From Candidatus Poribacteria bacterium (GTDB lineage: Bacteria > Poribacteria > WGA-4E > WGA-3G), in the NCBI GenBank assembly GCA_022828145.1, contig JAJEJA010000019.1:62001-126000 (forward strand): a stretch of 64,000 bases of DNA, in the 5' to 3' direction. Below, piece by piece: positions 1-64,000 of the stretch. The position numbers were made by a program, and so were the translations under genes. How positions within the stretch are numbered: the first letter of the stretch is position 1; every line of letters starts with the position of its first letter. The notes beneath the pieces were generated by a model. That model searched no databases. It was not told where the DNA came from and saw nothing but the letters and a program-made list of their open reading frames with translations.

Positions 1-3000
1 TTTGCGGTTTTAGCAATCTCAGAGATAGCGGCATTCGCTCTTGATCGTATGTTATAATTTCTGGCACCGTTGGCAAGGTCTTGATATATTTTAACAGCTT
101 CTTCATAATTTTCTTTATTGTGATAACTCTTTGCCAGTATTTCATGTAGAATATCAATAAATGTGCTTTGAGAATTACTACTGTTATTGTCAATGGCAGT
201 TTTTGCGAATTTAATTGCAGCATCATACAATTCATTCTCAAAGCACTTAGAAGCAAGCGAACCGAGAAACCACATATCATTACTGCTATTCTCTTGATCG
301 AACGTTTTTTCAGCCTCTCTGAAGGATTTTTGCGCCAATCCCTTTTGTCCACTGCTATTATAGGCATCCCCAGCAGCATAGAGAAACGTTAAATTATCGG
401 GTTGAATTTGGAGAAGTTTCTGATAGATATCAGCGGCTAATGAATAGTTCTGTTCACGCAAATAGATTTTTGCGAGTAATTCAAGAACACCAACATTTTC
501 TGGATCCTCATTTCTCTTATTTTCAAAAAGAGTTTTTAAAGTCTCCAGTTTTCCAGAATTACTATAAGCATATATTAGATCATTACGAGCATTTTCTTCC
601 TTACTTCTATATGTAATGGTTCCGCTACTGGAATTTGAAATTCGGTCTGGACTGCCAGAAACGAGCGTATTTTCAAAGATTTCTAAAGCCGCTTCGTTTT
701 CACCAAGTTTAGCATATACCGCAAGTATTTCATTATTGATACTATTTCGATCGTAGGTGTCGGTAGTCAAATCATGAGCTTTCTTAAAAGCATCAACCGA
801 CTTTTGCAATTCACCATTTTTTAGATAGATTTGTGCTTGTTCTCTTTGCATGACAAAGGTCATAGTGCCTTCTTCCTCAGCCACTTGCAGCACATCTTCT
901 AATTTGCCTTGATAACGATACAAATTTATCAAATCCGCTTCTGAGTTTTCTCTTTCCCACTGTGATGTCGTGAATTGGATTGCCTTTTTGTAAGCGTTTT
1001 CAGCGGCTTCTAAGTTATCAGTCCGTAGGTATAAGTTTGCCATATCAAGATGAATTTGTTTATCTCCCGCAGCAAATTCCAGGGATTTTTCATAGTTTGC
1101 GAGAGCTTCATCAATCCTATCATCGTCAGCATATAGTTTAGCGAGTCTCACATAATGGACGTTAATTTCTGGTTCGGCTTGTATATATTTTTTGGATAGT
1201 TCTAAGGCATCCTTTAATTTCCCGGCAGATACAAGACTATTGACAAGTCCGTCCTGAAATTTGGTATTTTCTGGGTCAGCGTTCAGTAGGGATGTCCATG
1301 TTTCAGAAGCCTTTTCATGTATATTCAAACGTGTGTAAAGTCTCGCGAGTTCAGAACGCGATGCAAAGTCTTCAGGGGTGGATGTAGCAATGCGCTCGTA
1401 TATACTTATCGCTTTTGCTACTTGTCCGAGTTGTGTGAGTTCATCTGCAATTGCCCTTTGCAGCCCGATATTCAATGTCTGTGTCTGTTCAAAGATCTGT
1501 TTTCTTGAAGCGAGATCACCCCGTTTTTGTATTGTATCAATGTACATTCTTTGTGCATAGTCGCGATCCCACCAGTCTGCTGCGAGGTCATTGATGATTC
1601 CTGCCAAGATGGTTTCAGCATCATTCCACATTTGGTATTTCATGTATGTTGAAGCCAATCTTCTTCTCTCATATATATCTGCTCCGTCATCTTGCATAGT
1701 TTGGACATTACCCATTTTGCGAAATGCGTTTTGTGCTTTTTCCAATTCGCCGTTTGCAACATAAGCTTCTCCGAGTTTGTTGTAGCAACTAACGACACTC
1801 CATGAGTTTTCTTGTTCAAGTTTTCTTGCGACTGCCTCAAGTATTTCGGTTTGAAGTTCATGTCCATCACATGCATTGGCCAGATTATACAATCTTTGTG
1901 TACTAACTGATGTTAGGTAATTGTCTATCAGTTGATTGACGTGTGTCTTTGCGCCATCAATATCCTCATCCATGAGTTTCATTCTTGCCACAACATATAG
2001 GAGTGACGTGTTTGATGGATTCTGAATTAGTTTTGCATCGTATTCCACAATGAGTTTCTTTAATTCTTCATTCTTCTTATAGAGGTTAGCAAGTCTTTGA
2101 AGATGTGTTACATTGATGTTGGTGATATCCTGCTTATCTATCTTCTCCCGCATGTATTGAATTGCTTTTTCTGTTCCACTTGCTATTTCATGGAATTCGG
2201 CGATTTTTAATTCAAAAGAGCTCAACGTCATGCCAGTCTTATCCTGTTCATACATCTCTGTCAAAAACTGAATTGCTTTTACAGGCTCCCCATTCTTAGC
2301 ATATATAGTTGCCAATTCTTGATAGTAGTACCCACGATTCGGTTGAACTTCAAGGATCCTTTCAAATAATTCAATTGCCGCTTCTGTTCTTTTTTCTGCA
2401 AGACATCGGCGTGCAACAGCTACCGTAAATGCATTTCCATAATATCTACCAACAGGTTGGATAATCTCTTTTGTTAACGTAACCAGTTCATCTATTTTAC
2501 CTGAATGAACAAAAGCATCTATTGCATCTTTATAGTTGTAGTCAAGTATGGATGGATCTCTTTTGAAAAGTATTTTGTAGTGTGGGATTGCGTCTTTGGC
2601 TTTATCGCTTCGCTCAAGCATCTGGACATAACGGAGGCGGGCGTTAATGTCCTTTGGACGTAGTTTGAGCGCTGCTTCAAATGCTTCTGAGGCTTTTTGT
2701 ATCTTATTTGTTACTTCATAAAACATAGCTAATTTGAGTTGTGCATTGAATGACGTTGGGTTATTCTGTGCATCCTCAATAATCTTGGTTTCCCTTTTCT
2801 TTTTTTCCTCTACATTACCGACTAAACTATTCGCTTGATTAAAGTTCCATGTTGACATCAAGCGTCCATATTGATCAGGTCTATTAGCGAATTTTAATGC
2901 GCGTTCCGCTAATATGGCGGCATCCTGTCCTCTGCCAAGGTCCGCCAAATGGTCTCCGAGGTACATCAGAAAGTTTGGGTTGGACTGAGTCAGTGCCAAT

Positions 3001-6000
3001 GTCATAGCTTTTTTGGCAGCAGCGATTGCATATTGCGTGAAACCCGATTCTTGAAGCGTGATAGAGAAGTCATAAAGTTCCTGTGAACTGATAGGAGAGT
3101 TTAACAGGTTGTTCATGACTTCACGCAAAGTAATTGTATCACCTGTATGTATGGCGAGTTGGAATATCAGATCGTAGTATTGTCGACGGTTTCTCGGCTC
3201 GGACTCTGCCAGGTCTTCAAGCATGGTTAGTGCAACCCTGTATTTTCCGCTTTGAATTGAGATGTAAGCAATGTTTAGTTTTAACGTTAAGTCATCTGAA
3301 AACGCATTGTGAAGCGTAGAGAGAATCTGTCGCGCCTTATCCTGATTGGCATCCCACCAATAGCAGTAACTGAGGGCTAATCCAGGATAGATACGGTCTC
3401 TACCTTTTGCGGTGTCAAGCTGCTTTTGCAGTTTTGTGTAGAGTATTTCCTGTTGATTCCGTATCCACACCTCACGGAAAATCGACTTAAGGTAGTTCAA
3501 TCGTTCAATAGTAAAATATGCTGTTGGTACAGGGTAAGTAGAGTTGAGACGGTTATAAGAACCGTAGTAATAGTATGCTAACTGTGCAAGTGCAGCAACA
3601 CGTCTGGGATTTATAGTAGTCGGTTTCGTTCTTTCAAGGAAGGTCCAAAGAACGTCCATTGCTTTTTCAGTGTTTCCCTGTTTAATGTACGCATCAGAGA
3701 GTTCTTCAAAAAGTAATCTATATTCTCTCAGTTGCTTATGTGACGGTGATGGTAGATTTGTCAGAATTTCTTCTGCTATTCCTGTTCTATCATTTATTAG
3801 GAAAGCATCAACTAACTTTGCTAAGGCTTTGAGATCGGTGATTTTTACATCTTCCATTTCGTTTATGAGTTTTGTTGCGTCCTCTTTCTTGTCTTCATTA
3901 TGGAGTAATGTGGCATATTCTGCAAGATAGCGAGTCCGTACAGTAGGGACTAAACCGGGTATATCGTCAATTGCTTTCTTTACTGATTCATAATTTAGGT
4001 TATCCTTCAATAGCAGCTGCAACCGAAGGGGTTGATATGCTAAATCATTGGGTGAAATATCTATCAACTTTTCTATGATAGTTTGTGCCTGTTCTTTTCG
4101 CTGTATCAAAGTATAGAATCGTGCTAAAGTCTCAAGTGCTTGGACATCAGTTGGGTTTGCTTGAACATCATCTTCAAAATGTTGAATGAGTTCAGTTAGT
4201 CTTCCAAGCTGCTGTGCAATTGTAGTTAAGTGCACGAGTGCCCCTACTTGTGCTTCTTCAATAGTTTTCGGCATCCATTGCACATTTCTTCCAGCAAAAG
4301 TGGGTCTACTCTGTATTTCACTGATAGTATTTTGAGAAATCGCGAATTTGTTAAAGGCAATACCTGGGATGGAAGAATAGTTATAGATTTCACTATATCT
4401 TGTATCCTGTTTTGCGGTATTTTCTGCCGTTTCGGACATATCCAGTATGCGGTAGAAGAAGGTCTGTGCGCGTTCTGGTTCATTCATTCCAACTAACAAC
4501 ACACCCAACCTGTAAAGTGGCAGATGTGCGTCAGTTCCAGAAATCTTTTCAGATGCGCGTTCGAGAACAAGAAAAGCCTCTTCGGACAATCCGTAACGTA
4601 GTAAAAGTGCAGCGAGTTTCACTTCCGCCTCAAGTGTTTGGTTCTTTGCGTGAAGTAATTTCGTCCAAGCTTGTATTGCTTCTTGTTCACGTCCAGCATC
4701 AAACAGTAACTCACCCAATTTCTGTTGGTGATCTGGGTTTGGGGCAACTTTCACAAGGCGTTGTTGATATGTCAGTGCATCTTGCATATCACCTAAATCA
4801 GAACTGATTTCTACTAATTTGGATAGGAGTTCAGGATTTTCACGTTGTTTGTTTAGACCTTGTGCTAATTGGAAACGTGCTTTCGGCAGGTCCCCTTCCA
4901 TACGATGAATTTCAGCAAGGGCAAGGATAGGTGCTACCCAGGAAGTGTTTGATTTTGCTAACTGCTTCAGTTTTTCCTCAAATTCATCACGTCTACCCAT
5001 GTCATAATATACATCAGAAAGCGGTTTAACAAGAGCAAGTTTGTCGTGAATAATATCGCTTAAGTTCCAACATCGCCAATACTGTGCAATTGCTTCCTGA
5101 AGTTTTCCTGAGAGTTTATAGACCTTTGCTAATTCTATGCGCGTGTCAATCGCTTCTGGTCGTAATCGGATTGCTTGTCTCAAACTGTCTATAGCGGCAT
5201 CATAGTCTTTTGACTGCGTGGCAATTTGTGCCAGAAGTTTATGACCTTCTGGATTACGAGGACTATTTGCAATTACCTGTGTTGCAGCAGTTGTTGCTGA
5301 TTCATAATCTAACACATCTAAATAAGACTTTGCGATATTCGCGTGGTATTCACGAGCGTTTGCGCTGTCAATCTCAATTAGTTGGATGTAAATGGCGTTT
5401 GCGTCATCCCGTCTACCTTGGCGATTATAGACCGTAGCAAGCCATCGATTCACACCGACATCATTCGGTTTCAGTTTCTTGGCATTCAATAGTACTTCTA
5501 ATGCATAGGTGATATTACCCAGTTTGAGATACATCTTTGCAATCTGTTTTTGATGTAAGAATTTCTGTTCAGTAGTTAAGTTCTGTTTCTGAAGTTCAGT
5601 TTCCAGCTTTTTGATATTTTCTTGAAGCGTGCCTTGTTTTCTGTAAAGTTCGATTCTTTTGTCATCCATTTTTTCAGCAAAAAACGCATTAGGGGCAAGT
5701 TTCATTGCAGCAGTGTATTCAGTAAGCGAGGCATCATAATTTCCACTTTCCAAATAGTATTTTGCTAAAGCCTCACGATATTTGTATTCTTCTGGCATCA
5801 GCTCAACTGCTTTTTCAATGGCGGCGACAGCTTCAGTCATAAAATGTTTTGCTTTTAACAGTTGTGCAAGCCGATCATAATTTGCAGCGGTTGCTTTTTC
5901 ATCTGCGACCATCTGATTCCATGTCTCAAGTGCTTTCTCTCTGTTTCCTTGTCTCAGGTAAAAATCGCCGAAATATTCAATATAATCCAGATTGTTTGGT

Positions 6001-7316
6001 GCAAGTGAGATCGCCTTTTCATACTGATTTTCCGCATCATCTATCCATTCATGTCCTGTATATATTTCTGCTAAAATGAGATGTGTAGTTGGGTTGTTAG
6101 GGGAACGGTCAATCATGCGTTGATATACATTTTTTGCTTTCTGCTGATTGCCAATTTGCAGATATAGTTCGCCGAGTTCACGGTAAATACCGAAATCGTC
6201 GGGGGATTGTTCGCTGAGAACTTCGTATTCCGCGGCAGCATCGTCAAACTTTTCAATGTTTCGGAGTGTTGCTATAAGATTAAGTCTCAGATTTGTGTCT
6301 GTAGGTGCAAGTTCAATCCCTTTTCTATATGTGCTGATACCATCTTCGATCTGTTGGTTTTCAATATAGGCTGCTGCCAGCAAAGCAAGGAGTTCAGGTT
6401 CATTTGGTGTTGCCTGAAGTTTTTCTTGATAATACTGAATGAGCCCTTCCCAATTACCATCTGCGGCAAAAATGCCGATGATACGGTGTTGTAGGTCTTT
6501 ACGCAGCCAATTTCCTGGGACTGTCAACGACAATGCCGCATCAAAACTCTCTATTGCTTTCTGAAAATCCCCTTTCGCTTCATGTATGTTACCGATTTCC
6601 CTATGGCTCAAACAGACTCTATAGGTATCCTCTTTTTTCAGTTGAATAATGGCATTGTATTGTGATATTGCCTGTGAAAAAAGTTCTTGTTCAACGAAGA
6701 GTTCCGCGATTTCAATTCGGGCAAAGATGTCATCAGGATCAAGTTCGGTAGTCTTTTTCCATGCTTGAATTGCCTCATCAACTTTATCGCGCTGAAAGTA
6801 TGCATATCCAAGTGTTTTATATATTTCGATTAACTCTTCTGGAGGAACATTCTGTTCTTGTACAGATAATTGTGTTGCGGTAATTAAAACTGGGATAGCT
6901 TCTTCACTGTTTTGAAGTGTGGCATAGAACTTACCCAATGCGAAATGTGGATAGTAGTTTTCCGGTTTGAGTTCCACCGCCCGTTGATATGCCTTTACAG
7001 CATCAATGTCTTTACCAAGCCGTTTATATAGGTGTCCTAAAATGAGATGAAGGTTAGGGTCGTTAGGATTTACTTGTACTTCTGCCTGATAATCATTTAG
7101 CATTGCTTCTAAACCAGAACCTTCAAGGTAAAACTGGTAGACGCGGTCAAAAGTACTTCCCTCTTTGGGTTTTTGGTAAAGTAGCTGTTTATAACGTTGT
7201 ATGATTTTCTCATCATTTGTAGCATCTTGCGCGATACAGATTGTAATTACAGAAAGTGGCACTAGAAAAAGGCATATAGAACAAACAATAATTGAAATGT
7301 ATCCTCGTTTAGACAT
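1..7316 (-). CDS. Giant secreted tetratricopeptide-repeat (TPR) protein, C-terminus cut by window edge
   Basis: An uninterrupted minus-strand reading frame of at least 2438 codons runs from an ATG at 7316 to the left edge of the window; its stop is not seen. The first ~30 residues (MSKRGYISIIVCSICLFLVP...) are a typical signal peptide ending near CIAQ, so the protein is exported. The rest is an almost continuous series of ~34-residue helical repeats with TPR signature residues, e.g. HLILGHLYKRLGKDIDAVKA and LYLQIGNQQKAKNVYQRMI. TPR arrays are protein-protein scaffolds; no catalytic domain is visible in the part present. A GGAGG site lies 8 bases before the ATG. The gene follows the 90-residue gene at 7341-7613 by 24 bases on the same strand, suggesting one operon. 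Length is extreme for a TPR protein. Function unknown; periplasmic or surface scaffold is an inference. Confidence 0.9.
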   Translation of the reverse strand, partial: MSKRGYISIIVCSICLFLVPLSVITICIAQDATNDEKIIQRYKQLLYQKPKEGSTFDRVYQFYLEGSGLEAMLNDYQAEVQVNPNDPNLHLILGHLYKRLGKDIDAVKAYQRAVELKPENYYPHFALGKFYATLQNSEEAIPVLITATQLSVQEQNVPPEELIEIYKTLGYAYFQRDKVDEAIQAWKKTTELDPDDIFARIEIAELFVEQELFSQAISQYNAIIQLKKEDTYRVCLSHREIGNIHEAKGDFQKAIESFDAALSLTVPGNWLRKDLQHRIIGIFAADGNWEGLIQYYQEKLQATPNEPELLALLAAAYIENQQIEDGISTYRKGIELAPTDTNLRLNLIATLRNIEKFDDAAAEYEVLSEQSPDDFGIYRELGELYLQIGNQQKAKNVYQRMIDRSPNNPTTHLILAEIYTGHEWIDDAENQYEKAISLAPNNLDYIEYFGDFYLRQGNREKALETWNQMVADEKATAANYDRLAQLLKAKHFMTEAVAAIEKAVELMPEEYKYREALAKYYLESGNYDASLTEYTAAMKLAPNAFFAEKMDDKRIELYRKQGTLQENIKKLETELQKQNLTTEQKFLHQKQIAKMYLKLGNITYALEVLLNAKKLKPNDVGVNRWLATVYNRQGRRDDANAIYIQLIEIDSANAREYHANIAKSYLDVLDYESATTAATQVIANSPRNPEGHKLLAQIATQSKDYDAAIDSLRQAIRLRPEAIDTRIELAKVYKLSGKLQEAIAQYWRCWNLSDIIHDKLALVKPLSDVYYDMGRRDEFEEKLKQLAKSNTSWVAPILALAEIHRMEGDLPKARFQLAQGLNKQRENPELLSKLVEISSDLGDMQDALTYQQRLVKVAPNPDHQQKLGELLFDAGREQEAIQAWTKLLHAKNQTLEAEVKLAALLLRYGLSEEAFLVLERASEKISGTDAHLPLYRLGVLLVGMNEPERAQTFFYRILDMSETAENTAKQDTRYSEIYNYSSIPGIAFNKFAISQNTISEIQSRPTFAGRNVQWMPKTIEEAQVGALVHLTTIAQQLGRLTELIQHFEDDVQANPTDVQALETLARFYTLIQRKEQAQTIIEKLIDISPNDLAYQPLRLQLLLKDNLNYESVKKAIDDIPGLVPTVRTRYLAEYATLLHNEDKKEDATKLINEMEDVKITDLKALAKLVDAFLINDRTGIAEEILTNLPSPSHKQLREYRLLFEELSDAYIKQGNTEKAMDVLWTFLERTKPTTINPRRVAALAQLAYYYYGSYNRLNSTYPVPTAYFTIERLNYLKSIFREVWIRNQQEILYTKLQKQLDTAKGRDRIYPGLALSYCYWWDANQDKARQILSTLHNAFSDDLTLKLNIAYISIQSGKYRVALTMLEDLAESEPRNRRQYYDLIFQLAIHTGDTITLREVMNNLLNSPISSQELYDFSITLQESGFTQYAIAAAKKAMTLALTQSNPNFLMYLGDHLADLGRGQDAAILAERALKFANRPDQYGRLMSTWNFNQANSLVGNVEEKKKRETKIIEDAQNNPTSFNAQLKLAMFYEVTNKIQKASEAFEAALKLRPKDINARLRYVQMLERSDKAKDAIPHYKILFKRDPSILDYNYKDAIDAFVHSGKIDELVTLTKEIIQPVGRYYGNAFTVAVARRCLAEKRTEAAIELFERILEVQPNRGYYYQELATIYAKNGEPVKAIQFLTEMYEQDKTGMTLSSFELKIAEFHEIASGTEKAIQYMREKIDKQDITNINVTHLQRLANLYKKNEELKKLIVEYDAKLIQNPSNTSLLYVVARMKLMDEDIDGAKTHVNQLIDNYLTSVSTQRLYNLANACDGHELQTEILEAVARKLEQENSWSVVSCYNKLGEAYVANGELEKAQNAFRKMGNVQTMQDDGADIYERRRLASTYMKYQMWNDAETILAGIINDLAADWWDRDYAQRMYIDTIQKRGDLASRKQIFEQTQTLNIGLQRAIADELTQLGQVAKAISIYERIATSTPEDFASRSELARLYTRLNIHEKASETWTSLLNADPENTKFQDGLVNSLVSAGKLKDALELSKKYIQAEPEINVHYVRLAKLYADDDRIDEALANYEKSLEFAAGDKQIHLDMANLYLRTDNLEAAENAYKKAIQFTTSQWERENSEADLINLYRYQGKLEDVLQVAEEEGTMTFVMQREQAQIYLKNGELQKSVDAFKKAHDLTTDTYDRNSINNEILAVYAKLGENEAALEIFENTLVSGSPDRISNSSSGTITYRSKEENARNDLIYAYSNSGKLETLKTLFENKRNEDPENVGVLELLAKIYLREQNYSLAADIYQKLLQIQPDNLTFLYAAGDAYNSSGQKGLAQKSFREAEKTFDQENSSNDMWFLGSLASKCFENELYDAAIKFAKTAIDNNSSNSQSTFIDILHEILAKSYHNKENYEEAVKIYQDLANGARNYNIRSRANAAISEIAKTA

Positions 7317-7340
7317 TCAAAAACCTCCACGTTCACTCAA

Positions 7341-7613
7341 CTAAAGGGACCTATAGTAATTTAGATTTCCTTCCTTATATTTCTCAAATGTATTAACCTC
7401 GATTAAATCGTGCAATGCATTGTAGACCGACGTATTATAATCTATTAGTTTGTTTTCTCCACCATCTTTTTTCAAGTGATATTCCTCTACTTCTTCCCTA
7501 ATATCCTTACCCGTTACCCACGCTGGAAAAGTCAAGTGATTTGTAAGGATGTCTCTGATAATTGGTTCGCTGAGAAGTTTCCCTTCATGTTCGTAAGTTT
7601 TAGCCAAATTCAA
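7341..7613 (-). CDS. Small hypothetical protein (90 aa) upstream of the giant TPR gene
   Basis: The 90-residue protein has no signal peptide or membrane segment, is rich in charged residues and is predicted helical. I do not recognise a family. The start is a TTG at 7613, chosen because a perfect AGGAGG (7620-7625) lies 6 bases upstream; no ATG is available nearby. It is preceded by a good sigma-70-type promoter (7650-7678) and followed after 24 bases by the giant TPR gene, so the two are probably cotranscribed. A cytosolic regulatory or accessory role for the TPR protein is possible but unsupported. Confidence 0.7.
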   Translation of the reverse strand: MNLAKTYEHEGKLLSEPIIRDILTNHLTFPAWVTGKDIREEVEEYHLKKDGGENKLIDYNTSVYNALHDLIEVNTFEKYKEGNLNYYRSL

Positions 7614-7649
7614 AAAATACCTCCTGTGATCGGTGTTTTATCTAAAATG

Positions 7650-7678
7650 ATATAACAGACATAACACTCAAATGTAAA
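7650..7678 (-). promoter_or_regulatory. Promoter of the small gene/TPR operon
   Basis: On the minus strand TTTACA (7673-7678) and TTATAT (7650-7655) are separated by 17 bases, ~30 bases before the AGGAGG of the 90-aa gene. Confidence 0.5.
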
Positions 7679-7679
7679 G

Positions 7680-7973
7680 TCTATGATTGTTTTGTAATAG
7701 ATGTTATATTTAAGGGAGTGAACGATAATAACTAAATGTAATTATAGCAAGGATTGATAGGAATTTCAACCAGAAATCAGTGGGAGGGTGGCATTTTAAT
7801 TTGACAACGTGGGAACTGTGTTTTACACTTGATTAAATCACGATACTTCAGTAGAGAGTGCGTCACCCGCACTGCATGGCGCGGACTCTACTCATCTGCG
7901 GACTCTACTCATATCAGGTGCCACTTAGGAAGTGTTGTGTGTAAGGAGTTGCATACTACACCCTTCAACTAAT
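7680..7973. other. Intergenic stretch without a recognisable gene
   Basis: No supported gene. It contains a short direct repeat (GCGGACTCTACTCAT twice, around 7880-7915) and ends at the left terminus of the insertion sequence at 7974. Confidence 0.5.
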
Positions 7974-8974
7974 GAACTCATATTGAGTAAAACCTAAAGA
8001 TGTAGTCTAATAAGGATAGAAAGGATATAAAATATGTCCCTTTCAATCTATATCAGAAATCCAATCACTTTATGAAGGGTGTTATTATGGCAGCTGAAAC
8101 CCAAAAGCAACCGAGATATAACGGGATTCCTAAGCAGGTTACCCTTAAGAATTTTAATCGTTATATCAAACCCCATTTGTTAAAACGCATGAAAGGGCCA
8201 AAACCAAAACTTTCCTCTTACAAGATCTTCAACTACATCCTCTATGTTTTACATACGGGTATTCAATGGAATCAACTCCGAACAAAACGTAATGAACTGC
8301 ATTGGTCTAATGTCTATAAATGGCACAATCGTTGGTCTAAAGATGGTTCTTATCAGAAACTTTTTGAAGCGTCTGTCATACATCTGCTTGATACCGATCA
8401 ACTTGACACCTCTCAACTTCATGGCGATGGTTCAAATACTGTCGTAAAAAAAGAGGAGACGGCACCGGATATTCAGGACACAAACATCAAAAAGGTGAAA
8501 AAGAGTTGATCATCACCGATAACGAAGGGTTTATCATCGGACCTATGACTCTCAAACCAGTCAACGAACATGATACAACGATTTTGCTCGAAACTTTCAT
8601 TGATTTCATAACCTTTAGTCATCGCATTGGTACGGCTATCAGTGGTTCTGCTCTAACCCTGGATTCAGGTTTTGGCGCAAAGGTGAATCATAAGTTTATC
8701 AAAGAACAAGGGTTGCTCCCGTGATTTATCCGAACCGTCGAAATGCCAAAGAACCTATTGTCATTGCGCACAAGTTCCGTTGGTTCAACAAAGATATCTA
8801 CAAAGACCGATATAAAGTAGAGCGTACATTCGGTTGGCAAGATACTTATCGGAAACTTGCACTTAGCTATGATAAACTCAAGGAAACCCGTTTGGGTTTT
8901 CGTAATTTAGCATATTCAATGATAAACTATAGGGTTACTTTCAACAATTCGTAAATGTTACTCGCTTAGAGTTC
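7974..8974 (+). mobile_element. IS5-family-like insertion sequence (~1 kb)
   Basis: The left end starts GAACTCATATTGAGTAAA (7974-7991). An inverted, imperfect copy (13/18) ends at 8974, just after the transposase stop. A second, better inverted copy (15/18) ends at 9250 and is flanked by AAT, as is the left end, so the element may instead be 7974-9250. The interior encodes a DDE transposase of the IS5 type, broken into three overlapping frames. The left-end 35 bases recur exactly at 53036-53070, showing that this family has been active elsewhere in the genome. Confidence 0.75.
8087..8954 (+). pseudogene. IS5-family DDE transposase in three frames (frameshifted)
   Basis: Three fragments (8087-8509, 8506-8724, 8721-8954) together make a full-length IS5-type transposase. 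The N-terminal DNA-binding part (LHTGIQWNQLRTKRNELHWS) is followed by HGDGSNT (first D), LTLDSGFGA (second D) and DRYKVERTFGWQDTYRK (E). The first junction lies at a run of seven A (about 8447-8453): slipping back one base restores KRGDGTGYSGHKHQKGEKEL, so this could be programmed -1 frameshifting at A_AAA_AAA, as in several IS families. The second junction, at CTCCCGTGATT near 8720, lacks a slippery run and looks like a one-base deletion that restores LLPVIYPNRRNAK. The catalytic residues survive, but the second lesion probably makes this copy inactive. The ATG at 8087 has an AAGGGTG upstream; an in-frame ATG at 8072 is the alternative. Confidence 0.85.
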
Positions 8975-9250
8975 TATCAAAAATCTCATTTTCAGTCAAA
9001 GTTATAGTGAGAATGTCAGATAAAGACGCATATCATTTATACTAAAATAGAAATAAAAACATCCTGATAAACATTAATTATGCAGGTTTTCGAATTTAAT
9101 TTGCTTTTTTAATGAAATATATAGTATAATCTATAGTTACTTATAGACTTTTATTTACACTTAAATTAGTTATTAGTATAAATTATCCAACTGCAACCTA
9201 ATTTGTCACATACGCAGTACAATTGCAAAAATGTTACTCGCTATGAGTTC
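8945..9250. repeat. Duplicated right end of the IS element with AT-rich filler
   Basis: The bases at 8945-8974 and 9220-9250 are near-identical copies of the right end of the element, each reading ATGTTACTCGCT then GAGTTC. The ~245 bases between them are very AT-rich and contain no gene. Either two insertions are nested or one end was duplicated. Confidence 0.6.
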
Positions 9251-9352
9251 AATTATTGTCTATAGAATTAGTGGCAAAATGTACAATTTAATAGCATTAG
9301 TGTTCAGTTTGCTCAAAATCATAAAATGTTTAATACCCTAACGGAGGACATT

Positions 9353-9979
9353 GTGAAGAAATATATTTTTATTACCCTAATTGGCTTAATTGGATTAATG
9401 TATTTTATTCCCAGACAACTAAACTCACACATTTATGATGAAAATGGTGATTTTGCACATCCCGCATCTGGAGATGCATACGCACAGGATGAAGGATTTG
9501 GTGACGACATCGGATTCGCCTTCGGGAGAGTTGAATCCTGGGCACATTACAAATTCCCGATGGCTACAGGACTCCATTCTGCATATATTGATAACTATTC
9601 AGGTGGACTACCAGATTGGCCGAAAAAACTTAAAGGACTTCGTTTCTACTGTGACTTTTATAGTAAAGTTTATCGTAAAGAACATGGGATTACCGTGTTT
9701 GAGGATAGTGATGAGTGGCATGATGATGGTTACTTAGATTCATACTTTTCTAATGATCCTAATGACCTTCCTGGTTATTGGTGGGTAGACTACAAACACC
9801 TCGATTTTGACCTCACTGATGAAGCATGGGGTAAATACACCCTTGAAGCAGATTCTTTCCTTATTGCCAGATTTAACGTTGATGGAGAAGGCGGCCGTGA
9901 GCAGGATGATTGGCGCGCTGAAGCCATACTTGAAAAATTCGAACATCGAGAAGAGAATTTAGGGATAGACGATTGGTAA
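9353..9979 (+). CDS. Secreted or membrane-anchored hypothetical protein (208 aa)
   Basis: I do not recognise a family. The start is placed at GTG 9353 because GGAGG lies 5 bases upstream (9342-9347); an in-frame ATG at 9326 has no such site. The N-terminus KKYIFITLIGLIGLMYF is a signal peptide or anchor with no lipobox. The mature part is acidic and rich in W, Y, D and G (e.g. PGYWWVDYKHLDFDL, EDSDEWHDDG), as in secreted beta-rich domains. A perfect 26-bp palindrome follows 55 bases after the stop, and the next gene (10110) encodes another exported protein on the same strand. Confidence 0.7.
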   Translation: MKKYIFITLIGLIGLMYFIPRQLNSHIYDENGDFAHPASGDAYAQDEGFGDDIGFAFGRVESWAHYKFPMATGLHSAYIDNYSGGLPDWPKKLKGLRFYCDFYSKVYRKEHGITVFEDSDEWHDDGYLDSYFSNDPNDLPGYWWVDYKHLDFDLTDEAWGKYTLEADSFLIARFNVDGEGGREQDDWRAEAILEKFEHREENLGIDDW

Positions 9980-10034
9980 ACCTTTGATAACTGAATAGGA
10001 TGTATCATATTACCAAATACCCTACTCCTTTCAG

Positions 10035-10060
10035 TCAGTGCGCGGAATTCCGCGCACTGA
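10035..10060. repeat. Perfect 26-bp palindrome in the intergenic region
   Basis: TCAGTGCGCGG-AATT-CCGCGCACTGA folds to an 11-bp GC-rich stem. No T-run follows, so it is not a classical intrinsic terminator on either strand. It could stabilise the upstream mRNA 3' end or be a dispersed repeat. Confidence 0.6.
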
Positions 10061-10109
10061 CAAATACACCTATTAGAAATATTCTAACAACAATAACTAA
10101 GGAGCAACC

Positions 10110-11156
10110 ATGACATATAGTCTCTTAAAAAATACATACACATTTATATTCTTAAAAGTAGTAACTAATCTGATCCTATGCTCCCTTGTTGTGTCGTCTA
10201 TGCAAAATAACGCTGAGGCAAAAATTGTTTTTGCTTCGGCTGGTGGAATATATGTAATGAATGATGATGGCAGCGACAGACACAGGATATCCGATGGGAA
10301 GGACCGACGGCCATGTTGGTCTGCGGATGGCACACAAATTGCTTTTGAGAGAAGTCTTGAGAAAGATACACAAAGATACCAACTGTTTATTATGAACACA
10401 GATGGTACTAATCTACAGCAGCTGACCGACAGCAGCGAAGGTACAAGAAATGGAGATCCTGCTTGGTCTCCAGATGGACGTTTCCTTGCATTTGACAGTA
10501 ATCGCAGCGGAGACCTTGAGATTCATGTGATGGATCTCAAGACGCAAAAAGTCACTCAGTTAACAGGTCTCGAAGATGACACCGGTTCATACACGCCGCA
10601 TTGGTCTCCGGATGGAACAAAAATCGCCTATGAAAGATCCGTGAGTAAGCCTGGACTTTCACACAGAACTATCTGGGTCATGGACGCAGATGGAAAAAAT
10701 CAAAAACCTTTCCTTCCAGAACCACTTGTAACGGATCCATCACTTTTTAGATCCTATCCTAATTGGGCACCAGATGGAAAACGGATTCTGTTTCTTGAAT
10801 CAAGAGGATCCCCTGATAAACGAGAGAAACGTTTTATTATTCAACGGGGAAGCAGAAGTAGAACAGAGATTGATATGGATAAAAAAATCGGGGGAAGATG
10901 GGTCGGTTCCGGCGCATGTTGGATGGATAATGGACAAGCCATACTTTTTTCTGCAGGACGATTAGACGTCCCAGACAAAGATAGATACCATGACCTCTAT
11001 CGGTATGGAATTGAAACTGGTCAGTTAAAAAAAATAACAACGTATCGGTATCACGACGTAGAACCTGATTGGATTGAGGGACCGCTACACGTATCACCAC
11101 GCGGAAAGTTACCCTACCAGTGGGGAGATATAAAAGCAGTTTACGGTCTTAAATAA
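10110..11156 (+). CDS. Exported TolB-like beta-propeller (PD40/WD40-like) protein
   Basis: The 348-residue protein has an N-terminal hydrophobic segment ending in NNAEA-K, a plausible signal-peptidase site. It is followed by repeated PD40/TolB propeller blades: MNDDGSDRHRISDG, PCWSADGTQIAFER, PAWSPDGRFLAFDS, PHWSPDGTKIAYER and NWAPDGKRILFLES. These repeats build the periplasmic propeller of TolB and related proteins, which mediate protein contacts or substrate binding. No TolB N-terminal domain or Tol-Pal neighbours are present, so it should not be called tolB. The start ATG is preceded by CTAAGGAG at 5-6 bases. Exact role unknown. Confidence 0.8.
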   Translation: MTYSLLKNTYTFIFLKVVTNLILCSLVVSSMQNNAEAKIVFASAGGIYVMNDDGSDRHRISDGKDRRPCWSADGTQIAFERSLEKDTQRYQLFIMNTDGTNLQQLTDSSEGTRNGDPAWSPDGRFLAFDSNRSGDLEIHVMDLKTQKVTQLTGLEDDTGSYTPHWSPDGTKIAYERSVSKPGLSHRTIWVMDADGKNQKPFLPEPLVTDPSLFRSYPNWAPDGKRILFLESRGSPDKREKRFIIQRGSRSRTEIDMDKKIGGRWVGSGACWMDNGQAILFSAGRLDVPDKDRYHDLYRYGIETGQLKKITTYRYHDVEPDWIEGPLHVSPRGKLPYQWGDIKAVYGLK

Positions 11157-11183
11157 GTGAGAGACAGGTTATTCATATCTACT

Positions 11184-11615
11184 GCTGTAGCACATTCATC
11201 TTTGCTTGTGCTTCTTTTTGCAACCACATGCATCCTTGATTAGGCCTGTCCGTACAACATCCATCTTGATAGTGCTGTAGCACATTCATCCTTGATTGTG
11301 CTTCTTTCTACAACCCCATTCATCCTCCATTTTGTGCCCAGTATCGGAAGTGTAGCACATTCTGTTAGATTGTGCGTTTCTTTGTATCACATTCACCCTT
11401 GATTGCGCTTCTTCTACATCCACCTTATACGCCAAATGCGCGTTTGGCATTCAGCGGGTGCTGATATGTGATTTTTCAAAGCCCCAGAGAGGCGAAAGGT
11501 GTATAGTCCGCATTGATCCAACCAATAGCAAGCCCTAGAGAGGCGAAAGGTGTATCAACGCACTAACGTTTTTCACTAAAATTGACGCCTATAGTGACAA
11601 AGACTTTACACACCC
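11184..11615. repeat. Mosaic of interspersed repeats ending in a MITE-type terminal repeat
   Basis: No gene. The phrase TAGCACATTCAT...GATTGTGCTTCT occurs several times in variant forms (about 11187, 11278, 11352), and GAGAGGCGAAAGGTGTAT occurs twice (about 11487 and 11537). The segment ends with GTGACAAAGACTTTACACAC followed by CC (11594-11615), the same terminus as the 331-bp element at 62139-62469. The matching left terminus is not visible, so this is probably a degraded or composite copy. Confidence 0.6.
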
Positions 11616-11823
11616 TTGAGGGCACTTCACTGTATCAAAAAGTTCAATATTTCGTTTAATTTTATAAAATTAGGATCGGAAAATTGTTGGTTGTGCCGTA
11701 TGTAAATTTTATAATGTTGAGAGAATCCAGTCCCTGATTAAGTCTACGTGGATGCCTCAGCGAATTCGTTTATTTTAATCGATTTTTATTTTATTTTTAA
11801 CCGGAATTTTCACTAATTTTGTA

Positions 11824-11853
11824 TTGACATAGTTTTACAATTTTTGCTAAAAT
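11824..11853 (+). promoter_or_regulatory. Promoter of nrdJ
   Basis: TTGACA (11824-11829) and TAAAAT (11848-11853) are spaced by 18 bases, about 60 bases before the start codon. I see no cobalamin riboswitch in the leader. Confidence 0.55.
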
Positions 11854-11912
11854 ACAGAACAGTAAATTGTAAAAGGTTTAACATTTTAAGTGTCAATGTA
11901 GGAGGAGTAATT

Positions 11913-14900
11913 ATGGCTGCTGATAATATCAAAAACTTTGATGAAGCAGCACAAAACTTGAAAGAAGGTGATGGAACCGGACTTACCTTTGCTCGCTATT
12001 TTACGAAAAAATCGATGCATCCGTTTGATGAACTGGAATGGGAAAATCGTGATTCTGCTATCTATAATGAGAAGGGTAACGTCATTTTTAAACAGGACCA
12101 AGTTGAGGTTCCGTCTTTCTGGACTCAACTTGCGACTGATATTTCTGCCTCAAAATATTTTCGCAAAGCAGGTGTTCCTAATGTAGAATCAGAGAGCAGT
12201 GTACGTGAATTGGTTACTCGCGTTGCACGGACACTGCGTCGAGCCGGTGAAGAAATCGGCGGGTATTTTGCTACACAGGAAGACGCGGAAACGTTTGAAA
12301 TGGAACTCACATATATTCTTGTCACACAACGCGGTGCTTTCAATTCACCCGTATGGTTCAACTGCGGTTTATGGCACGAATACGGGATTAAAGGTGGTGG
12401 TGGTAACTATTATTGGGATCGTGAAGAACAAAAAGTAAGTACAACGCAAAATGCATACCAGTATCCACAAAACTCGGCTTGTTTTATTCAAAGTGTAGAC
12501 GACTCATTGGATTCTATGCTCGACCTTCAAAAAGCCGAAGTGCGACTTTTCAAATATGGTAGTGGAACAGGGTCTAATTTTAGTAAGGTTCGCGCTAAAG
12601 GTGAACACCTCTCCAGTGGCGGTGAAAGTTCCGGTGTTCTCTCATTCCTTGAAGGATTCGATAGGTGGGCAGGCAGTATTAAGTCTGGTGGCACAACACG
12701 ACGCGCTGCAAAGATGGTCATCTTAGATATGGACCACCCAGAGATTGTCGATTATATTGATTGGAAGATGAAGGAAGAGGAGAAGGCGAAAGCACTTATT
12801 GCAGCTGGATACCCTGCCGATTTTAATGGTGAAGCTTACGGCACCGTCAGTGGACAGAACAGTAATAACTCGGTACGAATTCCTGACATCTTTATGGATG
12901 CGTATCTACAAGACAAACCTTGGCAGACAACCTATCGCGTGTCAGGCGAAGTCTCCGGTGAGTACCAAGCAAAGGAATTGATGGAAAAGATCGCTGAAGC
13001 TGCATGGGCTTGCGCTGACCCCGGCGTGCAATTTGATGATACAATCCAGAAATGGCATACCTGTAAACAGACAGACCGCATATATGCAAGCAATCCGTGT
13101 AGTGAATATCTTTTCCTAGATGATTCTGCATGTAACCTCGCAAGTATCAATCTTGTCAAGTTTCTCAACGATGATGACACTTTTGACATTGACGGTTTTA
13201 GAGCAACTGTCCGCGTGTTTATCACAGCGATGGAAATCATCGTGAGTCTATCCTCATATCCGACCCCGAAGATAGCGAGACGTTCACATGAATACCGTCC
13301 GCTCGGACTCGGTTTTGCGAACTTAGGTGCAATGTTAATGCGGTTAGGTATACCTTATGATAGTCCCGAAGCGTGCAGTCATGCTGGGGCTATTACGGCT
13401 ATCTTGAGTGGACACGGCTACCTGACGAGCGCAGAAATCGCTAAAAGTATCGGTACTTTTTCGGGTTATGCAAAAAACCGTGATTCAATGCTGGGTGTTA
13501 TCAACATGCATCGTGACGCTGCATATAAAATCGATGCAACGACATGTCCATCAGAACTGTTTGAGGCAGCGCGCGAAGATTGGGATATCTGCAAGGAAAA
13601 AGGAGAAATCTGGGGATATCGCAATTCGCAGATTAGTGTGATCGCACCAACTGGAACAATTGCACTGCTAATGGACTGCGATACAACAGGTATTGAGCCG
13701 GAATTTGCACTTGTAAAATTTAAGAAGTTAGCAGGTGGTGGATATATTAAAATTGTCAACCAGAGTGTCCGAGAAGCATTGGAAAAACTCGGTTACATAC
13801 CGCAACATATTGAGGCGATTGTTACGCATATCGTTGGCACGGGAACACTTGAAGGCACACCTTTTATCAACCCTGAATCTCTCAAGTATAAGGGTTTTAC
13901 AGATGAAGACATTGCGCATGTTGAAGAGATGTTACCCAGTGCGTTTGACCTTAATCTTGCTTTCGCACCAGGTTTCCTCGGAGAAGAATGTCTCGAAAGA
14001 TTAGGAATATCTGCTGATAAAGCTGCAGCTGAGGACTTTGATCTGTTGACATATCTCGGTTTCAATCCGAGTGAGATCGCAAGTGCTGAAGAGATTATTT
14101 GTGGTACAGGTACTGTTGAAGGTGCACCCCATCTATCATCAAAACATTATCCTGTCTTTGATTGTGCAGTTCAATGTGGTAAGCACGGCACGCGTTTTAT
14201 TCATCACATGGGACCGCTCAAGTTAATGGCAGCAGTACAACCATTTATCTCTGGCGCAATCTCAAAAACTGTCAACATCCCACATGAAGGCACAGTTGAT
14301 GACATAAAAGAACTTTATGTCGAAGCGTGGCGACTTGGCGTGAAATGTCTCGCGATTTATCGTGATGGCAGTAAAGGCAGTCAACCGCTCTCAACAAGTA
14401 GTCAGCAGGACACAGAAGTTGAAGTTAGCGTACAACCCGTCAGGAGACGCCTGGCAGACACCCGAGATTCCAGAACACACAAATTCAGTGTCGGTGGACA
14501 TGAAGGGTATATGCACGTCGGCTTTTTTGAAGATGGCACCCCCGGTGAAGTGTTCCTTACGATGAGTAAACAAGGATCAACGATCTCTGGACTGATGGAT
14601 TCTATCGCTATCCTTATCTCTGTCGCATTGCAGTATGGCGTGCCGTTAGAGTCATTAGTTGATAAGTTTAGCCATGTCCGGTTCGAACCGTCAGGGTTCA
14701 CGCAAGATCCCGATATTCCGATGGCGAAATCAATTGTTGACTATGTTTTCCGCTGGCTCGGTAAAGAGTTGCTCCCAAAAGAAGCACAAGAAAAGGCTGC
14801 TGAAGTTCTTGAGTTAGATGAACAGATGGCGATACCCGCGGATACACAATCCCAGGCACACGGGAACAATGGAGAATCAAATCCGTGGGCAGATCGTGAG

Positions 14901-15020
14901 AAAATCATAACACTCCGGCACGGAGATGCACCACCATGTCATGAATGTGGTACTATTATGATCCGCAGTGGTATCTGCTACCGATGTACCAATTGCGGTG
15001 CAACGAGCGGCTGTTCATAA
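11913..15020 (+). CDS. nrdJ: Adenosylcobalamin-dependent (class II) ribonucleoside reductase
   Basis: This enzyme reduces ribonucleotides to deoxyribonucleotides for DNA synthesis, using adenosylcobalamin to generate the radical, in the cytosol. The ~1035-residue protein shows the reductase barrel motifs FNSPVWFN, SACFIQSVDDS, the glycine/serine-rich FKYGSGTGSNFS, the active-site NPCSEY and the cysteine in DSACNLASINL, then APTGTIA. The C-terminus carries a zinc-ribbon-like tail with CHECG, CYRCTNCG and a final CS, typical of the long NrdJ type. The ATG at 11913 is chosen because GGAGGAG lies 8 bases upstream; the 23 additional upstream codons are not NrdJ-like. Transcription probably ends at the strong hairpin at 15044-15090. 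It seems to be the only reductase in the window, implying a B12 requirement. Confidence 0.97.
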   Translation: MAADNIKNFDEAAQNLKEGDGTGLTFARYFTKKSMHPFDELEWENRDSAIYNEKGNVIFKQDQVEVPSFWTQLATDISASKYFRKAGVPNVESESSVRELVTRVARTLRRAGEEIGGYFATQEDAETFEMELTYILVTQRGAFNSPVWFNCGLWHEYGIKGGGGNYYWDREEQKVSTTQNAYQYPQNSACFIQSVDDSLDSMLDLQKAEVRLFKYGSGTGSNFSKVRAKGEHLSSGGESSGVLSFLEGFDRWAGSIKSGGTTRRAAKMVILDMDHPEIVDYIDWKMKEEEKAKALIAAGYPADFNGEAYGTVSGQNSNNSVRIPDIFMDAYLQDKPWQTTYRVSGEVSGEYQAKELMEKIAEAAWACADPGVQFDDTIQKWHTCKQTDRIYASNPCSEYLFLDDSACNLASINLVKFLNDDDTFDIDGFRATVRVFITAMEIIVSLSSYPTPKIARRSHEYRPLGLGFANLGAMLMRLGIPYDSPEACSHAGAITAILSGHGYLTSAEIAKSIGTFSGYAKNRDSMLGVINMHRDAAYKIDATTCPSELFEAAREDWDICKEKGEIWGYRNSQISVIAPTGTIALLMDCDTTGIEPEFALVKFKKLAGGGYIKIVNQSVREALEKLGYIPQHIEAIVTHIVGTGTLEGTPFINPESLKYKGFTDEDIAHVEEMLPSAFDLNLAFAPGFLGEECLERLGISADKAAAEDFDLLTYLGFNPSEIASAEEIICGTGTVEGAPHLSSKHYPVFDCAVQCGKHGTRFIHHMGPLKLMAAVQPFISGAISKTVNIPHEGTVDDIKELYVEAWRLGVKCLAIYRDGSKGSQPLSTSSQQDTEVEVSVQPVRRRLADTRDSRTHKFSVGGHEGYMHVGFFEDGTPGEVFLTMSKQGSTISGLMDSIAILISVALQYGVPLESLVDKFSHVRFEPSGFTQDPDIPMAKSIVDYVFRWLGKELLPKEAQEKAAEVLELDEQMAIPADTQSQAHGNNGESNPWADREKIITLRHGDAPPCHECGTIMIRSGICYRCTNCGATSGCS

Positions 15021-15043
15021 TTCTTCACTATCATAATACCTTT

Positions 15044-15090
15044 AGGACTTGCACAACTTAGGTTGGTTGTGTAAGTCCTATTTTTATTTT
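15044..15090 (+). terminator. Intrinsic terminator after nrdJ
   Basis: AGGACTTGCACAAC pairs with GTTGTGTAAGTCCT (13 of 14 positions) around a short loop, followed by ATTTTTATTTT. Confidence 0.9.
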
Positions 15091-15093
15091 GTA

Positions 15094-15123
15094 TTGCCTA
15101 CCGAGCGCAATATATGGTATCCT
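15094..15123 (+). promoter_or_regulatory. Putative promoter of the RNase P RNA gene
   Basis: TTGCCT (15094-15099) and TATCCT (15118-15123) are spaced by 18 bases and end ~10 bases before the mature RNA 5' end. Confidence 0.45.
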
Positions 15124-15132
15124 TAGAGAACA

Positions 15133-15478
15133 CTTGAGTTGAGTAGATGATCGCGTCCTGAAATCAGGACGAGGAAAGTCCGGACTCCACATAGGGCAGG
15201 ATGCTGGGTAACACCCAGGAGCGGTAACGCTATGGAAAGTGCAACAGAGAGTAGACTACAACGTTTAAAACGGTGTACAGGTGAAACGGTGCGGTAAAAG
15301 CGCACCAGTCCATAAGGTGACTTATGGAGCTCGGTAAACCCCATCTGGAGCAAGGTAAAATGGGGGACATTCAAAGGTGTGCCCGCCTCGTCCCCGGGTA
15401 ACCGCTTGAGGTTAATGGAAACATTGATCCCAGATGAATGATCATCATATACAGAATCCGGCTTATTCTCAACTCAAG
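15133..15478 (+). ncRNA. rnpB: RNase P RNA (bacterial type A)
   Basis: This is the catalytic RNA of RNase P, which trims 5' leaders from pre-tRNAs. The diagnostic conserved segments are present: GAGGAAAGTCCGGACTCC near the 5' end, ACAGAGAGTAGAC-type and GGTGAAACGGTGCGGTAAAA segments in the middle, GCTCGGTAAACCCC, and ACAGAATCCGGCTTA near the 3' end. The ends are set by an 11-bp perfect P1 helix, CTTGAGTTGAG (15133-15143) with CTCAACTCAAG (15468-15478). The length (~346 nt) fits the family. It lies between nrdJ and a Dam-type methylase. Confidence 0.96.
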
Positions 15479-15535
15479 CCAATCTATTGTTACCCAACCA
15501 GACGTCCTTACAGTAAGACGAGGTTATTCATATTG

Positions 15536-16573
15536 ATGGACATTCGCAATTCAAAAATCCCGCCTATAAAGAGTACCATGGCTGAAACTAATTCTGATAT
15601 TATTGATATACTTTCTACATCACAAGATTCTGCCAAAATACACTCACAGTCAGATCTTTTCGGAACATCTTCAAAAGACCTATTTTTAGACTCCCTGAAA
15701 AGTAGCGGCAAGTATAAATATGCACGTTATAAAGGACTTCCACTGCGTTATGCTGGCGGGAAAAGCCTTGGGGTTGGATATATAGCAGAACAACTGCCTG
15801 ATAGACTGGAAAAACTTGTGTCACCATTTGTGGGAGGGGGCGCAGTTGAAATTGCATGTGCTAAAGAACTCAAGATACAGGTTCATGCTTATGATATTTT
15901 TGATATACTTGTCAATTATTGGCAGACGCAGCTTTCACATGGCAGTGCGCTTGCCGAACGACTTGAACAGTGGCAACCCACAAAAACACAATACGCGGAG
16001 ATCAAGACTCGCCTCAAAGCACATTGGAACAGTGAATCCCTTATATCCGATCCCTTAGAATTGGCAGCACATTACTGGTTTAATCACAACCTCTCCTACG
16101 GTCCTGGATTTCTCGGATGGATGTCAAAAATATACGAATCACCGGAAAGATATAGCCGCACATTGCAAACTGTACGTAATTTCAGATGTCCTAATTTATC
16201 TGTTCATCAAGGAACATTTGAGGAAACTGTGCCGATGCATACTGAAGATTTCTTATATTGTGACCCTCCCTATTATCTTGATGAAGGTGAAATGTTTAAA
16301 GGTATCTATCCGCAACGTAATTTTCCTGTCCATCACAAAGGTTTTAACCATGAATTGCTCCGTGATCTGCTGCATCAACATAAAGCAGGCTTTGTGCTAT
16401 CGTATAACGATTGTCAAACAATTCGACAGTGGTATTCGGATTTTCAGATCCTTGAAGTAAAATGGCAGTACACTTTAGGACAGGGTGAAACTCGTATTGG
16501 AAAGAATCGGATTGAGGCTGGAACTGGACATGTCAAAAAATCGCATGAACTCTTGATCGTAAAGGATGCCTGA
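15536..16573 (+). CDS. Dam-type (D12 class) adenine-N6 DNA methyltransferase
   Basis: This is predicted to transfer a methyl group from S-adenosylmethionine to adenine N6 in DNA. The order of motifs is that of alpha-class D12 enzymes: LRYAGGKS near the N-terminus of the core, LVSPFVGGGAVEIA (SAM-binding motif I), and LYCDPPYY (catalytic motif IV). The frame is open upstream to 15434, but that would overlap the 3' end of rnpB, so ATG 15536 (ACGAGG ~12 bases upstream) is preferred; ATG 15578 is another candidate. The first ~65 residues before the core are poorly conserved-looking. No cognate nuclease is adjacent, so it is probably a solitary methylase; the recognition site cannot be deduced. 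Confidence 0.9.
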   Translation: MDIRNSKIPPIKSTMAETNSDIIDILSTSQDSAKIHSQSDLFGTSSKDLFLDSLKSSGKYKYARYKGLPLRYAGGKSLGVGYIAEQLPDRLEKLVSPFVGGGAVEIACAKELKIQVHAYDIFDILVNYWQTQLSHGSALAERLEQWQPTKTQYAEIKTRLKAHWNSESLISDPLELAAHYWFNHNLSYGPGFLGWMSKIYESPERYSRTLQTVRNFRCPNLSVHQGTFEETVPMHTEDFLYCDPPYYLDEGEMFKGIYPQRNFPVHHKGFNHELLRDLLHQHKAGFVLSYNDCQTIRQWYSDFQILEVKWQYTLGQGETRIGKNRIEAGTGHVKKSHELLIVKDA

Positions 16574-16609
16574 TGCTATAGAAATTGATATTGTCCATTG
16601 ACAGTTTCT

Positions 16610-16642
16610 TTGACATTTCGCGGCAGTATGCGTTATTATAAT
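16610..16642 (+). promoter_or_regulatory. Promoter of the cytochrome/DUF1592 operon
   Basis: TTGACA (16610-16615) is followed by TATTAT (16634-16639, 18-base spacing), overlapping TATAAT. Confidence 0.5.
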
Positions 16643-16705
16643 AGTGGAGAATAAATACCAACAATCAAAATTGCTATGTTTCAACAAAAATAAAGGAAAG
16701 TTATT

Positions 16706-19141
16706 TTGCGTAAAAAATCAGTCTTCTTCAACAACTACCTATTACTGCCGATTTTTCTAATGGTGCTGATGGCGTTTGTGGTGCTGAAACCAGGTTTCAG
16801 CGAAAAAGACACACCAGACTTTGCTGATGAAGGAGTCCTATTCTTAGAACAATACTGCTACAGTTGCCATTCTGGCGATCAACCCGAAGCAGCACTCTCA
16901 CTTGATACTATTGAAGACAACGAAGCGTTACTGAAGAATCACGATGTCATAGAGAGAGTTTTAGAGATGCTAAGGACACACCAGATGCCGCCAGAGGGGA
17001 GTGATCAACCCCCCGCAGAAGAGATAGAGACTTTTTTCCAGCATGTTGAAACTGCAATTGAAGAGGCAAGTCGTCATGCAAAACCGGACCCCGGTCGCAT
17101 CACCGTTCGTAGGCTAAATAGAGTTGAATATAAGAACAGCGTTCGCGATCTGTTAGGAGCAGATTTTGATCCTACCGAAAACTTCCCCGCAGACGATGTA
17201 GGACACGGATTTGATAATATCGGTGATGTCCTAACAATGTCACCGCTACTGATGGAACGTTATCTTGAGGCTGCGGAAGCGATTGCTACACGTGTTATCA
17301 TATTGAATCCGCCTAAACCATCCACAAACTACATTAACGTGAAATATCTAAATCCACGACATAAAGATGTTCCTGATGCACGTTATCGTGTTCTGGATCC
17401 GAATGCAACTGAACAGTGGAAATCAGGTCCATTTTTTACACCTGCCCGTCCTCTCAAACTCTTACCCGACGCAGAAACATATTTCCGGGCTACGCTTTAT
17501 GCTGAAACAGACAACGGAACAGATAATGAAACACCTGTTCAGGTCGCGCTATACATCCAAGGTAAGGATTTGAAAGATGTGTCCCTCCAAACTGAACTGG
17601 CACGCTTAGTCGGTTATGACACTTCCACTAACAATAGAATCAAGATCCTCAAAATCTTTAATATCACTTCACGTGATCCCAAGAAACTTCAAACAATACG
17701 GTTTCTTGTTACCGGAATTGAGAATATTGACAATGCAGGAATAGCGATGGTCAAACCTGAACACGGTGAACCACAAGCAAAACTCCAAATTCGTTCTATC
17801 ACATCGGTAGGACCTTTGGAGACAAGACCTAAATCACATCTAAAAATATTAGCATGCACGCCAGACATTCCACAAATAGAACAGACCCGTGAAGTCCTAA
17901 CACGTTTGCTGCGCAAGGCATATCGACGTCCACCAACAGAAAACGAGGTAGAACAGTTGACGCAGTATGCCGAATCTATCCAAGCCGATGGTGCTAAATG
18001 GGAAGCGAGCATTCAGCAAGCAATAAAGGTCATTTTATGCTCACCGAAGTTTCTGTTTAGGTTAGAGTTAGATGCTCGTCCACAGACTGACGAACCGCAC
18101 CCCATAGATGAATGGCATCTCGCTTCACGACTCTCCTTCTTCCTGTGGAGCAGTATTCCAGATGAAACGTTACTTGAATTAGCAGAGAAAAATCAGTTGA
18201 CTGAATCGCTTGATGCACAAGTTCAACGGATGCTAGCAGATCCGAAGGCGAGTGAATTAGCAAGTAACTTTGGAACACAATGGTTACAAATTCAGAGATT
18301 AGATACCGTTACACCTGATCCGGAACGTTTCCCAAGTTTTTCTAATAAGTTGCGTGCTTCAATGCTGAAAGAGACAAAACTGTTTCTGGAATCAATTTTC
18401 CGTGAAAATCGGAGTATCATTGATATACTTGATGCAGATTATACTTTTCTCAATCAACGTTTGACAGGACATTACGGTATCTGGAGAAATACAGATGGCG
18501 AACCGATTAAAGGTGAGGCATTTCAACGTGTTACTTTAAAAAACCCTATACGCGGTGGCATCCTGACACATGCCAGTGTGTTGACGGTAACTTCAAATCC
18601 GACTCGCACATCTCCAGTCAAAAGGGGTCGTTGGGTGCTTGAGCAGATACTCGGTGCACCACCACCACCGCCACCACCAGATGTTCCTGAATTAGAAGAG
18701 AATCATGAAGCGATTACTGGTACTACTTTACGGGAACGGCTTGAACAACACCGTGATGATCCGGGGTGTGCAAACTGCCACGCAAAGATGGACCCAATTG
18801 GATTTGCAATGGAGAACTTTGACGCAATCGGAAAGTTCCGAGAAAAGGACGGTGAACTCGCTATTGATACCGCAGGACAACTACCCGATGGCACAGCATT
18901 TCAAGGGATAACAGACCTAAAACAAATTCTTATAAACAGAAAGAAACAGTTTGCTAAATGTCTAACAGAAAAAATGTTGATTTATGCTTTAGGGAGAGGG
19001 TTAGAATACTACGATAAAACGACTGTGGATCGGATTGTCACACAACTTGAAGCAAATGATTATAAGGTCTCAGTATTGATCACTGAAATTGTGAAAAGCG
19101 ATCCGTTCCGATTACGACGGGGTAAAAAGGACACATTATGA
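16706..19141 (+). CDS. Planctomycete-type cytochrome c protein (DUF1587/1595/1592/1588/1585)
   Basis: The 811-residue exported protein has an N-terminal membrane segment or signal peptide (residues ~11-28). A haem-binding CYSCH (51-55) follows in the PSCyt1 domain, with MPPEG as likely distal ligand region. It then shows the domain series typical of Planctomycetes and Poribacteria: DUF1587 (RLNRVEYKNSVRDLLG, ~118), DUF1595 and DUF1592 (SRLSFFLWSSIPDETLL, ~475), DUF1588 with a proline run (GAPPPPPPPDVPEL) and a second CANCH, and DUF1585 at the end. Biochemical function is unproven; linkage to oxidative polysaccharide or sulfate-ester use is a common inference. The start is TTG 16706 with AAAGGAAAG 5-6 bases upstream. 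It overlaps the next gene by ATGA, so translation is coupled. Its usual partner, a DUF1552 protein, lies 11 kb away (30027). Confidence 0.93.
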   Translation: MRKKSVFFNNYLLLPIFLMVLMAFVVLKPGFSEKDTPDFADEGVLFLEQYCYSCHSGDQPEAALSLDTIEDNEALLKNHDVIERVLEMLRTHQMPPEGSDQPPAEEIETFFQHVETAIEEASRHAKPDPGRITVRRLNRVEYKNSVRDLLGADFDPTENFPADDVGHGFDNIGDVLTMSPLLMERYLEAAEAIATRVIILNPPKPSTNYINVKYLNPRHKDVPDARYRVLDPNATEQWKSGPFFTPARPLKLLPDAETYFRATLYAETDNGTDNETPVQVALYIQGKDLKDVSLQTELARLVGYDTSTNNRIKILKIFNITSRDPKKLQTIRFLVTGIENIDNAGIAMVKPEHGEPQAKLQIRSITSVGPLETRPKSHLKILACTPDIPQIEQTREVLTRLLRKAYRRPPTENEVEQLTQYAESIQADGAKWEASIQQAIKVILCSPKFLFRLELDARPQTDEPHPIDEWHLASRLSFFLWSSIPDETLLELAEKNQLTESLDAQVQRMLADPKASELASNFGTQWLQIQRLDTVTPDPERFPSFSNKLRASMLKETKLFLESIFRENRSIIDILDADYTFLNQRLTGHYGIWRNTDGEPIKGEAFQRVTLKNPIRGGILTHASVLTVTSNPTRTSPVKRGRWVLEQILGAPPPPPPPDVPELEENHEAITGTTLRERLEQHRDDPGCANCHAKMDPIGFAMENFDAIGKFREKDGELAIDTAGQLPDGTAFQGITDLKQILINRKKQFAKCLTEKMLIYALGRGLEYYDKTTVDRIVTQLEANDYKVSVLITEIVKSDPFRLRRGKKDTL

Positions 19142-20199
19142 AAAAAATAAAAAACATCAGTATCATACTCTTTGCTATTGTTGCATTTCAGATAGGTTGT
19201 CTTTCAAGCCTACAATTTGAATCACGGAATGATGATCCTAAGTCTCTACTCGGACAGGATTATTTCGTCCGTTTAGATTCTACATGGACTACAGAACAGG
19301 CAGGTAAACTTCTAAAGATATTTAAGTCCATATCACCAGACGCGACTGCCCCGCCCTCTATCTGGAAAATAAGCGATGTCAATTTAGAAAATGATATTAA
19401 AATAGAAACGCAAATTGCTCTAAAATCCGTCACGATTAGTAGAGATGTATTTGTCGTTGATGAGGCTCAATCTGCCACGAAATCTAACAAACGGCTGTTT
19501 AAGGCTGCTGTGCAATTCATCACAGAAAACGGAACGAACAGACCTGCAATAAAACGGATATTGCACAAAAGGTACGGGATTACTGTAGATGTGTCTTCAG
19601 ATGTTAGAAAGTATGTGATGTTGCCTGCATACGCTGCACACCAGAGGACTTCAAAAGCCTTTTCAGCGATTGATAACGAAGACTTAATGTTATTTATATC
19701 AATACTTGAGGATTTTCCACAAGCACTACATAAAATGCCGCAATTAAAATATGTCGTATGTAGAGATGAAGAATTAGGAGATGGGGCTGCAGCTAAAGCA
19801 TGGACAAGCAGCAGTTTTATTGAATTTAAGAAATCTGTTCTTGACACTGCACCAGTCAGTGAAATTCAAAAAATAATGGCACATGAAAAATCACACTTTC
19901 TATGGTCACATCTTCTTCCGATTCAACTAAAAAAGGATTGGATTGAACTTGGTGGTTGGTATGAAGATAGGGGAAGCGAGCATGGATGGTCAACGAATAA
20001 AAAACGTGCGGAATTTGTAACTGACTACGCTTTTGAAAAGAACCCGAATGAAGATATGGCAGATAGTTTGGCATATTATCTCGTATATCCTGATAGGCTT
20101 CGTGCTGCTAATATGGCTAAATATGAGTTCATTCATGAGCGGATCATGAGAACCTACGGCAGTCGTTATATCTCGCCGGATATGTTGTCGGGTATGTAA
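19138..20199 (+). CDS. Lipoprotein with HExxH motif, putative zinc metallopeptidase
   Basis: The 353-residue protein starts with a lipoprotein signal (IVAFQIGC, lipobox Cys at ~21). In the C-terminal half, MAHEKSHFLWSH contains HExxH (~249-253), the zinc-binding signature of gluzincin-type peptidases. About 50 residues later NEDMADSLAYYL offers a glutamate as third ligand, as in lethal-factor-like or M34-like folds. I infer a membrane-tethered zinc hydrolase. The rest shows no recognised domain. It overlaps the stop of the cytochrome/DUF1592 gene (ATGA), so the two are translationally coupled and may act together. A chance HExxH is possible, but its placement with the downstream acidic helix is right. 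Confidence 0.7.
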   Translation: MKKIKNISIILFAIVAFQIGCLSSLQFESRNDDPKSLLGQDYFVRLDSTWTTEQAGKLLKIFKSISPDATAPPSIWKISDVNLENDIKIETQIALKSVTISRDVFVVDEAQSATKSNKRLFKAAVQFITENGTNRPAIKRILHKRYGITVDVSSDVRKYVMLPAYAAHQRTSKAFSAIDNEDLMLFISILEDFPQALHKMPQLKYVVCRDEELGDGAAAKAWTSSSFIEFKKSVLDTAPVSEIQKIMAHEKSHFLWSHLLPIQLKKDWIELGGWYEDRGSEHGWSTNKKRAEFVTDYAFEKNPNEDMADSLAYYLVYPDRLRAANMAKYEFIHERIMRTYGSRYISPDMLSGM

Positions 20200-20214
20200 G
20201 GAACTTTATTTATC

Positions 20215-20266
20215 GTAGGAGGGAACTCCGATTCCCGAACCTTCGCAATTCGGAGATCGATCCTAC
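20215..20266. repeat. Palindromic repeat between convergent genes
   Basis: GTAGGA (20215-20220) and TCCTAC (20261-20266) bracket an inner CTCCGA...TCGGAG stem. A related unit occurs at about 32539-32572. It may act as a bidirectional terminator for the genes ending at 20199 and 20296. Confidence 0.5.
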
Positions 20267-20295
20267 TGTGGCCGTGAAAGTCAAAAAATTCAGGT

Positions 20296-20802
20296 TCAGT
20301 ATTGCTCGTAAGTTACCACGCGAACGTCATCGTATTGGTCGAAAATATAAAGTATTCCTTTCCCAGCTTGAGGGTCTCCAAAAGAGGCACCTCCAGTAAT
20401 CAATACGGGTGAATTATTGAAGTATATGTATCGCGGGTCATCTCCCCTATAATTTCCACTGCGTGATCTAAAGCCTCTGCTGGTAGTATTACCTGCTCTC
20501 CGATAGTTTGTTATTCCACGACTGTTTCTGCCAAATTTAAAACCTGCTTCACCCAGCCATCTTAACGATGCTCTGCGGCTTAGCAATACCAACCTTAGAT
20601 TTTTGTTTCCAACTCTTTTTGTTGCAGGTAAATCAATTTTTGATAAATTTGATCTTCCTGAGAAACGATTCTTGATTCCATCCGACAATGCTTGGGATTC
20701 TACTATAGCTTGTTCCTCTGTGAGTTTTGATGCACATCCGATTATTATACCACTCACTATGAGAAGTAAAATGAGTGTGATTATGGACTGATTTATGTTC
20801 AT
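20296..20802 (-). CDS. Hypothetical lipoprotein (168 aa)
   Basis: The N-terminus LILLLIVSGIIIGC-ASK is a clear lipoprotein signal. The mature part is basic in the middle (R-, S-, G- and N-rich, e.g. RRAGNTTSRGFRSRSGNYRG) and ends with a beta-rich segment. I do not recognise a family. It is transcribed away from the WD40 pair, and its ~170-nt leader has unusual RNA structure (see 20899-21007). Confidence 0.65.
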   Translation of the reverse strand: MNINQSIITLILLLIVSGIIIGCASKLTEEQAIVESQALSDGIKNRFSGRSNLSKIDLPATKRVGNKNLRLVLLSRRASLRWLGEAGFKFGRNSRGITNYRRAGNTTSRGFRSRSGNYRGDDPRYIYFNNSPVLITGGASFGDPQAGKGILYIFDQYDDVRVVTYEQY

Positions 20803-20898
20803 TATTTTACCTGTTATATGAGGATTGAAGGGTAATTAAAAATCGGAATAAGTCGTTTCTGCCTTTCAAAAATTGTTATAAAGTGCTACCATGGCATT

Positions 20899-21007
20899 AT
20901 GTCCGAAAGGAAATAGAGGTGAGACCACCCTATCTATACCTAAAAAACAAGTTGCCTTTTCGGACCAACTTCCTTGATATTATATCAGGAACTGTTAGAA
21001 AAAGCAA
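20899..21007 (-). promoter_or_regulatory. Promoter and structured leader of the 20296-20802 lipoprotein gene
   Basis: On the minus strand TTGCTT (21002-21007) and TATAAT (20979-20984) are spaced by 17 bases. The predicted transcript begins at once with a hairpin, AAGTTG/CAACTT (20949-20971), followed by GTTTTTT, resembling a short terminator. Its loop GTCCGAAAAGG is complementary to CCTTTCGGAC further downstream (20901-20910). That alternative pairing would enclose a second hairpin, ATAGGGTG with CACCTCTAT (about 20913-20933). Mutually exclusive pairings of this type are a hallmark of attenuators; the assignment is an inference from hand-folding. Confidence 0.4.
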
Positions 21008-21030
21008 CTTTTAACAATAGAGAATAAAGA

Positions 21031-21060
21031 TTAGACAAAATAGAGAATTAACGATATAAT
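21031..21060 (+). promoter_or_regulatory. Promoter of the tandem WD40 genes
   Basis: TTAGAC (21031-21036) and TATAAT (21055-21060) are spaced by 18 bases, ~40 bases before the ATG at 21102. It is divergent from the lipoprotein promoter. Confidence 0.5.
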
Positions 21061-21101
21061 CATCCTTAGAAATGTTGCTGATTCTATAAGGACGTTATCA
21101 G

Positions 21102-23234
21102 ATGAAAAAAGCACCAATTGTCATAATTCTGTTTATATGTATTGTCGTCACAATTTGGTTATTTCGCTATCCATCAAAACCAGATCTACTTGATATAAAT
21201 ACAGCACAATTAAAAACACTGCAGTGGCACTTACCAGATGGAGCGAAAGCACGTATCGGAAAGGGTACTGTAAATGATTTGACGTATTCTCCAGACAGTA
21301 CTATACTCGCTGTTGCCAGTTCTACAGGAACGTGGCTCTATGATACGAATAGTGGAAAGGAACTTGCACTCCTAACAAAAAACAGAGAAGGCACGAATTC
21401 TGTTGGATTCAGTCCTGACGGAAAAACACTTGCCACCGCATGTGGAAAAAAATTTGTTCGGGTATGGAATATTGAAACCCGTAAACTGATGCATACTTTT
21501 TTTGGACTTAGGAGAGATATTATAGGTGTCCATTTTAATTCTGATGGGAATACATTGGCAGGTTGGAGTGATGACAGCATGGTTATTTGGGATATAGAAA
21601 AAAGTGTGTTTAAACAGGATATGAATATGCATTTTATGAATAGGCATTTAGCACGCCAATCTGATATCACGTTCCACTCAGATAGGATATCGACAGTTAA
21701 TGGAAATCACAAGACAATCCGATATCATGATTTTAGTACTGATACGCAGAAGGAAAAAAACAGTGAACATGAAATAGATGATGCACATAAGGAGAGTATC
21801 ACATGTGTCTCAGTCAGTCCTGATGGGAAAATGATTGCATCTGGAAGTAGGGATAAGACTGTTCGTTTGTGGTATGCTGAAACAGAAACATTACATAAGA
21901 CCCTAAAAGGTCATAGAAAACCTATCTTGAGTCTAACTTTCAGTCTTGATGGGAGTAGCATCGCAAGCACAAGTGAAGACAAAACAGTACGTGTTTGGAA
22001 TGTCAACACTGGAAGGCGCAAGCACACTTTCAGAACAAATTCTGAACATCTGCATAGAGTTGTTTTCAGTCCAAACGGAAACACTTTGGCAAGTTCAAGT
22101 TTTGATGGAATTATCCATCAGTGGGATCTAAAAAAAGGGAAACATAAGAATACTATTGTTGGACATGGTCATGGTTTTGCTTCAAAGAATATAGTTTTCA
22201 GTAATGATAAAATTACAGCTGCAACTACTTATGGAGATAATCATATAATTCTCTATGATGTAAACACACAAGAGATGCAGGCAGTCCTTACGGGGCATAA
22301 GAAACCGGTGAATTGTCTATCCTTCAGTTCAGATGGAAAAATACTGGCAAGTGGAAGTCAGGATAAAACAATCCGGTTATGGGACGTTACGACAGGTGAA
22401 CATAGAAAGACGTTAAGAGGACATTCTGAACAAGTTTCACACATTATGTTCAAGGATGATGAAACACTTGTCAGTTACGGTCATGACAAAAGGGTTTGCC
22501 AATGGGATGTTAAAAAGGGTAGACAGAAGTTTAGTTTTGAATTCGGTGAATTTAGTCAGAATTTAGGCTTCAGTCCAGATGGAAATGTCGCATTATTGAG
22601 GAATTATAAGAAAGATCAATCAAACTCCCTTTATCTGTGGGATTTAGAGACAGCATCATATACAACACTATCCAAACAGGTTAAATTTACAATTCAAAAT
22701 TTTGTTAATATACCAATCAGTTCTGATGGAAGTATGCTCGCATATTGTACTGAGTCAGAGATTGTTGTGTGGGATGTTACTACAAGCAAACAGAAAAAGA
22801 TTATTCCTGTAAAATCAAGTATGTTTAGTTTCTTAGTTTTAAATTCAGACTTGAATATACTCGCGAAAGCAGATATTGATGGAATAATTAATCTATGGAA
22901 TGTTGATACTGGAGATGAAATAATTGAACTTAAAAACCAATACATTATAGATGGATATAATAAAGATATTTTACGGCAGATGCTTCAGATAGCGATCAGT
23001 CCTGATGGCAGAATACTTGTAGGGAGTCGTGCTGATGGTGTAATCAATGTATGGGATATTACGACCGGAAATCGAATTAAGACTTTTATGGGACATGTAG
23101 GTCATGTTACTTACCTAAAATACAGTCCTGATGGACAAACACTTGTGAGTTCTGGAATAGATGGGACAACACTCCTATGGGATTTGGCAGCGTTATCTCC
23201 GAAGAACAATAATGTAAGAGGATATTACAAATGA
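21102..23234 (+). CDS. Membrane-anchored WD40-repeat protein (710 aa), first of a tandem pair
   Basis: An N-terminal transmembrane segment (IVIILFICIVVTIWLF, residues ~6-21) without a clear cleavage site probably anchors the protein, exposing two WD40 propellers outside the cytoplasm. Blades are typical, e.g. VSVSPDGKMIASGSRDKTVR, FSSDGKILASGSQDKTIRLW, YSPDGQTLVSSGIDGTTLLW. The first blade starts LPDGAKARIGKGTVNDLTYS, nearly the same as in the next gene, so the pair arose by tandem duplication. No enzyme domain is present; WD40 propellers are interaction platforms. AAGGA precedes the ATG by ~10 bases. It overlaps the second gene by ATGA. Confidence 0.9.
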   Translation: MKKAPIVIILFICIVVTIWLFRYPSKPDLLDINTAQLKTLQWHLPDGAKARIGKGTVNDLTYSPDSTILAVASSTGTWLYDTNSGKELALLTKNREGTNSVGFSPDGKTLATACGKKFVRVWNIETRKLMHTFFGLRRDIIGVHFNSDGNTLAGWSDDSMVIWDIEKSVFKQDMNMHFMNRHLARQSDITFHSDRISTVNGNHKTIRYHDFSTDTQKEKNSEHEIDDAHKESITCVSVSPDGKMIASGSRDKTVRLWYAETETLHKTLKGHRKPILSLTFSLDGSSIASTSEDKTVRVWNVNTGRRKHTFRTNSEHLHRVVFSPNGNTLASSSFDGIIHQWDLKKGKHKNTIVGHGHGFASKNIVFSNDKITAATTYGDNHIILYDVNTQEMQAVLTGHKKPVNCLSFSSDGKILASGSQDKTIRLWDVTTGEHRKTLRGHSEQVSHIMFKDDETLVSYGHDKRVCQWDVKKGRQKFSFEFGEFSQNLGFSPDGNVALLRNYKKDQSNSLYLWDLETASYTTLSKQVKFTIQNFVNIPISSDGSMLAYCTESEIVVWDVTTSKQKKIIPVKSSMFSFLVLNSDLNILAKADIDGIINLWNVDTGDEIIELKNQYIIDGYNKDILRQMLQIAISPDGRILVGSRADGVINVWDITTGNRIKTFMGHVGHVTYLKYSPDGQTLVSSGIDGTTLLWDLAALSPKNNNVRGYYK

Positions 23235-25498
23235 TAAAAACAGTACTTCCAATAATTTGGCTACTTCTGATTCTTCAATTCGGCATACGCAATATATATG
23301 CTCAAGACTATACACAATGGGAATTACCTGATGGTGCCATCGAGCGTCTCGGTAAAGGACGAATCAATGATATGGAATATTCCCCTGATGGAACAATACT
23401 GGCTGTTGCCACTACTATTGGTATTTGGATATATGACACTGAAACATATCAGGAACGGAAACTGTTTACTCGAAGTCATCAGGAAATGGAAAAAGTGAAT
23501 TTTGAGAGTGATGGGACAGTTCTTGTAGGTACGGAAAGGTTCAGCAATGGAAAAGTCACGCATTGGGATATTCCCTTAGCGAAAATCGAAAAATCGTCAA
23601 AAAAGAAGCATGATTTTCCTCTCAAGGCAATATACAGCTCAGACCAGAACACTTTTGCAACTATAAGTTTCAAGGATATTCATATATGGGATTCAGAGAC
23701 AAACACTTCCAAACATATACTCAAAGGACATGAAGACTATATTGGTTGTTTGTCTTACAGTCCAGATAGCCAAATTATAGCAAGTGGAAGTCATGATCAG
23801 ACGATACGACTGTGGGATGTTAACACAGGGAAACACATTCGAACCCTAACAGGGCACCAGAGTAAAATCATATTCTTATCATTCAGTCCGGATGGAAACA
23901 CACTCATCAGTGGCAGCAGTGATATGACGATTAATTTTTGGGATATTCCCTCAATGGAACTAAAACTACCATTGGCAATTCAAGGTGTTATATCCGATAA
24001 GAGTATTGAAAAAGAAAAGATAAAAAGAACGTTTTTCAGTCCCGATAAAAGTGTACTCGTTACTGCAGGTGAAAACAGAACGATACATTTGTGGGATACT
24101 TCAACAGGCAAACTTAAACATACTTTTTCCGATAAAAATGAAGACGACAAGGAGACCGGTTATATAAGGGGAGTAGAAAACATTCTGTTTAGTCCTGATG
24201 GAAAATCGATTCTTAGTTTGGTTAACGATTACCAAATCCGAATGTGGGATATAGCAACAGGGAAGCGTATACCTTTCACAGGAAATATCGGTTACCTTAC
24301 GAATGCAACTTATAGTCCTGATGGAAAAACGCTGGCAACTGTAGATTATCCAGGTGGAATTCGTATATGGGATATTATGACAGGGAAACTTAAGAGGACT
24401 ATTTCAAATTTTAATCCAAGGGACACTCATCATAAGACAGAGTATGATACCTATTATATTGCTTTCACTCCTAATAGAGAAAAAGCCATCATTTCAGAAA
24501 ATTACGGAGCTTTATCTCTGTGGGATACCAGTACGAAACGGTTGCATACACTTATCAAAAGCAAATGGGGACATGATGTGCTGCTTAGTCCAGATGGAGA
24601 AACAGTAGCGAGTTGGAATGGAAGTAAGGCTGGGTTAATTCGGTTTTGGAATGCCACTACAGGTGAACACAAGCGAACAATAAAAGACCATATAGGACGG
24701 ATTAGCGGTGTGGCGTTTAGTAGAGATGGTAGTCTACTCGCAAGTTGGAGTTTTTCACGCGAAAATAAGACGATTCGTTTGTGGAATGTTGCTACCGGTA
24801 GAAACACACAGACACTAACAGGAAATAATCATATAATAGGAAGTGTGATATTTAGTCCAGATGGAAAGACACTTATCAGCGGGGGACAAGACGGAACGAT
24901 CCTAATATGGGATGTAAGCACAGGAAAACATAAGCCTCTCACGGATCAACGGATAGATTCCGAACGTAATACACATTCTAATCCGAAATTGGTGTTAATG
25001 TTCAATTCAGATGGTAGTAAACTTGCTACCAGTGATAAGAAAGGAAATATCCATCTATGGAATGTTTCTACATGGAAAGAGGAGCAGACATTAGAGGGGC
25101 ATGCAAATGCTATTACCAGTATTGACTTTAGTCCTGATAATCGTTCAATTGCAAGTACAGGTAAAGACGGAACAGTCCGTTTATGGGATATAGATACCGG
25201 ACAACAAATTCAATCAATTTCTGGCGATAGAAATGTGTTCTGGTATGTTATGTTTTACCCTAACGGTTTACCATTGGCAACTGAAGTCGCTTGGATAAAT
25301 TCACTCTATGATAGCGACATTATAAACCTATGGGATTTACGTACTGGAGAAATTATAAAAAAACTTTCTGGACATGCAAGAAATATTACGGGTTTATCTT
25401 TTAGTGATGATGGGAACACACTTGCCAGTACGAGTATGGATGATACAATGCTGCTGTGGGATCTCTCTTCTATTATTCAAGAGTTTGATAAAAAATAA
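23231..25498 (+). CDS. Secreted WD40-repeat protein (755 aa), second of the tandem pair
   Basis: A signal peptide (VLPIIWLLLILQFGIRNIYA-QD) is followed by WD40 blades filling the whole protein, e.g. YSPDSQIIASGSHDQTIRLW, FSPDGNTLISGSSDMTINFW, FSPDNRSIASTGKDGTVRLW, FSDDGNTLASTSMDDTMLLW. By sequence it is a paralogue of the preceding gene (shared LPDGA...LGKG..ND opening) and is coupled to it through ATGA. The anchored/secreted pairing suggests that the two propellers interact, but no partner is visible. Three tandem hairpin repeats follow the stop. Confidence 0.9.
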   Translation: MIKTVLPIIWLLLILQFGIRNIYAQDYTQWELPDGAIERLGKGRINDMEYSPDGTILAVATTIGIWIYDTETYQERKLFTRSHQEMEKVNFESDGTVLVGTERFSNGKVTHWDIPLAKIEKSSKKKHDFPLKAIYSSDQNTFATISFKDIHIWDSETNTSKHILKGHEDYIGCLSYSPDSQIIASGSHDQTIRLWDVNTGKHIRTLTGHQSKIIFLSFSPDGNTLISGSSDMTINFWDIPSMELKLPLAIQGVISDKSIEKEKIKRTFFSPDKSVLVTAGENRTIHLWDTSTGKLKHTFSDKNEDDKETGYIRGVENILFSPDGKSILSLVNDYQIRMWDIATGKRIPFTGNIGYLTNATYSPDGKTLATVDYPGGIRIWDIMTGKLKRTISNFNPRDTHHKTEYDTYYIAFTPNREKAIISENYGALSLWDTSTKRLHTLIKSKWGHDVLLSPDGETVASWNGSKAGLIRFWNATTGEHKRTIKDHIGRISGVAFSRDGSLLASWSFSRENKTIRLWNVATGRNTQTLTGNNHIIGSVIFSPDGKTLISGGQDGTILIWDVSTGKHKPLTDQRIDSERNTHSNPKLVLMFNSDGSKLATSDKKGNIHLWNVSTWKEEQTLEGHANAITSIDFSPDNRSIASTGKDGTVRLWDIDTGQQIQSISGDRNVFWYVMFYPNGLPLATEVAWINSLYDSDIINLWDLRTGEIIKKLSGHARNITGLSFSDDGNTLASTSMDDTMLLWDLSSIIQEFDKK

Positions 25499-25540
25499 TA
25501 CCGTTTCTGATAATTAAAGTCTCATTAATAGAATCTCTTT

Positions 25541-25656
25541 AATGTAGCACAAGCTTCCAGTTTGTGTAGTATACCAAGAATGTAGCACAAACTTTCCAGT
25601 TTGTGTAGTATACCAAGAATGTAGCACAAACTTTCCAGTTTGTGTAGTATTTCAAG
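25541..25656 (+). repeat. Three tandem 38-39-bp hairpin repeats
   Basis: Units begin at 25541, 25579 and 25618, each reading AATGTAGCACAAACTTTCC then AGTTTGTGTAGTATACCAAG with few differences. Each contains a perfect CACAAACT/AGTTTGTG stem with a TTCC loop (first copy has one wobble pair). There are no spacers, so it is not a CRISPR. The TAGCACA core links them to the interspersed repeats at 11 kb, 35.7 kb, 53 kb and 62 kb. Confidence 0.8.
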
Positions 25657-25721
25657 ACATAAATATCTCCTAAATCATGGGAGAATCATCTATAGAAACG
25701 ATATAATATTCGGAGGAAAAT

Positions 25722-27617
25722 ATGCGTAAAGAATACGATGCCACAGATTTCTGGTACACCTTTATCAATTCACTTCATAACCAAGGGATCTCATCTAAAA
25801 GTGATATAACGGAATTGAATGAAGAAACCCAAGAAAAACTCCTGAATTACTTTAAAACCAAGATTGAAGAGGGTATTGTTGACGGGGAAACAGCACTTCC
25901 ACCTTCTCTCAGCGACTATTTTTGGCGATTTCCAAAAGAGATGCTACCAAAAATACGATTATTGGCTGACACATTTCTTGATTCCGAATCAGAAAATGGT
26001 GCTGCAGTTTTATTATTGACGTATGTCGCATACACCGAGATGGATTTCAGTGAAGCATTCCCATTTGTAGAAAAATCTATAACACTTCTACCAAAAGATC
26101 CAGGATTGAATTTACTCTTGTTACACAAGTATAATAAGAGCCACGGTTCTTTCGGGCATATAGATGGAATACCACTTATATATTCGGCACTTGAAAACAT
26201 ATTTGAGTGGGCAAAACGACAAGATAATTCCGCACGTTACCAGGAAGTGAAATACTTTTATCACCGAACGAGAGTAACCCCTTATTCCATATATACAAGG
26301 CTAAAATCCTTTGATGCACGAAATTGGGAAAAGCCAAAAAAAGATAGGAGTAGCAGAATTGCACAAGGTTCAATTGAAAAATGTAGATCTTTGTTAGCAG
26401 AGGAACAAGCGGCATTCCACAAAGTTAATGTGCAAGAATTAGACGACCCAAGCATCTTCCGCAATGAAATTGATGAGAATATAGATTTATGGGATACATA
26501 TCTCAACACTCTGGAAAACCGTGGACTTTCAGTACCCAAATGGAAATTGACTCCTAACGTTCAGGAAAAACTTTTGGATTACTTCAAGACAAGAATAGAA
26601 GCAGGTGTTATTGATGGTCTGACGACACTACCATCACAACTTCCTAAGTACGTACCGCTGTTTCCTAATGCAATGCTTCTTGAGTTACGCGAATTCGCTG
26701 AAGAGGTATATGAAAAACAACCTGAAAACGGTGCTGCTGCAAAAATGTTAGCGGTAATTGTCCAAAAAAACTATTACCCATTTATTCAACAGGCAATAAC
26801 GTTGGTTTCAAACGACGCAGAAATCTGTTTTTTTGCATTTAGTGATAATCCTTCGCTCTCGTTACTTGAAAAGTTATTTGAAAGGACACACGGAAAAGAC
26901 GATTTAGAATTATACTATTGGTTGACAAAACTGTACAAAGAGGTAGGTAGTACACCCTGCAGTATTTATCGCAATCTCATGAAAAACCCTGAAGGAAACA
27001 CTGAACTGATTGAAAGATGTAAACCTTTGATTACCCAAGCAAAACATGCTTTCCAGCAACGGCTTGCCAATGAACCTGACGACTGGTATGCTTTACGCGG
27101 CCTCGGTGATATTTATGAAGCACTCGGTGAAACCGAATTGGCACAAAAATATCCGTGGAAAGAACACCCAGATTTACAGGTTGTGTGGAATCAAAAAGCA
27201 TGGGTTGGTAGAAAACTCCCCGATTTTTCAGCAACTGACCTTGATGGCAAATCCATATCATACTCAGACTACCACGGTAAAATGTTGGTGTTAAATTTCT
27301 GTGCAAAGTGGTGCGGTTTCTGTGAACCAGAAATACCGTATCTCAAAGAAGTTTATGAGGAACATCACGACAAAGGATTAGAGATCATAGGTGTAAGTCT
27401 GGATGAGAACGAAGCAGAACTACACGAATATATTGAAGAGCATAATATTCCGTGGATACAGATTTTTGATGGTAAGGGTTGGAAAAGTCAACTTGCGAGG
27501 TATTTCGGTATTAACTTCCTTCCATCACAGTGGCTTATTGACAGAGATGGGACGATTCTATCTGTTGAAACCAGAAATGAACAACTCGGACAAATCGTGA
27601 AACTGTTATTAGGTTAA
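25722..27617 (+). CDS. Duplicated helical-module protein with C-terminal TlpA-like thioredoxin domain
   Basis: The 631-residue protein has two parts. Residues ~1-470 contain an internal duplication: modules starting near residues 10 and 255 share the patterns L.ETQEKLLNYFKTKIEEGI.DG and PNVQEKLLDYFKTRIEAGVIDG, each with TPR-like helices; a final TPR-like ADEPDDWYALRGLGDIYEALGETELAQ-type stretch precedes the redox domain. Residues ~490-631 are a TlpA/AhpC-TSA-like thioredoxin fold (LPDFSATDLDGK, NFCAKWCGFCEPEIPYL with active-site CGFC, and the cis-Pro loop FLPSQWLID). Such domains reduce disulfides or handle peroxides. No signal peptide is seen, unusual for TlpA-like proteins, so it may act in the cytosol. 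The start has GGAGG 6-7 bases upstream. Transcribed alone. Confidence 0.85.
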   Translation: MRKEYDATDFWYTFINSLHNQGISSKSDITELNEETQEKLLNYFKTKIEEGIVDGETALPPSLSDYFWRFPKEMLPKIRLLADTFLDSESENGAAVLLLTYVAYTEMDFSEAFPFVEKSITLLPKDPGLNLLLLHKYNKSHGSFGHIDGIPLIYSALENIFEWAKRQDNSARYQEVKYFYHRTRVTPYSIYTRLKSFDARNWEKPKKDRSSRIAQGSIEKCRSLLAEEQAAFHKVNVQELDDPSIFRNEIDENIDLWDTYLNTLENRGLSVPKWKLTPNVQEKLLDYFKTRIEAGVIDGLTTLPSQLPKYVPLFPNAMLLELREFAEEVYEKQPENGAAAKMLAVIVQKNYYPFIQQAITLVSNDAEICFFAFSDNPSLSLLEKLFERTHGKDDLELYYWLTKLYKEVGSTPCSIYRNLMKNPEGNTELIERCKPLITQAKHAFQQRLANEPDDWYALRGLGDIYEALGETELAQKYPWKEHPDLQVVWNQKAWVGRKLPDFSATDLDGKSISYSDYHGKMLVLNFCAKWCGFCEPEIPYLKEVYEEHHDKGLEIIGVSLDENEAELHEYIEEHNIPWIQIFDGKGWKSQLARYFGINFLPSQWLIDRDGTILSVETRNEQLGQIVKLLLG

Positions 27618-27655
27618 ACACTATATAGGGATAGGAATATGGCTATATAAAATCC

Positions 27656-27685
27656 TTGACAATGATACTAAAGGTATAGTAAATT
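27656..27685 (+). promoter_or_regulatory. Putative promoter of the SMP-30-like gene
   Basis: TTGACA (27656-27661) with TAAATT (27680-27685) at 18 bases; the -10 is weak. Confidence 0.35.
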
Positions 27686-27711
27686 GAACGCAAAATAAAT
27701 CGGAGACAGTT

Positions 27712-28761
27712 ATGAAGACTTCAAATATATTTTCACGTAGAACCTTTTTACGTAACCTGAGCGTTGGTGCTGCCTTGCCACTGTTAGGAACAGTCGGATC
27801 GTTGAAAGGTTGGACAGACACATTTCCTGATGGTAAAACTATTAAACGTTATCCTGATCCTGCAATTGAAGTTGTTGATAACCGTTTTACCAAATACAAA
27901 ATAGGGAACGCTGTCGTAGAAAGGTTATGGACAGGCGCACGGTGGTCCGAGGGTCCTGTCTGGTTCGGTGATGGCGGCTATCTCCTCTGGAGTGATATTC
28001 CGAATAACCGTATGCTGAAATGGCAAGAAGCCACCGGTAAAGTGAGTGTCTATAGAAAACCGTCTAACTATACGAATGGACATACACGAGACAGACAAGG
28101 TCGACTTATCAGTTGTGAACACGGTACACGGCGCGTCACACGAACCGAATATGATGGTACTATTACTGTCCTAATTGACAACTTTGAAGGTAAACGTTTC
28201 AACGCACCCAACGATGTCGTCGTACACCCCGATGGACATATCTGGTTTACCGACCCAGGATACGGGATTATGTTCAACTATGAAGGACATAAAGCCGAAT
28301 TTGAACTGCCTACAAACGTCTATAGACTCAATCCGGAGACAGGTAAAGCAACTGTTGTGACGGATGTGCTTGAAAAACCGAACGGGTTATGTTTCTCTCC
28401 CAAATACGATAAACTCTACGTCGCTGATACCGGCTCGCCAAAGAACATCATGGTTTTTGATGTCATAGATGGAGATCGGTTAGGCAAAAAAGAGCTGTTT
28501 TTTAAGACAGCACCCGGTAACGCTGATGGACTCCGGTGTGATACTGATGGAAATGTGTGGGCAGGTGCAGGCTGGGTCGGTGAAGGATACGATGGCGTGC
28601 ATATCTTCGCACCTGATGGAAAACTTATCGGCAAAATCCATCTACCAGAAATTTGTTCTAATATTTGCTTTGGTGGCGTTAAAAGGAATAGACTCTTTAT
28701 GACTGCAAGCCAGTCTTTGTATTCTGTTTATGTTGAAGCACAAGGGGCACCGCTGTTTTAA
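27712..28761 (+). CDS. Tat-exported SMP-30/gluconolactonase-family protein
   Basis: The N-terminus carries the twin-arginine motif SRRTFLRNLSVG and a hydrophobic stretch, so export is folded through Tat. The mature part is a six-bladed SMP-30/gluconolactonase-like propeller: WSEGPVWFGDGGYLLWSDI (metal-binding Glu near its start), FNAPNDVVVHPDGHIWFTDP (conserved Asn and Asp), KPNGLCFSPKYDKLYVADT and NADGLRCDTDGNVWAGAG. Family members hydrolyse sugar lactones with a divalent metal. The substrate here is not deducible. GGAG lies 6 bases before the ATG. The length (349) suits the family. Confidence 0.9.
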   Translation: MKTSNIFSRRTFLRNLSVGAALPLLGTVGSLKGWTDTFPDGKTIKRYPDPAIEVVDNRFTKYKIGNAVVERLWTGARWSEGPVWFGDGGYLLWSDIPNNRMLKWQEATGKVSVYRKPSNYTNGHTRDRQGRLISCEHGTRRVTRTEYDGTITVLIDNFEGKRFNAPNDVVVHPDGHIWFTDPGYGIMFNYEGHKAEFELPTNVYRLNPETGKATVVTDVLEKPNGLCFSPKYDKLYVADTGSPKNIMVFDVIDGDRLGKKELFFKTAPGNADGLRCDTDGNVWAGAGWVGEGYDGVHIFAPDGKLIGKIHLPEICSNICFGGVKRNRLFMTASQSLYSVYVEAQGAPLF

Positions 28762-28851
28762 AATGAGTTAGTTCTGTATTTAAGTGAGGGGGTGCATAAA
28801 TAATTCCGATGTATCCGTTATTATACGTCAAGAAAAAACATCCAAAGTTTC

Positions 28852-28880
28852 TTGACACTTCTCCAAAAAGATGTTATACT
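28852..28880 (+). promoter_or_regulatory. Strong promoter of the solitary adenine methylase
   Basis: TTGACA (28852-28857) and TATACT (28875-28880) are spaced by exactly 17 bases. The predicted transcript start near 28887 excludes the ATG at 28871 as start codon. Confidence 0.75.
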
Positions 28881-28957
28881 TTCATATTATTGAACAAAGT
28901 GAGGCAAGATTGATCCGAGGGATCTCTGCTTCACTGTTTTACCGAAGCGACAAACAG

Positions 28958-29950
28958 ATGGACAAAAAACGTGCTAATGGACGCTACTATACGCGTGGCA
29001 ATCCTTTTCAATTAAAACCGTTCCAAAAATGGGCAAAAGAGTCTCATATAGAACAACAGATCGTCTTAGAACCCTTTGCAGGGGCAAAAGACATTCCACA
29101 ATTAATTGACTCAACGCATTTAAAGTGTCAAGATTGGGCGTTTTACGACATTGAACCAGGAGCAAAGGGAGTTGTGCAGCGCGACACACTTGAAAACTTT
29201 CCAAAAGGACATAATGTTTGCATTACCAATCCTCCGTGGTTAGCCCGAAACTCTGCAACACGCCGAGGTTTGCCATTTCCTGATGCAACTCACTACGACG
29301 ATCTTTACAAATATGCACTTGAACAATGCTTAATAAATTGTTCCTGGGTCGCAGCAATCATTCCAGAGGCATTTATTCGGAGTGGATTGTTTCTGCAAAG
29401 GTTATGTGATTTTATCTCCTTAGTACCGCATACAGAAAATGGAACTACAACGCAGGATAGTAAAACCAGAAACACACGTTATATGTTTGATGACACTGAA
29501 CACCCAGTAGGTCTTGCACTGTTTGCCCCGAATGCAACCTCAAATGTTAAAGTGTGGCGTAACAACCAATCCCTCGGAACATTTAGTGAACTACAAAGGC
29601 ATCTGCCACCGCGTTCTCGTAATCGTAGTATTGTTTTTAATGATCCGAAAGGGAATCTGGGACTTATTGCTATAGATAATACCGTTTCTGCTTCTATCCG
29701 TTTCTGTCCACCAGCAGAATTAGGTGAGTATCGTGTGCGTAATCAATGCCGTTCTATTACGAAAATCGGTGTGCCGTGGGATGTAGGTATAGATAAACTC
29801 AACGCGAAATTGATAGACATTCGTAAAAAAACACATGATGTCTTTCTGACTGCGTTCAAGGGGTTGCGCCGTGATGGGTGCTATCGACGGCGATTGGATT
29901 GGACATTAGCACGATCAATCATTGATACAAAAAATTTACTATTCAATTGA
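28958..29950 (+). CDS. Solitary adenine-specific DNA methyltransferase (NPPW type)
   Basis: The protein has SAM-binding motif I (VLEPFAGA) and the catalytic motif IV CITNPPWLARNSATRRGL, characteristic of amino-methylating DNA methylases of the gamma-like (TaqI/Eco57I) arrangement. The C-terminal ~150 residues would hold the target-recognition region. The frame is open from 28871, but that ATG overlaps the -10 box. ATG 28958 gives the family-like start MDKKRANGRYYTRGNPF; TTG 28910 has a better ribosome site (GAGG 6 bases upstream) and is the alternative. No nuclease gene adjoins it: the neighbours are Tat-exported proteins. It may be an orphan methylase or the remnant of a restriction system. 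Confidence 0.85.
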   Translation: MDKKRANGRYYTRGNPFQLKPFQKWAKESHIEQQIVLEPFAGAKDIPQLIDSTHLKCQDWAFYDIEPGAKGVVQRDTLENFPKGHNVCITNPPWLARNSATRRGLPFPDATHYDDLYKYALEQCLINCSWVAAIIPEAFIRSGLFLQRLCDFISLVPHTENGTTTQDSKTRNTRYMFDDTEHPVGLALFAPNATSNVKVWRNNQSLGTFSELQRHLPPRSRNRSIVFNDPKGNLGLIAIDNTVSASIRFCPPAELGEYRVRNQCRSITKIGVPWDVGIDKLNAKLIDIRKKTHDVFLTAFKGLRRDGCYRRRLDWTLARSIIDTKNLLFN

Positions 29951-30026
29951 AAATAATATATTAATATGCTGAAAAGTTCACGGAGCCTGTTTCACAAGTT
30001 ACTTTACAAAGGAGTAAAAGACTGTT

Positions 30027-31376
30027 ATGAAATCAAAAATACAACTATCACGTAGAACATTTTTACGCGGATTAGGCGTTAGTATTGCATTGCCGTGGTT
30101 AGAATCAATGGGTCCACTCACAAACTGGACATCCGCAGCCACGAAAAGCGCAACAGGACACGGAACACCAAATAGAATGGCATTTCTCTACGTCCCTAAC
30201 GGAAAAATAATGGAGAATTGGACACCAGCACAGGTTGGACCAAACTTTGAACTGACAGACATCCTAAAACCGCTTGCCAATGTTAAAGAAAAGACCTTGG
30301 TTCTGAGCGGATTAACGGCTGACAAAGCACGGGCAAACGGCGACGGTGGGGGAGATCACGCCAGAGCTATGGCGGCGTTCCTTACAGGCGCACAACCTCG
30401 CAAAACAAGCGGTACAGACATACACGCAGGAATTTCTGTTGACCAAGCTGCAGCTTCACATATCGGTAATCAAACACGGTTACCTTCGCTTGAATTAGGA
30501 ATTGAACCCGGTTATAGAGCTGGAAATTGCGACTCCGGTTATAGCTGCGTCTATTCAGCAACAATGTCCTGGAAATCCGCAACACAACCATTACCGAAAG
30601 AAGTTAATCCGAAACTCGCTTTTGAACGACTGTTCTCTACCGAACCTAACGCTGAAAATACGCAACGCGATGAAGAACGAAAAAGCATCCTTGATTTCGT
30701 GAAAGAGGATTCAAAAGACATACTCCGAAAAGTCAGCGGGAACGACGCTCGGAAACTTGATGAATACTTTACTGCTATACGCGACATTGAACAACGTATT
30801 GAATCCTCTGAAAAATTCCCACCTATAGAACATATTGAATACGCTGCCCCTGAAAAAATACCTTCAGACTTTGAGGAACATGTCCGCCTTATGTTAGACC
30901 TGATAGTTCTGGCATTCCAAACAGATGTGACCAGAATTGTGTCCTTTACATTAGCAAATGAAGGCAGTAACAAGACATATCCGAATATCAATGTTACGCA
31001 AGGACATCATAATCTATCGCATCACGGTGGAGACAAAGCGAAAATAGAAAAAATCCATAGGATCAACGTTTTCCACATGCATCAACTCGCCTATCTGCTT
31101 GAAAAACTTGACGCTACACCCGAAGGGGACGGTTCACTACTTGACCATTCTATGATCCTTTACGGTAGTGGAAATTCAGATGGTAACCGCCACAGCCACC
31201 ACGACCTACCTATCATTTTAGCAGGTCAAGGGGGAGGCACACTGAAAAGTGGACGTCATCTCCAGTACCCAAAAGAGACACCGCTTAATAATCTCTGGTT
31301 GGCTATGCTCAATAGAATGAATGTTGATATGAAACAACTTGGAGATAGCACCGGTATTTTGGAAGGATTATCTTAG
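30027..31376 (+). CDS. Tat-exported DUF1552 family protein
   Basis: Twin-arginine signal SRRTFLRGLGVSIALPWLE at the N-terminus is followed by the DUF1552 core (449 residues in total). It shows MAFLYVPNGKIMENWTP, LSGLTADKARANGDGGGDHARAMAAFL, SLELGIEP and YGSGNSDGNRHSHHDLPIIL, with the histidine/aspartate-rich segments expected of a metal-binding alkaline-phosphatase-like (DUF1501-related) fold. In Planctomycetes and Poribacteria, DUF1552 genes usually sit next to a DUF1592/PSCyt gene; here that partner is at 16706-19141. Molecular function unproven. AAGGAG precedes the ATG. Confidence 0.93.
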   Translation: MKSKIQLSRRTFLRGLGVSIALPWLESMGPLTNWTSAATKSATGHGTPNRMAFLYVPNGKIMENWTPAQVGPNFELTDILKPLANVKEKTLVLSGLTADKARANGDGGGDHARAMAAFLTGAQPRKTSGTDIHAGISVDQAAASHIGNQTRLPSLELGIEPGYRAGNCDSGYSCVYSATMSWKSATQPLPKEVNPKLAFERLFSTEPNAENTQRDEERKSILDFVKEDSKDILRKVSGNDARKLDEYFTAIRDIEQRIESSEKFPPIEHIEYAAPEKIPSDFEEHVRLMLDLIVLAFQTDVTRIVSFTLANEGSNKTYPNINVTQGHHNLSHHGGDKAKIEKIHRINVFHMHQLAYLLEKLDATPEGDGSLLDHSMILYGSGNSDGNRHSHHDLPIILAGQGGGTLKSGRHLQYPKETPLNNLWLAMLNRMNVDMKQLGDSTGILEGLS

Positions 31377-31464
31377 GACAGTTTGCCATACAGATATAAT
31401 AAAATCGAAATCAACGCTGAATGTGTGCATCGCATTCTACGTTGATTTTTCTTTGCAGAAACGA

Positions 31465-32196
31465 TTATCCCATTCGAATACCACCGTTGACATCAAGCGT
31501 TGCACCGGTGATATACTGTCCCTCATCAGATGCCAGAAATAGGATAACATTTGCGACTTCAGACGGGTCTGCGACGCGTCCAAGTGGAATCTGGTCTGTC
31601 ATGTCTGGATGGTTTTTTGCCATCTCGGTCGCTGCAATGCCAGGGGCGATAGAATTAACCGTAATCCCGTATTCCCCTAAAACCCTGGCAAACGATTTCG
31701 TCAAACACATCACACCTGCCTTTGATGCAGAATAAGGTGCGGATGCGACTAAACCCCCTACCTGTCCCGCCAACGAACCGAGATTGATGATGCGTCCGAA
31801 CTTCTGTGCCTTCATCGTCTCCATTACTGCTTGCGAACAGAGAAAAGGACCTTTGAGATTTACAGCCATCATTCTATCCCATTCCGTTTCCGTGCATGCA
31901 TCTATACGAGTATAACTGAAAATACCGGCGTTGTTGACTAAAATGTCAATACGCTTAAATTCCTCAAGTGTATTGTTCACCATTGAGCGAACAGATTCTC
32001 CATCAGCGACATCGGTTTTAATCACGAGACATCGCCTATCAAGTGCAGTTATCTCTTTTGATACCGCTTCCGCATTCGCTATATTTACTTCAGGAATGAC
32101 AATATCCGCACCTTCTCTGGCGAATGCGAGGCAGGTTGCTTTACCAATGCCACCACCACCCCCTGTTACAATCGCAACGCGTCCATTCAAACGCAT
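31465..32196 (-). CDS. Short-chain dehydrogenase/reductase (FabG-like)
   Basis: A classical 243-residue SDR: NAD(P)-binding TGGGGGIGKATC near residue 11, NNAGIFSY, catalytic Ser in LGSLAGQ, YSASKAG with the YxxxK pair, and a C-terminal FLASDEGQYITGATLDVNGG. It catalyses an NAD(P)H-dependent alcohol/ketone interconversion; the acidic residue pattern after the glycine motif does not settle the cofactor. It is first in order downstream of the zinc-ribbon, hypothetical and oxidoreductase genes on the same strand. A sugar- or acyl-chain function cannot be decided. Confidence 0.92.
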   Translation of the reverse strand: MRLNGRVAIVTGGGGGIGKATCLAFAREGADIVIPEVNIANAEAVSKEITALDRRCLVIKTDVADGESVRSMVNNTLEEFKRIDILVNNAGIFSYTRIDACTETEWDRMMAVNLKGPFLCSQAVMETMKAQKFGRIINLGSLAGQVGGLVASAPYSASKAGVMCLTKSFARVLGEYGITVNSIAPGIAATEMAKNHPDMTDQIPLGRVADPSEVANVILFLASDEGQYITGATLDVNGGIRMG

Positions 32197-32232
32197 CTCC
32201 GTTTCTCCTTTACTATCTGTGACCAGATTTCA

Positions 32233-32487
32233 TCATTGGCTCTGACTTTTCGTATAGGTTTCCCATAAACCCTTCGGATTATCAACAGTGAATTCAACAT
32301 TTCCGCAATCACCGCAAGCAGTTGCTCTCATAAACTCTTTGTGCGTCTCCTTGAAAATCGCCGCCCCAGGTTTACCCAAAACTTCTATTCCTATACAGTT
32401 TTCATGTCCCACCCTGTACCGATCATGGATCCTCAAGTTAGGCATGATTTTATCGGAACCACATCTTGAACATTTCATATTTTCCAT
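32233..32487 (-). CDS. Small zinc-ribbon protein
   Basis: Two CxxC pairs (KCSRCGS near the start and ACGDCGN near residue 60) form a zinc ribbon around a short beta segment; family role unknown. ATG 32487 is chosen because GGAG lies 9 bases upstream; an upstream in-frame ATG (32502) lacks a ribosome site. A frameshifted second copy is at 36037-36291, next to the decayed copy of the oxidoreductase gene, showing that the two genes travelled together. Confidence 0.75.
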   Translation of the reverse strand: MENMKCSRCGSDKIMPNLRIHDRYRVGHENCIGIEVLGKPGAAIFKETHKEFMRATACGDCGNVEFTVDNPKGLWETYTKSQSQ

Positions 32488-32583
32488 CTGATTCGTCTCC
32501 ATTAGGCTATTTTGTTTTAGACACTTGTGCCATTTAGTCGAAAGGTCGCAATTCGAAGATCGCGCCTACAGAAAAGATATCCG

Positions 32584-33207
32584 TTATTTCAACTTCACCT
32601 TTGGATCATCTTCATAGGCGGAATCTATTTGTACCAAACGTTCTAAAGTTACAGAAAAGAGTTCAAATAGAGATTTCAACAACGCAGTCTCGTTGATAAC
32701 ACCACATTGAAAACTCAATTGATCCACACCTTCAGGAAAATCGGTACCGAGCCAACCTTCGTCATCTTTAATCTCAAAATGAATCTCTGGTTGTTCTTGA
32801 CATAACTGTTTAATCTTAGCATCTGCAAGAAGCAATTTTATTTTCTCTGGATTGTTCCCTTTAATTATGAATTGATCGTCAAAAAACGGATCTCCTATCT
32901 TTATATCTTGCATCCCGAATAATTTCCTAATAGAACTGAAAAACCCTTCACGATAGATTTTGAAATAGAGACCGTCCTTGTTGATAAAGGGTGCTCGCAT
33001 TCGGGTGTATGTTACCGGTATAGTTACTGTCCCAGTGGGCATCATAATCGTGTAGTTATCCAATAGGATTTGCCATTCACCGTGTTTGTAAAGTAGGACG
33101 TCCTCTCCCCAAAATCCACCTTCAATAAATTCACCATCTATATCATTTGCAATCTGTGACCAGATTTCGTCCTTTGAAGGACCGAAAATACCTCTTCGTT
33201 TTTCCAT
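32584..33207 (-). CDS. Hypothetical cytosolic protein (207 aa)
   Basis: No signal peptide or membrane segment. The protein is alternately charged and aromatic, with a compact alpha/beta look (GEWQILLDNYTIMMPTGTVT, FFDDQFIIKGNNPEKIKLLL). I do not recognise a confident family. The gene lies 18 bases downstream of the oxidoreductase stop on the same strand and is absent from the decayed second copy of this cluster. AGGAAAA-type ribosome site before ATG 33207. Confidence 0.7.
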   Translation of the reverse strand: MEKRRGIFGPSKDEIWSQIANDIDGEFIEGGFWGEDVLLYKHGEWQILLDNYTIMMPTGTVTIPVTYTRMRAPFINKDGLYFKIYREGFFSSIRKLFGMQDIKIGDPFFDDQFIIKGNNPEKIKLLLADAKIKQLCQEQPEIHFEIKDDEGWLGTDFPEGVDQLSFQCGVINETALLKSLFELFSVTLERLVQIDSAYEDDPKVKLK

Positions 33208-33225
33208 TTTTCCTCCATATAAACT

Positions 33226-34359
33226 TTAGGGAATTTTTTCATCTTCTCTCTTCCATCGTTCAAGCGGATGTTCGCGTGATGTTAACGGCATATATACGCG
33301 TGCCTTTTGTCGGTGTGATTCCCATGTCGCATGAATCATTTCAAGGCAATCCCGTCCATCTCTACCACTTGCGAAGGGGTCTCGGTCTTCCTCAATTGCC
33401 GCAATAAGATCGCGTACCATCAGTCGTTGTAAAAACAGTCGTCTTGCCCCATTATCCCGTTGTTTTCCGTTCTCATCAATATCTTCGTCTGGTAAATGTA
33501 CCGGTTCCCACGCTTCTGCAGGTGTTTGATGTTGTCCTCTGTGGATAAACATCGTTGTGCCAACGCTTTCTCGGATTGCAATTCTGCCTTCGGTGCCGAT
33601 AATATCAATCCCGTATGCGTTGTCGTTAGTCTGCGGTTGCGCGATGAACTGCACATCGGCATGGATACCGTTTTTGAAGCGGAAAGAAACGTGCCCGCGT
33701 TCACCAAGAACCAACCCCGCATCTCGATCATGTGGATGGACTTCTTGTGTATGTTTGATGTCATTAACGGATGACTCTCGACCATCCATTTGCACGAGGT
33801 GTGCATGTGTCCATTCAACATCACCACCGAAAAGGCGCAACCAGTCATATAGATGTGTTCCCATCTCCATCAACGAATTACCCACCTTACGGCCACCCTT
33901 ATCGGTTGCCTTCATCAAGACAACATCGCCGATTTCACCTTTGTCAATAAGCGAGAGGACATAACGGTTGTATAGACTCGCACGTTTGATGTGATTGATG
34001 GCAAACTTGACATTTTGTGCATCGCAAGTTTTTACCATCTCATCGGCTTGAATAAGGTTGAGTGCAACCGGTTTTTCACAGAAGACATGGATACCGCGCC
34101 GTGCAGCTGCGATGGTAGGTGGATGGTGCATCGGTGCTTGCGTTGGCACGATAACAATGTCCGGTTTTTGTTCATCAAGCATCTTTTCATAGTCGTCATA
34201 GATTGCGTTGACACTGAATCGCTCACGCCATGCTTTTGCTCGGTCTGGATTGATTTCTGCTCCTGCCACAAGTTCACAGTTCGTTTCTAACTTTACTGCT
34301 TGGGCATGTGCTCCACCCATACCCCCCAAACCGATGATTGCAATACGGTAATTTTTCAT
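33226..34359 (-). CDS. Gfo/Idh/MocA-family oxidoreductase
   Basis: NAD(P)-dependent sugar or inositol oxidoreductase family. The Rossmann motif IIGLGGMGGAHAQ lies at the N-terminus, followed by the family signature VFCEKPVALN with the catalytic lysine, and a C-terminal beta-sheet domain including HVSFRFKNGIHADVQF. ATG 34359 is chosen since GGAG lies 6 bases upstream (an in-frame TTG at 34380 is less likely). The length (377) is normal. A strong promoter lies at 34402-34430. It heads a cluster with a hypothetical gene, a zinc ribbon and an SDR, probably a carbohydrate-modifying operon; the substrate is unknown. A decayed copy is at 36296-36954. Confidence 0.93.
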   Translation of the reverse strand: MKNYRIAIIGLGGMGGAHAQAVKLETNCELVAGAEINPDRAKAWRERFSVNAIYDDYEKMLDEQKPDIVIVPTQAPMHHPPTIAAARRGIHVFCEKPVALNLIQADEMVKTCDAQNVKFAINHIKRASLYNRYVLSLIDKGEIGDVVLMKATDKGGRKVGNSLMEMGTHLYDWLRLFGGDVEWTHAHLVQMDGRESSVNDIKHTQEVHPHDRDAGLVLGERGHVSFRFKNGIHADVQFIAQPQTNDNAYGIDIIGTEGRIAIRESVGTTMFIHRGQHQTPAEAWEPVHLPDEDIDENGKQRDNGARRLFLQRLMVRDLIAAIEEDRDPFASGRDGRDCLEMIHATWESHRQKARVYMPLTSREHPLERWKREDEKIP

Positions 34360-34401
34360 ATTAGTCTCCGAAGTTGACAAAAGATATCATTGATTACAAT
34401 T

Positions 34402-34430
34402 ATCATAGCAACATCAGAACGATAGTGCAA
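34402..34430 (-). promoter_or_regulatory. Promoter of the Gfo/Idh/MocA operon
   Basis: TTGCAC (34425-34430) and TATGAT (34402-34407) with 17-base spacing on the minus strand. The same promoter is conserved in the decayed copy upstream of 36954. Confidence 0.75.
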
Positions 34431-34431
34431 C

Positions 34432-34462
34432 AAAAAACGGCACGGCTATCTCGCCGCACCGT
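34432..34462 (-). terminator. Intrinsic terminator of the YWTD-propeller gene
   Basis: On the minus strand ACGGTGCGGC pairs with GCCGTGCCGT (two G-U pairs), followed by TTTTT. It sits directly upstream of the oxidoreductase promoter. Confidence 0.75.
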
Positions 34463-34493
34463 CTTAGAATATCATCATTAGGTTATTGTCTTA

Positions 34494-35522
34494 TTATTGA
34501 GCTTTTACATTTGCCCAAGTGGTTGTCAACTTGTCTTTATCTGGGGCAACATCGTGAACTCCCTCGGTATCCAAAGCGATACCTCTTACGTATCTCAAGT
34601 CAGTAAGAATATCAGTGACATCGGTCCCATCAAGATTCGCTCGTTGTATTTTACTCGTATCTGTTTTCAAATCCCTGCTGGACCAGTAGATTTTCTTGGA
34701 GCGCGTGTCCAATACGACTTCTGTTGGAAAACGCAATTCTGTGACAACGTCTTCAACATTGTGCCCATTAAAAAAGACGCGTCTGATTATGCCTTCGCGT
34801 GTGTCTGACCAGTATATCTGGCGAGTGTGCCCGTCCACATCAAACCTAAACCTCGCCAAAGTGGGAACAACCGTGACATTTATGATTTCTTCAATGTCGC
34901 TACCATCAAGGTTTGCCCTTTTGATTACCGGTCTCGCAATTTCAAACCAGTACATCTTACCCATCTTTATGTCCAGTTTAATGTCCATTATACTGGTTAC
35001 TTCTCTGTCAGGCACTACACGTTCCATCTCGGAACCGTCAAGGTTTGCACGTTGAATTATTGGACGCTGCCTGTTGCCCCAGTATATCTTTTTTGTAATA
35101 CTGTCTATAGCAATACAGACGGGTTCGATTCGTAATAATTCAGGATCTATTTCAACTGGTTCATGATCTTTTGAGGGCTGCGTAAATCCAGTAATAATGT
35201 CTTCAATATTCGATCCGTCGAAGTTTGCCCGTTGTATCTTAGTTGTCGCAATGTTAGTGTTCTCTATTTTAGTTGTGCCAATGTCAATCCAGTACATCTT
35301 ACCGTTGCGTAGATCTAAAGTGATGTCTCTTGGTATATACAGATTAGTCACTACATTTTCAATAGCGGTACCGTCAAGGTTCGCCCTTTTGATTTCACTA
35401 CCTTCTGTCCAATATATTTTGCTCCTTCCTCTCGCAAACGTAACATCTTGGACAACTGTACTCAACAGAATAGTGAGCACAATGAATATACACCGTTTTT
35501 TCAACGCAAACACATATTTCAT
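34494..35522 (-). CDS. Secreted YWTD (LDL-receptor class B) beta-propeller protein
   Basis: A signal peptide (FIVLTILLSTVVQDVTFA) precedes six or more LDL-receptor class B repeats: KIYWTEGSEIKRANLDGT, KMYWIDIGTTKIENTNI, KIYWGNRQRPIIQRANLDGS, KMYWFEIARPVIKRANLDGS, QIYWSDTREGIIRRVFFNG, KIYWSSRDLKTDTSKIQRAN. Such propellers are best known from animal LDL receptors and bind protein ligands; bacterial versions occur in some environmental and symbiotic lineages. No anchor is seen, so it is secreted or periplasmic. It is monocistronic with its own promoter (35614-35642) and terminator (34432-34462). Confidence 0.9.
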   Translation of the reverse strand: MKYVFALKKRCIFIVLTILLSTVVQDVTFARGRSKIYWTEGSEIKRANLDGTAIENVVTNLYIPRDITLDLRNGKMYWIDIGTTKIENTNIATTKIQRANFDGSNIEDIITGFTQPSKDHEPVEIDPELLRIEPVCIAIDSITKKIYWGNRQRPIIQRANLDGSEMERVVPDREVTSIMDIKLDIKMGKMYWFEIARPVIKRANLDGSDIEEIINVTVVPTLARFRFDVDGHTRQIYWSDTREGIIRRVFFNGHNVEDVVTELRFPTEVVLDTRSKKIYWSSRDLKTDTSKIQRANLDGTDVTDILTDLRYVRGIALDTEGVHDVAPDKDKLTTTWANVKAQ

Positions 35523-35613
35523 TATATAAAATCCCCGAGGTGTTTAACCGAGTAATGATGCAAGAATTAGCAAAATACCATCTGAATCTGGCCGCATCCT
35601 CTTACCTGCAACA

Positions 35614-35642
35614 ATAATAAAATTAATGACAAAAGTTGTCAA
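35614..35642 (-). promoter_or_regulatory. Promoter of the YWTD-propeller gene
   Basis: TTGACA (35637-35642) and TATTAT (35614-35619) at 17 bases on the minus strand. Confidence 0.75.
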
Positions 35643-35664
35643 TGAAAAATCAATTGTGCCTCTT

Positions 35665-36000
35665 TGTAGCACATTCTGTTAGATTGTGCTTCTTTCTACA
35701 ACATTCATCCTTGATTGGGAGCATTGGTAGCACAATCAAGGATGAATGTGCTACAGAAGAATAAAACCAATACTATCTTGAAACTTTATTGCGGCAAATA
35801 ACACAATGCATATATACCATCTGAGAAAATCCCTAAATTGACGCCTATGGTTCGGTTAGGAAACCGAACCTACCGACTGGGACTTATAACGTAATTCTCT
35901 CTAAGTTGACACCCGCCGAATACCAAACGCGTATGCAGCATTGATTTGGCCGAATACCAAACGCGTATTCAGCGTTGATTTGGCAGATCGCTAAAAAGCA
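35665..36000. repeat. Cluster of interspersed and inverted repeats
   Basis: No gene. It contains a 17-bp perfect inverted repeat, ACATTCATCCTTGATTG (35701-35717) with its complement at 35733-35749, built from the TAGCACATTC repeat family. It also contains the palindrome GGTTCGGTTAGGAAACCGAACC (about 35849-35870), also found twice at 56.8 kb, and repeated copies of AATACCAAACGCGTAT (about 35920 and 35950) that recur at 62.3 kb. Confidence 0.65.
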
Positions 36001-36036
36001 TTCATAGCGTTGATTTATAGGTTCCAGACCTCTGCC

Positions 36037-36291
36037 CCTACAAACTCTTAGTATAGCTTTCCCATAACCCCTTCGGATTGTCAACAGTAAGTTCAACGTT
36101 CCCGCAAATGCCGCAAACTGTTGCTCTCATAAACTCTTTGTGTGTCTTTGAATGACACTGCATCCGGTTTACCCACAACTTCAATTCCAATCCATCCGTT
36201 CCTTACCGACATCGTGAATTCTCAAGTTAGGCATTATTTTATCAGAACCGCATCGTGAACATTCTATATTTTCCTTCTGATTCGTCTCCAT
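36037..36291 (-). pseudogene. Decayed copy of the zinc-ribbon gene
   Basis: Strongly similar to 32233-32502 in both sequence and flanking bases (METNQ.EN start, CSRCGSDKIMPNLRIHD). The frame breaks after HDVGKERMDWN, where bases are lost relative to the intact gene, and the region encoding the second CxxC pair is out of frame. Confidence 0.85.
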
Positions 36292-36295
36292 TAAG

Positions 36296-36954
36296 TTATT
36301 CTCCTTCTCTTTTGCAACGTCCAAGTGAATAGTCGCGTGGTATCAACGGCGTATATACGCGTGCTTTTTGTCGGTGTGATTCCCATGTCGCATGAATCAT
36401 TTCAAGGCAATCCTGTCCATCTCTATCGCTTATGTAGGGATCTCGGTCTTTCTCAATTGCCTCAATAAGTTCGGATACCATGAATCGTTGTAAAAACAAC
36501 CGTCTGGACCCATTATCAAGTTGTTTCCCATTCTCATCAATATCTTCGACTGGTAAATGTACCGGTTACCACGCTTCTGCAGGTGTCTGATGTTGTCCTC
36601 TGTGGATAAACATCGTTGTGCCAACGCTTTCTCGGATTGGTTTCTTCCTTCGGTACCGATAATGTCTATACCGTAGGCGTTACCGTTATTCTGCGGTGGC
36701 GCGATGAAGTGCACATCGGAATGGATACCGTTTTTGAAACGGAAAGAAACGTGCCCGCGTTCACCCAGAACCAATCCTGCATCTCAATCATGGGATAGAC
36801 TTGTTAACCTTGAATCGTTCACGCCATGCTTCCGCTCGTTTTTGGTTAATTTCTGCTCCTGCGACGAGTTCACAGTTCGCTTCTAACTTTACTGCTTGGG
36901 CATGTGCTCCACCCATCCCCCCAAGCCGATGATTGCAATACGGTACTTTTTCAA
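36296..36954 (-). pseudogene. Decayed copy of the Gfo/Idh/MocA oxidoreductase gene
   Basis: Highly similar to 33226-34359, but shortened by an internal deletion of roughly 0.45 kb around 36790-36800. It is frameshifted in the Rossmann motif (GLGG then a one-base loss) and the start ATG has become TTG (36952-36954). The upstream region, including the promoter TTGCAC-17-TATGAT, is also preserved (to about 37035), so a whole transcription unit was duplicated and then decayed. Confidence 0.9.
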
Positions 36955-36959
36955 ATTGG

Positions 36960-37417
36960 TCTCCGAAGTTGACAAAAGAAATCATTGATCACAACTATCA
37001 TAGCAACATCAGAATGATAGTGCAATAAAAACATTTTTGAACACACCTTTCCCTTTCAGTGAGGGTTCTACACACAACCCGTTCATCCAGCAGGCTTTAT
37101 ATTCTTCGTCAATAGGAACTTAGGGAATATCCAAGAAGGCACCAGTAGCAAGAGCAATCAACAGAAGGAAGGAACACACAGACAGGAAATAGAATACAGT
37201 GACGGTTATGCTTGTTTTCTAACACTACTCATGGTATTATAGTAATTCTGAAATATGTTGATTTTAGCTTTGTCGTTTATACTTGTTTGGGAAACTCAAA
37301 CTATAGACAACTGATAAATTGCCCTGTAACGAGATAAGTCAAAAGCCTTAGGGTTGTGTCTTGTAAGCTGCAGCTCTTTTGTCTTTGCTTCTAATTTCAA
37401 AATAAATAAGGTTGTTT
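36960..37417. other. Gene-free stretch between the decayed copy and the nuclease gene
   Basis: The first ~75 bases are the duplicated promoter region of the oxidoreductase. The rest shows no supported gene; on the minus strand around 37100-37230 a signal-peptide-like run with stops (VFYFLSVCSFLLLIALATGA) may be a remnant. No clear promoter for the nuclease gene was found. Confidence 0.4.
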
Positions 37418-38212
37418 ATGCCTACACTACCAGAACTACTTTCAGAAAGCAAATTAGATATTCAGGAAATTTCAAAATATTTCAATGACTTACTCTCTAA
37501 TGCAATCCAGAGAGTTAACACACACTTTAGCCCTCAGCGCTTATCCAAGCGCACCCGTCATGTAGAACCTTTGCCAATAGATAAACGCCAATTATCTAGT
37601 TATCGAACTCGTATCGGGACAATGCTTGAGTACGCTCTCAGCACTGAAATGAATGCTATCGTCAAAGAGAAATACAAAGGCAATTATTTATTAACCTTCG
37701 CTACTGCACATGAATATCCTGACTTCTATTTTCGTGATCACACACTAACTTTACTGCTTAGAATTGAGATGAAAGCTGTTGATGCTGAATCAGATGAGCA
37801 AGCTGCACGCTTCAGTACACCAACGCTATCTATTGATGCTAACAAAGATATGCTTCTATTAATCGGTTGGGAATGGAGGGACTTAGAACAAAGTGGAGAA
37901 ATTATTGGAGAATTCCCTTACATCTTTGCTGGTGTAATTTTGCCAGCAGGTGAAATAGCTAAAGAGCGCGATGTACGATTAGAAATAACAAAAGGAAAAA
38001 TTGAAGGCGCAAAAGTTCTAGTCTACAGCGAGAAGAAAAAGGAATTTGTACCTGACCCAGGCAACTATGGAAAACTTTGGCGTATTATTCATCAAAGCAG
38101 ACTAAATGCCGAAGATCTGAGTGATACAATACGCCGGTTCAAGAACTTCCTTGAAGAAGTTGATAAACATTCACCTAGAAATCGTTTAGGGGATAAAAAT
38201 GATAGAAATTAG
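37418..38212 (+). CDS. Putative PD-(D/E)XK restriction endonuclease
   Basis: A 264-residue protein without signal peptide. In the middle, HEYPDFYFRDHTLTLLLRIE followed by MKA gives PD...ExK, the catalytic signature of PD-(D/E)XK nucleases; a hydrophobic strand (DANKDMLLLIGWEW) follows. The assignment is supported by its convergent position, 20 bases from the stop of an adenine methylase-specificity gene (38233-40572). I infer that it is the nuclease of that system. ATG 37418 is preferred, with AAGG 6 bases upstream; TTG 37412 is an alternative. The family could not be named. Confidence 0.65.
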   Translation: MPTLPELLSESKLDIQEISKYFNDLLSNAIQRVNTHFSPQRLSKRTRHVEPLPIDKRQLSSYRTRIGTMLEYALSTEMNAIVKEKYKGNYLLTFATAHEYPDFYFRDHTLTLLLRIEMKAVDAESDEQAARFSTPTLSIDANKDMLLLIGWEWRDLEQSGEIIGEFPYIFAGVILPAGEIAKERDVRLEITKGKIEGAKVLVYSEKKKEFVPDPGNYGKLWRIIHQSRLNAEDLSDTIRRFKNFLEEVDKHSPRNRLGDKNDRN

Positions 38213-38232
38213 ACACGAACTCTCCAAGCATT

Positions 38233-40572
38233 CTACTTGGTTTTCTCTGGTATAGGGCAAAGTCTGTCACTTGCATGATTATACGCGGCTTCTAAAGCTT
38301 CCTTTCCTTCTTGTAATGCAATTTCGCTTCGAGTTCGACACTCAAGGTGATGTGTCCAAGCCATTTTGTAAGCGGCAACAATTTCACGCTGTACAGAAAG
38401 CGGAGGTAATGGAATTTTTAATCCAAGTACCGCTGATTGGTTAACTCTCGGGCGGCCGCTGCCTGTAATTTGATAAACCAATTGTCCGAAGACTATATCA
38501 CTACGAAGTATGAATGATAGATATTCTCTATCAACTTCGTATTTCTGTAAGAGTTTTCTCTTAGATGCTATATCTTCTAATAGAGGGTCACCGAAAGCAT
38601 CTTTTAATGTTCGAAAAACAAGACACTCTGACGAGACATAGCCGTCATCTTCATCGTCTCGAACTAAAACGCATTTGCGAAGTTCTGGCCGTAATTTTGA
38701 AAAAAGTATGTCTCTAGGTTGAAAACGGCGAACCCCGCTTTTCAGTTGGCGACCAAGAACATTGGATACACTATATTCGCCCGTTCCTGCACTAATATTT
38801 GCTAATCCTATATATTGCCACATCTCATCAGGATCTTGCGTTGCCGGTACCATCATTCTATTACGTACAACAACTAGTTCGGCTAGTTTTGGGATTGGAT
38901 AAATTGAACGATTTAATGTGCTTTCAGCGGTTGTACGAGATGGATGGTGAAATTGGACGTCAAGTCGTATCCCAACGTCCCCTATGCATCTTTCAACAGG
39001 ACATACAAATATTTTGGGTGATAAGTGTCTTATCTCTTGAGCATCACTTATAGTGTAGGTTTGCCAAGCTTGGACTACATCCGGCAAGTCACTCAAGAGT
39101 TCGCGAGGATTGTCTTTATCTCGTCGTTCAATATAAAGTGGATCTCCGTTTGGCTTTCGTCCTATTTGTTCCACATCTGCCATAAAAATGTGGGATTGTG
39201 CTTCCTGATAATCTTCTTTTTTACGTAAGAAGAGTATTGATGTTTTTGAACTTGAATACGGCATGAACGTGACATCAGGCAAACTAATCACTGCTTCTAC
39301 AATACAATGTTGAAAAATAAATCTTCGCACATCTTCATTTGAAGCACCATTTAACACACTATCTTCAATAATAATACCTAAACGGCCACTTGGTTTCAGC
39401 CAACGTATGCACCTTTCAATGAAAAGAATACCTCTACGGCGAGAAGATCTCCCACTCCCCAATTGATATCTTGAGATATCTGCTTTATCTGACAAATCAC
39501 TACCAAATGGTGGATTTGTCAAAATTATATCTAACCCATCTGGTTTAAAGAGATGGTTCAGGTTGTCTGAAAAACCAAGAGAGCCGTTGCCATCTAAGTG
39601 ATGAATGTTCCCATGTCCATCACCGTGCATAATAAGATTCATCTGTGCAACCCAGGCCATTCGTCTGTCAACCTCTAAGCCGATAATATGGTTTGATAGA
39701 TATTGAGAAATTTGATCTACGGAAAATTCTTCCTCTCCTTTTGAGAACAAGAGGCTGCCAACGTGCTTAGAAGCTTCTATTAAAAAACCACCACTGCCAC
39801 AAGCGGGGTCACACAAAGTTTGGCCCAATTGAGGGTTGATGAATCGTACCATAAACTCCACGACTTGCCGTGGAGTAAAAAACTGTTGATTATCTGACTT
39901 TTCAAATGTATTTCGAACTAACTCTTCATATACTGTCCCTTTTATATCTATAGGGATATTAGTCAGACTAACCGAATGGAGAAGTTCAACGATTCGGACA
40001 ACTGCTTGCTTATCCACACTTAGTTTACGTTGAGAATCCGTAAAAACATTAGGTAAAAGACTTACAGCTTTTTCATAAAGCCTTTCTATTCTTTGATAAG
40101 TTGTATTTAGAGACGCATCAGATGAACAATAAAACTGACTCGTGTAGTTATCCTTGACTTTATTTTGTCGTTCATCATAGAGTTTGCAGTACAGAATCTT
40201 TGATATTTCTTCAAAACGTTCAAGCAAACCACCCCCCATTGAATCGCGAAAAGCCCTGCTCATTTTCCGAACTAACAATCTAAGCGATCTAATGTCTTGA
40301 TCTGATTCTGACTGAAAGAATAAATCTGGGAATAATAAGGTCTGGGTATCAGTCTGATTAGTAAGAATATCTGATTTATATACCTCATCATTATTACTTT
40401 TATCGCGCAATATTCTCGTTACATCTTCAATTGTGTACAATCTATAACCGTTTATAGGATGGCGATGAGCTACAAGTTTTTTCGATTTATCCCAATTACG
40501 AAGTGTTGTCGGGGTTACACCTAATAATTCAGCAGCATCCTTAATTGAAAGATACTCAGATTTAGTATCCAT
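38233..40572 (-). CDS. MerR-type HTH - adenine DNA methylase - specificity domain fusion
   Basis: 779 residues with three parts. (1) Residues ~5-55: a MerR/excisionase-type winged helix (YLSIKDAAELLGVTPTTLRN, then NGYRLYTIEDVTRIL). (2) Residues ~85-500: a type I HsdM-like N6-adenine methylase with motif I CDPACGSGGFLIEA and catalytic LTNPPFGSD. (3) Residues ~530-760: a single HsdS-like target-recognition half with conserved tail TGSGRPRVNQSAVLGLKIP and LPPLSVQREIVAAY plus coiled coil. It would methylate adenine in a site defined by its own C-terminal domain. An N-terminal DNA-binding domain on a methylase is known to allow autoregulation in some systems. A perfect dyad overlapping its promoter (40588-40621) is a likely operator. 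The convergent neighbour 37418-38212 is the candidate nuclease. Confidence 0.92.
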   Translation of the reverse strand: MDTKSEYLSIKDAAELLGVTPTTLRNWDKSKKLVAHRHPINGYRLYTIEDVTRILRDKSNNDEVYKSDILTNQTDTQTLLFPDLFFQSESDQDIRSLRLLVRKMSRAFRDSMGGGLLERFEEISKILYCKLYDERQNKVKDNYTSQFYCSSDASLNTTYQRIERLYEKAVSLLPNVFTDSQRKLSVDKQAVVRIVELLHSVSLTNIPIDIKGTVYEELVRNTFEKSDNQQFFTPRQVVEFMVRFINPQLGQTLCDPACGSGGFLIEASKHVGSLLFSKGEEEFSVDQISQYLSNHIIGLEVDRRMAWVAQMNLIMHGDGHGNIHHLDGNGSLGFSDNLNHLFKPDGLDIILTNPPFGSDLSDKADISRYQLGSGRSSRRRGILFIERCIRWLKPSGRLGIIIEDSVLNGASNEDVRRFIFQHCIVEAVISLPDVTFMPYSSSKTSILFLRKKEDYQEAQSHIFMADVEQIGRKPNGDPLYIERRDKDNPRELLSDLPDVVQAWQTYTISDAQEIRHLSPKIFVCPVERCIGDVGIRLDVQFHHPSRTTAESTLNRSIYPIPKLAELVVVRNRMMVPATQDPDEMWQYIGLANISAGTGEYSVSNVLGRQLKSGVRRFQPRDILFSKLRPELRKCVLVRDDEDDGYVSSECLVFRTLKDAFGDPLLEDIASKRKLLQKYEVDREYLSFILRSDIVFGQLVYQITGSGRPRVNQSAVLGLKIPLPPLSVQREIVAAYKMAWTHHLECRTRSEIALQEGKEALEAAYNHASDRLCPIPEKTK

Positions 40573-40587
40573 TACAGAACTTCCTTT

Positions 40588-40647
40588 AATGTTTTATAAT
40601 GATTGATCACTATAAAACATTATAACTTATAATCTCTTTAATTGCAA
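40588..40647 (-). promoter_or_regulatory. Promoter with overlapping 11-bp dyad operator upstream of the HTH-methylase
   Basis: On the minus strand TTGCAA (40642-40647) and TATAAT (40619-40624) are spaced by 17 bases. A perfect inverted repeat AATGTTTTATA / TATAAAACATT (40588-40598 and 40611-40621, 12-base spacer) begins inside the -10 and ends ~16 bases before the start codon. Occupancy would block transcription. The HTH-methylase itself is the obvious candidate binder. Confidence 0.7.
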
Positions 40648-40759
40648 CTTAAAAAATGTTTCAGATTCTGTAGAGTCTTCGTACAGAGATTCGTGTAAAT
40701 TTGAGTTCGTTCCTCAGCATGCATATTGAGAATAGCATGTATATTGAAACTTTGAGTTA

Positions 40760-41005
40760 ATGATATATTTTTGTTCAATCGGGTTGTAGTCAGGTGAATA
40801 TGGAGGTAAAAACAAAAGTTCTGCTCCCGTTTTTTCAAGGTCTATAACTCTCAGCACGAAAACCGCATTCATCTATATAAACAGCAGACTTACCCTCGGT
40901 TTCTTGGCATGTGAGTTCTTTACAATAGGTTGCTCGTTTCTCATCACAGATGCCTCGTCTCCAGAAATAATAGATGTCTCGTGTCAAGAAACAAGAGCAG
41001 CAGGA
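40760..41005 (-). pseudogene. IS630-family transposase remnant
   Basis: On the minus strand two out-of-frame pieces are recognisable: KRATYCKELTCQE...AVYIDECGFRAES and, after a deletion, VIDLEKTGAELLFLPPYSPD followed by YNPIEQKY. These are the middle and C-terminal catalytic (D...DxxPxE-type) segments of IS630-like DDE transposases. Internal deletion and frameshift make it inactive. Confidence 0.8.
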
Positions 41006-41013
41006 TACTTTAG

Positions 41014-41033
41014 CGACAAAAACTTACACACCC
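41014..41033. repeat. Solo terminal repeat of the MITE family
   Basis: CGACAAAAACTTACACACCC matches the right terminus of the element at 62139-62469; no partner end is visible. Confidence 0.55.
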
Positions 41034-41042
41034 ATGCTATCC

Positions 41043-44000
41043 TTAGAACCCCATCATCGCCCGAACATAAGTTGTGATGCCTGTCGTATTTTGGAACAAA
41101 TGTGTGGTTCTACGGTACCCCGCAATAATAACTATATTGAATCCTACCCATTCACCTCTGTTAATTGCTTGAATCTCAAAAATACGCGTTCTAAGGTCAG
41201 CACGGTACTGATTTGGAACGCTAACAGAAGGTGAAAAAGATTGTATGTATTTCTTGAAATTATTATCTCTGTTCGTAAATTTCCTATATTGGAATCCCCC
41301 CAGTATATTTAATCTTTGTGTAAACTGATAATCCAAACGGACACCGATTATATCCTCTCGACTTCGTCTATTAAATCGCAAATATTCAACAGGTTGATCG
41401 TCAGTTGGAAGATACAACTTAGGGATGAGTATTTCTTTGATTTCCTCGTCAGTTCTGTCAAAAGCACGGTCCCATACATACTTGACCATCGGTGTTAACG
41501 TTATATCATAATTCAATCTGTTGATAAACGGGAATTCCCCGATCGGAATTGCGTATCTCGCCTTCAGAATGATAAGCTGATTACGACTGATCTTTTCAAC
41601 ATACCGTCGTTTTTTCCAATTGCTATCATCATAGATCAAACCTATATCAGTTGGGTCAAGTGCGTTAAGACCGTGGTCAGGGTAGAACGGATATACTCGC
41701 CTACTTCCAGCTACCCGAACCTGCTCAATTGGCACCATAAAGTCAACGCGTTGATCAGATTGAAAATCCTCCGATATAGGCTCGTATTGCACATCGGTGA
41801 AGAGTGCATTTATCGCATCCTGTTCAAACTGTTTTTGCAGGACAAGGAGTGATTTTGCTTCAAGTGTCAAGTTCGGCACTGCAGTATAGATGCATTGGAG
41901 TGTTGTTGTATTCAAACGTGCATTGTAAAAATCGAGATCATCATTTATGGGGATTGGCTGCAATTCGCCAACAGGTAAGGCTATTGTGTAATCAGGAATA
42001 TCATCTTGAACACGGACAAATCTATTTTGGATGTGGAAGCTGCCAAAATCGGGGATGTCGCGTTGATATGTGAGATGTATGTATTTTGAGTTGTTTCCTC
42101 TACGGCTTGAAATTTCACTCTCGTTTAGCCAACCCACTTGGACAGCAAGGTTATCAAGCAGATCGTACTTTACTTTGATATGATACCCTTGACGATCAAT
42201 CCCGTATTCGTATTGGGGTTCATAATCATCCTCAACTGTATCAACAACACCGTTATTATTGAGATCAATAATTCCTGTGAACACTGGCGGATCAGCATCG
42301 AAAATGAGAAAATCCTCTTGATAGTCAAATATACCGTTGTGGTCTCTGTCATCAGCACTTGGAAATACACCATCATAGTCGGAGTCATCGGGAAATCCAT
42401 CATCATCATCGTCATCCTCAATGAGTGTATAATTGACTGCATCCCAGGGCACTCGTTCATCCACAAGGGTTTCCATTTGGTCCGGTAATGCCGTGTAGAT
42501 TTGACCTCGGCCTGCGAATGCACCAAAATTCAGATAATTGGTTGTGTAGCCTGGATCAATATGATATAAAGTACCTTCTAAATGCAGTCTATCAAAACGG
42601 GATTCAAGTTGGACGAACCAGGCTGTTTCTCTACCGAGTTTTCCATTACCATCTTCATCTGTTCCATCACCACCTAAAAATGCCTCAAACCGTTCCCCTT
42701 CGGTTACCGAATAGGTTGGTATGCCATTAGCATCTACGGGAAGACCACTACTTTCATTTATAGTGACACCTGTTGGTACCTGTCCATCAAGAGATCGTAA
42801 AGTTGTTTTGGTTCGACTATATCCTACTTTATCCTCAGGAATGGTAGGATACTGTTTATATTTACCATTTACAGAGTAGTGCGTTTTGACGCGGACATTG
42901 CCGATAGTACCTTCAAGGTCTATCCCGTAGAGAGTTGCTGCACGGGCAGCACCATAACGGTATTGGACTTTTCGTGGTCTGCCTTCACCTGTCCATTGAC
43001 TTGGATTGTCTTTGAGTTTTTCTCTATTATGGATGTATTCTGGGGCTTGTCCATAATTGCCCGGTGCCTGAATTATGTCACGATACGGCATCTGAATATG
43101 TCCATCTTCAGTTTTAATCCACTCTTGTAGTTCAGAGTTTTGCTGTGCTCTATTTGCCTCACTCATGCCGACAACCGAGATATTGTAATCACCCGCAACA
43201 ACCATATCAAATACAACGGATTTAACGGTTCGTGGATCAATGTTGATCTTCTCATCAGAAAGAGTCAAGTCATATTTCATTTTATTGAAACCTGTGACAA
43301 TCTTCCACTTTTTGTCAATAGAATCACGAATTTCGGATGGACCACCAGCGTGATTTATCGGCACAAGTTGGTCTGCCTTAACGACAAACTGACTCGTCTT
43401 TTGGGGTAAGAGTTTGGGTTTAATACCCTTTTCTATAGCTTCAATCGTTAATTCTTCAAGTTCCTGAGTAACAATAGTAACCGTCATACTTTTGAAAGCA
43501 GCACCGACACCACCTTGGATATTCTTGCTATGTAAACTATCACTGTATGCCTCAAAATCAGTAAATGCGTTTGTATGATTATCCTCTGGTGAGTCATCAC
43601 GGAATACGACAGAGATGGTTTCTGGTGGTGTATTAGCGACAGTCCCCATCAGTGAATCTATGAGTCGCTCTGGATGTTCTTTATGCAAATTCAGATAAGT
43701 AAATCCGACGCGGAACATCTCCCCTAATAGTCCTTGTCCGCGAAAACCGACGAGTCTCGCGTTTTCTATGTTCCTGACACCTGAAAATGGGTTCAACCCA
43801 GTTCGTCTTCCTTGCTGCTGTCCAAGGTTTTGCGCCTGACCTTCTTCTAATTGAACAGGATTAGAAATGCTTGAGTGGATGAGTGTAAAGAGATGATGCT
43901 CTTGGGCAAAAGAAACATCACACCGAAGTCCATCAAACTCGGTTTTGTAGATTATATATCGGTTTGGAAACAGGGTATCAGGTCTTAAGCGCAGATGATC

Positions 44001-44378
44001 ACCAATAGCAAATTCAGTGTGTCTACCGAGATAGCTCTCCTCAACCAAGATGCTCCGGTCTAATTGTGATGTAAAACGTATACTGTCAAGCTGACCTGAC
44101 CAAGCAAGAACTAATTCACCATTCTGATTAAATTCCTTCTGTTTTGTGTATGTACTGATTTCACTACCTTCTACTACGCCTTTTCCAAAAAGGTCATAGT
44201 AGGTTTTCCCAGCTTCATCCAATTGGTATCTGTCAGCGAATTTCTCCTCACTCTCAATTATCGGTAAAAGAGGTTTATGCGGTCCAAGGGGCTGTACACC
44301 ACAACCATAGAATATATACATGGTAAGGATGCAAGTTATGACAAGCGTGGTATTAATTCCAAGTTCTAACTGCTTCAT
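41043..44378 (-). CDS. Large outer-membrane/surface protein, beta-barrel candidate with Asp-rich calcium-type segment
   Basis: About 1111 residues. ATG 44378 gives MKQLELGINTTLVITCILTM then YIFYGC, a lipoprotein-like signal with lipobox Cys; TTG 44405 is an alternative start without a spaced ribosome site. Residues ~655-720 contain repeated D-x-D-x-D-G loops (DDDDDDGFPDDSDYDGVF, DRDHNGIFDYQEDF, DLNNNGVVDTVED), as in calcium-binding EF-hand-like or thrombospondin type-3 repeats. The second half alternates polar and hydrophobic residues like barrel strands and ends ITTYVRAMMGF, with the terminal Phe typical of outer-membrane barrels. A transport or surface assembly role is inferred; the family is not named. 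It follows the WD40/FlgD-tail gene by ~40 bases, so they are probably cotranscribed. Confidence 0.75.
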   Translation of the reverse strand: MKQLELGINTTLVITCILTMYIFYGCGVQPLGPHKPLLPIIESEEKFADRYQLDEAGKTYYDLFGKGVVEGSEISTYTKQKEFNQNGELVLAWSGQLDSIRFTSQLDRSILVEESYLGRHTEFAIGDHLRLRPDTLFPNRYIIYKTEFDGLRCDVSFAQEHHLFTLIHSSISNPVQLEEGQAQNLGQQQGRRTGLNPFSGVRNIENARLVGFRGQGLLGEMFRVGFTYLNLHKEHPERLIDSLMGTVANTPPETISVVFRDDSPEDNHTNAFTDFEAYSDSLHSKNIQGGVGAAFKSMTVTIVTQELEELTIEAIEKGIKPKLLPQKTSQFVVKADQLVPINHAGGPSEIRDSIDKKWKIVTGFNKMKYDLTLSDEKINIDPRTVKSVVFDMVVAGDYNISVVGMSEANRAQQNSELQEWIKTEDGHIQMPYRDIIQAPGNYGQAPEYIHNREKLKDNPSQWTGEGRPRKVQYRYGAARAATLYGIDLEGTIGNVRVKTHYSVNGKYKQYPTIPEDKVGYSRTKTTLRSLDGQVPTGVTINESSGLPVDANGIPTYSVTEGERFEAFLGGDGTDEDGNGKLGRETAWFVQLESRFDRLHLEGTLYHIDPGYTTNYLNFGAFAGRGQIYTALPDQMETLVDERVPWDAVNYTLIEDDDDDDGFPDDSDYDGVFPSADDRDHNGIFDYQEDFLIFDADPPVFTGIIDLNNNGVVDTVEDDYEPQYEYGIDRQGYHIKVKYDLLDNLAVQVGWLNESEISSRRGNNSKYIHLTYQRDIPDFGSFHIQNRFVRVQDDIPDYTIALPVGELQPIPINDDLDFYNARLNTTTLQCIYTAVPNLTLEAKSLLVLQKQFEQDAINALFTDVQYEPISEDFQSDQRVDFMVPIEQVRVAGSRRVYPFYPDHGLNALDPTDIGLIYDDSNWKKRRYVEKISRNQLIILKARYAIPIGEFPFINRLNYDITLTPMVKYVWDRAFDRTDEEIKEILIPKLYLPTDDQPVEYLRFNRRSREDIIGVRLDYQFTQRLNILGGFQYRKFTNRDNNFKKYIQSFSPSVSVPNQYRADLRTRIFEIQAINRGEWVGFNIVIIAGYRRTTHLFQNTTGITTYVRAMMGF

Positions 44379-44418
44379 GTGTTGTAGTTTGCGTAATTCC
44401 CACAACCTATCAGAACCT

Positions 44419-46752
44419 TTATTTGCGTATTAGCATCTTGCGGGTTGCGGAGAAATCGCCAGCATTGATAGTGTAAAGGTATATACCGCTACTAACAGAT
44501 TCACCTTGATTATTGCGTCCATCCCAATGAATTGCTTTGTTTTGAGAGGTATAATTCCCCTCAGACATCATTCCTAATGACAAGGTTCTGACTAAATTAC
44601 CGGTAGATGTATAGATATGAATTGAAACATTACGCCGATCTGCAAGTTGGAATGGTATCCAAGTCTCTGGATTGAATGGATTTGGAAAGTTTTGTAGCAG
44701 CTGGTTTCGCTTTACTTCTCCGAGCGTAACAATCTTTTTGTCTTTCGGTTCTACTGCGTAAGGTAAAAGAGATATTAAACCTGTTGTATCCCAAATCATG
44801 TATTGACCTGTATTGCTATAATCGTGCGTCATCAGAACAGAGCCGTCCTGACTCAGAGACACAAATCTGGGAATAGACGTTGAATGTTTGATCCGTCTGT
44901 TTACCATCCAGTCCCAAACCTCAAAGTTTTCTCCATTATTACCAAAGAGATAGCGACTATCTGGACTAAATTGCAATGGTCCCTCTCCATCCAACGTTGT
45001 TAAGAGTTCAAGCTTTCTCGGCAAGAGTTTCCAGACTTTTATTTCTTTCTCTTTTGCCGCGAATACTGTTAAACCGTCTGCTGTCGTCGTGAATGCAGGA
45101 CTTCCCCAGAACCCTTTACCTGTCTCTGTGTATTGATATATGAATCTATCACCTGCGCGTTTCCATACCTTTATCAAAGATGTAGAGTCTTCGCCGTGTC
45201 GCATATATCCAGTGGCTATAAAATATTCATCATTGTCACTGAATCCAATAAAATGTATATGAGGTGATCCACTTGCAGATCTTTTATTAACTTCCTGAAT
45301 CTTCTCAGGATTTTCTGTATCTAAAATGACAACTTCACCTCGGATATCAATTGTAGCAATCCACCTTCCAGATGGACTGAAAACAATCTCTTCAGAATCC
45401 GTAATGTATTCTGGAAATTGAATATCTACCTTCCCAGTCTGAATATCCCTTAGTTCAACCCAGGGACTCTTACCAATAGCGATTTTTCGACTGTCTGGTG
45501 AAAATGCAAATCCTTCAAACTTATAATCTTCTGCGGAAATGAACTGTCGCAACTGCTGTGAATCAACGTCCCATATCTTTACAAAATGATCAGAAACAGA
45601 GGCGACAGTCTTTCCATCAGGACTCAACATTGTCCTATAAATGTACCAATCACCAACAAAATCAATCCACACATTTTTTTCTCTATTTTCTCCAATATTC
45701 CACAAGACAACACCGTCAAGAAAGTGCATGAGAAGTGTTTTATCATCAGGTGACAAGGCGATCTCTTTTAAAGTACGAAACTCAGTGTCTATAAATTGTA
45801 TCTGTTTTCCCGTTTGAACATCCCGCACGCGAACCCTATCATCCCAACCTTTCCATTGCGTAGTGCCGGATTTGCTCAGACTACTTGTCTTTGAAGCAAC
45901 ATACAGTCGTTGACTGTCCGGACTGAATGTTACCTTTAAGATTACCCCTATAGCACTTTTCTCCTTCCATAGAAGTTCATGTGTCGCTATATCCCATACA
46001 TAAACATCATCTGATCTATCAAAGGACGCGAGTCGTGTTCCATCAGGACTGATTGCCACACCCTCAACCCAGTTCCCTGTATGTCCTTCAAAATGCCCAA
46101 CCAATTCGCGTGTCTCCACATTCCACACTTCAATATCTGGTCGCCGTGATGCTACAACAAGAAACTTTCCATCAGGCGTAAACACTGATTTACTCTGAGT
46201 TGCCCCGCCACAAGTTCTACCATCTACGCGTATGTAACAATATTCCAACGGCCGACGATCGCCAACCATCTTTCCAAGTGACACACCTGTTTCCCAGTTC
46301 CACAAATATATCTCATTGTTATCATAACTGACCAGTATTGGTGTTACAGGACTAAATACCGTGTTAGCATCAATATCCGCTTCTGTCTCCCAATCAGACA
46401 GCTTCTCTTGCGTAATAGTGTTCCAAATTTCTACTTCAGTCTTCTTTGTTTTATTGGAATAGTTCAGAATGGCGAGATGTGTGGCGTTTTGACTAAACAC
46501 AACGTCGCTGTCCGCACTTAGATTTCCAAATCTATCTTTAACCTCACCTGTATTGGCATCAACAACCTGGATGTGGTTTGGGACAACGCGAAAAAACGTA
46601 TTACTGTCCAAAAAAGCATGCTGTATCGGTCGCTGTTGTCCGATGGTCACAATAGGTTCAATTGCTACAGCAATGTGCGGCAAGCATACAACGCAAATCA
46701 GTATAATATAGACTCGTAAGTTCTGTTTTAAGAAAAATGGAAGGGTTTTCAT
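44419..46752 (-). CDS. Secreted WD40 protein with C-terminal FlgD-like/type IX-type sorting tail
   Basis: 777 residues. A signal peptide (VYIILICVVCLPHIAVA) is followed by ~12 WD40 blades, e.g. FTPDGKFLVVASRRPDIEVW, ISPDGTRLASFDRSDDVYVW, LSPDGKTVASVSDHFVKIWD, FSPDSRKIAIGKSPWVELRD. The last ~85 residues are a FlgD-Ig-like domain: LLQNFPNPFNPETWIPFQL, VSIHIYTSTGNLVRTLSLG, AIHWDGRNNQGESVSSGIYL, ending ATRKMLIRK. This tail resembles the C-terminal signals of type IX secretion substrates and is common in Poribacteria-like proteins. Export to the cell surface is inferred. GGAGAG lies ~8 bases before the ATG. It is upstream of the surface-barrel gene in the same direction. Confidence 0.92.
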   Translation of the reverse strand: MKTLPFFLKQNLRVYIILICVVCLPHIAVAIEPIVTIGQQRPIQHAFLDSNTFFRVVPNHIQVVDANTGEVKDRFGNLSADSDVVFSQNATHLAILNYSNKTKKTEVEIWNTITQEKLSDWETEADIDANTVFSPVTPILVSYDNNEIYLWNWETGVSLGKMVGDRRPLEYCYIRVDGRTCGGATQSKSVFTPDGKFLVVASRRPDIEVWNVETRELVGHFEGHTGNWVEGVAISPDGTRLASFDRSDDVYVWDIATHELLWKEKSAIGVILKVTFSPDSQRLYVASKTSSLSKSGTTQWKGWDDRVRVRDVQTGKQIQFIDTEFRTLKEIALSPDDKTLLMHFLDGVVLWNIGENREKNVWIDFVGDWYIYRTMLSPDGKTVASVSDHFVKIWDVDSQQLRQFISAEDYKFEGFAFSPDSRKIAIGKSPWVELRDIQTGKVDIQFPEYITDSEEIVFSPSGRWIATIDIRGEVVILDTENPEKIQEVNKRSASGSPHIHFIGFSDNDEYFIATGYMRHGEDSTSLIKVWKRAGDRFIYQYTETGKGFWGSPAFTTTADGLTVFAAKEKEIKVWKLLPRKLELLTTLDGEGPLQFSPDSRYLFGNNGENFEVWDWMVNRRIKHSTSIPRFVSLSQDGSVLMTHDYSNTGQYMIWDTTGLISLLPYAVEPKDKKIVTLGEVKRNQLLQNFPNPFNPETWIPFQLADRRNVSIHIYTSTGNLVRTLSLGMMSEGNYTSQNKAIHWDGRNNQGESVSSGIYLYTINAGDFSATRKMLIRK

Positions 46753-46954
46753 GAGTGTCTCTCCGAGTTGTTTTTATTCTTAGTGGAAGCAAATTCCGTG
46801 CCAAGATAAATGGCATTGAGATACACAGAGATTCAATAACAGCAAGACAGAAAACTGAATAATCTGCACCAAAAAGTGCAAGCACTATTCGCGATTGCAC
46901 ACATAAGTGCATTTGCAGGAGGAACAGAAATCCTCTAAACAGTTTGGTTTCGCT

Positions 46955-47347
46955 TTACTCATCCTTTTCTGCTATCGTATAAAGCTGAATTGTTTCAATA
47001 CGTCCTTTACCAGTAACAGAACGGTGTGCAATTTTAATAGCGTCCGTATTCGCAGCGACAAACATTTCAAATGGAAACTCAATCGCCCTTTGCACCTCTT
47101 TAACAAATTTCCAATTCATCCTTTTATCACGAACATATACATCGAAATTTTGAACCTTCCCTCTGCCGAGTAATACAATTTTTCGGACAGATACTTTTTC
47201 TGGAATAGAATAGATAACACCAGAAAAAACAGGTTTCTGAGATATTTCCTGATCAACTAATACATACACTTGCTCAGAAAAAAGTTGAGCACAACCGGTA
47301 ATTGACAAACAGATTAGAATAAGAAAAAGATGATTCAATTTTGTCAT
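46955..47347 (-). CDS. Hypothetical lipoprotein (130 aa)
   Basis: The signal HLFLILICLSITGC-AQ has a lipobox. The remainder is beta-rich with several VxxFDVYVRDKRMNW-type strands; family unknown. ATG 47347 (MTKLN) is chosen over 47359 because it gives a compact signal peptide. It lies 200 bases upstream of the WD40/FlgD-tail gene on the same strand and may belong to that surface operon. Confidence 0.7.
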   Translation of the reverse strand: MTKLNHLFLILICLSITGCAQLFSEQVYVLVDQEISQKPVFSGVIYSIPEKVSVRKIVLLGRGKVQNFDVYVRDKRMNWKFVKEVQRAIEFPFEMFVAANTDAIKIAHRSVTGKGRIETIQLYTIAEKDE

Positions 47348-47579
47348 TTGCTTCTCCATAATATGCCTGATAGTAGATTGGATAATCTAACAGGTTTCTT
47401 GTGAACTGATATAGCAATTTCTATGCCAAAGCAGTTATACTGAAAAATAGGATTATAGTATGTTTCTTGCGGATTCTGCTGATAAGAACATTGATATGTT
47501 TCTGTTCATTTTTTGGACAGATTTGTTCAAAATCTGGTCTAAATTACATTGAACGCCTTTGAGAACAGTAGGGAAGTCC

Positions 47580-47608
47580 TTGACATGCATTGACCTTTCA
47601 AGTACACT
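47580..47608 (+). promoter_or_regulatory. Promoter of the DUF5060/DUF4038-like glycosidase gene
   Basis: TTGACA (47580-47585) and TACACT (47603-47608), 17 bases apart. Confidence 0.55.
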
Positions 47609-47699
47609 TAGCAGCAGAAAGATGAACCCACAGTTTACAGTGAAATTATTGAGAATTTGATGGTTAAACCGCCGAGAAGATGAAAGGAGCGTCACCAGA

Positions 47700-50069
47700 A
47701 TGGCAACTACCGTGAATGCACAAAAATATTTAGAGGTGAATATGATTGAACGTTGGGGAATATTTGAATTGACATTGAACGGACCTGACACAGGGAATCC
47801 TTTCACTGACGTCGAATTGACAGCGGAATTTAAACAAGGCGATCGTACTTTTGAACCACAAGGGTTCTACGATGGAAACGGCGTGTATAAAGTCCGATTT
47901 AGTCCCGATGCCCTTGGAGAATGGACTTACACGACAAAGAGTAACACAACAGAACTCAACGGAAAAACAGGACAGTTTACTTGCACTTCACCAGCCGAAG
48001 GCAATCACGGACCGGTACACGTTCATAAAGATTTCTACCTGCGTTATGCCGATGGCACGCCGTACCATCAATTTGGAACAACCTGCTATGCATGGGTACA
48101 TCAAGGCACTGAGATGGAAGAACAGACACTCAAAACCCTTGCTGAAGCACCGTTCAATAAAATGCGGATGTGTATATTTCCAAAAGATTATTCTTACAAC
48201 AAGAATGAACCTGAATACTATCCGTATGAAGGCAAACCACTAAAGGATTGGGACTTCACAAGATTTAATCCCGAATTCTGGCAACATTTTGAAAAGCGTG
48301 TACAAGACCTGTTAGACCTTGGCATTGAAGCAGATATTATTCTCTTTCACACGTATGACCGATGGGATTTTGAGAATATGGATGCCGAAAGTGATGATCG
48401 CTACATACGATATGCTGTGGCACGTTTATCCCCTTTTCGTAATGTGTGGTGGTCTCTCGCAAACGAATACGACATCATGCCTGCAAAAGAGGAAGCAGAT
48501 TGGGATCGGTTTTTTCAGATAATCCGTGATCACGACCCGTACCAAAGGTTGCGTGGGATCCACAACTGTAGAGGTTGGTATGACCACAGCAAACCTTGGG
48601 TGACGCACACCAGTATCCAGACGTACAATATGGCAGAAGGCATACTCTATCGCAGCCGATATGGAAAACCCGTAATATATGATGAATGCCGCTACGAAGG
48701 AGATATTCCACAAGGGTGGGGAAATATCACCGCGCAACAGATGGCTCAAAACTTCTGGACAGGAACCGTATCGGGATGCTACGTCGGACACGGAGAGACA
48801 TACAAACATCCTGAAGACCTTCTTTGGTGGGCAAAAGGAGGGGTGCTTCGTGGTGAGAGTCCATCCCGGATAGCATTTCTTAAGGATTTTATGGCAGACG
48901 CACCACCTTTTGATTCACTTGAACCGATTGGTGATGATAAGGGACGGTATGTCATCGCCAAACAGGGAGAATACTATCTCGTTTACACAACCGCACCGCA
49001 AACGATAACAATAGAACTTCATGGAGATCAACCGTATAAAATTGATGGTATTGATACGTGGAACATGAAAATCCTACCGATTGGCACTGCACAACCTGGA
49101 GAATACACCTTTACATCAACGCATCACGATTTTGCGTACCGTTTTACGCCTTATGCCCCCGGTGAAAAACTGCGTCCTGAAGCAAAAGCATCCGCAGACG
49201 TCCTTCAGGGGAGTGAACCTCTCACAGTTGCCTTCTCTGCGGAGGGTGATTTTAAGCAACACTGGGATTTCGGAGATGGCACAACATCTGATGAATCGAA
49301 TCCCACACACGTCTATAAAAACCTGGGACAGTATACTGCCACACTACAGGCTACCGATGCAGAAGAAGCAACATCAACAACCGCGATCATAATTCAGGTG
49401 TTGCCCGAAGTCCCTGCAGACATAGAGACACATACAGAATTCCCAGGTTCACGCGATGATCTCATAATTCTCTGTTATGACCCGTTCTATTCCAGTGAAC
49501 TTGAAACACGTGGTGACGCAAAATTCACTGAAAAAGGACAGATGGATCTAACTGCTGGCTCATTCGCAGTTAAAAGTGAGAATGATACGCTACTTGCAAC
49601 GTGCAAGGCAAGCAATCAACTGACCATTGAATGTTTGGTTACAACAGATAATCTCAATCAAAGTGGACCAGCACGGATTATCTCTTTCTCAAAAGACCAC
49701 ACGCATCGCAACTTCACTTTAGGGCAAGATGGTAACCGTTTTGCCATACGAATTCGGACCCCACGTACTGGAGAAAACGGACAAGGTGGTGAATTCTCTT
49801 TTGGAAATATAGAATCAGGAAAACCGACCCATGTTATTGTCAGTTATTTTCAAGGAAACGTCTGCTGCTATGTTGATGGTAAGTTAATCTATTCAGGTAA
49901 TAGCATTCAGGGTAATTTTAGCAATTGGGAACTATATCCCCTCGTATTCGGTGATGAAGCAAATGGTGGTAGAAATTGGGATGGTAAGCTGAGTCACGTT
50001 GCGATATACAGTCGTTTTGTTGGGGCAGAAGAAGCCGCACATAAGTTAAAATTGATTCAGAATGAGTGA
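47700..50069 (+). CDS. Multidomain glycoside hydrolase: DUF5060 - TIM barrel (DUF4038/5605-like) - PKD - LamG
   Basis: 789 residues. Residues ~10-95 are a DUF5060 beta-sandwich (IERWGIFELTLNGPDTGNPF, GDRTFEPQGFYDGNGVYKVR). The TIM-barrel glycosidase domain (~100-430) includes HQFGTTCYAWVHQ, FNKMRMCIFPKDYSYN and the likely catalytic glutamates in WWSLANEYD (~255) and VIYDECRYEGD (~327). A PKD domain (~500-560; HWDFGDGTTSDESNPTHVY) and a LamG/concanavalin-like domain (~595-785; GDEANGGRNWDGKLSHVAIY) follow. It probably attacks plant- or host-type polysaccharides. No signal peptide is seen with ATG 47700 (AAGGAG ~10 upstream) or with ATG 47742 (GAGGTG ~5 upstream), odd for a protein with extracellular-type modules. 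Exact substrate unknown. Confidence 0.88.
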   Translation: MATTVNAQKYLEVNMIERWGIFELTLNGPDTGNPFTDVELTAEFKQGDRTFEPQGFYDGNGVYKVRFSPDALGEWTYTTKSNTTELNGKTGQFTCTSPAEGNHGPVHVHKDFYLRYADGTPYHQFGTTCYAWVHQGTEMEEQTLKTLAEAPFNKMRMCIFPKDYSYNKNEPEYYPYEGKPLKDWDFTRFNPEFWQHFEKRVQDLLDLGIEADIILFHTYDRWDFENMDAESDDRYIRYAVARLSPFRNVWWSLANEYDIMPAKEEADWDRFFQIIRDHDPYQRLRGIHNCRGWYDHSKPWVTHTSIQTYNMAEGILYRSRYGKPVIYDECRYEGDIPQGWGNITAQQMAQNFWTGTVSGCYVGHGETYKHPEDLLWWAKGGVLRGESPSRIAFLKDFMADAPPFDSLEPIGDDKGRYVIAKQGEYYLVYTTAPQTITIELHGDQPYKIDGIDTWNMKILPIGTAQPGEYTFTSTHHDFAYRFTPYAPGEKLRPEAKASADVLQGSEPLTVAFSAEGDFKQHWDFGDGTTSDESNPTHVYKNLGQYTATLQATDAEEATSTTAIIIQVLPEVPADIETHTEFPGSRDDLIILCYDPFYSSELETRGDAKFTEKGQMDLTAGSFAVKSENDTLLATCKASNQLTIECLVTTDNLNQSGPARIISFSKDHTHRNFTLGQDGNRFAIRIRTPRTGENGQGGEFSFGNIESGKPTHVIVSYFQGNVCCYVDGKLIYSGNSIQGNFSNWELYPLVFGDEANGGRNWDGKLSHVAIYSRFVGAEEAAHKLKLIQNE

Positions 50070-50110
50070 AATCTTTAGGACTGTAGGACGAAGTCTGTAT
50101 GCCACGCCAT

Positions 50111-51085
50111 CTATTTCGTATCAATCGGAAGTGGTAATTGTTCAACAGAATTATGTTCTGCAGTCTTGATAGATTCCTCCATTTTGATGGAGATACATTT
50201 ATCAATTTGTCCTGCTCCATTAACTGAATCGAGAGGGTTTCCACCCAGTGCGATCAACTCTGCATTCCCACGTGGTGAATTGTCAAGAAAACCCGGATCA
50301 AGGACAAAAAGCGGTAGATCCATGTCAAGTGCCGTTTTTGCAGCATTGAAGGTCCCACTCATTTTACCTTTTTCATCCCGTTCAGGTCCCGACTCAATCA
50401 CGACAACTGCTTTCGAGAGTGCACATACAAGTTTATTCCGAATCATTGCGTTACTTGCTAACCACTTTGCAGAAGGGTCGAATTGTGAAACCACCAACAC
50501 ATCCCGTTTCCAGTCAAACTCCTTAAATGACTTTTTCTGCTGCAATTCCTTGATACCGTAAGGCAGCACTATTGTTGTTGTCCCTTCAGCTTCTAATGCC
50601 CCTAAATGTGCTTCAGAATCTACCCCTTTAGCGTATCCAGAAACGACATTTATGCCTGTGCGAGCAAGATCACTAGCTAACCTTCTTGCTACGCCAATAC
50701 CTTTACCAGATACATTCCTTGATCCGACGATTGCAACACTATCTGTAGTAAGGTATTTTCGTTGTCCCTCAACGAATAACACAGGCGAGATTTCAAGAAG
50801 ATTACGTGGAAAATCAGAATGCCCTGGATATATAATTTCAATTCCCAAATTTTTAAGTTGCTCATACTCCTCTAACACTTTCTCTCTATCCTCTTCACGA
50901 ATTTTACCTTTCAAAATTTGCGCCAATCCTGGAAATTGTGCTGAAAGGGCGTTTTTGTTACGCGGCAACATTTCAGGGGCAAGCTGATGTGTTTCCAACA
51001 TCTTGGCAATTGATGTAAGAGATTTTGGACCAATACCCCGTGCCTTAAAAAGGCGAAACCAAAAATAATCCCTATTTCTACTCAT
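50111..51085 (-). CDS. DprA/Smf-like SLOG-domain protein paired with a phosphoribosyltransferase
   Basis: 324 residues. An N-terminal helix-hairpin-helix-like region (LFKARGIGPKSLTSIAKML) is followed by the DprA Rossmann/SLOG core: DSVAIVGSRNVSGKGIGVAR, INVVSGYAKGVDSEAHLGAL, and TTTIVLPYGI. This is the fold that in DprA binds single-stranded DNA and in other SLOG proteins binds nucleotides. The C-terminus (ISIKMEESIKTAEHN) lacks the usual DprA winged helix. The gene overlaps the upstream phosphoribosyltransferase gene (ATGA), unlike housekeeping dprA. A defence or nucleotide-signalling role is therefore at least as likely as natural transformation; this is an inference. Confidence 0.88.
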   Translation of the reverse strand: MSRNRDYFWFRLFKARGIGPKSLTSIAKMLETHQLAPEMLPRNKNALSAQFPGLAQILKGKIREEDREKVLEEYEQLKNLGIEIIYPGHSDFPRNLLEISPVLFVEGQRKYLTTDSVAIVGSRNVSGKGIGVARRLASDLARTGINVVSGYAKGVDSEAHLGALEAEGTTTIVLPYGIKELQQKKSFKEFDWKRDVLVVSQFDPSAKWLASNAMIRNKLVCALSKAVVVIESGPERDEKGKMSGTFNAAKTALDMDLPLFVLDPGFLDNSPRGNAELIALGGNPLDSVNGAGQIDKCISIKMEESIKTAEHNSVEQLPLPIDTK

Positions 51086-51726
51086 CTTTTTGTCCTTGTA
51101 TAGGTGAGCGTTAAAACAAGAACATGGGAGATACCGCCATGCTTCTTAAGAACGGCAGTAATTTCGTTCAAAGTTTCCCCAGATCGATAGATATCATCAA
51201 ACAGAAGTACGCACTTATATTTCTTTTCATCCTGAGAAACATTAAATGCATCTTGTAATTGTTCTTTTCTACTATCTCCAGTCTCACTATTTTTATGGGG
51301 TGGAGTCTCTTTTACCTTGATTAAGTAATCATCAGGAACTGGTAAGTTCAAGAACCTCCCCATTTCCATCGCAATTTCGATTACAGGTTGAAAATATCGA
51401 TCTTTTTCTGATGGTGGCACAGGGATTATTGCTTCAAGGTAACCATAGACAAAGTGGTCATTAACCTTAAATTCTTCTTTAACGAATTTTGCTGCAAGTT
51501 TTGCTATAGGTTGAATCTTGGTACGGTCATTTGACTTTTTCGCATCATGATTTTTCAACAAATAAACCAATTCACCAAGTTCTGTACGTTTTGTGTCAAA
51601 CATTTGATTTCCTAAGTGAACGCTTGATAATGTATGAGCATCTAATGCCCAGCCAGCTCTCCATTTGCCGCTAATCTCTTTCGGATTAATACTCAACTCA
51701 TGGTCATAACCAATATTAACATCCAT
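51082..51726 (-). CDS. ComF-like phosphoribosyltransferase, first gene of the DprA-PRTase operon
   Basis: 214 residues with the type I phosphoribosyltransferase PRPP-binding loop CVLLFDDIYRSGETLNEI (~165) and the ComF-like upstream strand AIIPVPPSEKDRYFQPVIEIA (~95). A linker ETPPHKNSETGDSRKEQLQDAF resembles the ComF RxxxxN/Q-type loop region. No zinc finger of classical ComF is visible; the N-terminal ~80 residues look unique. PRTases of this fold bind PRPP and often nucleotides. A strong promoter (51787-51815) precedes it and it is translationally coupled to the DprA-like gene. The start codon ATG 51726 has AAGGA ~11 bases upstream. Confidence 0.85.
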   Translation of the reverse strand: MDVNIGYDHELSINPKEISGKWRAGWALDAHTLSSVHLGNQMFDTKRTELGELVYLLKNHDAKKSNDRTKIQPIAKLAAKFVKEEFKVNDHFVYGYLEAIIPVPPSEKDRYFQPVIEIAMEMGRFLNLPVPDDYLIKVKETPPHKNSETGDSRKEQLQDAFNVSQDEKKYKCVLLFDDIYRSGETLNEITAVLKKHGGISHVLVLTLTYTRTKR

Positions 51727-51786
51727 AGATTAAGTATTCCTTTTAGTTTGACTTTCTATCATAGTTCTTAATATTTATTTAATTCC

Positions 51787-51815
51787 AGAATACCTTAAAA
51801 TTCGTCTAATGTCAA
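51787..51815 (-). promoter_or_regulatory. Promoter of the PRTase-DprA operon
   Basis: TTGACA (51810-51815) and TATTCT (51787-51792) with 17-base spacing on the minus strand; the MITE terminus at 51833 lies 17 bases upstream. Confidence 0.75.
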
Positions 51816-52011
51816 GGTTATTGTAAAATCAAGGGTGTGTAAAGTTTTGGCACAAGTCTCAATTCGGTAGCACTTGTGATGTTAGTAAAGAAATGGTATC
51901 CTATCCAAATATTATCATATTATCGTCCTGAAGTGATCGTGATGTCAGAAATGCCTCAAAAGCTAAATAAAAGTCGTCAATTCTGCAAAAAAGTGTTAAA
52001 ATACTCATAAA

Positions 52012-52062
52012 AGAACTCCTTATGGTTTGGTATAATGACTTCATTATACCAAAAGAGTTCTC
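52012..52062. repeat. Long palindrome
   Basis: TTTGGTATAATG-ACTT-CATTATACCAAA is a perfect 12-bp stem flanked by an outer AGAACTC/GAGTTCT pair. It contains TATAAT on both strands. The GAACTC outer arm resembles the first bases of the IS5 terminus. Confidence 0.6.
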
Positions 52063-52282
52063 TTTTCAACAAAAATTTTTGAATTATTTATCAAACTCAC
52101 GGCAAAAAACATTCTTCGCGTGCCGTGCAGCCCCAGAGGGGCGACAGGTATAGAAATACGAATAGAATGAATAAAAGCACGAGGGAACAGCAGCACAGAC
52201 TCAGCGAATGTCAACCATAGGCGAATATATTTACCTGAAGCATTATGATTCCTTCTCAATATACACTGTTATTGGGGTTGTT

Positions 52283-52410
52283 CCTCTTCAGTCCCGTAGG
52301 GACGATATGTTTATAGAAAAAAGTCTAACAAGGCCTCTTCAGTCCCGTAGGGACGATATGTTTATAAAAAAAGATTAGTACATAGATATCGCCCCTACGG
52401 GACTAAAGAG
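52283..52410. repeat. REP-like repeats: two direct and one inverted copy
   Basis: The 33-base unit CCTCTTCAGTCCCGTAGGGA... is found at 52283-52315 and 52334-52366, with an inverted partial copy at 52386-52410. The core TCCCGTAGGGA is palindromic, as in REP elements. A related CCCCAGAGGGGCGACAGGTA lies at ~52130. Confidence 0.7.
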
Positions 52411-52500
52411 AACAAAATCTGTGCTTCTATGCAATAACTTTACACACCCAAATTTTCTTTGACACATCTACTAAGACCATCCACGAGTTGAGGTGACTTC

Positions 52501-52879
52501 ATGAATAACCAAAGTATATTTGAGTTGGACAAAGCTATCCGACTTAACCCTGAAGACGCCACAAACTACATCAATAGAGGATATGCTTACTACAAAAAAG
52601 TGCCTTTGATCGGGCAATCGAAGATTACGACAGTGCTGTTCGACTCTGTTCTAACTACGAGGTTAACTTTATTGATTCTAACTTTGAACACGGAGGGAGG
52701 AATAAGTTGATGCTGACATTGAACTTTTAAACAGCCTGATTAATTCTCCACCTGAAAGTGCTGCCAATTTCTACTACACCGGCGTGAATGCCCTATTTCG
52801 GAGTGACGGGATTTCGGCTAAAAGAGCTTTCCAAATCGCCTTGCGGAAGGGTTATCACGACCAGGACAAAATTGAATAA
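52501..52879 (+). pseudogene. Frameshifted TPR-protein gene
   Basis: Three frames read as one TPR protein: IFELDKAIRLNPEDATNYIN and RGYAYYKK, then after a run of six A AFDRAIEDYDSAVRLCSNYE, then ADIELLNSLINSPPESAANF to KGYHDQDKIE and a TAA at 52877-52879. Two frameshifts (about 52596 and 52708) break it. No intact paralogue is in the window. Confidence 0.75.
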
Positions 52880-52921
52880 CATCTTGCAAACCTAAAATGA
52901 AAGAATGATTAAATAAAGATA

Positions 52922-53012
52922 TCTAAATAAATATACCTGTCCTTCCTCGAACTAATGCTTTAAGAACCCGATAAAGTTTCGCTTTAGGTATTGCTAAACC
53001 ATCCGCTACTTG
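52922..53012 (-). pseudogene. Possible recombinase/resolvase C-terminal HTH remnant
   Basis: The minus strand reads QYQVADGLAIPKAKLYRVLK then ALVRGRTGIFI and stop, resembling the C-terminal helix-turn-helix of serine recombinases (..GI.KATLYR.LK). Only ~30 residues remain, so the assignment is weak. Confidence 0.3.
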
Positions 53013-53035
53013 ATATTGTAAAATCCACTATAAAT

Positions 53036-53070
53036 ATGAACTCATATTGAGTAAAACCTAAAGATGTAGT
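53036..53070 (+). repeat. Solo left end of the IS5-type element
   Basis: 35 bases starting ATGAACTCATATTGAGTAAA are identical to 7972-8006, the left terminus of the IS at 8 kb. No transposase sequence follows, so this is a remnant. Confidence 0.85.
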
Positions 53071-53366
53071 ATATTGCTGTAGCACATTCATCCTTGATTG
53101 TGCTTCTTCCTCCAACCCATTCAACCTTCATTGAACTTCTCCGTACAACAGATGCAGAGCACCTGATGATTGTGAAAACAAACCTGCCCATCTATATAAC
53201 TGATCCAAACCCCTTCCGCGCCCTCTGCACCCTCTGCAATTCAGACAAAATAGGTGACAATCCTTCCACCCATACAATCCTCCACCCATACAACCCTCCA
53301 CCTCTTCCACCCTTCCCCTCTTCCAACCTTCCATTCTTCCAACCCTCCACTTTCCTCAATTTTAAC

Positions 53367-53395
53367 TTGACTTATGAATTTATATATGTTACAAT
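53367..53395 (+). promoter_or_regulatory. Putative promoter of the small gene at 53451
   Basis: TTGACT (53367-53372) and TACAAT (53390-53395), 17 bases apart. Confidence 0.5.
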
Positions 53396-53450
53396 TAAAA
53401 TAAAAGTTATTAACTGAATTACTAACAGTTTATGCCAAAAGGTGTTCACA

Positions 53451-53735
53451 ATGCTATTCTGCAAAATGTCCAGAAATAATCATAATATCAGAAAAAAACC
53501 GATTTTTTCACGCATATTTCAACATGACGAGAATTTCGTACCATTTAGGAATTTAAAAATTTTGACTCTGTCAAAAAACACGCTACAAAGCCTTACTGTA
53601 ACTAATGCCAAAGCCAATGTTCCAAATCTTACCACGGTAAGAAATTTCTTACCGTATGGTACGATTTTGAAAGGAGACACACTACGAAATTACAGTATTT
53701 CACCGCTAAATGCGATTAACGCAACGTTGCCTTAA
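53451..53735 (+). CDS. Possible small hypothetical protein (94 aa)
   Basis: The frame has a promoter at a sensible distance and AAAAGGTG 7 bases before ATG 53451. The product is basic at the start (KMSRNNHNIRKKPIFSRIF) with no recognised domain or signal. Against it: it lies inside a repeat-rich region and covers a perfect 22-bp palindrome, ACGGTAAGAAA/TTTCTTACCGT (53634-53655), unusual within coding sequence. It may be a non-coding insertion fragment. Confidence 0.35.
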   Translation: MLFCKMSRNNHNIRKKPIFSRIFQHDENFVPFRNLKILTLSKNTLQSLTVTNAKANVPNLTTVRNFLPYGTILKGDTLRNYSISPLNAINATLP

Positions 53736-53736
53736 A

Positions 53737-53876
53737 CCTCTTATCCTATGAAATCCTATAATCCTATAAATCCTGGTTCAGACAAAGGATGCATTTCCCT
53801 CCTATCCATCTGATAGCACCAAAATCCTCTTATCCTGGAAAATCCTATAATCCTGTAAATCCTGGTTCAGACAGAG
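53737..53876. repeat. Two 51-bp direct repeats
   Basis: 53737-53787 and 53826-53876 both read CCTCTTATCC...AATCCTATAATCCT.TAAATCCTGGTTCAGACA.AG with few differences. The unit is itself built of AATCCT/ATCCTATA steps. Confidence 0.75.
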
Positions 53877-53913
53877 TGCCAAAACTTCACACACCCCTGG
53901 TTCAATTTTTAAA

Positions 53914-53942
53914 TTGAATAAAATCACCATATTGCATATAAT
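53914..53942 (+). promoter_or_regulatory. Promoter of the GH2 gene
   Basis: TTGAAT (53914-53919) and TATAAT (53937-53942) at 17 bases. Confidence 0.6.
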
Positions 53943-54033
53943 GAATAGCAAACGTTTCCATACACGACAACTAAATCATTTGAAAAACAACATATCCTGC
54001 AGCGATGTGCTGCAATAATAAGGACGGATTATC

Positions 54034-56697
54034 GTGACAAGAATAGAAACGCCGCGTTCAGAATATCCCCGACCCGACTTTCAACGGGGCACCTCTGAAG
54101 GGATTGACTGGATAAATCTAAACGGAACATGGGAATTTGCCTTTGATCCTGACGATGTCGGGGAAAATGAGAAATGGTTTTCAGCAGATGATACAAACTT
54201 CCCCCTACAGATACGGGTGCCATATCCGTGGGAAAGCCTCGCAGCATGGGGAGAAGAAAACCTCGCTGATAGTGAAAACTACCTTAGTACAAATGCGTAT
54301 CTAAAACCTGAAGAAATTACATGTGGCGGACTTTCACGAGAAGGGAATTACCGGGGTGAACCGCGACACACAATCGGGTGGTATCGGAGAACTATCTCCA
54401 TTCCTGAAAATTGGAACGATAAACGCGTAATTCTGAAATTCTGTGCTGTTGATTGGGAAACAACTGTATGGGTCAACGGTAAAGCAATCGGTGGCTCTGA
54501 AAACGGCTACCTACCCTTCGAATTTGACATCACAGATGCACTCACCCCAGGAGAACCTGCTACTATTATCGTCCGTGCCTACGATGCACAAGACCACGGG
54601 GAACAACTTGCTGGTAAACAGATAGGTTGGTACACACGTTCAAGTGGTATCTGGCAGACAGTATACCTCGAACCCAGAAACGCAACTTATATCAAGCAGT
54701 GTCTTATCACTCCCGACATTGACAATAGTACTGCCACTTTTGACGTTACGGTTGATGGTGAAATCGCATCAGGCACTGAACTGCACTGGGAATGTGATGG
54801 AATGAGCGGTAACGTTCCTGCTACGGATAAAACCGAAATCACCGTAAATATCCCATCAGATAAACTTCAACTTTGGGATGTAGATACACCAAATCTTTAC
54901 GATGTTACGCTAAAATTGGTCTCTGATGAATCTGTTGTTGATAGGATTTACACCTACTTCGGTATGCGGAAAGTTTCTATCGAAAAAGCACCGGGAGGCG
55001 ACTATAACTACATCTATCTCAACAACCGTCCGATATACCTGTTAGGTGCCCTCAATCAGTCGTTTAATCCAGATGGTGTGTATACCTTCCTCACCGATGA
55101 GGCGATCAAAACGGATGTTGAACGGGCAAAAGAATTCGGTTTCAACTTCCTACGTCTCCACATAAAAGTTGATGAACCACGCCTATACTACTGGGCAGAC
55201 AAATTAGGACTGCTCTTTATGTGCGACATCCCCAACTTTGGACGTTATACCGATACAGCAAAAGCGAGATTTAAACAGACGCTTCAAGGAAACATCGAAC
55301 GCGACTTCAATCATCCATCCATCATCTCCTGGTGCAACTTTAACGAAACATGGGGACTCGGAGGAGGCGGTTACAAAGAAGATAAAGAGTGTCAAGAATG
55401 GGTGCGAGAAATGTATCACCTCGCTAAAGCACTTGATCCTACCCGGCTTATTGAAGACAACTCACCTTGCCTTTATGACCATGTTGAAACCGACATCAAC
55501 TCTTGGCATTTCTATATCAACAATTATCAACACGCGAAAGATCATATCGCTAACGTGGTAGAGCAAACATTCCCGGGGTCAAAATTCAATTATGCCGGTG
55601 ATAACGTCCAAACAGATGTTCCACTGATCAATAGCGAATATGGGGGTATCGGTGCAGGGGCAGGGGACAAGGATGTCGCATGGTGTTTTAAGTATCTGAC
55701 AAATGAATTGCGACTACACCCGAAAATCTGTGGATATATCTATACCGAACTACAGGACATTGAGTGGGAACACAACGGTTTTATGAACTATGACCGCTCT
55801 GTAAAAGAATTCGGCTACGATTATAACGACATCAACACACTTGATTTTATTGCTATAGATTATCCGCCGGGGACAACGGTTGCACCTGGTGATAGTGTAA
55901 AGGCAGATATCTATACGAGTCATTTCTCACACCAGACGATTGAAGGTACAACACTTCATTGGCAACTGGATACGCTCGGTCACAATGGAGAGTTAACACG
56001 CGCCCGTGTAAGCGGAAAGGTTGACATTCCCTTCCCGCAGTATCAAGTAGAACAGGTGCATCAACTGGAACTCACTATTCCCAATATTGACAATGCCGTT
56101 GGCACACTACATGTATGGGTATCCGATGAGAGTGGAACAGTCGTTGCACGGAATTATATCAATTTTGAGATATTCTCCGAAACGGAAACACCGCTTAGCC
56201 ATCTACCCGGAAACATATCTGTCAGTAAATGGGATGCGGGATCAGAAATAACGGAACAACTGCTCACAGCACAAGGGACTGGATACGTTGAATATCAGAT
56301 GAAGTTACCGCAAGACGTCAACTGTGATGATATAACCAAAATGGAGCTTGTATTTGAAGCATCATCATCAAATGGCGGTTCACGACAAACAGAGCCTGAG
56401 AAATATCCATCGGACGTTACAATCTCAGTCAACGGTAAAGAGATAGAGACAGTGACTCTCCTTGACTGTCCTGCAGATGCCCGCGGTGTGCTGACCTATA
56501 TTCATCAGAACCTTGGTAACTACGGTTATCTGTGTCGTGTCCCGTTAGATAAGGAGACATGTCTGAACGGAGGTTCTGCAGATACACTCACTGTGCGTTA
56601 TGAAGTCAAAGGCAACGCAGAAAATAGGGGTGGATTATCACTTTACGGTAATCGTCGCGGTAGATATCCGACAGCACCCCATATTCTCATTTCTTAA
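54034..56697 (+). CDS. Glycoside hydrolase family 2 enzyme (beta-galactosidase/glucuronidase-like)
   Basis: 887 residues. The N-terminal sugar-binding jelly roll (~1-210: LNGTWEFAFDPDD, IGWYRRTISIPENW, VWVNGKAIGGSENGYLPFEF) is followed by an immunoglobulin-like domain and the TIM barrel. The acid/base glutamate lies in HPSIISWCNFNETWG (~438) and the nucleophile in LINSEYGG (~536); FGMRKVSIEK and FNFLRLHIKVDEPRLYYWAD are typical GH2 barrel segments. A C-terminal ~150-residue beta-rich extension is not identified. No signal peptide, so it acts inside the cell on imported oligosaccharides. The start is GTG 54034 with AAGGA ~11 bases upstream. The specific sugar is undetermined. Confidence 0.92.
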   Translation: MTRIETPRSEYPRPDFQRGTSEGIDWINLNGTWEFAFDPDDVGENEKWFSADDTNFPLQIRVPYPWESLAAWGEENLADSENYLSTNAYLKPEEITCGGLSREGNYRGEPRHTIGWYRRTISIPENWNDKRVILKFCAVDWETTVWVNGKAIGGSENGYLPFEFDITDALTPGEPATIIVRAYDAQDHGEQLAGKQIGWYTRSSGIWQTVYLEPRNATYIKQCLITPDIDNSTATFDVTVDGEIASGTELHWECDGMSGNVPATDKTEITVNIPSDKLQLWDVDTPNLYDVTLKLVSDESVVDRIYTYFGMRKVSIEKAPGGDYNYIYLNNRPIYLLGALNQSFNPDGVYTFLTDEAIKTDVERAKEFGFNFLRLHIKVDEPRLYYWADKLGLLFMCDIPNFGRYTDTAKARFKQTLQGNIERDFNHPSIISWCNFNETWGLGGGGYKEDKECQEWVREMYHLAKALDPTRLIEDNSPCLYDHVETDINSWHFYINNYQHAKDHIANVVEQTFPGSKFNYAGDNVQTDVPLINSEYGGIGAGAGDKDVAWCFKYLTNELRLHPKICGYIYTELQDIEWEHNGFMNYDRSVKEFGYDYNDINTLDFIAIDYPPGTTVAPGDSVKADIYTSHFSHQTIEGTTLHWQLDTLGHNGELTRARVSGKVDIPFPQYQVEQVHQLELTIPNIDNAVGTLHVWVSDESGTVVARNYINFEIFSETETPLSHLPGNISVSKWDAGSEITEQLLTAQGTGYVEYQMKLPQDVNCDDITKMELVFEASSSNGGSRQTEPEKYPSDVTISVNGKEIETVTLLDCPADARGVLTYIHQNLGNYGYLCRVPLDKETCLNGGSADTLTVRYEVKGNAENRGGLSLYGNRRGRYPTAPHILIS

Positions 56698-56761
56698 CTA
56701 ACGTGAGTTTGATAATAGGAATATGGACTTCTTTTTGCCCAAAATATTACTTGCATAGACC

Positions 56762-56858
56762 CGGTAGGTTCGGTTTCCTAACCGAACCGGATCCTACGCG
56801 AAAACCTTTATGAACGCATTCGCACAAAACCGGTTCGGTTAGGAAACCGAACCTACCG
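56762..56858. repeat. 29-bp perfect inverted repeat made of two palindromes
   Basis: 56762-56790 and 56830-56858 are exact inverse copies; each contains the palindrome GGTTCGGTT/AACCGAACC. The pair can form either two small hairpins or one long one. The unit also occurs at about 35849-35880. Confidence 0.85.
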
Positions 56859-56927
56859 ACCTGGGAAAATCTGATTTATCAAACTGACGTTAACTATATA
56901 TAAATAATTTGGTGGAGGAACTATTGA

Positions 56928-58007
56928 ATGGCAGCATTTGAATATCTATTTACACGGAACCCCGGTTTAGAGGGGTCTTGGCCCTTCGTCCACGAACAGA
57001 TGGTAAAACGGCTTGAGAAATTAGGTGTAACACTCGTCCTTAATACGACCAGCAGAGACCCTATACACGAACAGGTAGACCTTAGCGAAGTTATCGGAAT
57101 ATCACAATGGGGCGGCAGCCTCACCGATGCTTGTATTGACAACGCACCGAAACTCAAAGTCCTCGGAACGATGACAGATAACACCGGACACGGTATCCCT
57201 TACGCTAAATGTCAAGAACGTGGTATCCCTGTGATTGAATCCACCCGGGCGTGGGCACAATCTGTGGCGGAGTGTGCTTTCGGACTCGCCTTGTCTTCAC
57301 TTCGGAGGACAGCGCAGTGGCACATGCAGATGGCACAAGGTGAAAAACTATGGAATTGGAGCGACCCTATATGGGGACCCGGCAAACTTCCAGTCGCACA
57401 CCAATTCTGTGATGACCCCGATTTTGTGAACGGAGACCTCGGTACAAAACAGATCGGCGTTATCGGATGTGGACAAATTGGTGGAAAAATTGCAAAGTGG
57501 TGTCGGGTATTCGGTGCTACCGTTATGGGATACGATCCTTTCGTCCCTGACGAACTTCTACAAGAATGGGATGTGGAACGGGTTAATATGGATACACTCG
57601 TTGATAGAGCAGATATTGTGTTTGTTTCTGTACCGCCGACCCCGTCTGCACGACATCTGTTAAATCGTGAACGTATCTATCATCTACGAAAAGGCGCGTT
57701 AGTTGTCATTATCACCCGAGCACACGCTGTTGATATGGCTGCCCTTCGCGAACGGATTATCAAAGATGAACTTTCAGGCGCGTTTGATGTATATGACAGA
57801 GAACCCGTGCCAATTGATGACGAACTACGGAACAGAGATAACGTTGTACATACACCACATATCGCCGGCAGAACAAAGGACGCAAACCTACGAGTCGCTG
57901 ATATGATCGTTGACGATTTTGAACGCGTGCTTAAGGGAGAAGCACCTCTCGGAGTATTAACACCAGAGGCAATTAAGGTTCGTACATCTCATAATCCCTA
58001 CGAGTGA
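56928..58007 (+). CDS. D-isomer-specific 2-hydroxyacid dehydrogenase
   Basis: 359 residues. NAD-binding motif GVIGCGQIGGKIAKWC (~177) and the catalytic set of the family: Arg in VIITRAHAVD, Glu in VYDREPVP and His in HTPHIAGRT. It would oxidise a D-2-hydroxy acid (or reduce the keto acid) with NAD. ATG 56928 has GGAGGA 8 bases upstream. It is followed after 12 bases by a nuclease-like gene; functional linkage is unclear. A role in catabolism of sugars released by the nearby glycosidases is possible. Confidence 0.92.
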   Translation: MAAFEYLFTRNPGLEGSWPFVHEQMVKRLEKLGVTLVLNTTSRDPIHEQVDLSEVIGISQWGGSLTDACIDNAPKLKVLGTMTDNTGHGIPYAKCQERGIPVIESTRAWAQSVAECAFGLALSSLRRTAQWHMQMAQGEKLWNWSDPIWGPGKLPVAHQFCDDPDFVNGDLGTKQIGVIGCGQIGGKIAKWCRVFGATVMGYDPFVPDELLQEWDVERVNMDTLVDRADIVFVSVPPTPSARHLLNRERIYHLRKGALVVIITRAHAVDMAALRERIIKDELSGAFDVYDREPVPIDDELRNRDNVVHTPHIAGRTKDANLRVADMIVDDFERVLKGEAPLGVLTPEAIKVRTSHNPYE

Positions 58008-58019
58008 GGACTCATTAAG

Positions 58020-58622
58020 ATGGCATTTACCGATTTTAATTCAATTGCACAAGTGCAAGAAGCCTTCAATATTAAATATACCGAAGCTGAATATATTGAA
58101 TACGTAGATATTGAACCTTCCCAGGCATTCCTGGAAGAATTTAAATTCAGCCAGCGGCACATTAACGTATTTGCATCAGAAGCTGCCCGTTGCGAAAATG
58201 TGATTTATCCTGTCCTAAGAGATGTATACAAAAATTATGTGGAATGGTTTGCCTTGTGGAGTCATGAATCGATTTCTTACGATGAGGATCTCAGTGGCAC
58301 ACCAGACTATTTGATCTCAACGAAATCAGGATTAGGAAAAACGGTGCCAGGAACACCAATTATCATCGTTGCAGAAGCAAAACGAAACGATTTTATAAAG
58401 GGATGGGGGCAGTGTTTAGCGGAGTTAGTCGCTGTTCAAAAAATCAACGATGACGCTAAAAGAACAGTATACGGAATTGTAACGGATGGTGAGTTCTGGC
58501 AATTCGGAAAATTAGTTGGAAATCAGTTTACGCGCAACGAGACCGCTCTTACAATAAGCGAACTCAATAAGGTGTTCGGTGCAATTGGGTATCTGATGGA
58601 TACGAGTTTACCCGAAGCTTGA
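58020..58622 (+). CDS. PD-(D/E)XK nuclease-like protein (200 aa)
   Basis: Residues ~90-135 contain SGTPDYLISTKSGLG and IIIVAEAKRNDFIKGWGQC, giving PD...(15-20)...ExK, the signature of PD-(D/E)XK nucleases, with the following helix CLAELVAVQKIN as in type I HsdR N-domain-like families. The rest has no other domain. It lies 12 bases after the dehydrogenase gene on the same strand and is convergent (17 bases) with the methylase-Mrr fusion. It could be an accessory nuclease of that locus or an inactive relative; many proteins of this type have unknown roles. Confidence 0.65.
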   Translation: MAFTDFNSIAQVQEAFNIKYTEAEYIEYVDIEPSQAFLEEFKFSQRHINVFASEAARCENVIYPVLRDVYKNYVEWFALWSHESISYDEDLSGTPDYLISTKSGLGKTVPGTPIIIVAEAKRNDFIKGWGQCLAELVAVQKINDDAKRTVYGIVTDGEFWQFGKLVGNQFTRNETALTISELNKVFGAIGYLMDTSLPEA

Positions 58623-58639
58623 TAGCCTCTTGATCCTAT

Positions 58640-60358
58640 CTATCCCCGCAGCAATTGCAGCTGTTGATCCGAAAAGTGCCGCGCCGACTTCTGAGTCGGA
58701 CGGATCCGCCATGCATCTGGCAATCGGACAAGGGTATTGATTATCTCTGGGTTCTTAAAGTATTCGTCATCTATTTGCCAGAATTGGAGACGAGGATAAG
58801 TTTTATTGTTATGCTCAAAAGTCCCCATATTCTCTGCTACTTGACGCATGTTTGCACTCACAGGTTCAATAGTGATAAAAATGCCTACTCCTGCTTTGTG
58901 TTGATCCATGACATGACAGAAGGCGCGTACTTGTGTCATTGTAGGTTTACCGGCTTTGACTTCGGCGAGGATACGCGAATCCGACTCTTTCATCTGTTGC
59001 GGGTCCCATAACGTAAAATGCCCGACACCGTCAAGACCGCCATCGCCCGCGTCTTTTGTCGGTTTTAACCCAAGCCGTGTTACTGCCCAATTTGAGAAGT
59101 CGTGATATTTGCGTTTGTCACCTTCCTTTAACAACTTTCGGACTTCCTGCATGTTTGTCGGATAACCTTCAATTTGATAGTCAATAGAAGGTTGTAATCC
59201 ATGCCGGTCTGCCATCCGTTCACGCATCGGGTCCAGAGCCAGGATTGTTATGTCAATCCCGATCCAATATCGGTTGAGGGTATGTGCAGCGTCAATCGTT
59301 GTACCACATCCGCAGAACGGGTCCATCACAATTTCGCCTTCGTTACTGGAGGATTCGATCATGAGTTCGTAAAGCTCACGAGGCTTTTGAGTTTCGTAAT
59401 TTAGATCTTCGTTACCTCCTACTTTTTCAATATCAGTAATTAGATCTTGTACCCTGCGACCTTTTGATGTTGATAAATACCGCTTGAAACGTGGAACACT
59501 ACCCTTTGGAGGCCAATACATTAAACCGCTTGCGTCTAATACATCAAGTTTTTCGTGAACTGAAAGCGACTCATAATTCTCAGGTGGTTCAACTCCTTCT
59601 GGCCACGCTTCTCTGCGTGGGGCACTCCAGTGTCTGCCTACGGCACTCGGATTTACACCCCTCCAAGGCTTACCGGATTCACCCTCTTGCGTAACTCCGG
59701 GGGCATGTAAGTCTCCGATTTGGTAAGGACCTCTTTCATCCGAATGACGATAAAACTTTTTGATATACTCCGGATCGTGTTCAGTATAAACAGGATTCCA
59801 TACTCTTTGACGACCTTTGCTATAGAATAAAATTGTGTCGTGAATTCTGCCGAATTGCTTTCCATCATTATGTGCGTTGGTACGTTGCCAGACAATCTCG
59901 TTTCTAAAATTATCTATACCAAAGATAGCGTCTAAAACCCCTTTGAGATAGTGGCTTGCTGTGGGATCACAGTGCAAAAAGATGCTGCCTTTATTAGTGA
60001 GTATACGATGCATCTCAGCGAGTCTGGGACCCATAAAGGCAAGGTAAGCCCGCATTGCACCTTGACTACCAGATACGGTGTTCTGCAAAACCGAGTCGTA
60101 TCCCTTAAGGCAGTTATGGAGTGCTTTGTATGTGTCGCTTGAAATTGCGAGCGATTCAATGTCGGATCGAGAGTCTTGTGCGGCGGTGTCCCAAGTCCAG
60201 GTATCCGTAAATGCTTTCTTTTGTGCAAGGGAGTCGCCGATGAAAGCGTTGTAATCGCGTCCACTGTTGAAGGGTGGATCGGTACAGATTAGGTGAACGC
60301 GTTCGTCTTCCATCTCACGCAGGATTTCTAAGTTATCACCAAAGTAGAGTTTGTTCAT
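58640..60358 (-). CDS. DNA methyltransferase fused to an Mrr-type restriction nuclease domain
   Basis: 572 residues. The N-terminal ~400 residues are a beta-class DNA methylase: catalytic CTDPPFNSGRDYN (~26) precedes the SAM site VMDPFCGCGTTIDAA (~345), with target-recognition material between. The last ~150 residues match the Mrr catalytic domain: DAGDGGLDGVGHFTLW, RILAEVKAGKPTMTQVRAFC (D...ExK...Q) and GVGIFITIEPVS. The polypeptide thus carries both modification and cleavage activities. Its start ATG overlaps the TAA of the upstream small gene (TAATG), so translation is coupled. The operon reads rpmH-ispH-small gene-methylase. Target site not deducible. Confidence 0.93.
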   Translation of the reverse strand: MNKLYFGDNLEILREMEDERVHLICTDPPFNSGRDYNAFIGDSLAQKKAFTDTWTWDTAAQDSRSDIESLAISSDTYKALHNCLKGYDSVLQNTVSGSQGAMRAYLAFMGPRLAEMHRILTNKGSIFLHCDPTASHYLKGVLDAIFGIDNFRNEIVWQRTNAHNDGKQFGRIHDTILFYSKGRQRVWNPVYTEHDPEYIKKFYRHSDERGPYQIGDLHAPGVTQEGESGKPWRGVNPSAVGRHWSAPRREAWPEGVEPPENYESLSVHEKLDVLDASGLMYWPPKGSVPRFKRYLSTSKGRRVQDLITDIEKVGGNEDLNYETQKPRELYELMIESSSNEGEIVMDPFCGCGTTIDAAHTLNRYWIGIDITILALDPMRERMADRHGLQPSIDYQIEGYPTNMQEVRKLLKEGDKRKYHDFSNWAVTRLGLKPTKDAGDGGLDGVGHFTLWDPQQMKESDSRILAEVKAGKPTMTQVRAFCHVMDQHKAGVGIFITIEPVSANMRQVAENMGTFEHNNKTYPRLQFWQIDDEYFKNPEIINTLVRLPDAWRIRPTQKSARHFSDQQLQLLRG

Positions 60359-60585
60359 TAGTATCCTTCTAAACTATAGCACGTTTCTCCCGCTGTGATG
60401 GCATCTCGAATATCCGCGAAGAGATTATACGCCTCCTGAAAGTCGGCAAATTCGGCGATGACGCGTTTGGAACCATCCTGCGCGGTTAAGACAAGTCGAC
60501 TTTTGCCAGGGTCTCCGCCTTCAACATGTAAATTTTGGTAATAATTGAAGTTTATGATTTCCAAATCATCAGTCACGAAGAACAT
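60358..60585 (-). CDS. Small hypothetical protein (75 aa) coupled to the methylase-Mrr gene
   Basis: Starts at ATG 60585, chosen because AAGGAG lies 7 bases upstream; longer in-frame starts overlap the ispH end and lack such a site. The acidic protein has a beta-rich start (FFVTDDLEIINFNYYQNLHV) and a helical end (FADFQEAYNLFADIRDAI). No family recognised. The stop overlaps the methylase start (TAATG), suggesting a stoichiometric partner, possibly a regulator or immunity component. It follows ispH by 28 bases. Confidence 0.65.
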   Translation of the reverse strand: MFFVTDDLEIINFNYYQNLHVEGGDPGKSRLVLTAQDGSKRVIAEFADFQEAYNLFADIRDAITAGETCYSLEGY

Positions 60586-60613
60586 AATTATTCTCCTTAT
60601 CGCTATAGTCCGC

Positions 60614-61849
60614 CTACGCAAACGGTACAAGCACATCGTCTACTGAAAGTGTATCGGGAAACCACCCAACAATCTTCCGCAACACCTCATCAAGCAGAAT
60701 ATCCGGACAAGAGGCACCAGCAGTCAAGACGATGTCAATCGGTTCCCCATTGGAATGTTCTGTTGGCAGCCAGTCTTCTGTAATTTGCACCTGTTTTGTC
60801 GCAAGTGATAAATGACGTATCCGCTCCGGACTAAGCAATTCCTCCGCATCTCTCACAAAATAAGTTGGTAGTTTATGTTCACAGAGTTCCACAAGATGAC
60901 TCGTGTTAGATGAGTTATAACCACCTACCACAACTGCGACATCACCACCTTCTGCGATGAGCGAAAGTGTAGCGTCCTGATTCTCTTTTGTCGCATAGCA
61001 GAGTGTATCTTTCGTGTCGGCAAAATGATCTGTTATATTTTCTTCACCATACCTTGCGATGATCGCCTGCCGTAATAGGTCAGCAATGGCTTGCGTCTCT
61101 GTTGCGAGCATTGTTGTCTGGTTAACAACACCGATACGTTTGAGATGAATATCTGGATGGAAACCTTCGGTATATCTGTCTTCAAACTTTTCAAAGAAGA
61201 AGTCGGCATCTGCTTCGCGGCGAATTACTTTTGCAAGGTCTTCAGCTTCCGAGAGGTCCCGGACAACAACAACCGGTGCCTCCGCTTGCGCATGAGAAAA
61301 TGTGGCGCGTGTCTCCTCGTGATAACGCTTACCATGCACAACAACAGTATAATCTTGCTTGCCAATTTCTTGGCTCCGCTTCCATACCTTTTCAACAAAT
61401 GGACATGTTGTATTGTAAGACGAAAGGGTAACACCGCGAGCGTTAAGCTCCTTTTCAACTTCCAGAGTTGTGCCAAAAGCGGGAACAATGACAACATCCT
61501 CTGGCACTAAGACATCAAAAGGTAACAACGGATTTCCCTCAGTATCAGAGAGAAACTGCACACCGTTATGTCTTAGATTTTCGTTGACACGCGGGTTATG
61601 AATAATTTCAGATAGCAGGAAAATTCGCTTATTTGGGTTCTCTTCAAGAGCACGATATGCTATCTCAACAGCATTTTCAACGCCATAACAGAAGCCGAAG
61701 TGGCGCGCGATTTTAAAGCGAACAGGACCGAAATCTAAAACGGAAGGTGATAGGTCCCGCTTACGGGTGTCCGTACTCCGCCGCGATGCCTTGACAGTTG
61801 AGATAATTGGGCTCTCATAAAAGCGTGGTATATTAAAAGTACGGGGCAT
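60614..61849 (-). CDS. ispH: 4-hydroxy-3-methylbut-2-enyl diphosphate reductase
   Basis: Last enzyme of the MEP pathway, producing IPP and DMAPP with a 4Fe-4S cluster in the cytosol. The three cluster cysteines are in HFGFCYGVENAVEIA, NTTCPFVEKVW and TAGASCPDILLDEV. Other family marks are SEIIHNPRVNENL and VVVGGYNSSNTSHL. The 411-residue length with an N-terminal extension and an insertion (RREADADFFFEKFEDRYTEG) is that of the plant/cyanobacterial-type rather than the E. coli type. It begins 23 bases after rpmH on the same strand, where rnpA would be expected in most bacteria. Confidence 0.97.
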   Translation of the reverse strand: MPRTFNIPRFYESPIISTVKASRRSTDTRKRDLSPSVLDFGPVRFKIARHFGFCYGVENAVEIAYRALEENPNKRIFLLSEIIHNPRVNENLRHNGVQFLSDTEGNPLLPFDVLVPEDVVIVPAFGTTLEVEKELNARGVTLSSYNTTCPFVEKVWKRSQEIGKQDYTVVVHGKRYHEETRATFSHAQAEAPVVVVRDLSEAEDLAKVIRREADADFFFEKFEDRYTEGFHPDIHLKRIGVVNQTTMLATETQAIADLLRQAIIARYGEENITDHFADTKDTLCYATKENQDATLSLIAEGGDVAVVVGGYNSSNTSHLVELCEHKLPTYFVRDAEELLSPERIRHLSLATKQVQITEDWLPTEHSNGEPIDIVLTAGASCPDILLDEVLRKIVGWFPDTLSVDDVLVPFA

Positions 61850-61872
61850 CTCTGATTTGTTCCCAAACGTTT

Positions 61873-62007
61873 CTATGCACTGAGAACTTTTCTACCCTTA
61901 GACCTTCGGCGCGCGAGGATCTTCCTGCCATCTCGGGTAGACATCCGTTTCCGAAATCCGAGCTTATTTTTCCTTTTTCGCCTATGCGGTTGATAGGTAC
62001 GTTTCAT
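61873..62007 (-). CDS. rpmH: Ribosomal protein bL34
   Basis: The 44-residue product [20 protein letters not shown] continues [20 protein letters not shown] and ends VLSA, a textbook L34. GAAAGGAAG lies ~7 bases before the ATG. The strong promoter at 62083-62111 drives it. rpmH divergent from dnaA is the usual arrangement near a bacterial chromosome origin. Confidence 0.98.
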
Positions 62008-62082
62008 AATGTTCTTCCTTTCTATTTTTTAGTCGCGTATAGTACCCACCGAAATAATGTGATGTTTCATTTGACATCTTAA

Positions 62083-62111
62083 ATAATACCTGATTTTTCC
62101 CACTTTGTCAA
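62083..62111 (-). promoter_or_regulatory. Promoter of rpmH
   Basis: TTGACA (62106-62111) and TATTAT (62083-62088), 17-base spacing on the minus strand. Confidence 0.8.
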
Positions 62112-62138
62112 ATATTTATACATTCCTGTCAAAATAAA

Positions 62139-62469
62139 GGGTGTGTAAAGTTATTGTCACTAAACATTCAATACCTTCACCAATAATAGACATTCTGTTA
62201 GATTGTGCATCTTTGTAGCACATTCATCCTTGATTGTGCTTCTTCCTCCAACCCCATTCATCCCTCATTCACCTTCACCCTACACCATCCATATTGATAT
62301 ATCTAATGCAGAATACCAAACGCGTATTCTGCCACATTCACCCTTGATTGTGCTTCTTTGTTGCCGATCAAAGTCATATAATGTTCCAGACACCCTTCCG
62401 TGCCAGCTATGTTAACTGGCGCGGAATCCGCGATTCAGACAAATAAAGTGACAAAATATTTACACACCC
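62139..62469. mobile_element. 331-bp MITE with 22-bp inverted termini and 8-bp target duplication
   Basis: The left end GGGTGTGTAAAGTTATTGTC(AC) (62139-62160) and the inverse right end (62448-62469) match at 19 of 22 positions. The element is flanked by AAAATAAA on both sides (62131-62138 and 62470-62477), an 8-bp target duplication, the size typical of IS256-type transposition. The interior has no gene and consists of the interspersed phrases seen elsewhere (TAGCACATTCATCCTTGATT, AATACCAAACGCGTATTC). It lies between the rpmH promoter and dnaA. Confidence 0.8.
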
Positions 62470-62477
62470 AAAATAAA

Positions 62478-62861
62478 GAAGTATTTGAAAAAAAATAAGA
62501 GATTTGATAACATATTGTAGATACAAGATTGCCATCGTTTGTCAGAAATTAATTTTGATAAATTTTCATTTTTCTTTAAAAATTGGAAATATATCGCGTA
62601 TTATTTCACAACATATTGATAATTCATTTTCCGATTGGGAAGGCGGAAATAGGCACTGTTAAAGCATATTGGACTGAAAATTAAGGACTAACACCTTAAA
62701 AATTGACAACTCAAGACTCCATTAAAATTAGCTTGTTTTAACTTGCTAATTAAAAATCAAAAATGATATAATTCACTTTCGCGTCATAAACATTTTGTAT
62801 AAATCCAGAAACATTTTAAACAAAATATTTTGACTACCTATCACAGTTTAGGAATATTCTC
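62478..62861. other. AT-rich rpmH-dnaA intergenic region, candidate origin; includes dnaA promoter
   Basis: Very AT-rich with several short A/T runs, as in an unwinding element. TTGCTA (62743-62748) and TATAAT (62767-62772), 18 bases apart, form a likely dnaA promoter. No canonical DnaA box (TTATCCACA or one mismatch) was found by eye. AACATATTG occurs twice (about 62511 and 62611). Calling it oriC rests on gene order only. Confidence 0.45.
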
Positions 62862-64000
62862 ATGCAACACACTGCCGATACACTCTGGTTAGAAATACTT
62901 ACCGAGCTTGATGAATCAGCCGATAGTGACGTCTACCTACGTCAAGTCACTCCCCGCTCACTAACCGACGTGTCCTTAAACCTTGCTGTGCCTTCCAATT
63001 ACACACAAGCCGAAATTGAAAATCGTTTTGTCAGGGACATCAATAGGGTGTTAGCGAATAGGATTAGTCCCGATTGCATGGTGAAAATATCTGTTGAAAC
63101 TTCTCTCGTGAAAAATCCTGAATCTGATGGCAATGGTTCTGTCTCTCCACAAAACAACACTGAACCGACAGGTTTAAATCCGAGTTATATCTTTGATAGT
63201 TTTCGTGTCGGACCGAGTAACCGGATTTGCCATGCAACAGCACTTTCAGTCTCTGAAAATCCTGGCAGCGATTATAATCCACTTTTTATCTATGGCGGTG
63301 TAGGACTTGGGAAAACGCATCTTCTTCACGCGATCGGCAATCGCGTCCATCAGAAAACTCCCAAAGAAAAGGTACTTTACGTTACCTCTGAAACGTTTAT
63401 GAACGAATACATTGAATCAATCGTCAACCGGGGATCAGCACAAGGATTCCGCACAAAATACCGAGAAACGGACCTACTATTGATTGACGATATTCAATTT
63501 TTACAGCGCAAAGAAGGCACACAAGAGGAGTTTTTTAACACTTTCAACGAATTACACAAAAATTCAAACCAGATTGTGATCTCTTGTGATCGTTCACCTC
63601 AAATGCTCGAAAACCTTGAAGAAAGGTTGAGTTCACGGTTTGAATGGGGGATGGTCGCAGAAATAGACAAACCCAATTTTGAGCTACGGTATGCCATTTT
63701 AAAGGGTAAATGCCAAGAACAAGGATTGAAAAATGTGGACGATGAAGTGCTAAATTATATTGCCGATATAGTGACAGCAAACATTCGACAATTAGAGGGA
63801 ACGCTACTTCGTCTGTATACACAAGCTTCCATTTATGGTGTGCAATTAGATATAGACTTCGCACGCAAGGCACTAAAAGATACACCCTCATTTACAAGAA
63901 GACCGCAGCAAAAAATCATTACCGCACAAACAATACAAAAAATTGTGACAGATCATTTTCAGTTGAAAAGCGGTGATCTTACTTCGGCAAAGCGGACAAA
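62862..64000 (+). CDS. dnaA: Chromosomal replication initiator DnaA (3' end beyond window)
   Basis: The visible 379 codons contain domain I (~1-80, short), a linker, and the AAA+ core. Walker A is GGVGLGKTH (145-153), Walker B LLLIDDIQFL (~205-214), and sensor regions are ISCDRSPQMLENLEERLSSR. The start of the C-terminal DNA-binding domain (IQKIVTDHFQLKSGDLTSAK) is reached at the window edge. DnaA binds the origin and loads the replisome. ATG 62862 has TTTAGGA ~9 bases upstream. It is divergent from rpmH, with a MITE in between. Confidence 0.98.
   Translation, partial: MQHTADTLWLEILTELDESADSDVYLRQVTPRSLTDVSLNLAVPSNYTQAEIENRFVRDINRVLANRISPDCMVKISVETSLVKNPESDGNGSVSPQNNTEPTGLNPSYIFDSFRVGPSNRICHATALSVSENPGSDYNPLFIYGGVGLGKTHLLHAIGNRVHQKTPKEKVLYVTSETFMNEYIESIVNRGSAQGFRTKYRETDLLLIDDIQFLQRKEGTQEEFFNTFNELHKNSNQIVISCDRSPQMLENLEERLSSRFEWGMVAEIDKPNFELRYAILKGKCQEQGLKNVDDEVLNYIADIVTANIRQLEGTLLRLYTQASIYGVQLDIDFARKALKDTPSFTRRPQQKIITAQTIQKIVTDHFQLKSGDLTSAKRT

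Follow-up and report, generated by a model that had tools for sequence, protein, structure and literature searches.

The 64,000-nucleotide stretch of DNA analysed here (the window), from an uncultured bacterium, carries a convergent two-gene restriction-modification unit of DrdI type, in which a methylase with a MerR-type helix-turn-helix (HTH) at its N-terminus very probably acts as a dimer to lower transcription of its own gene through an inverted repeat at its promoter. What holds back the nuclease of a restriction pair when the pair enters a fresh cell is a standing question that has been studied mainly through C proteins and a few self-repressing methylases. The features of the unit, in window coordinates, are:

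37396 to 40657: unit conserved with four Poribacteria relatives; it begins shortly ahead of the nuclease start and ends a little beyond the methylase -35 box
37418 to 38212, plus strand: convergent candidate restriction nuclease of PD-(D/E)xK type, 264 amino acids
38224 to 38240, plus strand: terminator-like hairpin at the tail-to-tail junction, such matches being no commoner than in shuffles
38233 to 40572, minus strand: methylase-specificity fusion with N-terminal MerR-type HTH, 779 amino acids (from Pfam, solved-structure matches, alignment and model)
40435 to 40548, minus strand: codons of the MerR-type HTH, residues 9-46
40587 to 40622, no strand assigned: full dyad of the window copy, with 12-bp perfect arms and a 12-bp gap
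40592 to 40617, no strand assigned: 26-bp operator core, TTTTATAG-n10-TTATAAAA when read on the minus strand, the part conserved across phyla
40619 to 40647, minus strand: promoter-like TTGCAA-17-TATAAT of the methylase gene

The N-terminal residues 9-46 of the methylase match PF00376 (MerR; E 2.5e-10, 40.5 bits against a Pfam cut-off of 28.2), the core TTLRNWDK..KL is invariant in six of six diverse fusions in the alignment, and the structural model has the elements of a MerR winged HTH, with an HTH at residues 10-29, a strand at 44-47 and a helix at 48-60. The N6 gamma-methyltransferase domain occupies residues 209-474 (PF02384, N6_Mtase, E 5.6e-43) and carries DPACGSGGF and NPPF motifs. It is followed by a single specificity half, residues 577-746, that matches the Type I S subunits 3okg and 5ybb_D among solved structures (E ~6e-9) and scores 20.9 bits with Pfam Methylase_S, just below the cut-off of 22. 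A gamma N6-methyltransferase domain and one C-terminal target-recognition domain in one chain are the make-up of a DrdI-type homodimeric methylase, in which a C-terminal helix is expected for dimerisation; the model predicts such a long helix at residues 725-771 (pLDDT blocks of 84-93 up to residue 770). Overall confidence in the model is middling (mean pLDDT 75), with values of 69-79 across residues 11-50 and low confidence in the linker at about 59-92. NCBIfam also gave a weak match of the methylase to HspR, far under its cut-off. Identity as a MADS methylase was rejected, the NCBIfam MAD2 match reaching 245 of 720 bits, far under the cut-off.

The nuclease gene starts at an ATG, 37418, that is backed by relatives, and it meets the methylase gene tail-to-tail with 20 bases between the two stop codons. 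Its putative catalytic residues E71, P101-D102, E117 and K119 are invariant across ten aligned nucleases, the DrdI candidate among them. A solved-structure search with the nuclease sequence as query returned one match only (E 0.79), and a fold search placed SwaI and EcoRV entries on top at TM ~0.3, none at E of 0.001 or less. Among frames of at least 60 amino acids in the 3.26-kb conserved unit there is no separate small HTH controller gene; every other such frame runs antisense inside the methylase gene or begins at the edge of that gene. A Type I system was ruled out: HsdR is absent, the partner being a 264-residue nuclease, and there is one recognition domain rather than two. An earlier note on this DNA had described an N-terminal HTH on an HsdM-HsdS-like fusion and a convergent PD...ExK candidate nuclease 20 bases away, and both descriptions hold; it was also right that the layout is not that of a standard Type I system, but wrong to regard it as odd, since it is known from DrdI-type Type II systems.

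The closest characterised relative of the methylase is M.DrdI (GACN6GTC), from plasmid pDrdI of Deinococcus wulumuqiensis 479, where the gene for M.DrdI was assigned by elimination and a 396-residue protein is presumably R.DrdI. Like the window protein, the DrdI methylase fuses a gamma-methyltransferase to a single target-recognition domain (35-37% identity over residues 78-766), and it is accompanied by a separate nuclease that is 28-32% identical to ours, has the same invariant residues and matches the same PADLOC profile; the convergent protein, for which the earlier note would have taken a lack of nuclease homologues as a refutation, is thus homologous to a restriction enzyme candidate. 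Unlike the window methylase, that of DrdI has no HTH and no such operator, and its 396-residue nuclease candidate is encoded divergently, the two genes being set apart by a small hypothetical gene and an IS4 transposase, rather than as a convergent gene for 264 residues. Excerpts of PMC3874165 describe a homodimeric gamma-methylase with a separate nuclease as the DrdI-type Type II layout. Because DrdI is the closest characterised relative, we read the half-specificity domain and small nuclease as this known layout, not as Type I, and a DrdI-type Type II system, predicted to methylate and cut at an interrupted palindrome, is the best explanation of the unit. The window has nine GACNxGTC sites at x=6 and 5 to 12 at other x from 3 to 9; these counts speak neither for nor against that target. 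Neither GAC nor GTC occurs anywhere in 40571-40660.

Promoter-like matches in the region are no commoner than chance (13, against a shuffle mean of 12.0), so the weight of the promoter call rests on conservation: promoter and dyad are kept in all five Poribacteria copies, and just upstream, at 40658-41042, there is no blastn kinship. The dyad overlaps the -10 box, covering its edge and the probable transcription start. It is the sole inverted repeat of at least 10 bp found in 40400-40800 and may also be described as having 17-bp arms that agree at 94% and stand 2 bp apart. In G018 and G042, two of the relatives, the palindrome is perfect over 34 bp. None of 2000 dinucleotide shuffles equalled its score, for a consensus that was partly derived from the window dyad itself. 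The pattern occurs once in its own genome and a reversed control pattern also once, so that its presence there is not above chance by itself. We found 21 units with this nuclease family, 11 with the HTH, 8 without and 2 in neither count; whole-genome searches added few further units. The 11 with the HTH come from five phyla and are all convergent, their fusions forming one clade (support 96/99), and none of the 8 without it is convergent. A MerR match at E of 0.001 or less was present in eight of nine aligned fusions, the ninth of which must be the HTH-less L048, and in none of seven methylases classed as HTH-less even at E up to 1; the methylase start of L065, which lay outside this Pfam scan, has no HTH like that of the window. 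The conserved dyad is 26 bp, TTTTATAA-n10-TTATAAAA, and 9 of the 11 HTH-bearing units have it at a distance of 42-46 bases ahead of the start codon. An earlier operator consensus had been written after the sites were seen; a matrix trained on the five Poribacteria copies alone is a fairer test, although the geometry was already known by then. It locates the operator in all four non-cyanobacterial HTH-bearing relatives outside Poribacteria (one from Latescibacteria, one from Ignavibacteria and two from Bacteroidetes; p 0.0002-0.013 from 5000 dinucleotide shuffles per sequence), and three of three HTH-less fusions score at chance (p 0.23-0.90). The same scan covered four operons with the S gene first, with start coordinates off in three of them, and did not include L065. 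Three units have a second operator copy 35 bp upstream. Two near-identical cyanobacterial HTH-bearing copies lack the 26-bp dyad and have one good half of it together with a 10-bp inverted half-site whose gap is 21 bp; in Microcystis the upstream region contains half-sites only.

The promoter-like sequence that the earlier note had described is in place, as is the overlap of its -10 box with a perfect dyad (whose arms are 12 bp, not the 11 bp first given), and both the three-part fusion and the dyad, which the note had suggested seeking in homologues, recur widely. Its central idea, control of the methylase by itself through the dyad with no separate C protein, gains support from this recurrence, with repression the probable outcome. 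Since HTH, operator and convergent layout descend from one fusion ancestral to all HTH-bearing units, they count as few independent events, not eleven. No operator was found at nuclease promoters in 11 scored upstream regions (best 8-11 of 16; the set includes L045, whose HTH status is not assigned, and leaves out the damaged G042 copy), so any coupling of methylase control to the nuclease would be indirect. Scans found no copies of the unit in viral contigs, and the nuclease has one plasmid record, pDrdI; the methylase has phage matches in 102 records and, among the 15 matches listed, none reaches the HTH.

A built-in HTH and an own-gene dyad common to distant HTH-bearing relatives make it very probable that the methylase turns its own gene down, and autogenous control by the methylase is the best explanation of these sequence data. 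We infer that the HTH binds the dyad, and that the effect is repression. Classical MerR activators work on promoters with 19-20-bp spacers and a dyad between the boxes, and membership of that family could mean that the HTH activates its own promoter; here, however, the spacer has the normal length of 17 bp and the dyad, instead of sitting between the boxes, covers the -10 edge and the probable start, which makes activation unlikely. Repressors are also known in the MerR family, HspR and GlnR among them. It is less probable still that the dyad serves an unrelated host regulator while the HTH has some other role, such as holding the enzyme on DNA. The cyanobacterial HTH proteins without a full dyad would fit such a role; but the site accompanies the HTH in Poribacteria, Latescibacteria, Ignavibacteria and Bacteroidetes and is absent from the HTH-less fusions scanned, and a host regulon is poorly suited to a site found nowhere else in its own genome with at most one mismatch.

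The dyad might also act at the RNA level, by forming a hairpin within the 5' leader, and the window leader does fold well (-15.3 kcal/mol, z -5.9), which is to be expected of any palindrome; since the same stretch in L040 and L044, where the DNA site is kept, folds no better than shuffles (z 0.75 and 0.67), and three units carry the additional upstream copy, we consider this highly improbable. A different matter, compatible with autogenous control, is whether the unit is a relic here, with the nuclease unexpressed and the methylase alone active. In favour, 366 bp (37031-37396) are unlike the DNA of relatives at the place where those keep the nuclease promoter, and nuclease genes are damaged in two other HTH-bearing units (G042 is without part of the gene); against it, the window frame is as long as those of relatives, with its catalytic residues intact. 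On balance we think a relic rather improbable, though less so than activation.

Autogenous control by a methylase has precedents, and the window methylase, with an N-terminal HTH and an operator-like dyad over its own promoter, has the features of a putative dual-function repressor. EcoRII, Ecl18kI and ScrFI, dual-function methylase repressors, are cytosine-5 enzymes, whereas the N6_Mtase match and NPPF motif of the window methylase, a gamma-class N6-type enzyme with a MerR-type HTH, do not fit that class. Excerpts of PMC3978073 give M.SsoII, too, as a cytosine-5 methylase. The EcoRII, SsoII, Ecl18kI and ScrFI methylases resemble ours in carrying an N-terminal HTH and an operator over their own promoter, according to portions of PMC3874152 and PMC12707154; in Ecl18kI the two promoters overlap, whereas the window genes converge. 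Convergent R and M genes are shared with AhdI and Esp1396I (PMC5333194, in part), in which a small C protein, encoded separately, is co-transcribed with the nuclease, unlike the window, where no C-like gene and no nuclease-promoter operator was found. M.AhdI recognises an interrupted palindrome, as predicted for the window methylase, by using one specificity twice, from separate M and S chains as 2M+2S (PMC3874165, in part). The C-REase fusions such as CR.NsoJS138I, which join a regulator to one enzyme of the pair (PMC3850674, in part), carry a C protein on the nuclease, whereas the window has a MerR-type HTH on the methylase. Self-repression by methylases is thus already known, from M.SsoII and others, and in the literature reached it is described only for other methylase classes. 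Among the literature matches listed, from a search that did not extend to REBASE or most subscription journals, none has a MerR-type HTH on an adenine methylase; a DrdI-type adenine methylase that carries a MerR head appears to be a variant not described before.

Methylase dimerisation, the target sequence and nuclease activity we infer. Two gamma-methyltransferase domains and two copies of one target-recognition domain would form a homodimer that methylates an interrupted palindrome. Cleavage of the same target in its unmethylated state would fall to the separate PD-(D/E)xK nuclease. Having gained a MerR-type HTH, the methylase dimer would set two HTHs on the 26-bp dyad, which overlaps the edge of the -10 box and the probable transcription start; at a sufficient level of methylase, transcription of the methylase gene would then fall. 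We suggest, more tentatively, that a single fusion of a MerR HTH to a DrdI-type adenine methylase, since spread over five phyla, made a timing switch that needs no C protein. On arrival in a new host, the methylase promoter, as yet unrepressed, would be the first to fire, sending convergent transcription into the nuclease gene; as methylase dimers filled the operator this transcription would drop and the operator-free nuclease gene be released, with the same twofold symmetry reading both interrupted palindrome and operator.

Self-repression appears to have arisen separately here, in an adenine methylase of the gamma class (Type I-like), through a different HTH family and a different arrangement of genes, and the operator is legible to the base across four phyla. 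If this is true, two genes and one site would make up a small system that allows experiments to separate methylase dose, target reading and timing from one another.

The restriction unit consists of two convergent genes with 20 bases between them:

37418-38212, + strand: nuclease gene, 264 aa, tail to tail with the methylase gene
38233-40572, - strand: methylase-specificity fusion with a helix-turn-helix (HTH), 779 aa

The N-terminal HTH that an earlier note had read on the fusion was borne out by Pfam: residues 9-46 match MerR (E 2.5e-10, 40.5 bits, cut-off 28.2), 209-474 match N6_Mtase (E 5.6e-43), and 678-733 match Methylase_S slightly under its cut-off; residues 577-746 also match solved Type I S subunits (E about 6e-9). 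A structure model built from nine relatives (mean pLDDT 75) predicts an HTH at 10-29, a strand at 44-47 and a helix at 48-60. A linker of low confidence (59-92) leads to the methylase core, after which come the recognition domain and, last, a long helix (725-771). The window nuclease has no match in Pfam or NCBIfam, and none of 341 matches of its model (pLDDT 89) in a PDB fold search reached E 0.001; SwaI and EcoRV entries weakly top the ranking (TM about 0.3). PADLOC assigns it to a Type II restriction enzyme model (PDLC03462, E 6.6e-23), and this match, together with residues invariant across 10 aligned nucleases (E71, P101-D102, E117 and K119), supports the note's view of the convergent protein as a candidate nuclease.

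The same note had taken the layout for an oddity, and in this it was mistaken. Among 72,556 plasmid records a single nuclease relative was found, on pDrdI of Deinococcus wulumuqiensis 479, which also carries the best full-length relative of the window methylase. Three methylases are listed for pDrdI: M.DrdI (m6A in GACN6GTC), a cytosine-5 methylase and a Type I enzyme that is inactive (PMC6430315). Two pDrdI proteins are related to the window methylase; since the one that is not fused adjoins a short S gene (about 130 codons) and an IS, the fused one is, by elimination, M.DrdI. A 396-aa protein near it covers PDLC03462 fully (943 bits, 396/396 positions), which suggests, without proving, that it is R.DrdI. 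M.DrdI is described in PMC3874165 as a homodimer, each chain joining a gamma-MTase to a single domain that reads GAC, and the window layout is thus the known DrdI one. The window methylase has a MerR-type HTH, however, whereas M.DrdI begins past the HTH region and gives no MerR match.

Because adenine methylases are too common, the nuclease was chosen as bait for tracing where the HTH is present. Scanning 84,980 species genomes yielded 32 pattern matches and from these 11 loci, two of them Poribacteria copies found before (L038 and L039). Whole-genome searches, seeds included, placed the unit in 5 of 84 genomes of the window's phylum, 6 of 340 of the order of the Microcystis genome and 3 of 346 of the Anaerolineae class, and found nothing beyond the seed itself in four other groups (395, 294, 64 and 246 genomes). 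The three-part fusion that the note wanted sought in homologues is present in 11 of the resulting 21 units (pDrdI counted in): five from Poribacteria, window included and G-numbered genomes assigned by kinship only, and those of Latescibacteria (L040), cyanobacteria (L041, L060), Ignavibacteria (L043) and Bacteroidetes (L042, L044). In all 11 the methylase gene converges with the nuclease gene or its remnant; leaving out L044, stop codons lie 11-34 bases apart in nine and overlap in L043. Eight units lack the HTH:

L009 (pDrdI): divergent
L048, L063: fused methylase, then nuclease, co-directional
L046, L047, L061, L062, L065: separate S, R and M, co-directional

The last layout is like that of AhdI-type systems, and HsdM_N stands in place of the HTH in all four of its M proteins scanned; MerR was absent from the seven HTH-less units scanned. 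L045, which ends with its contig, and L064, with no methylase within the 11.5 kb read, are counted in neither class. In a tree of 21 methylases, including two Type I rows of the window's own genome, the HTH proteins form a single clade (support 96/99), and 97% of 200 bootstrap trees need a single change to account for HTH presence; M.DrdI, L048 and L063 adjoin this clade on long branches, with less sure placement.

Both the methylase promoter-like TTGCAA-17-TATAAT and the dyad are kept in all five Poribacteria copies, the dyad being a perfect 34-bp palindrome in two. Their conserved block stops at window 40647-40657, slightly past the -35 box, and blastn detected no kinship among them over the 385 bp beyond. 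Elsewhere, the 150 bp ahead of each start codon were scanned with a matrix trained on the two 8-bp arms only of the five Poribacteria sites. The dyad, which the note had wanted looked for ahead of homologues, lies 45 bases ahead of the start in the window copy and was found at 42 in L040 (p 0.0004), 46 in L042 (p 0.0018), 45 in L044 (p 0.0002) and 44 in L043 (p 0.013), with scores of 12.5-23.1. A second copy lies 35 bp more upstream in L042, L043 and L044, and such pairs may point to cooperative binding. Microcystis L041 runs counter to the rule, with one half of the dyad well matched (score 9.4, p 0.0064) and an inverted partner half-site in TTATAAGGTT-n21-AACCTTATAA; L060 is nearly identical. 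The HTH-less fusions score at chance level (M.DrdI p 0.42, L048 0.90, L063 0.23), and four S-first operons (the starts of three being approximate) gave 6.8, -1.8, 4.4 and 6.5 (p 0.03-0.34). A search of the 5.06-Mb own genome, at most one mismatch allowed, located the operator pattern at this promoter and nowhere else; the control pattern (operator read backwards) equally occurs once, so the count speaks for no second site, not for one site beyond chance.

Directly upstream of the methylase promoter, window 40658-41043 (- strand) holds a frame remnant with FLPPYSPDYNPIEQ that looks like the last part of an IS630-type transposase. The operator being a palindrome, TATAAT also stands on the other strand, giving a possible antisense promoter (ATTACA-18-TATAAT, 40571-40600, + strand). 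On the nuclease side, window 36304-37031 is a broken oxidoreductase gene copy in several short frames; the gene is an open frame next to the unit in L038 and L039, and a whole paralogue lies at window 33226-34380.

The Poribacteria relatives share a stretch ahead of the nuclease start. Where these keep the nuclease promoter, window 37031-37396 (366 bp) differs and matches none of the other fetched loci significantly; the window nuclease frame is intact, but it may have lost its promoter or have a new one. Upstream of the nuclease in L010, L011, L012 and L013 we noticed by eye a common stretch that resembles a promoter. In it a small dyad similar to TAYCA-n4-TGRTA directly precedes a CATAAT or TATAAT box (about 20 bp past TTGCTT in L011); the geometry is that of a MerR-type activated promoter, and the half-site is unlike the operator's. 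In the copy of Poribacteria genome G042 (L012) the nuclease gene lacks its beginning, and the nuclease frame of L044 holds a stop; both methylase frames are intact. Assembly faults could account for this instead; if the damage is real, two of the 11 HTH units have lost the nuclease and retained the methylase.

The dyad overlaps the -10 box and covers the probable transcription start, where a bound dimer would block polymerase. Activation in the MerR manner is poorly suited by the 17-bp spacer, and self-repression of the methylase through the dyad, the note's proposal, is the most likely mode of control on this sequence evidence. An RNA hairpin is not conserved, the L040 and L044 leaders being no better folded than shuffles. 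None of the 11 nuclease promoters scored has the operator, so the methylase would act directly on its own promoter, and any effect on the nuclease would run, at most, through convergent transcription. Self-repressing methylases are a known principle (PMC3874152, PMC12707154), and the principle here appears to be the same, but the HTH family and the class of methylase differ. Among the literature matches listed (REBASE and subscription journals lying outside this scope) none had a MerR-type HTH on an adenine methylase. A MerR-type HTH on a DrdI-type adenine methylase therefore looks new.
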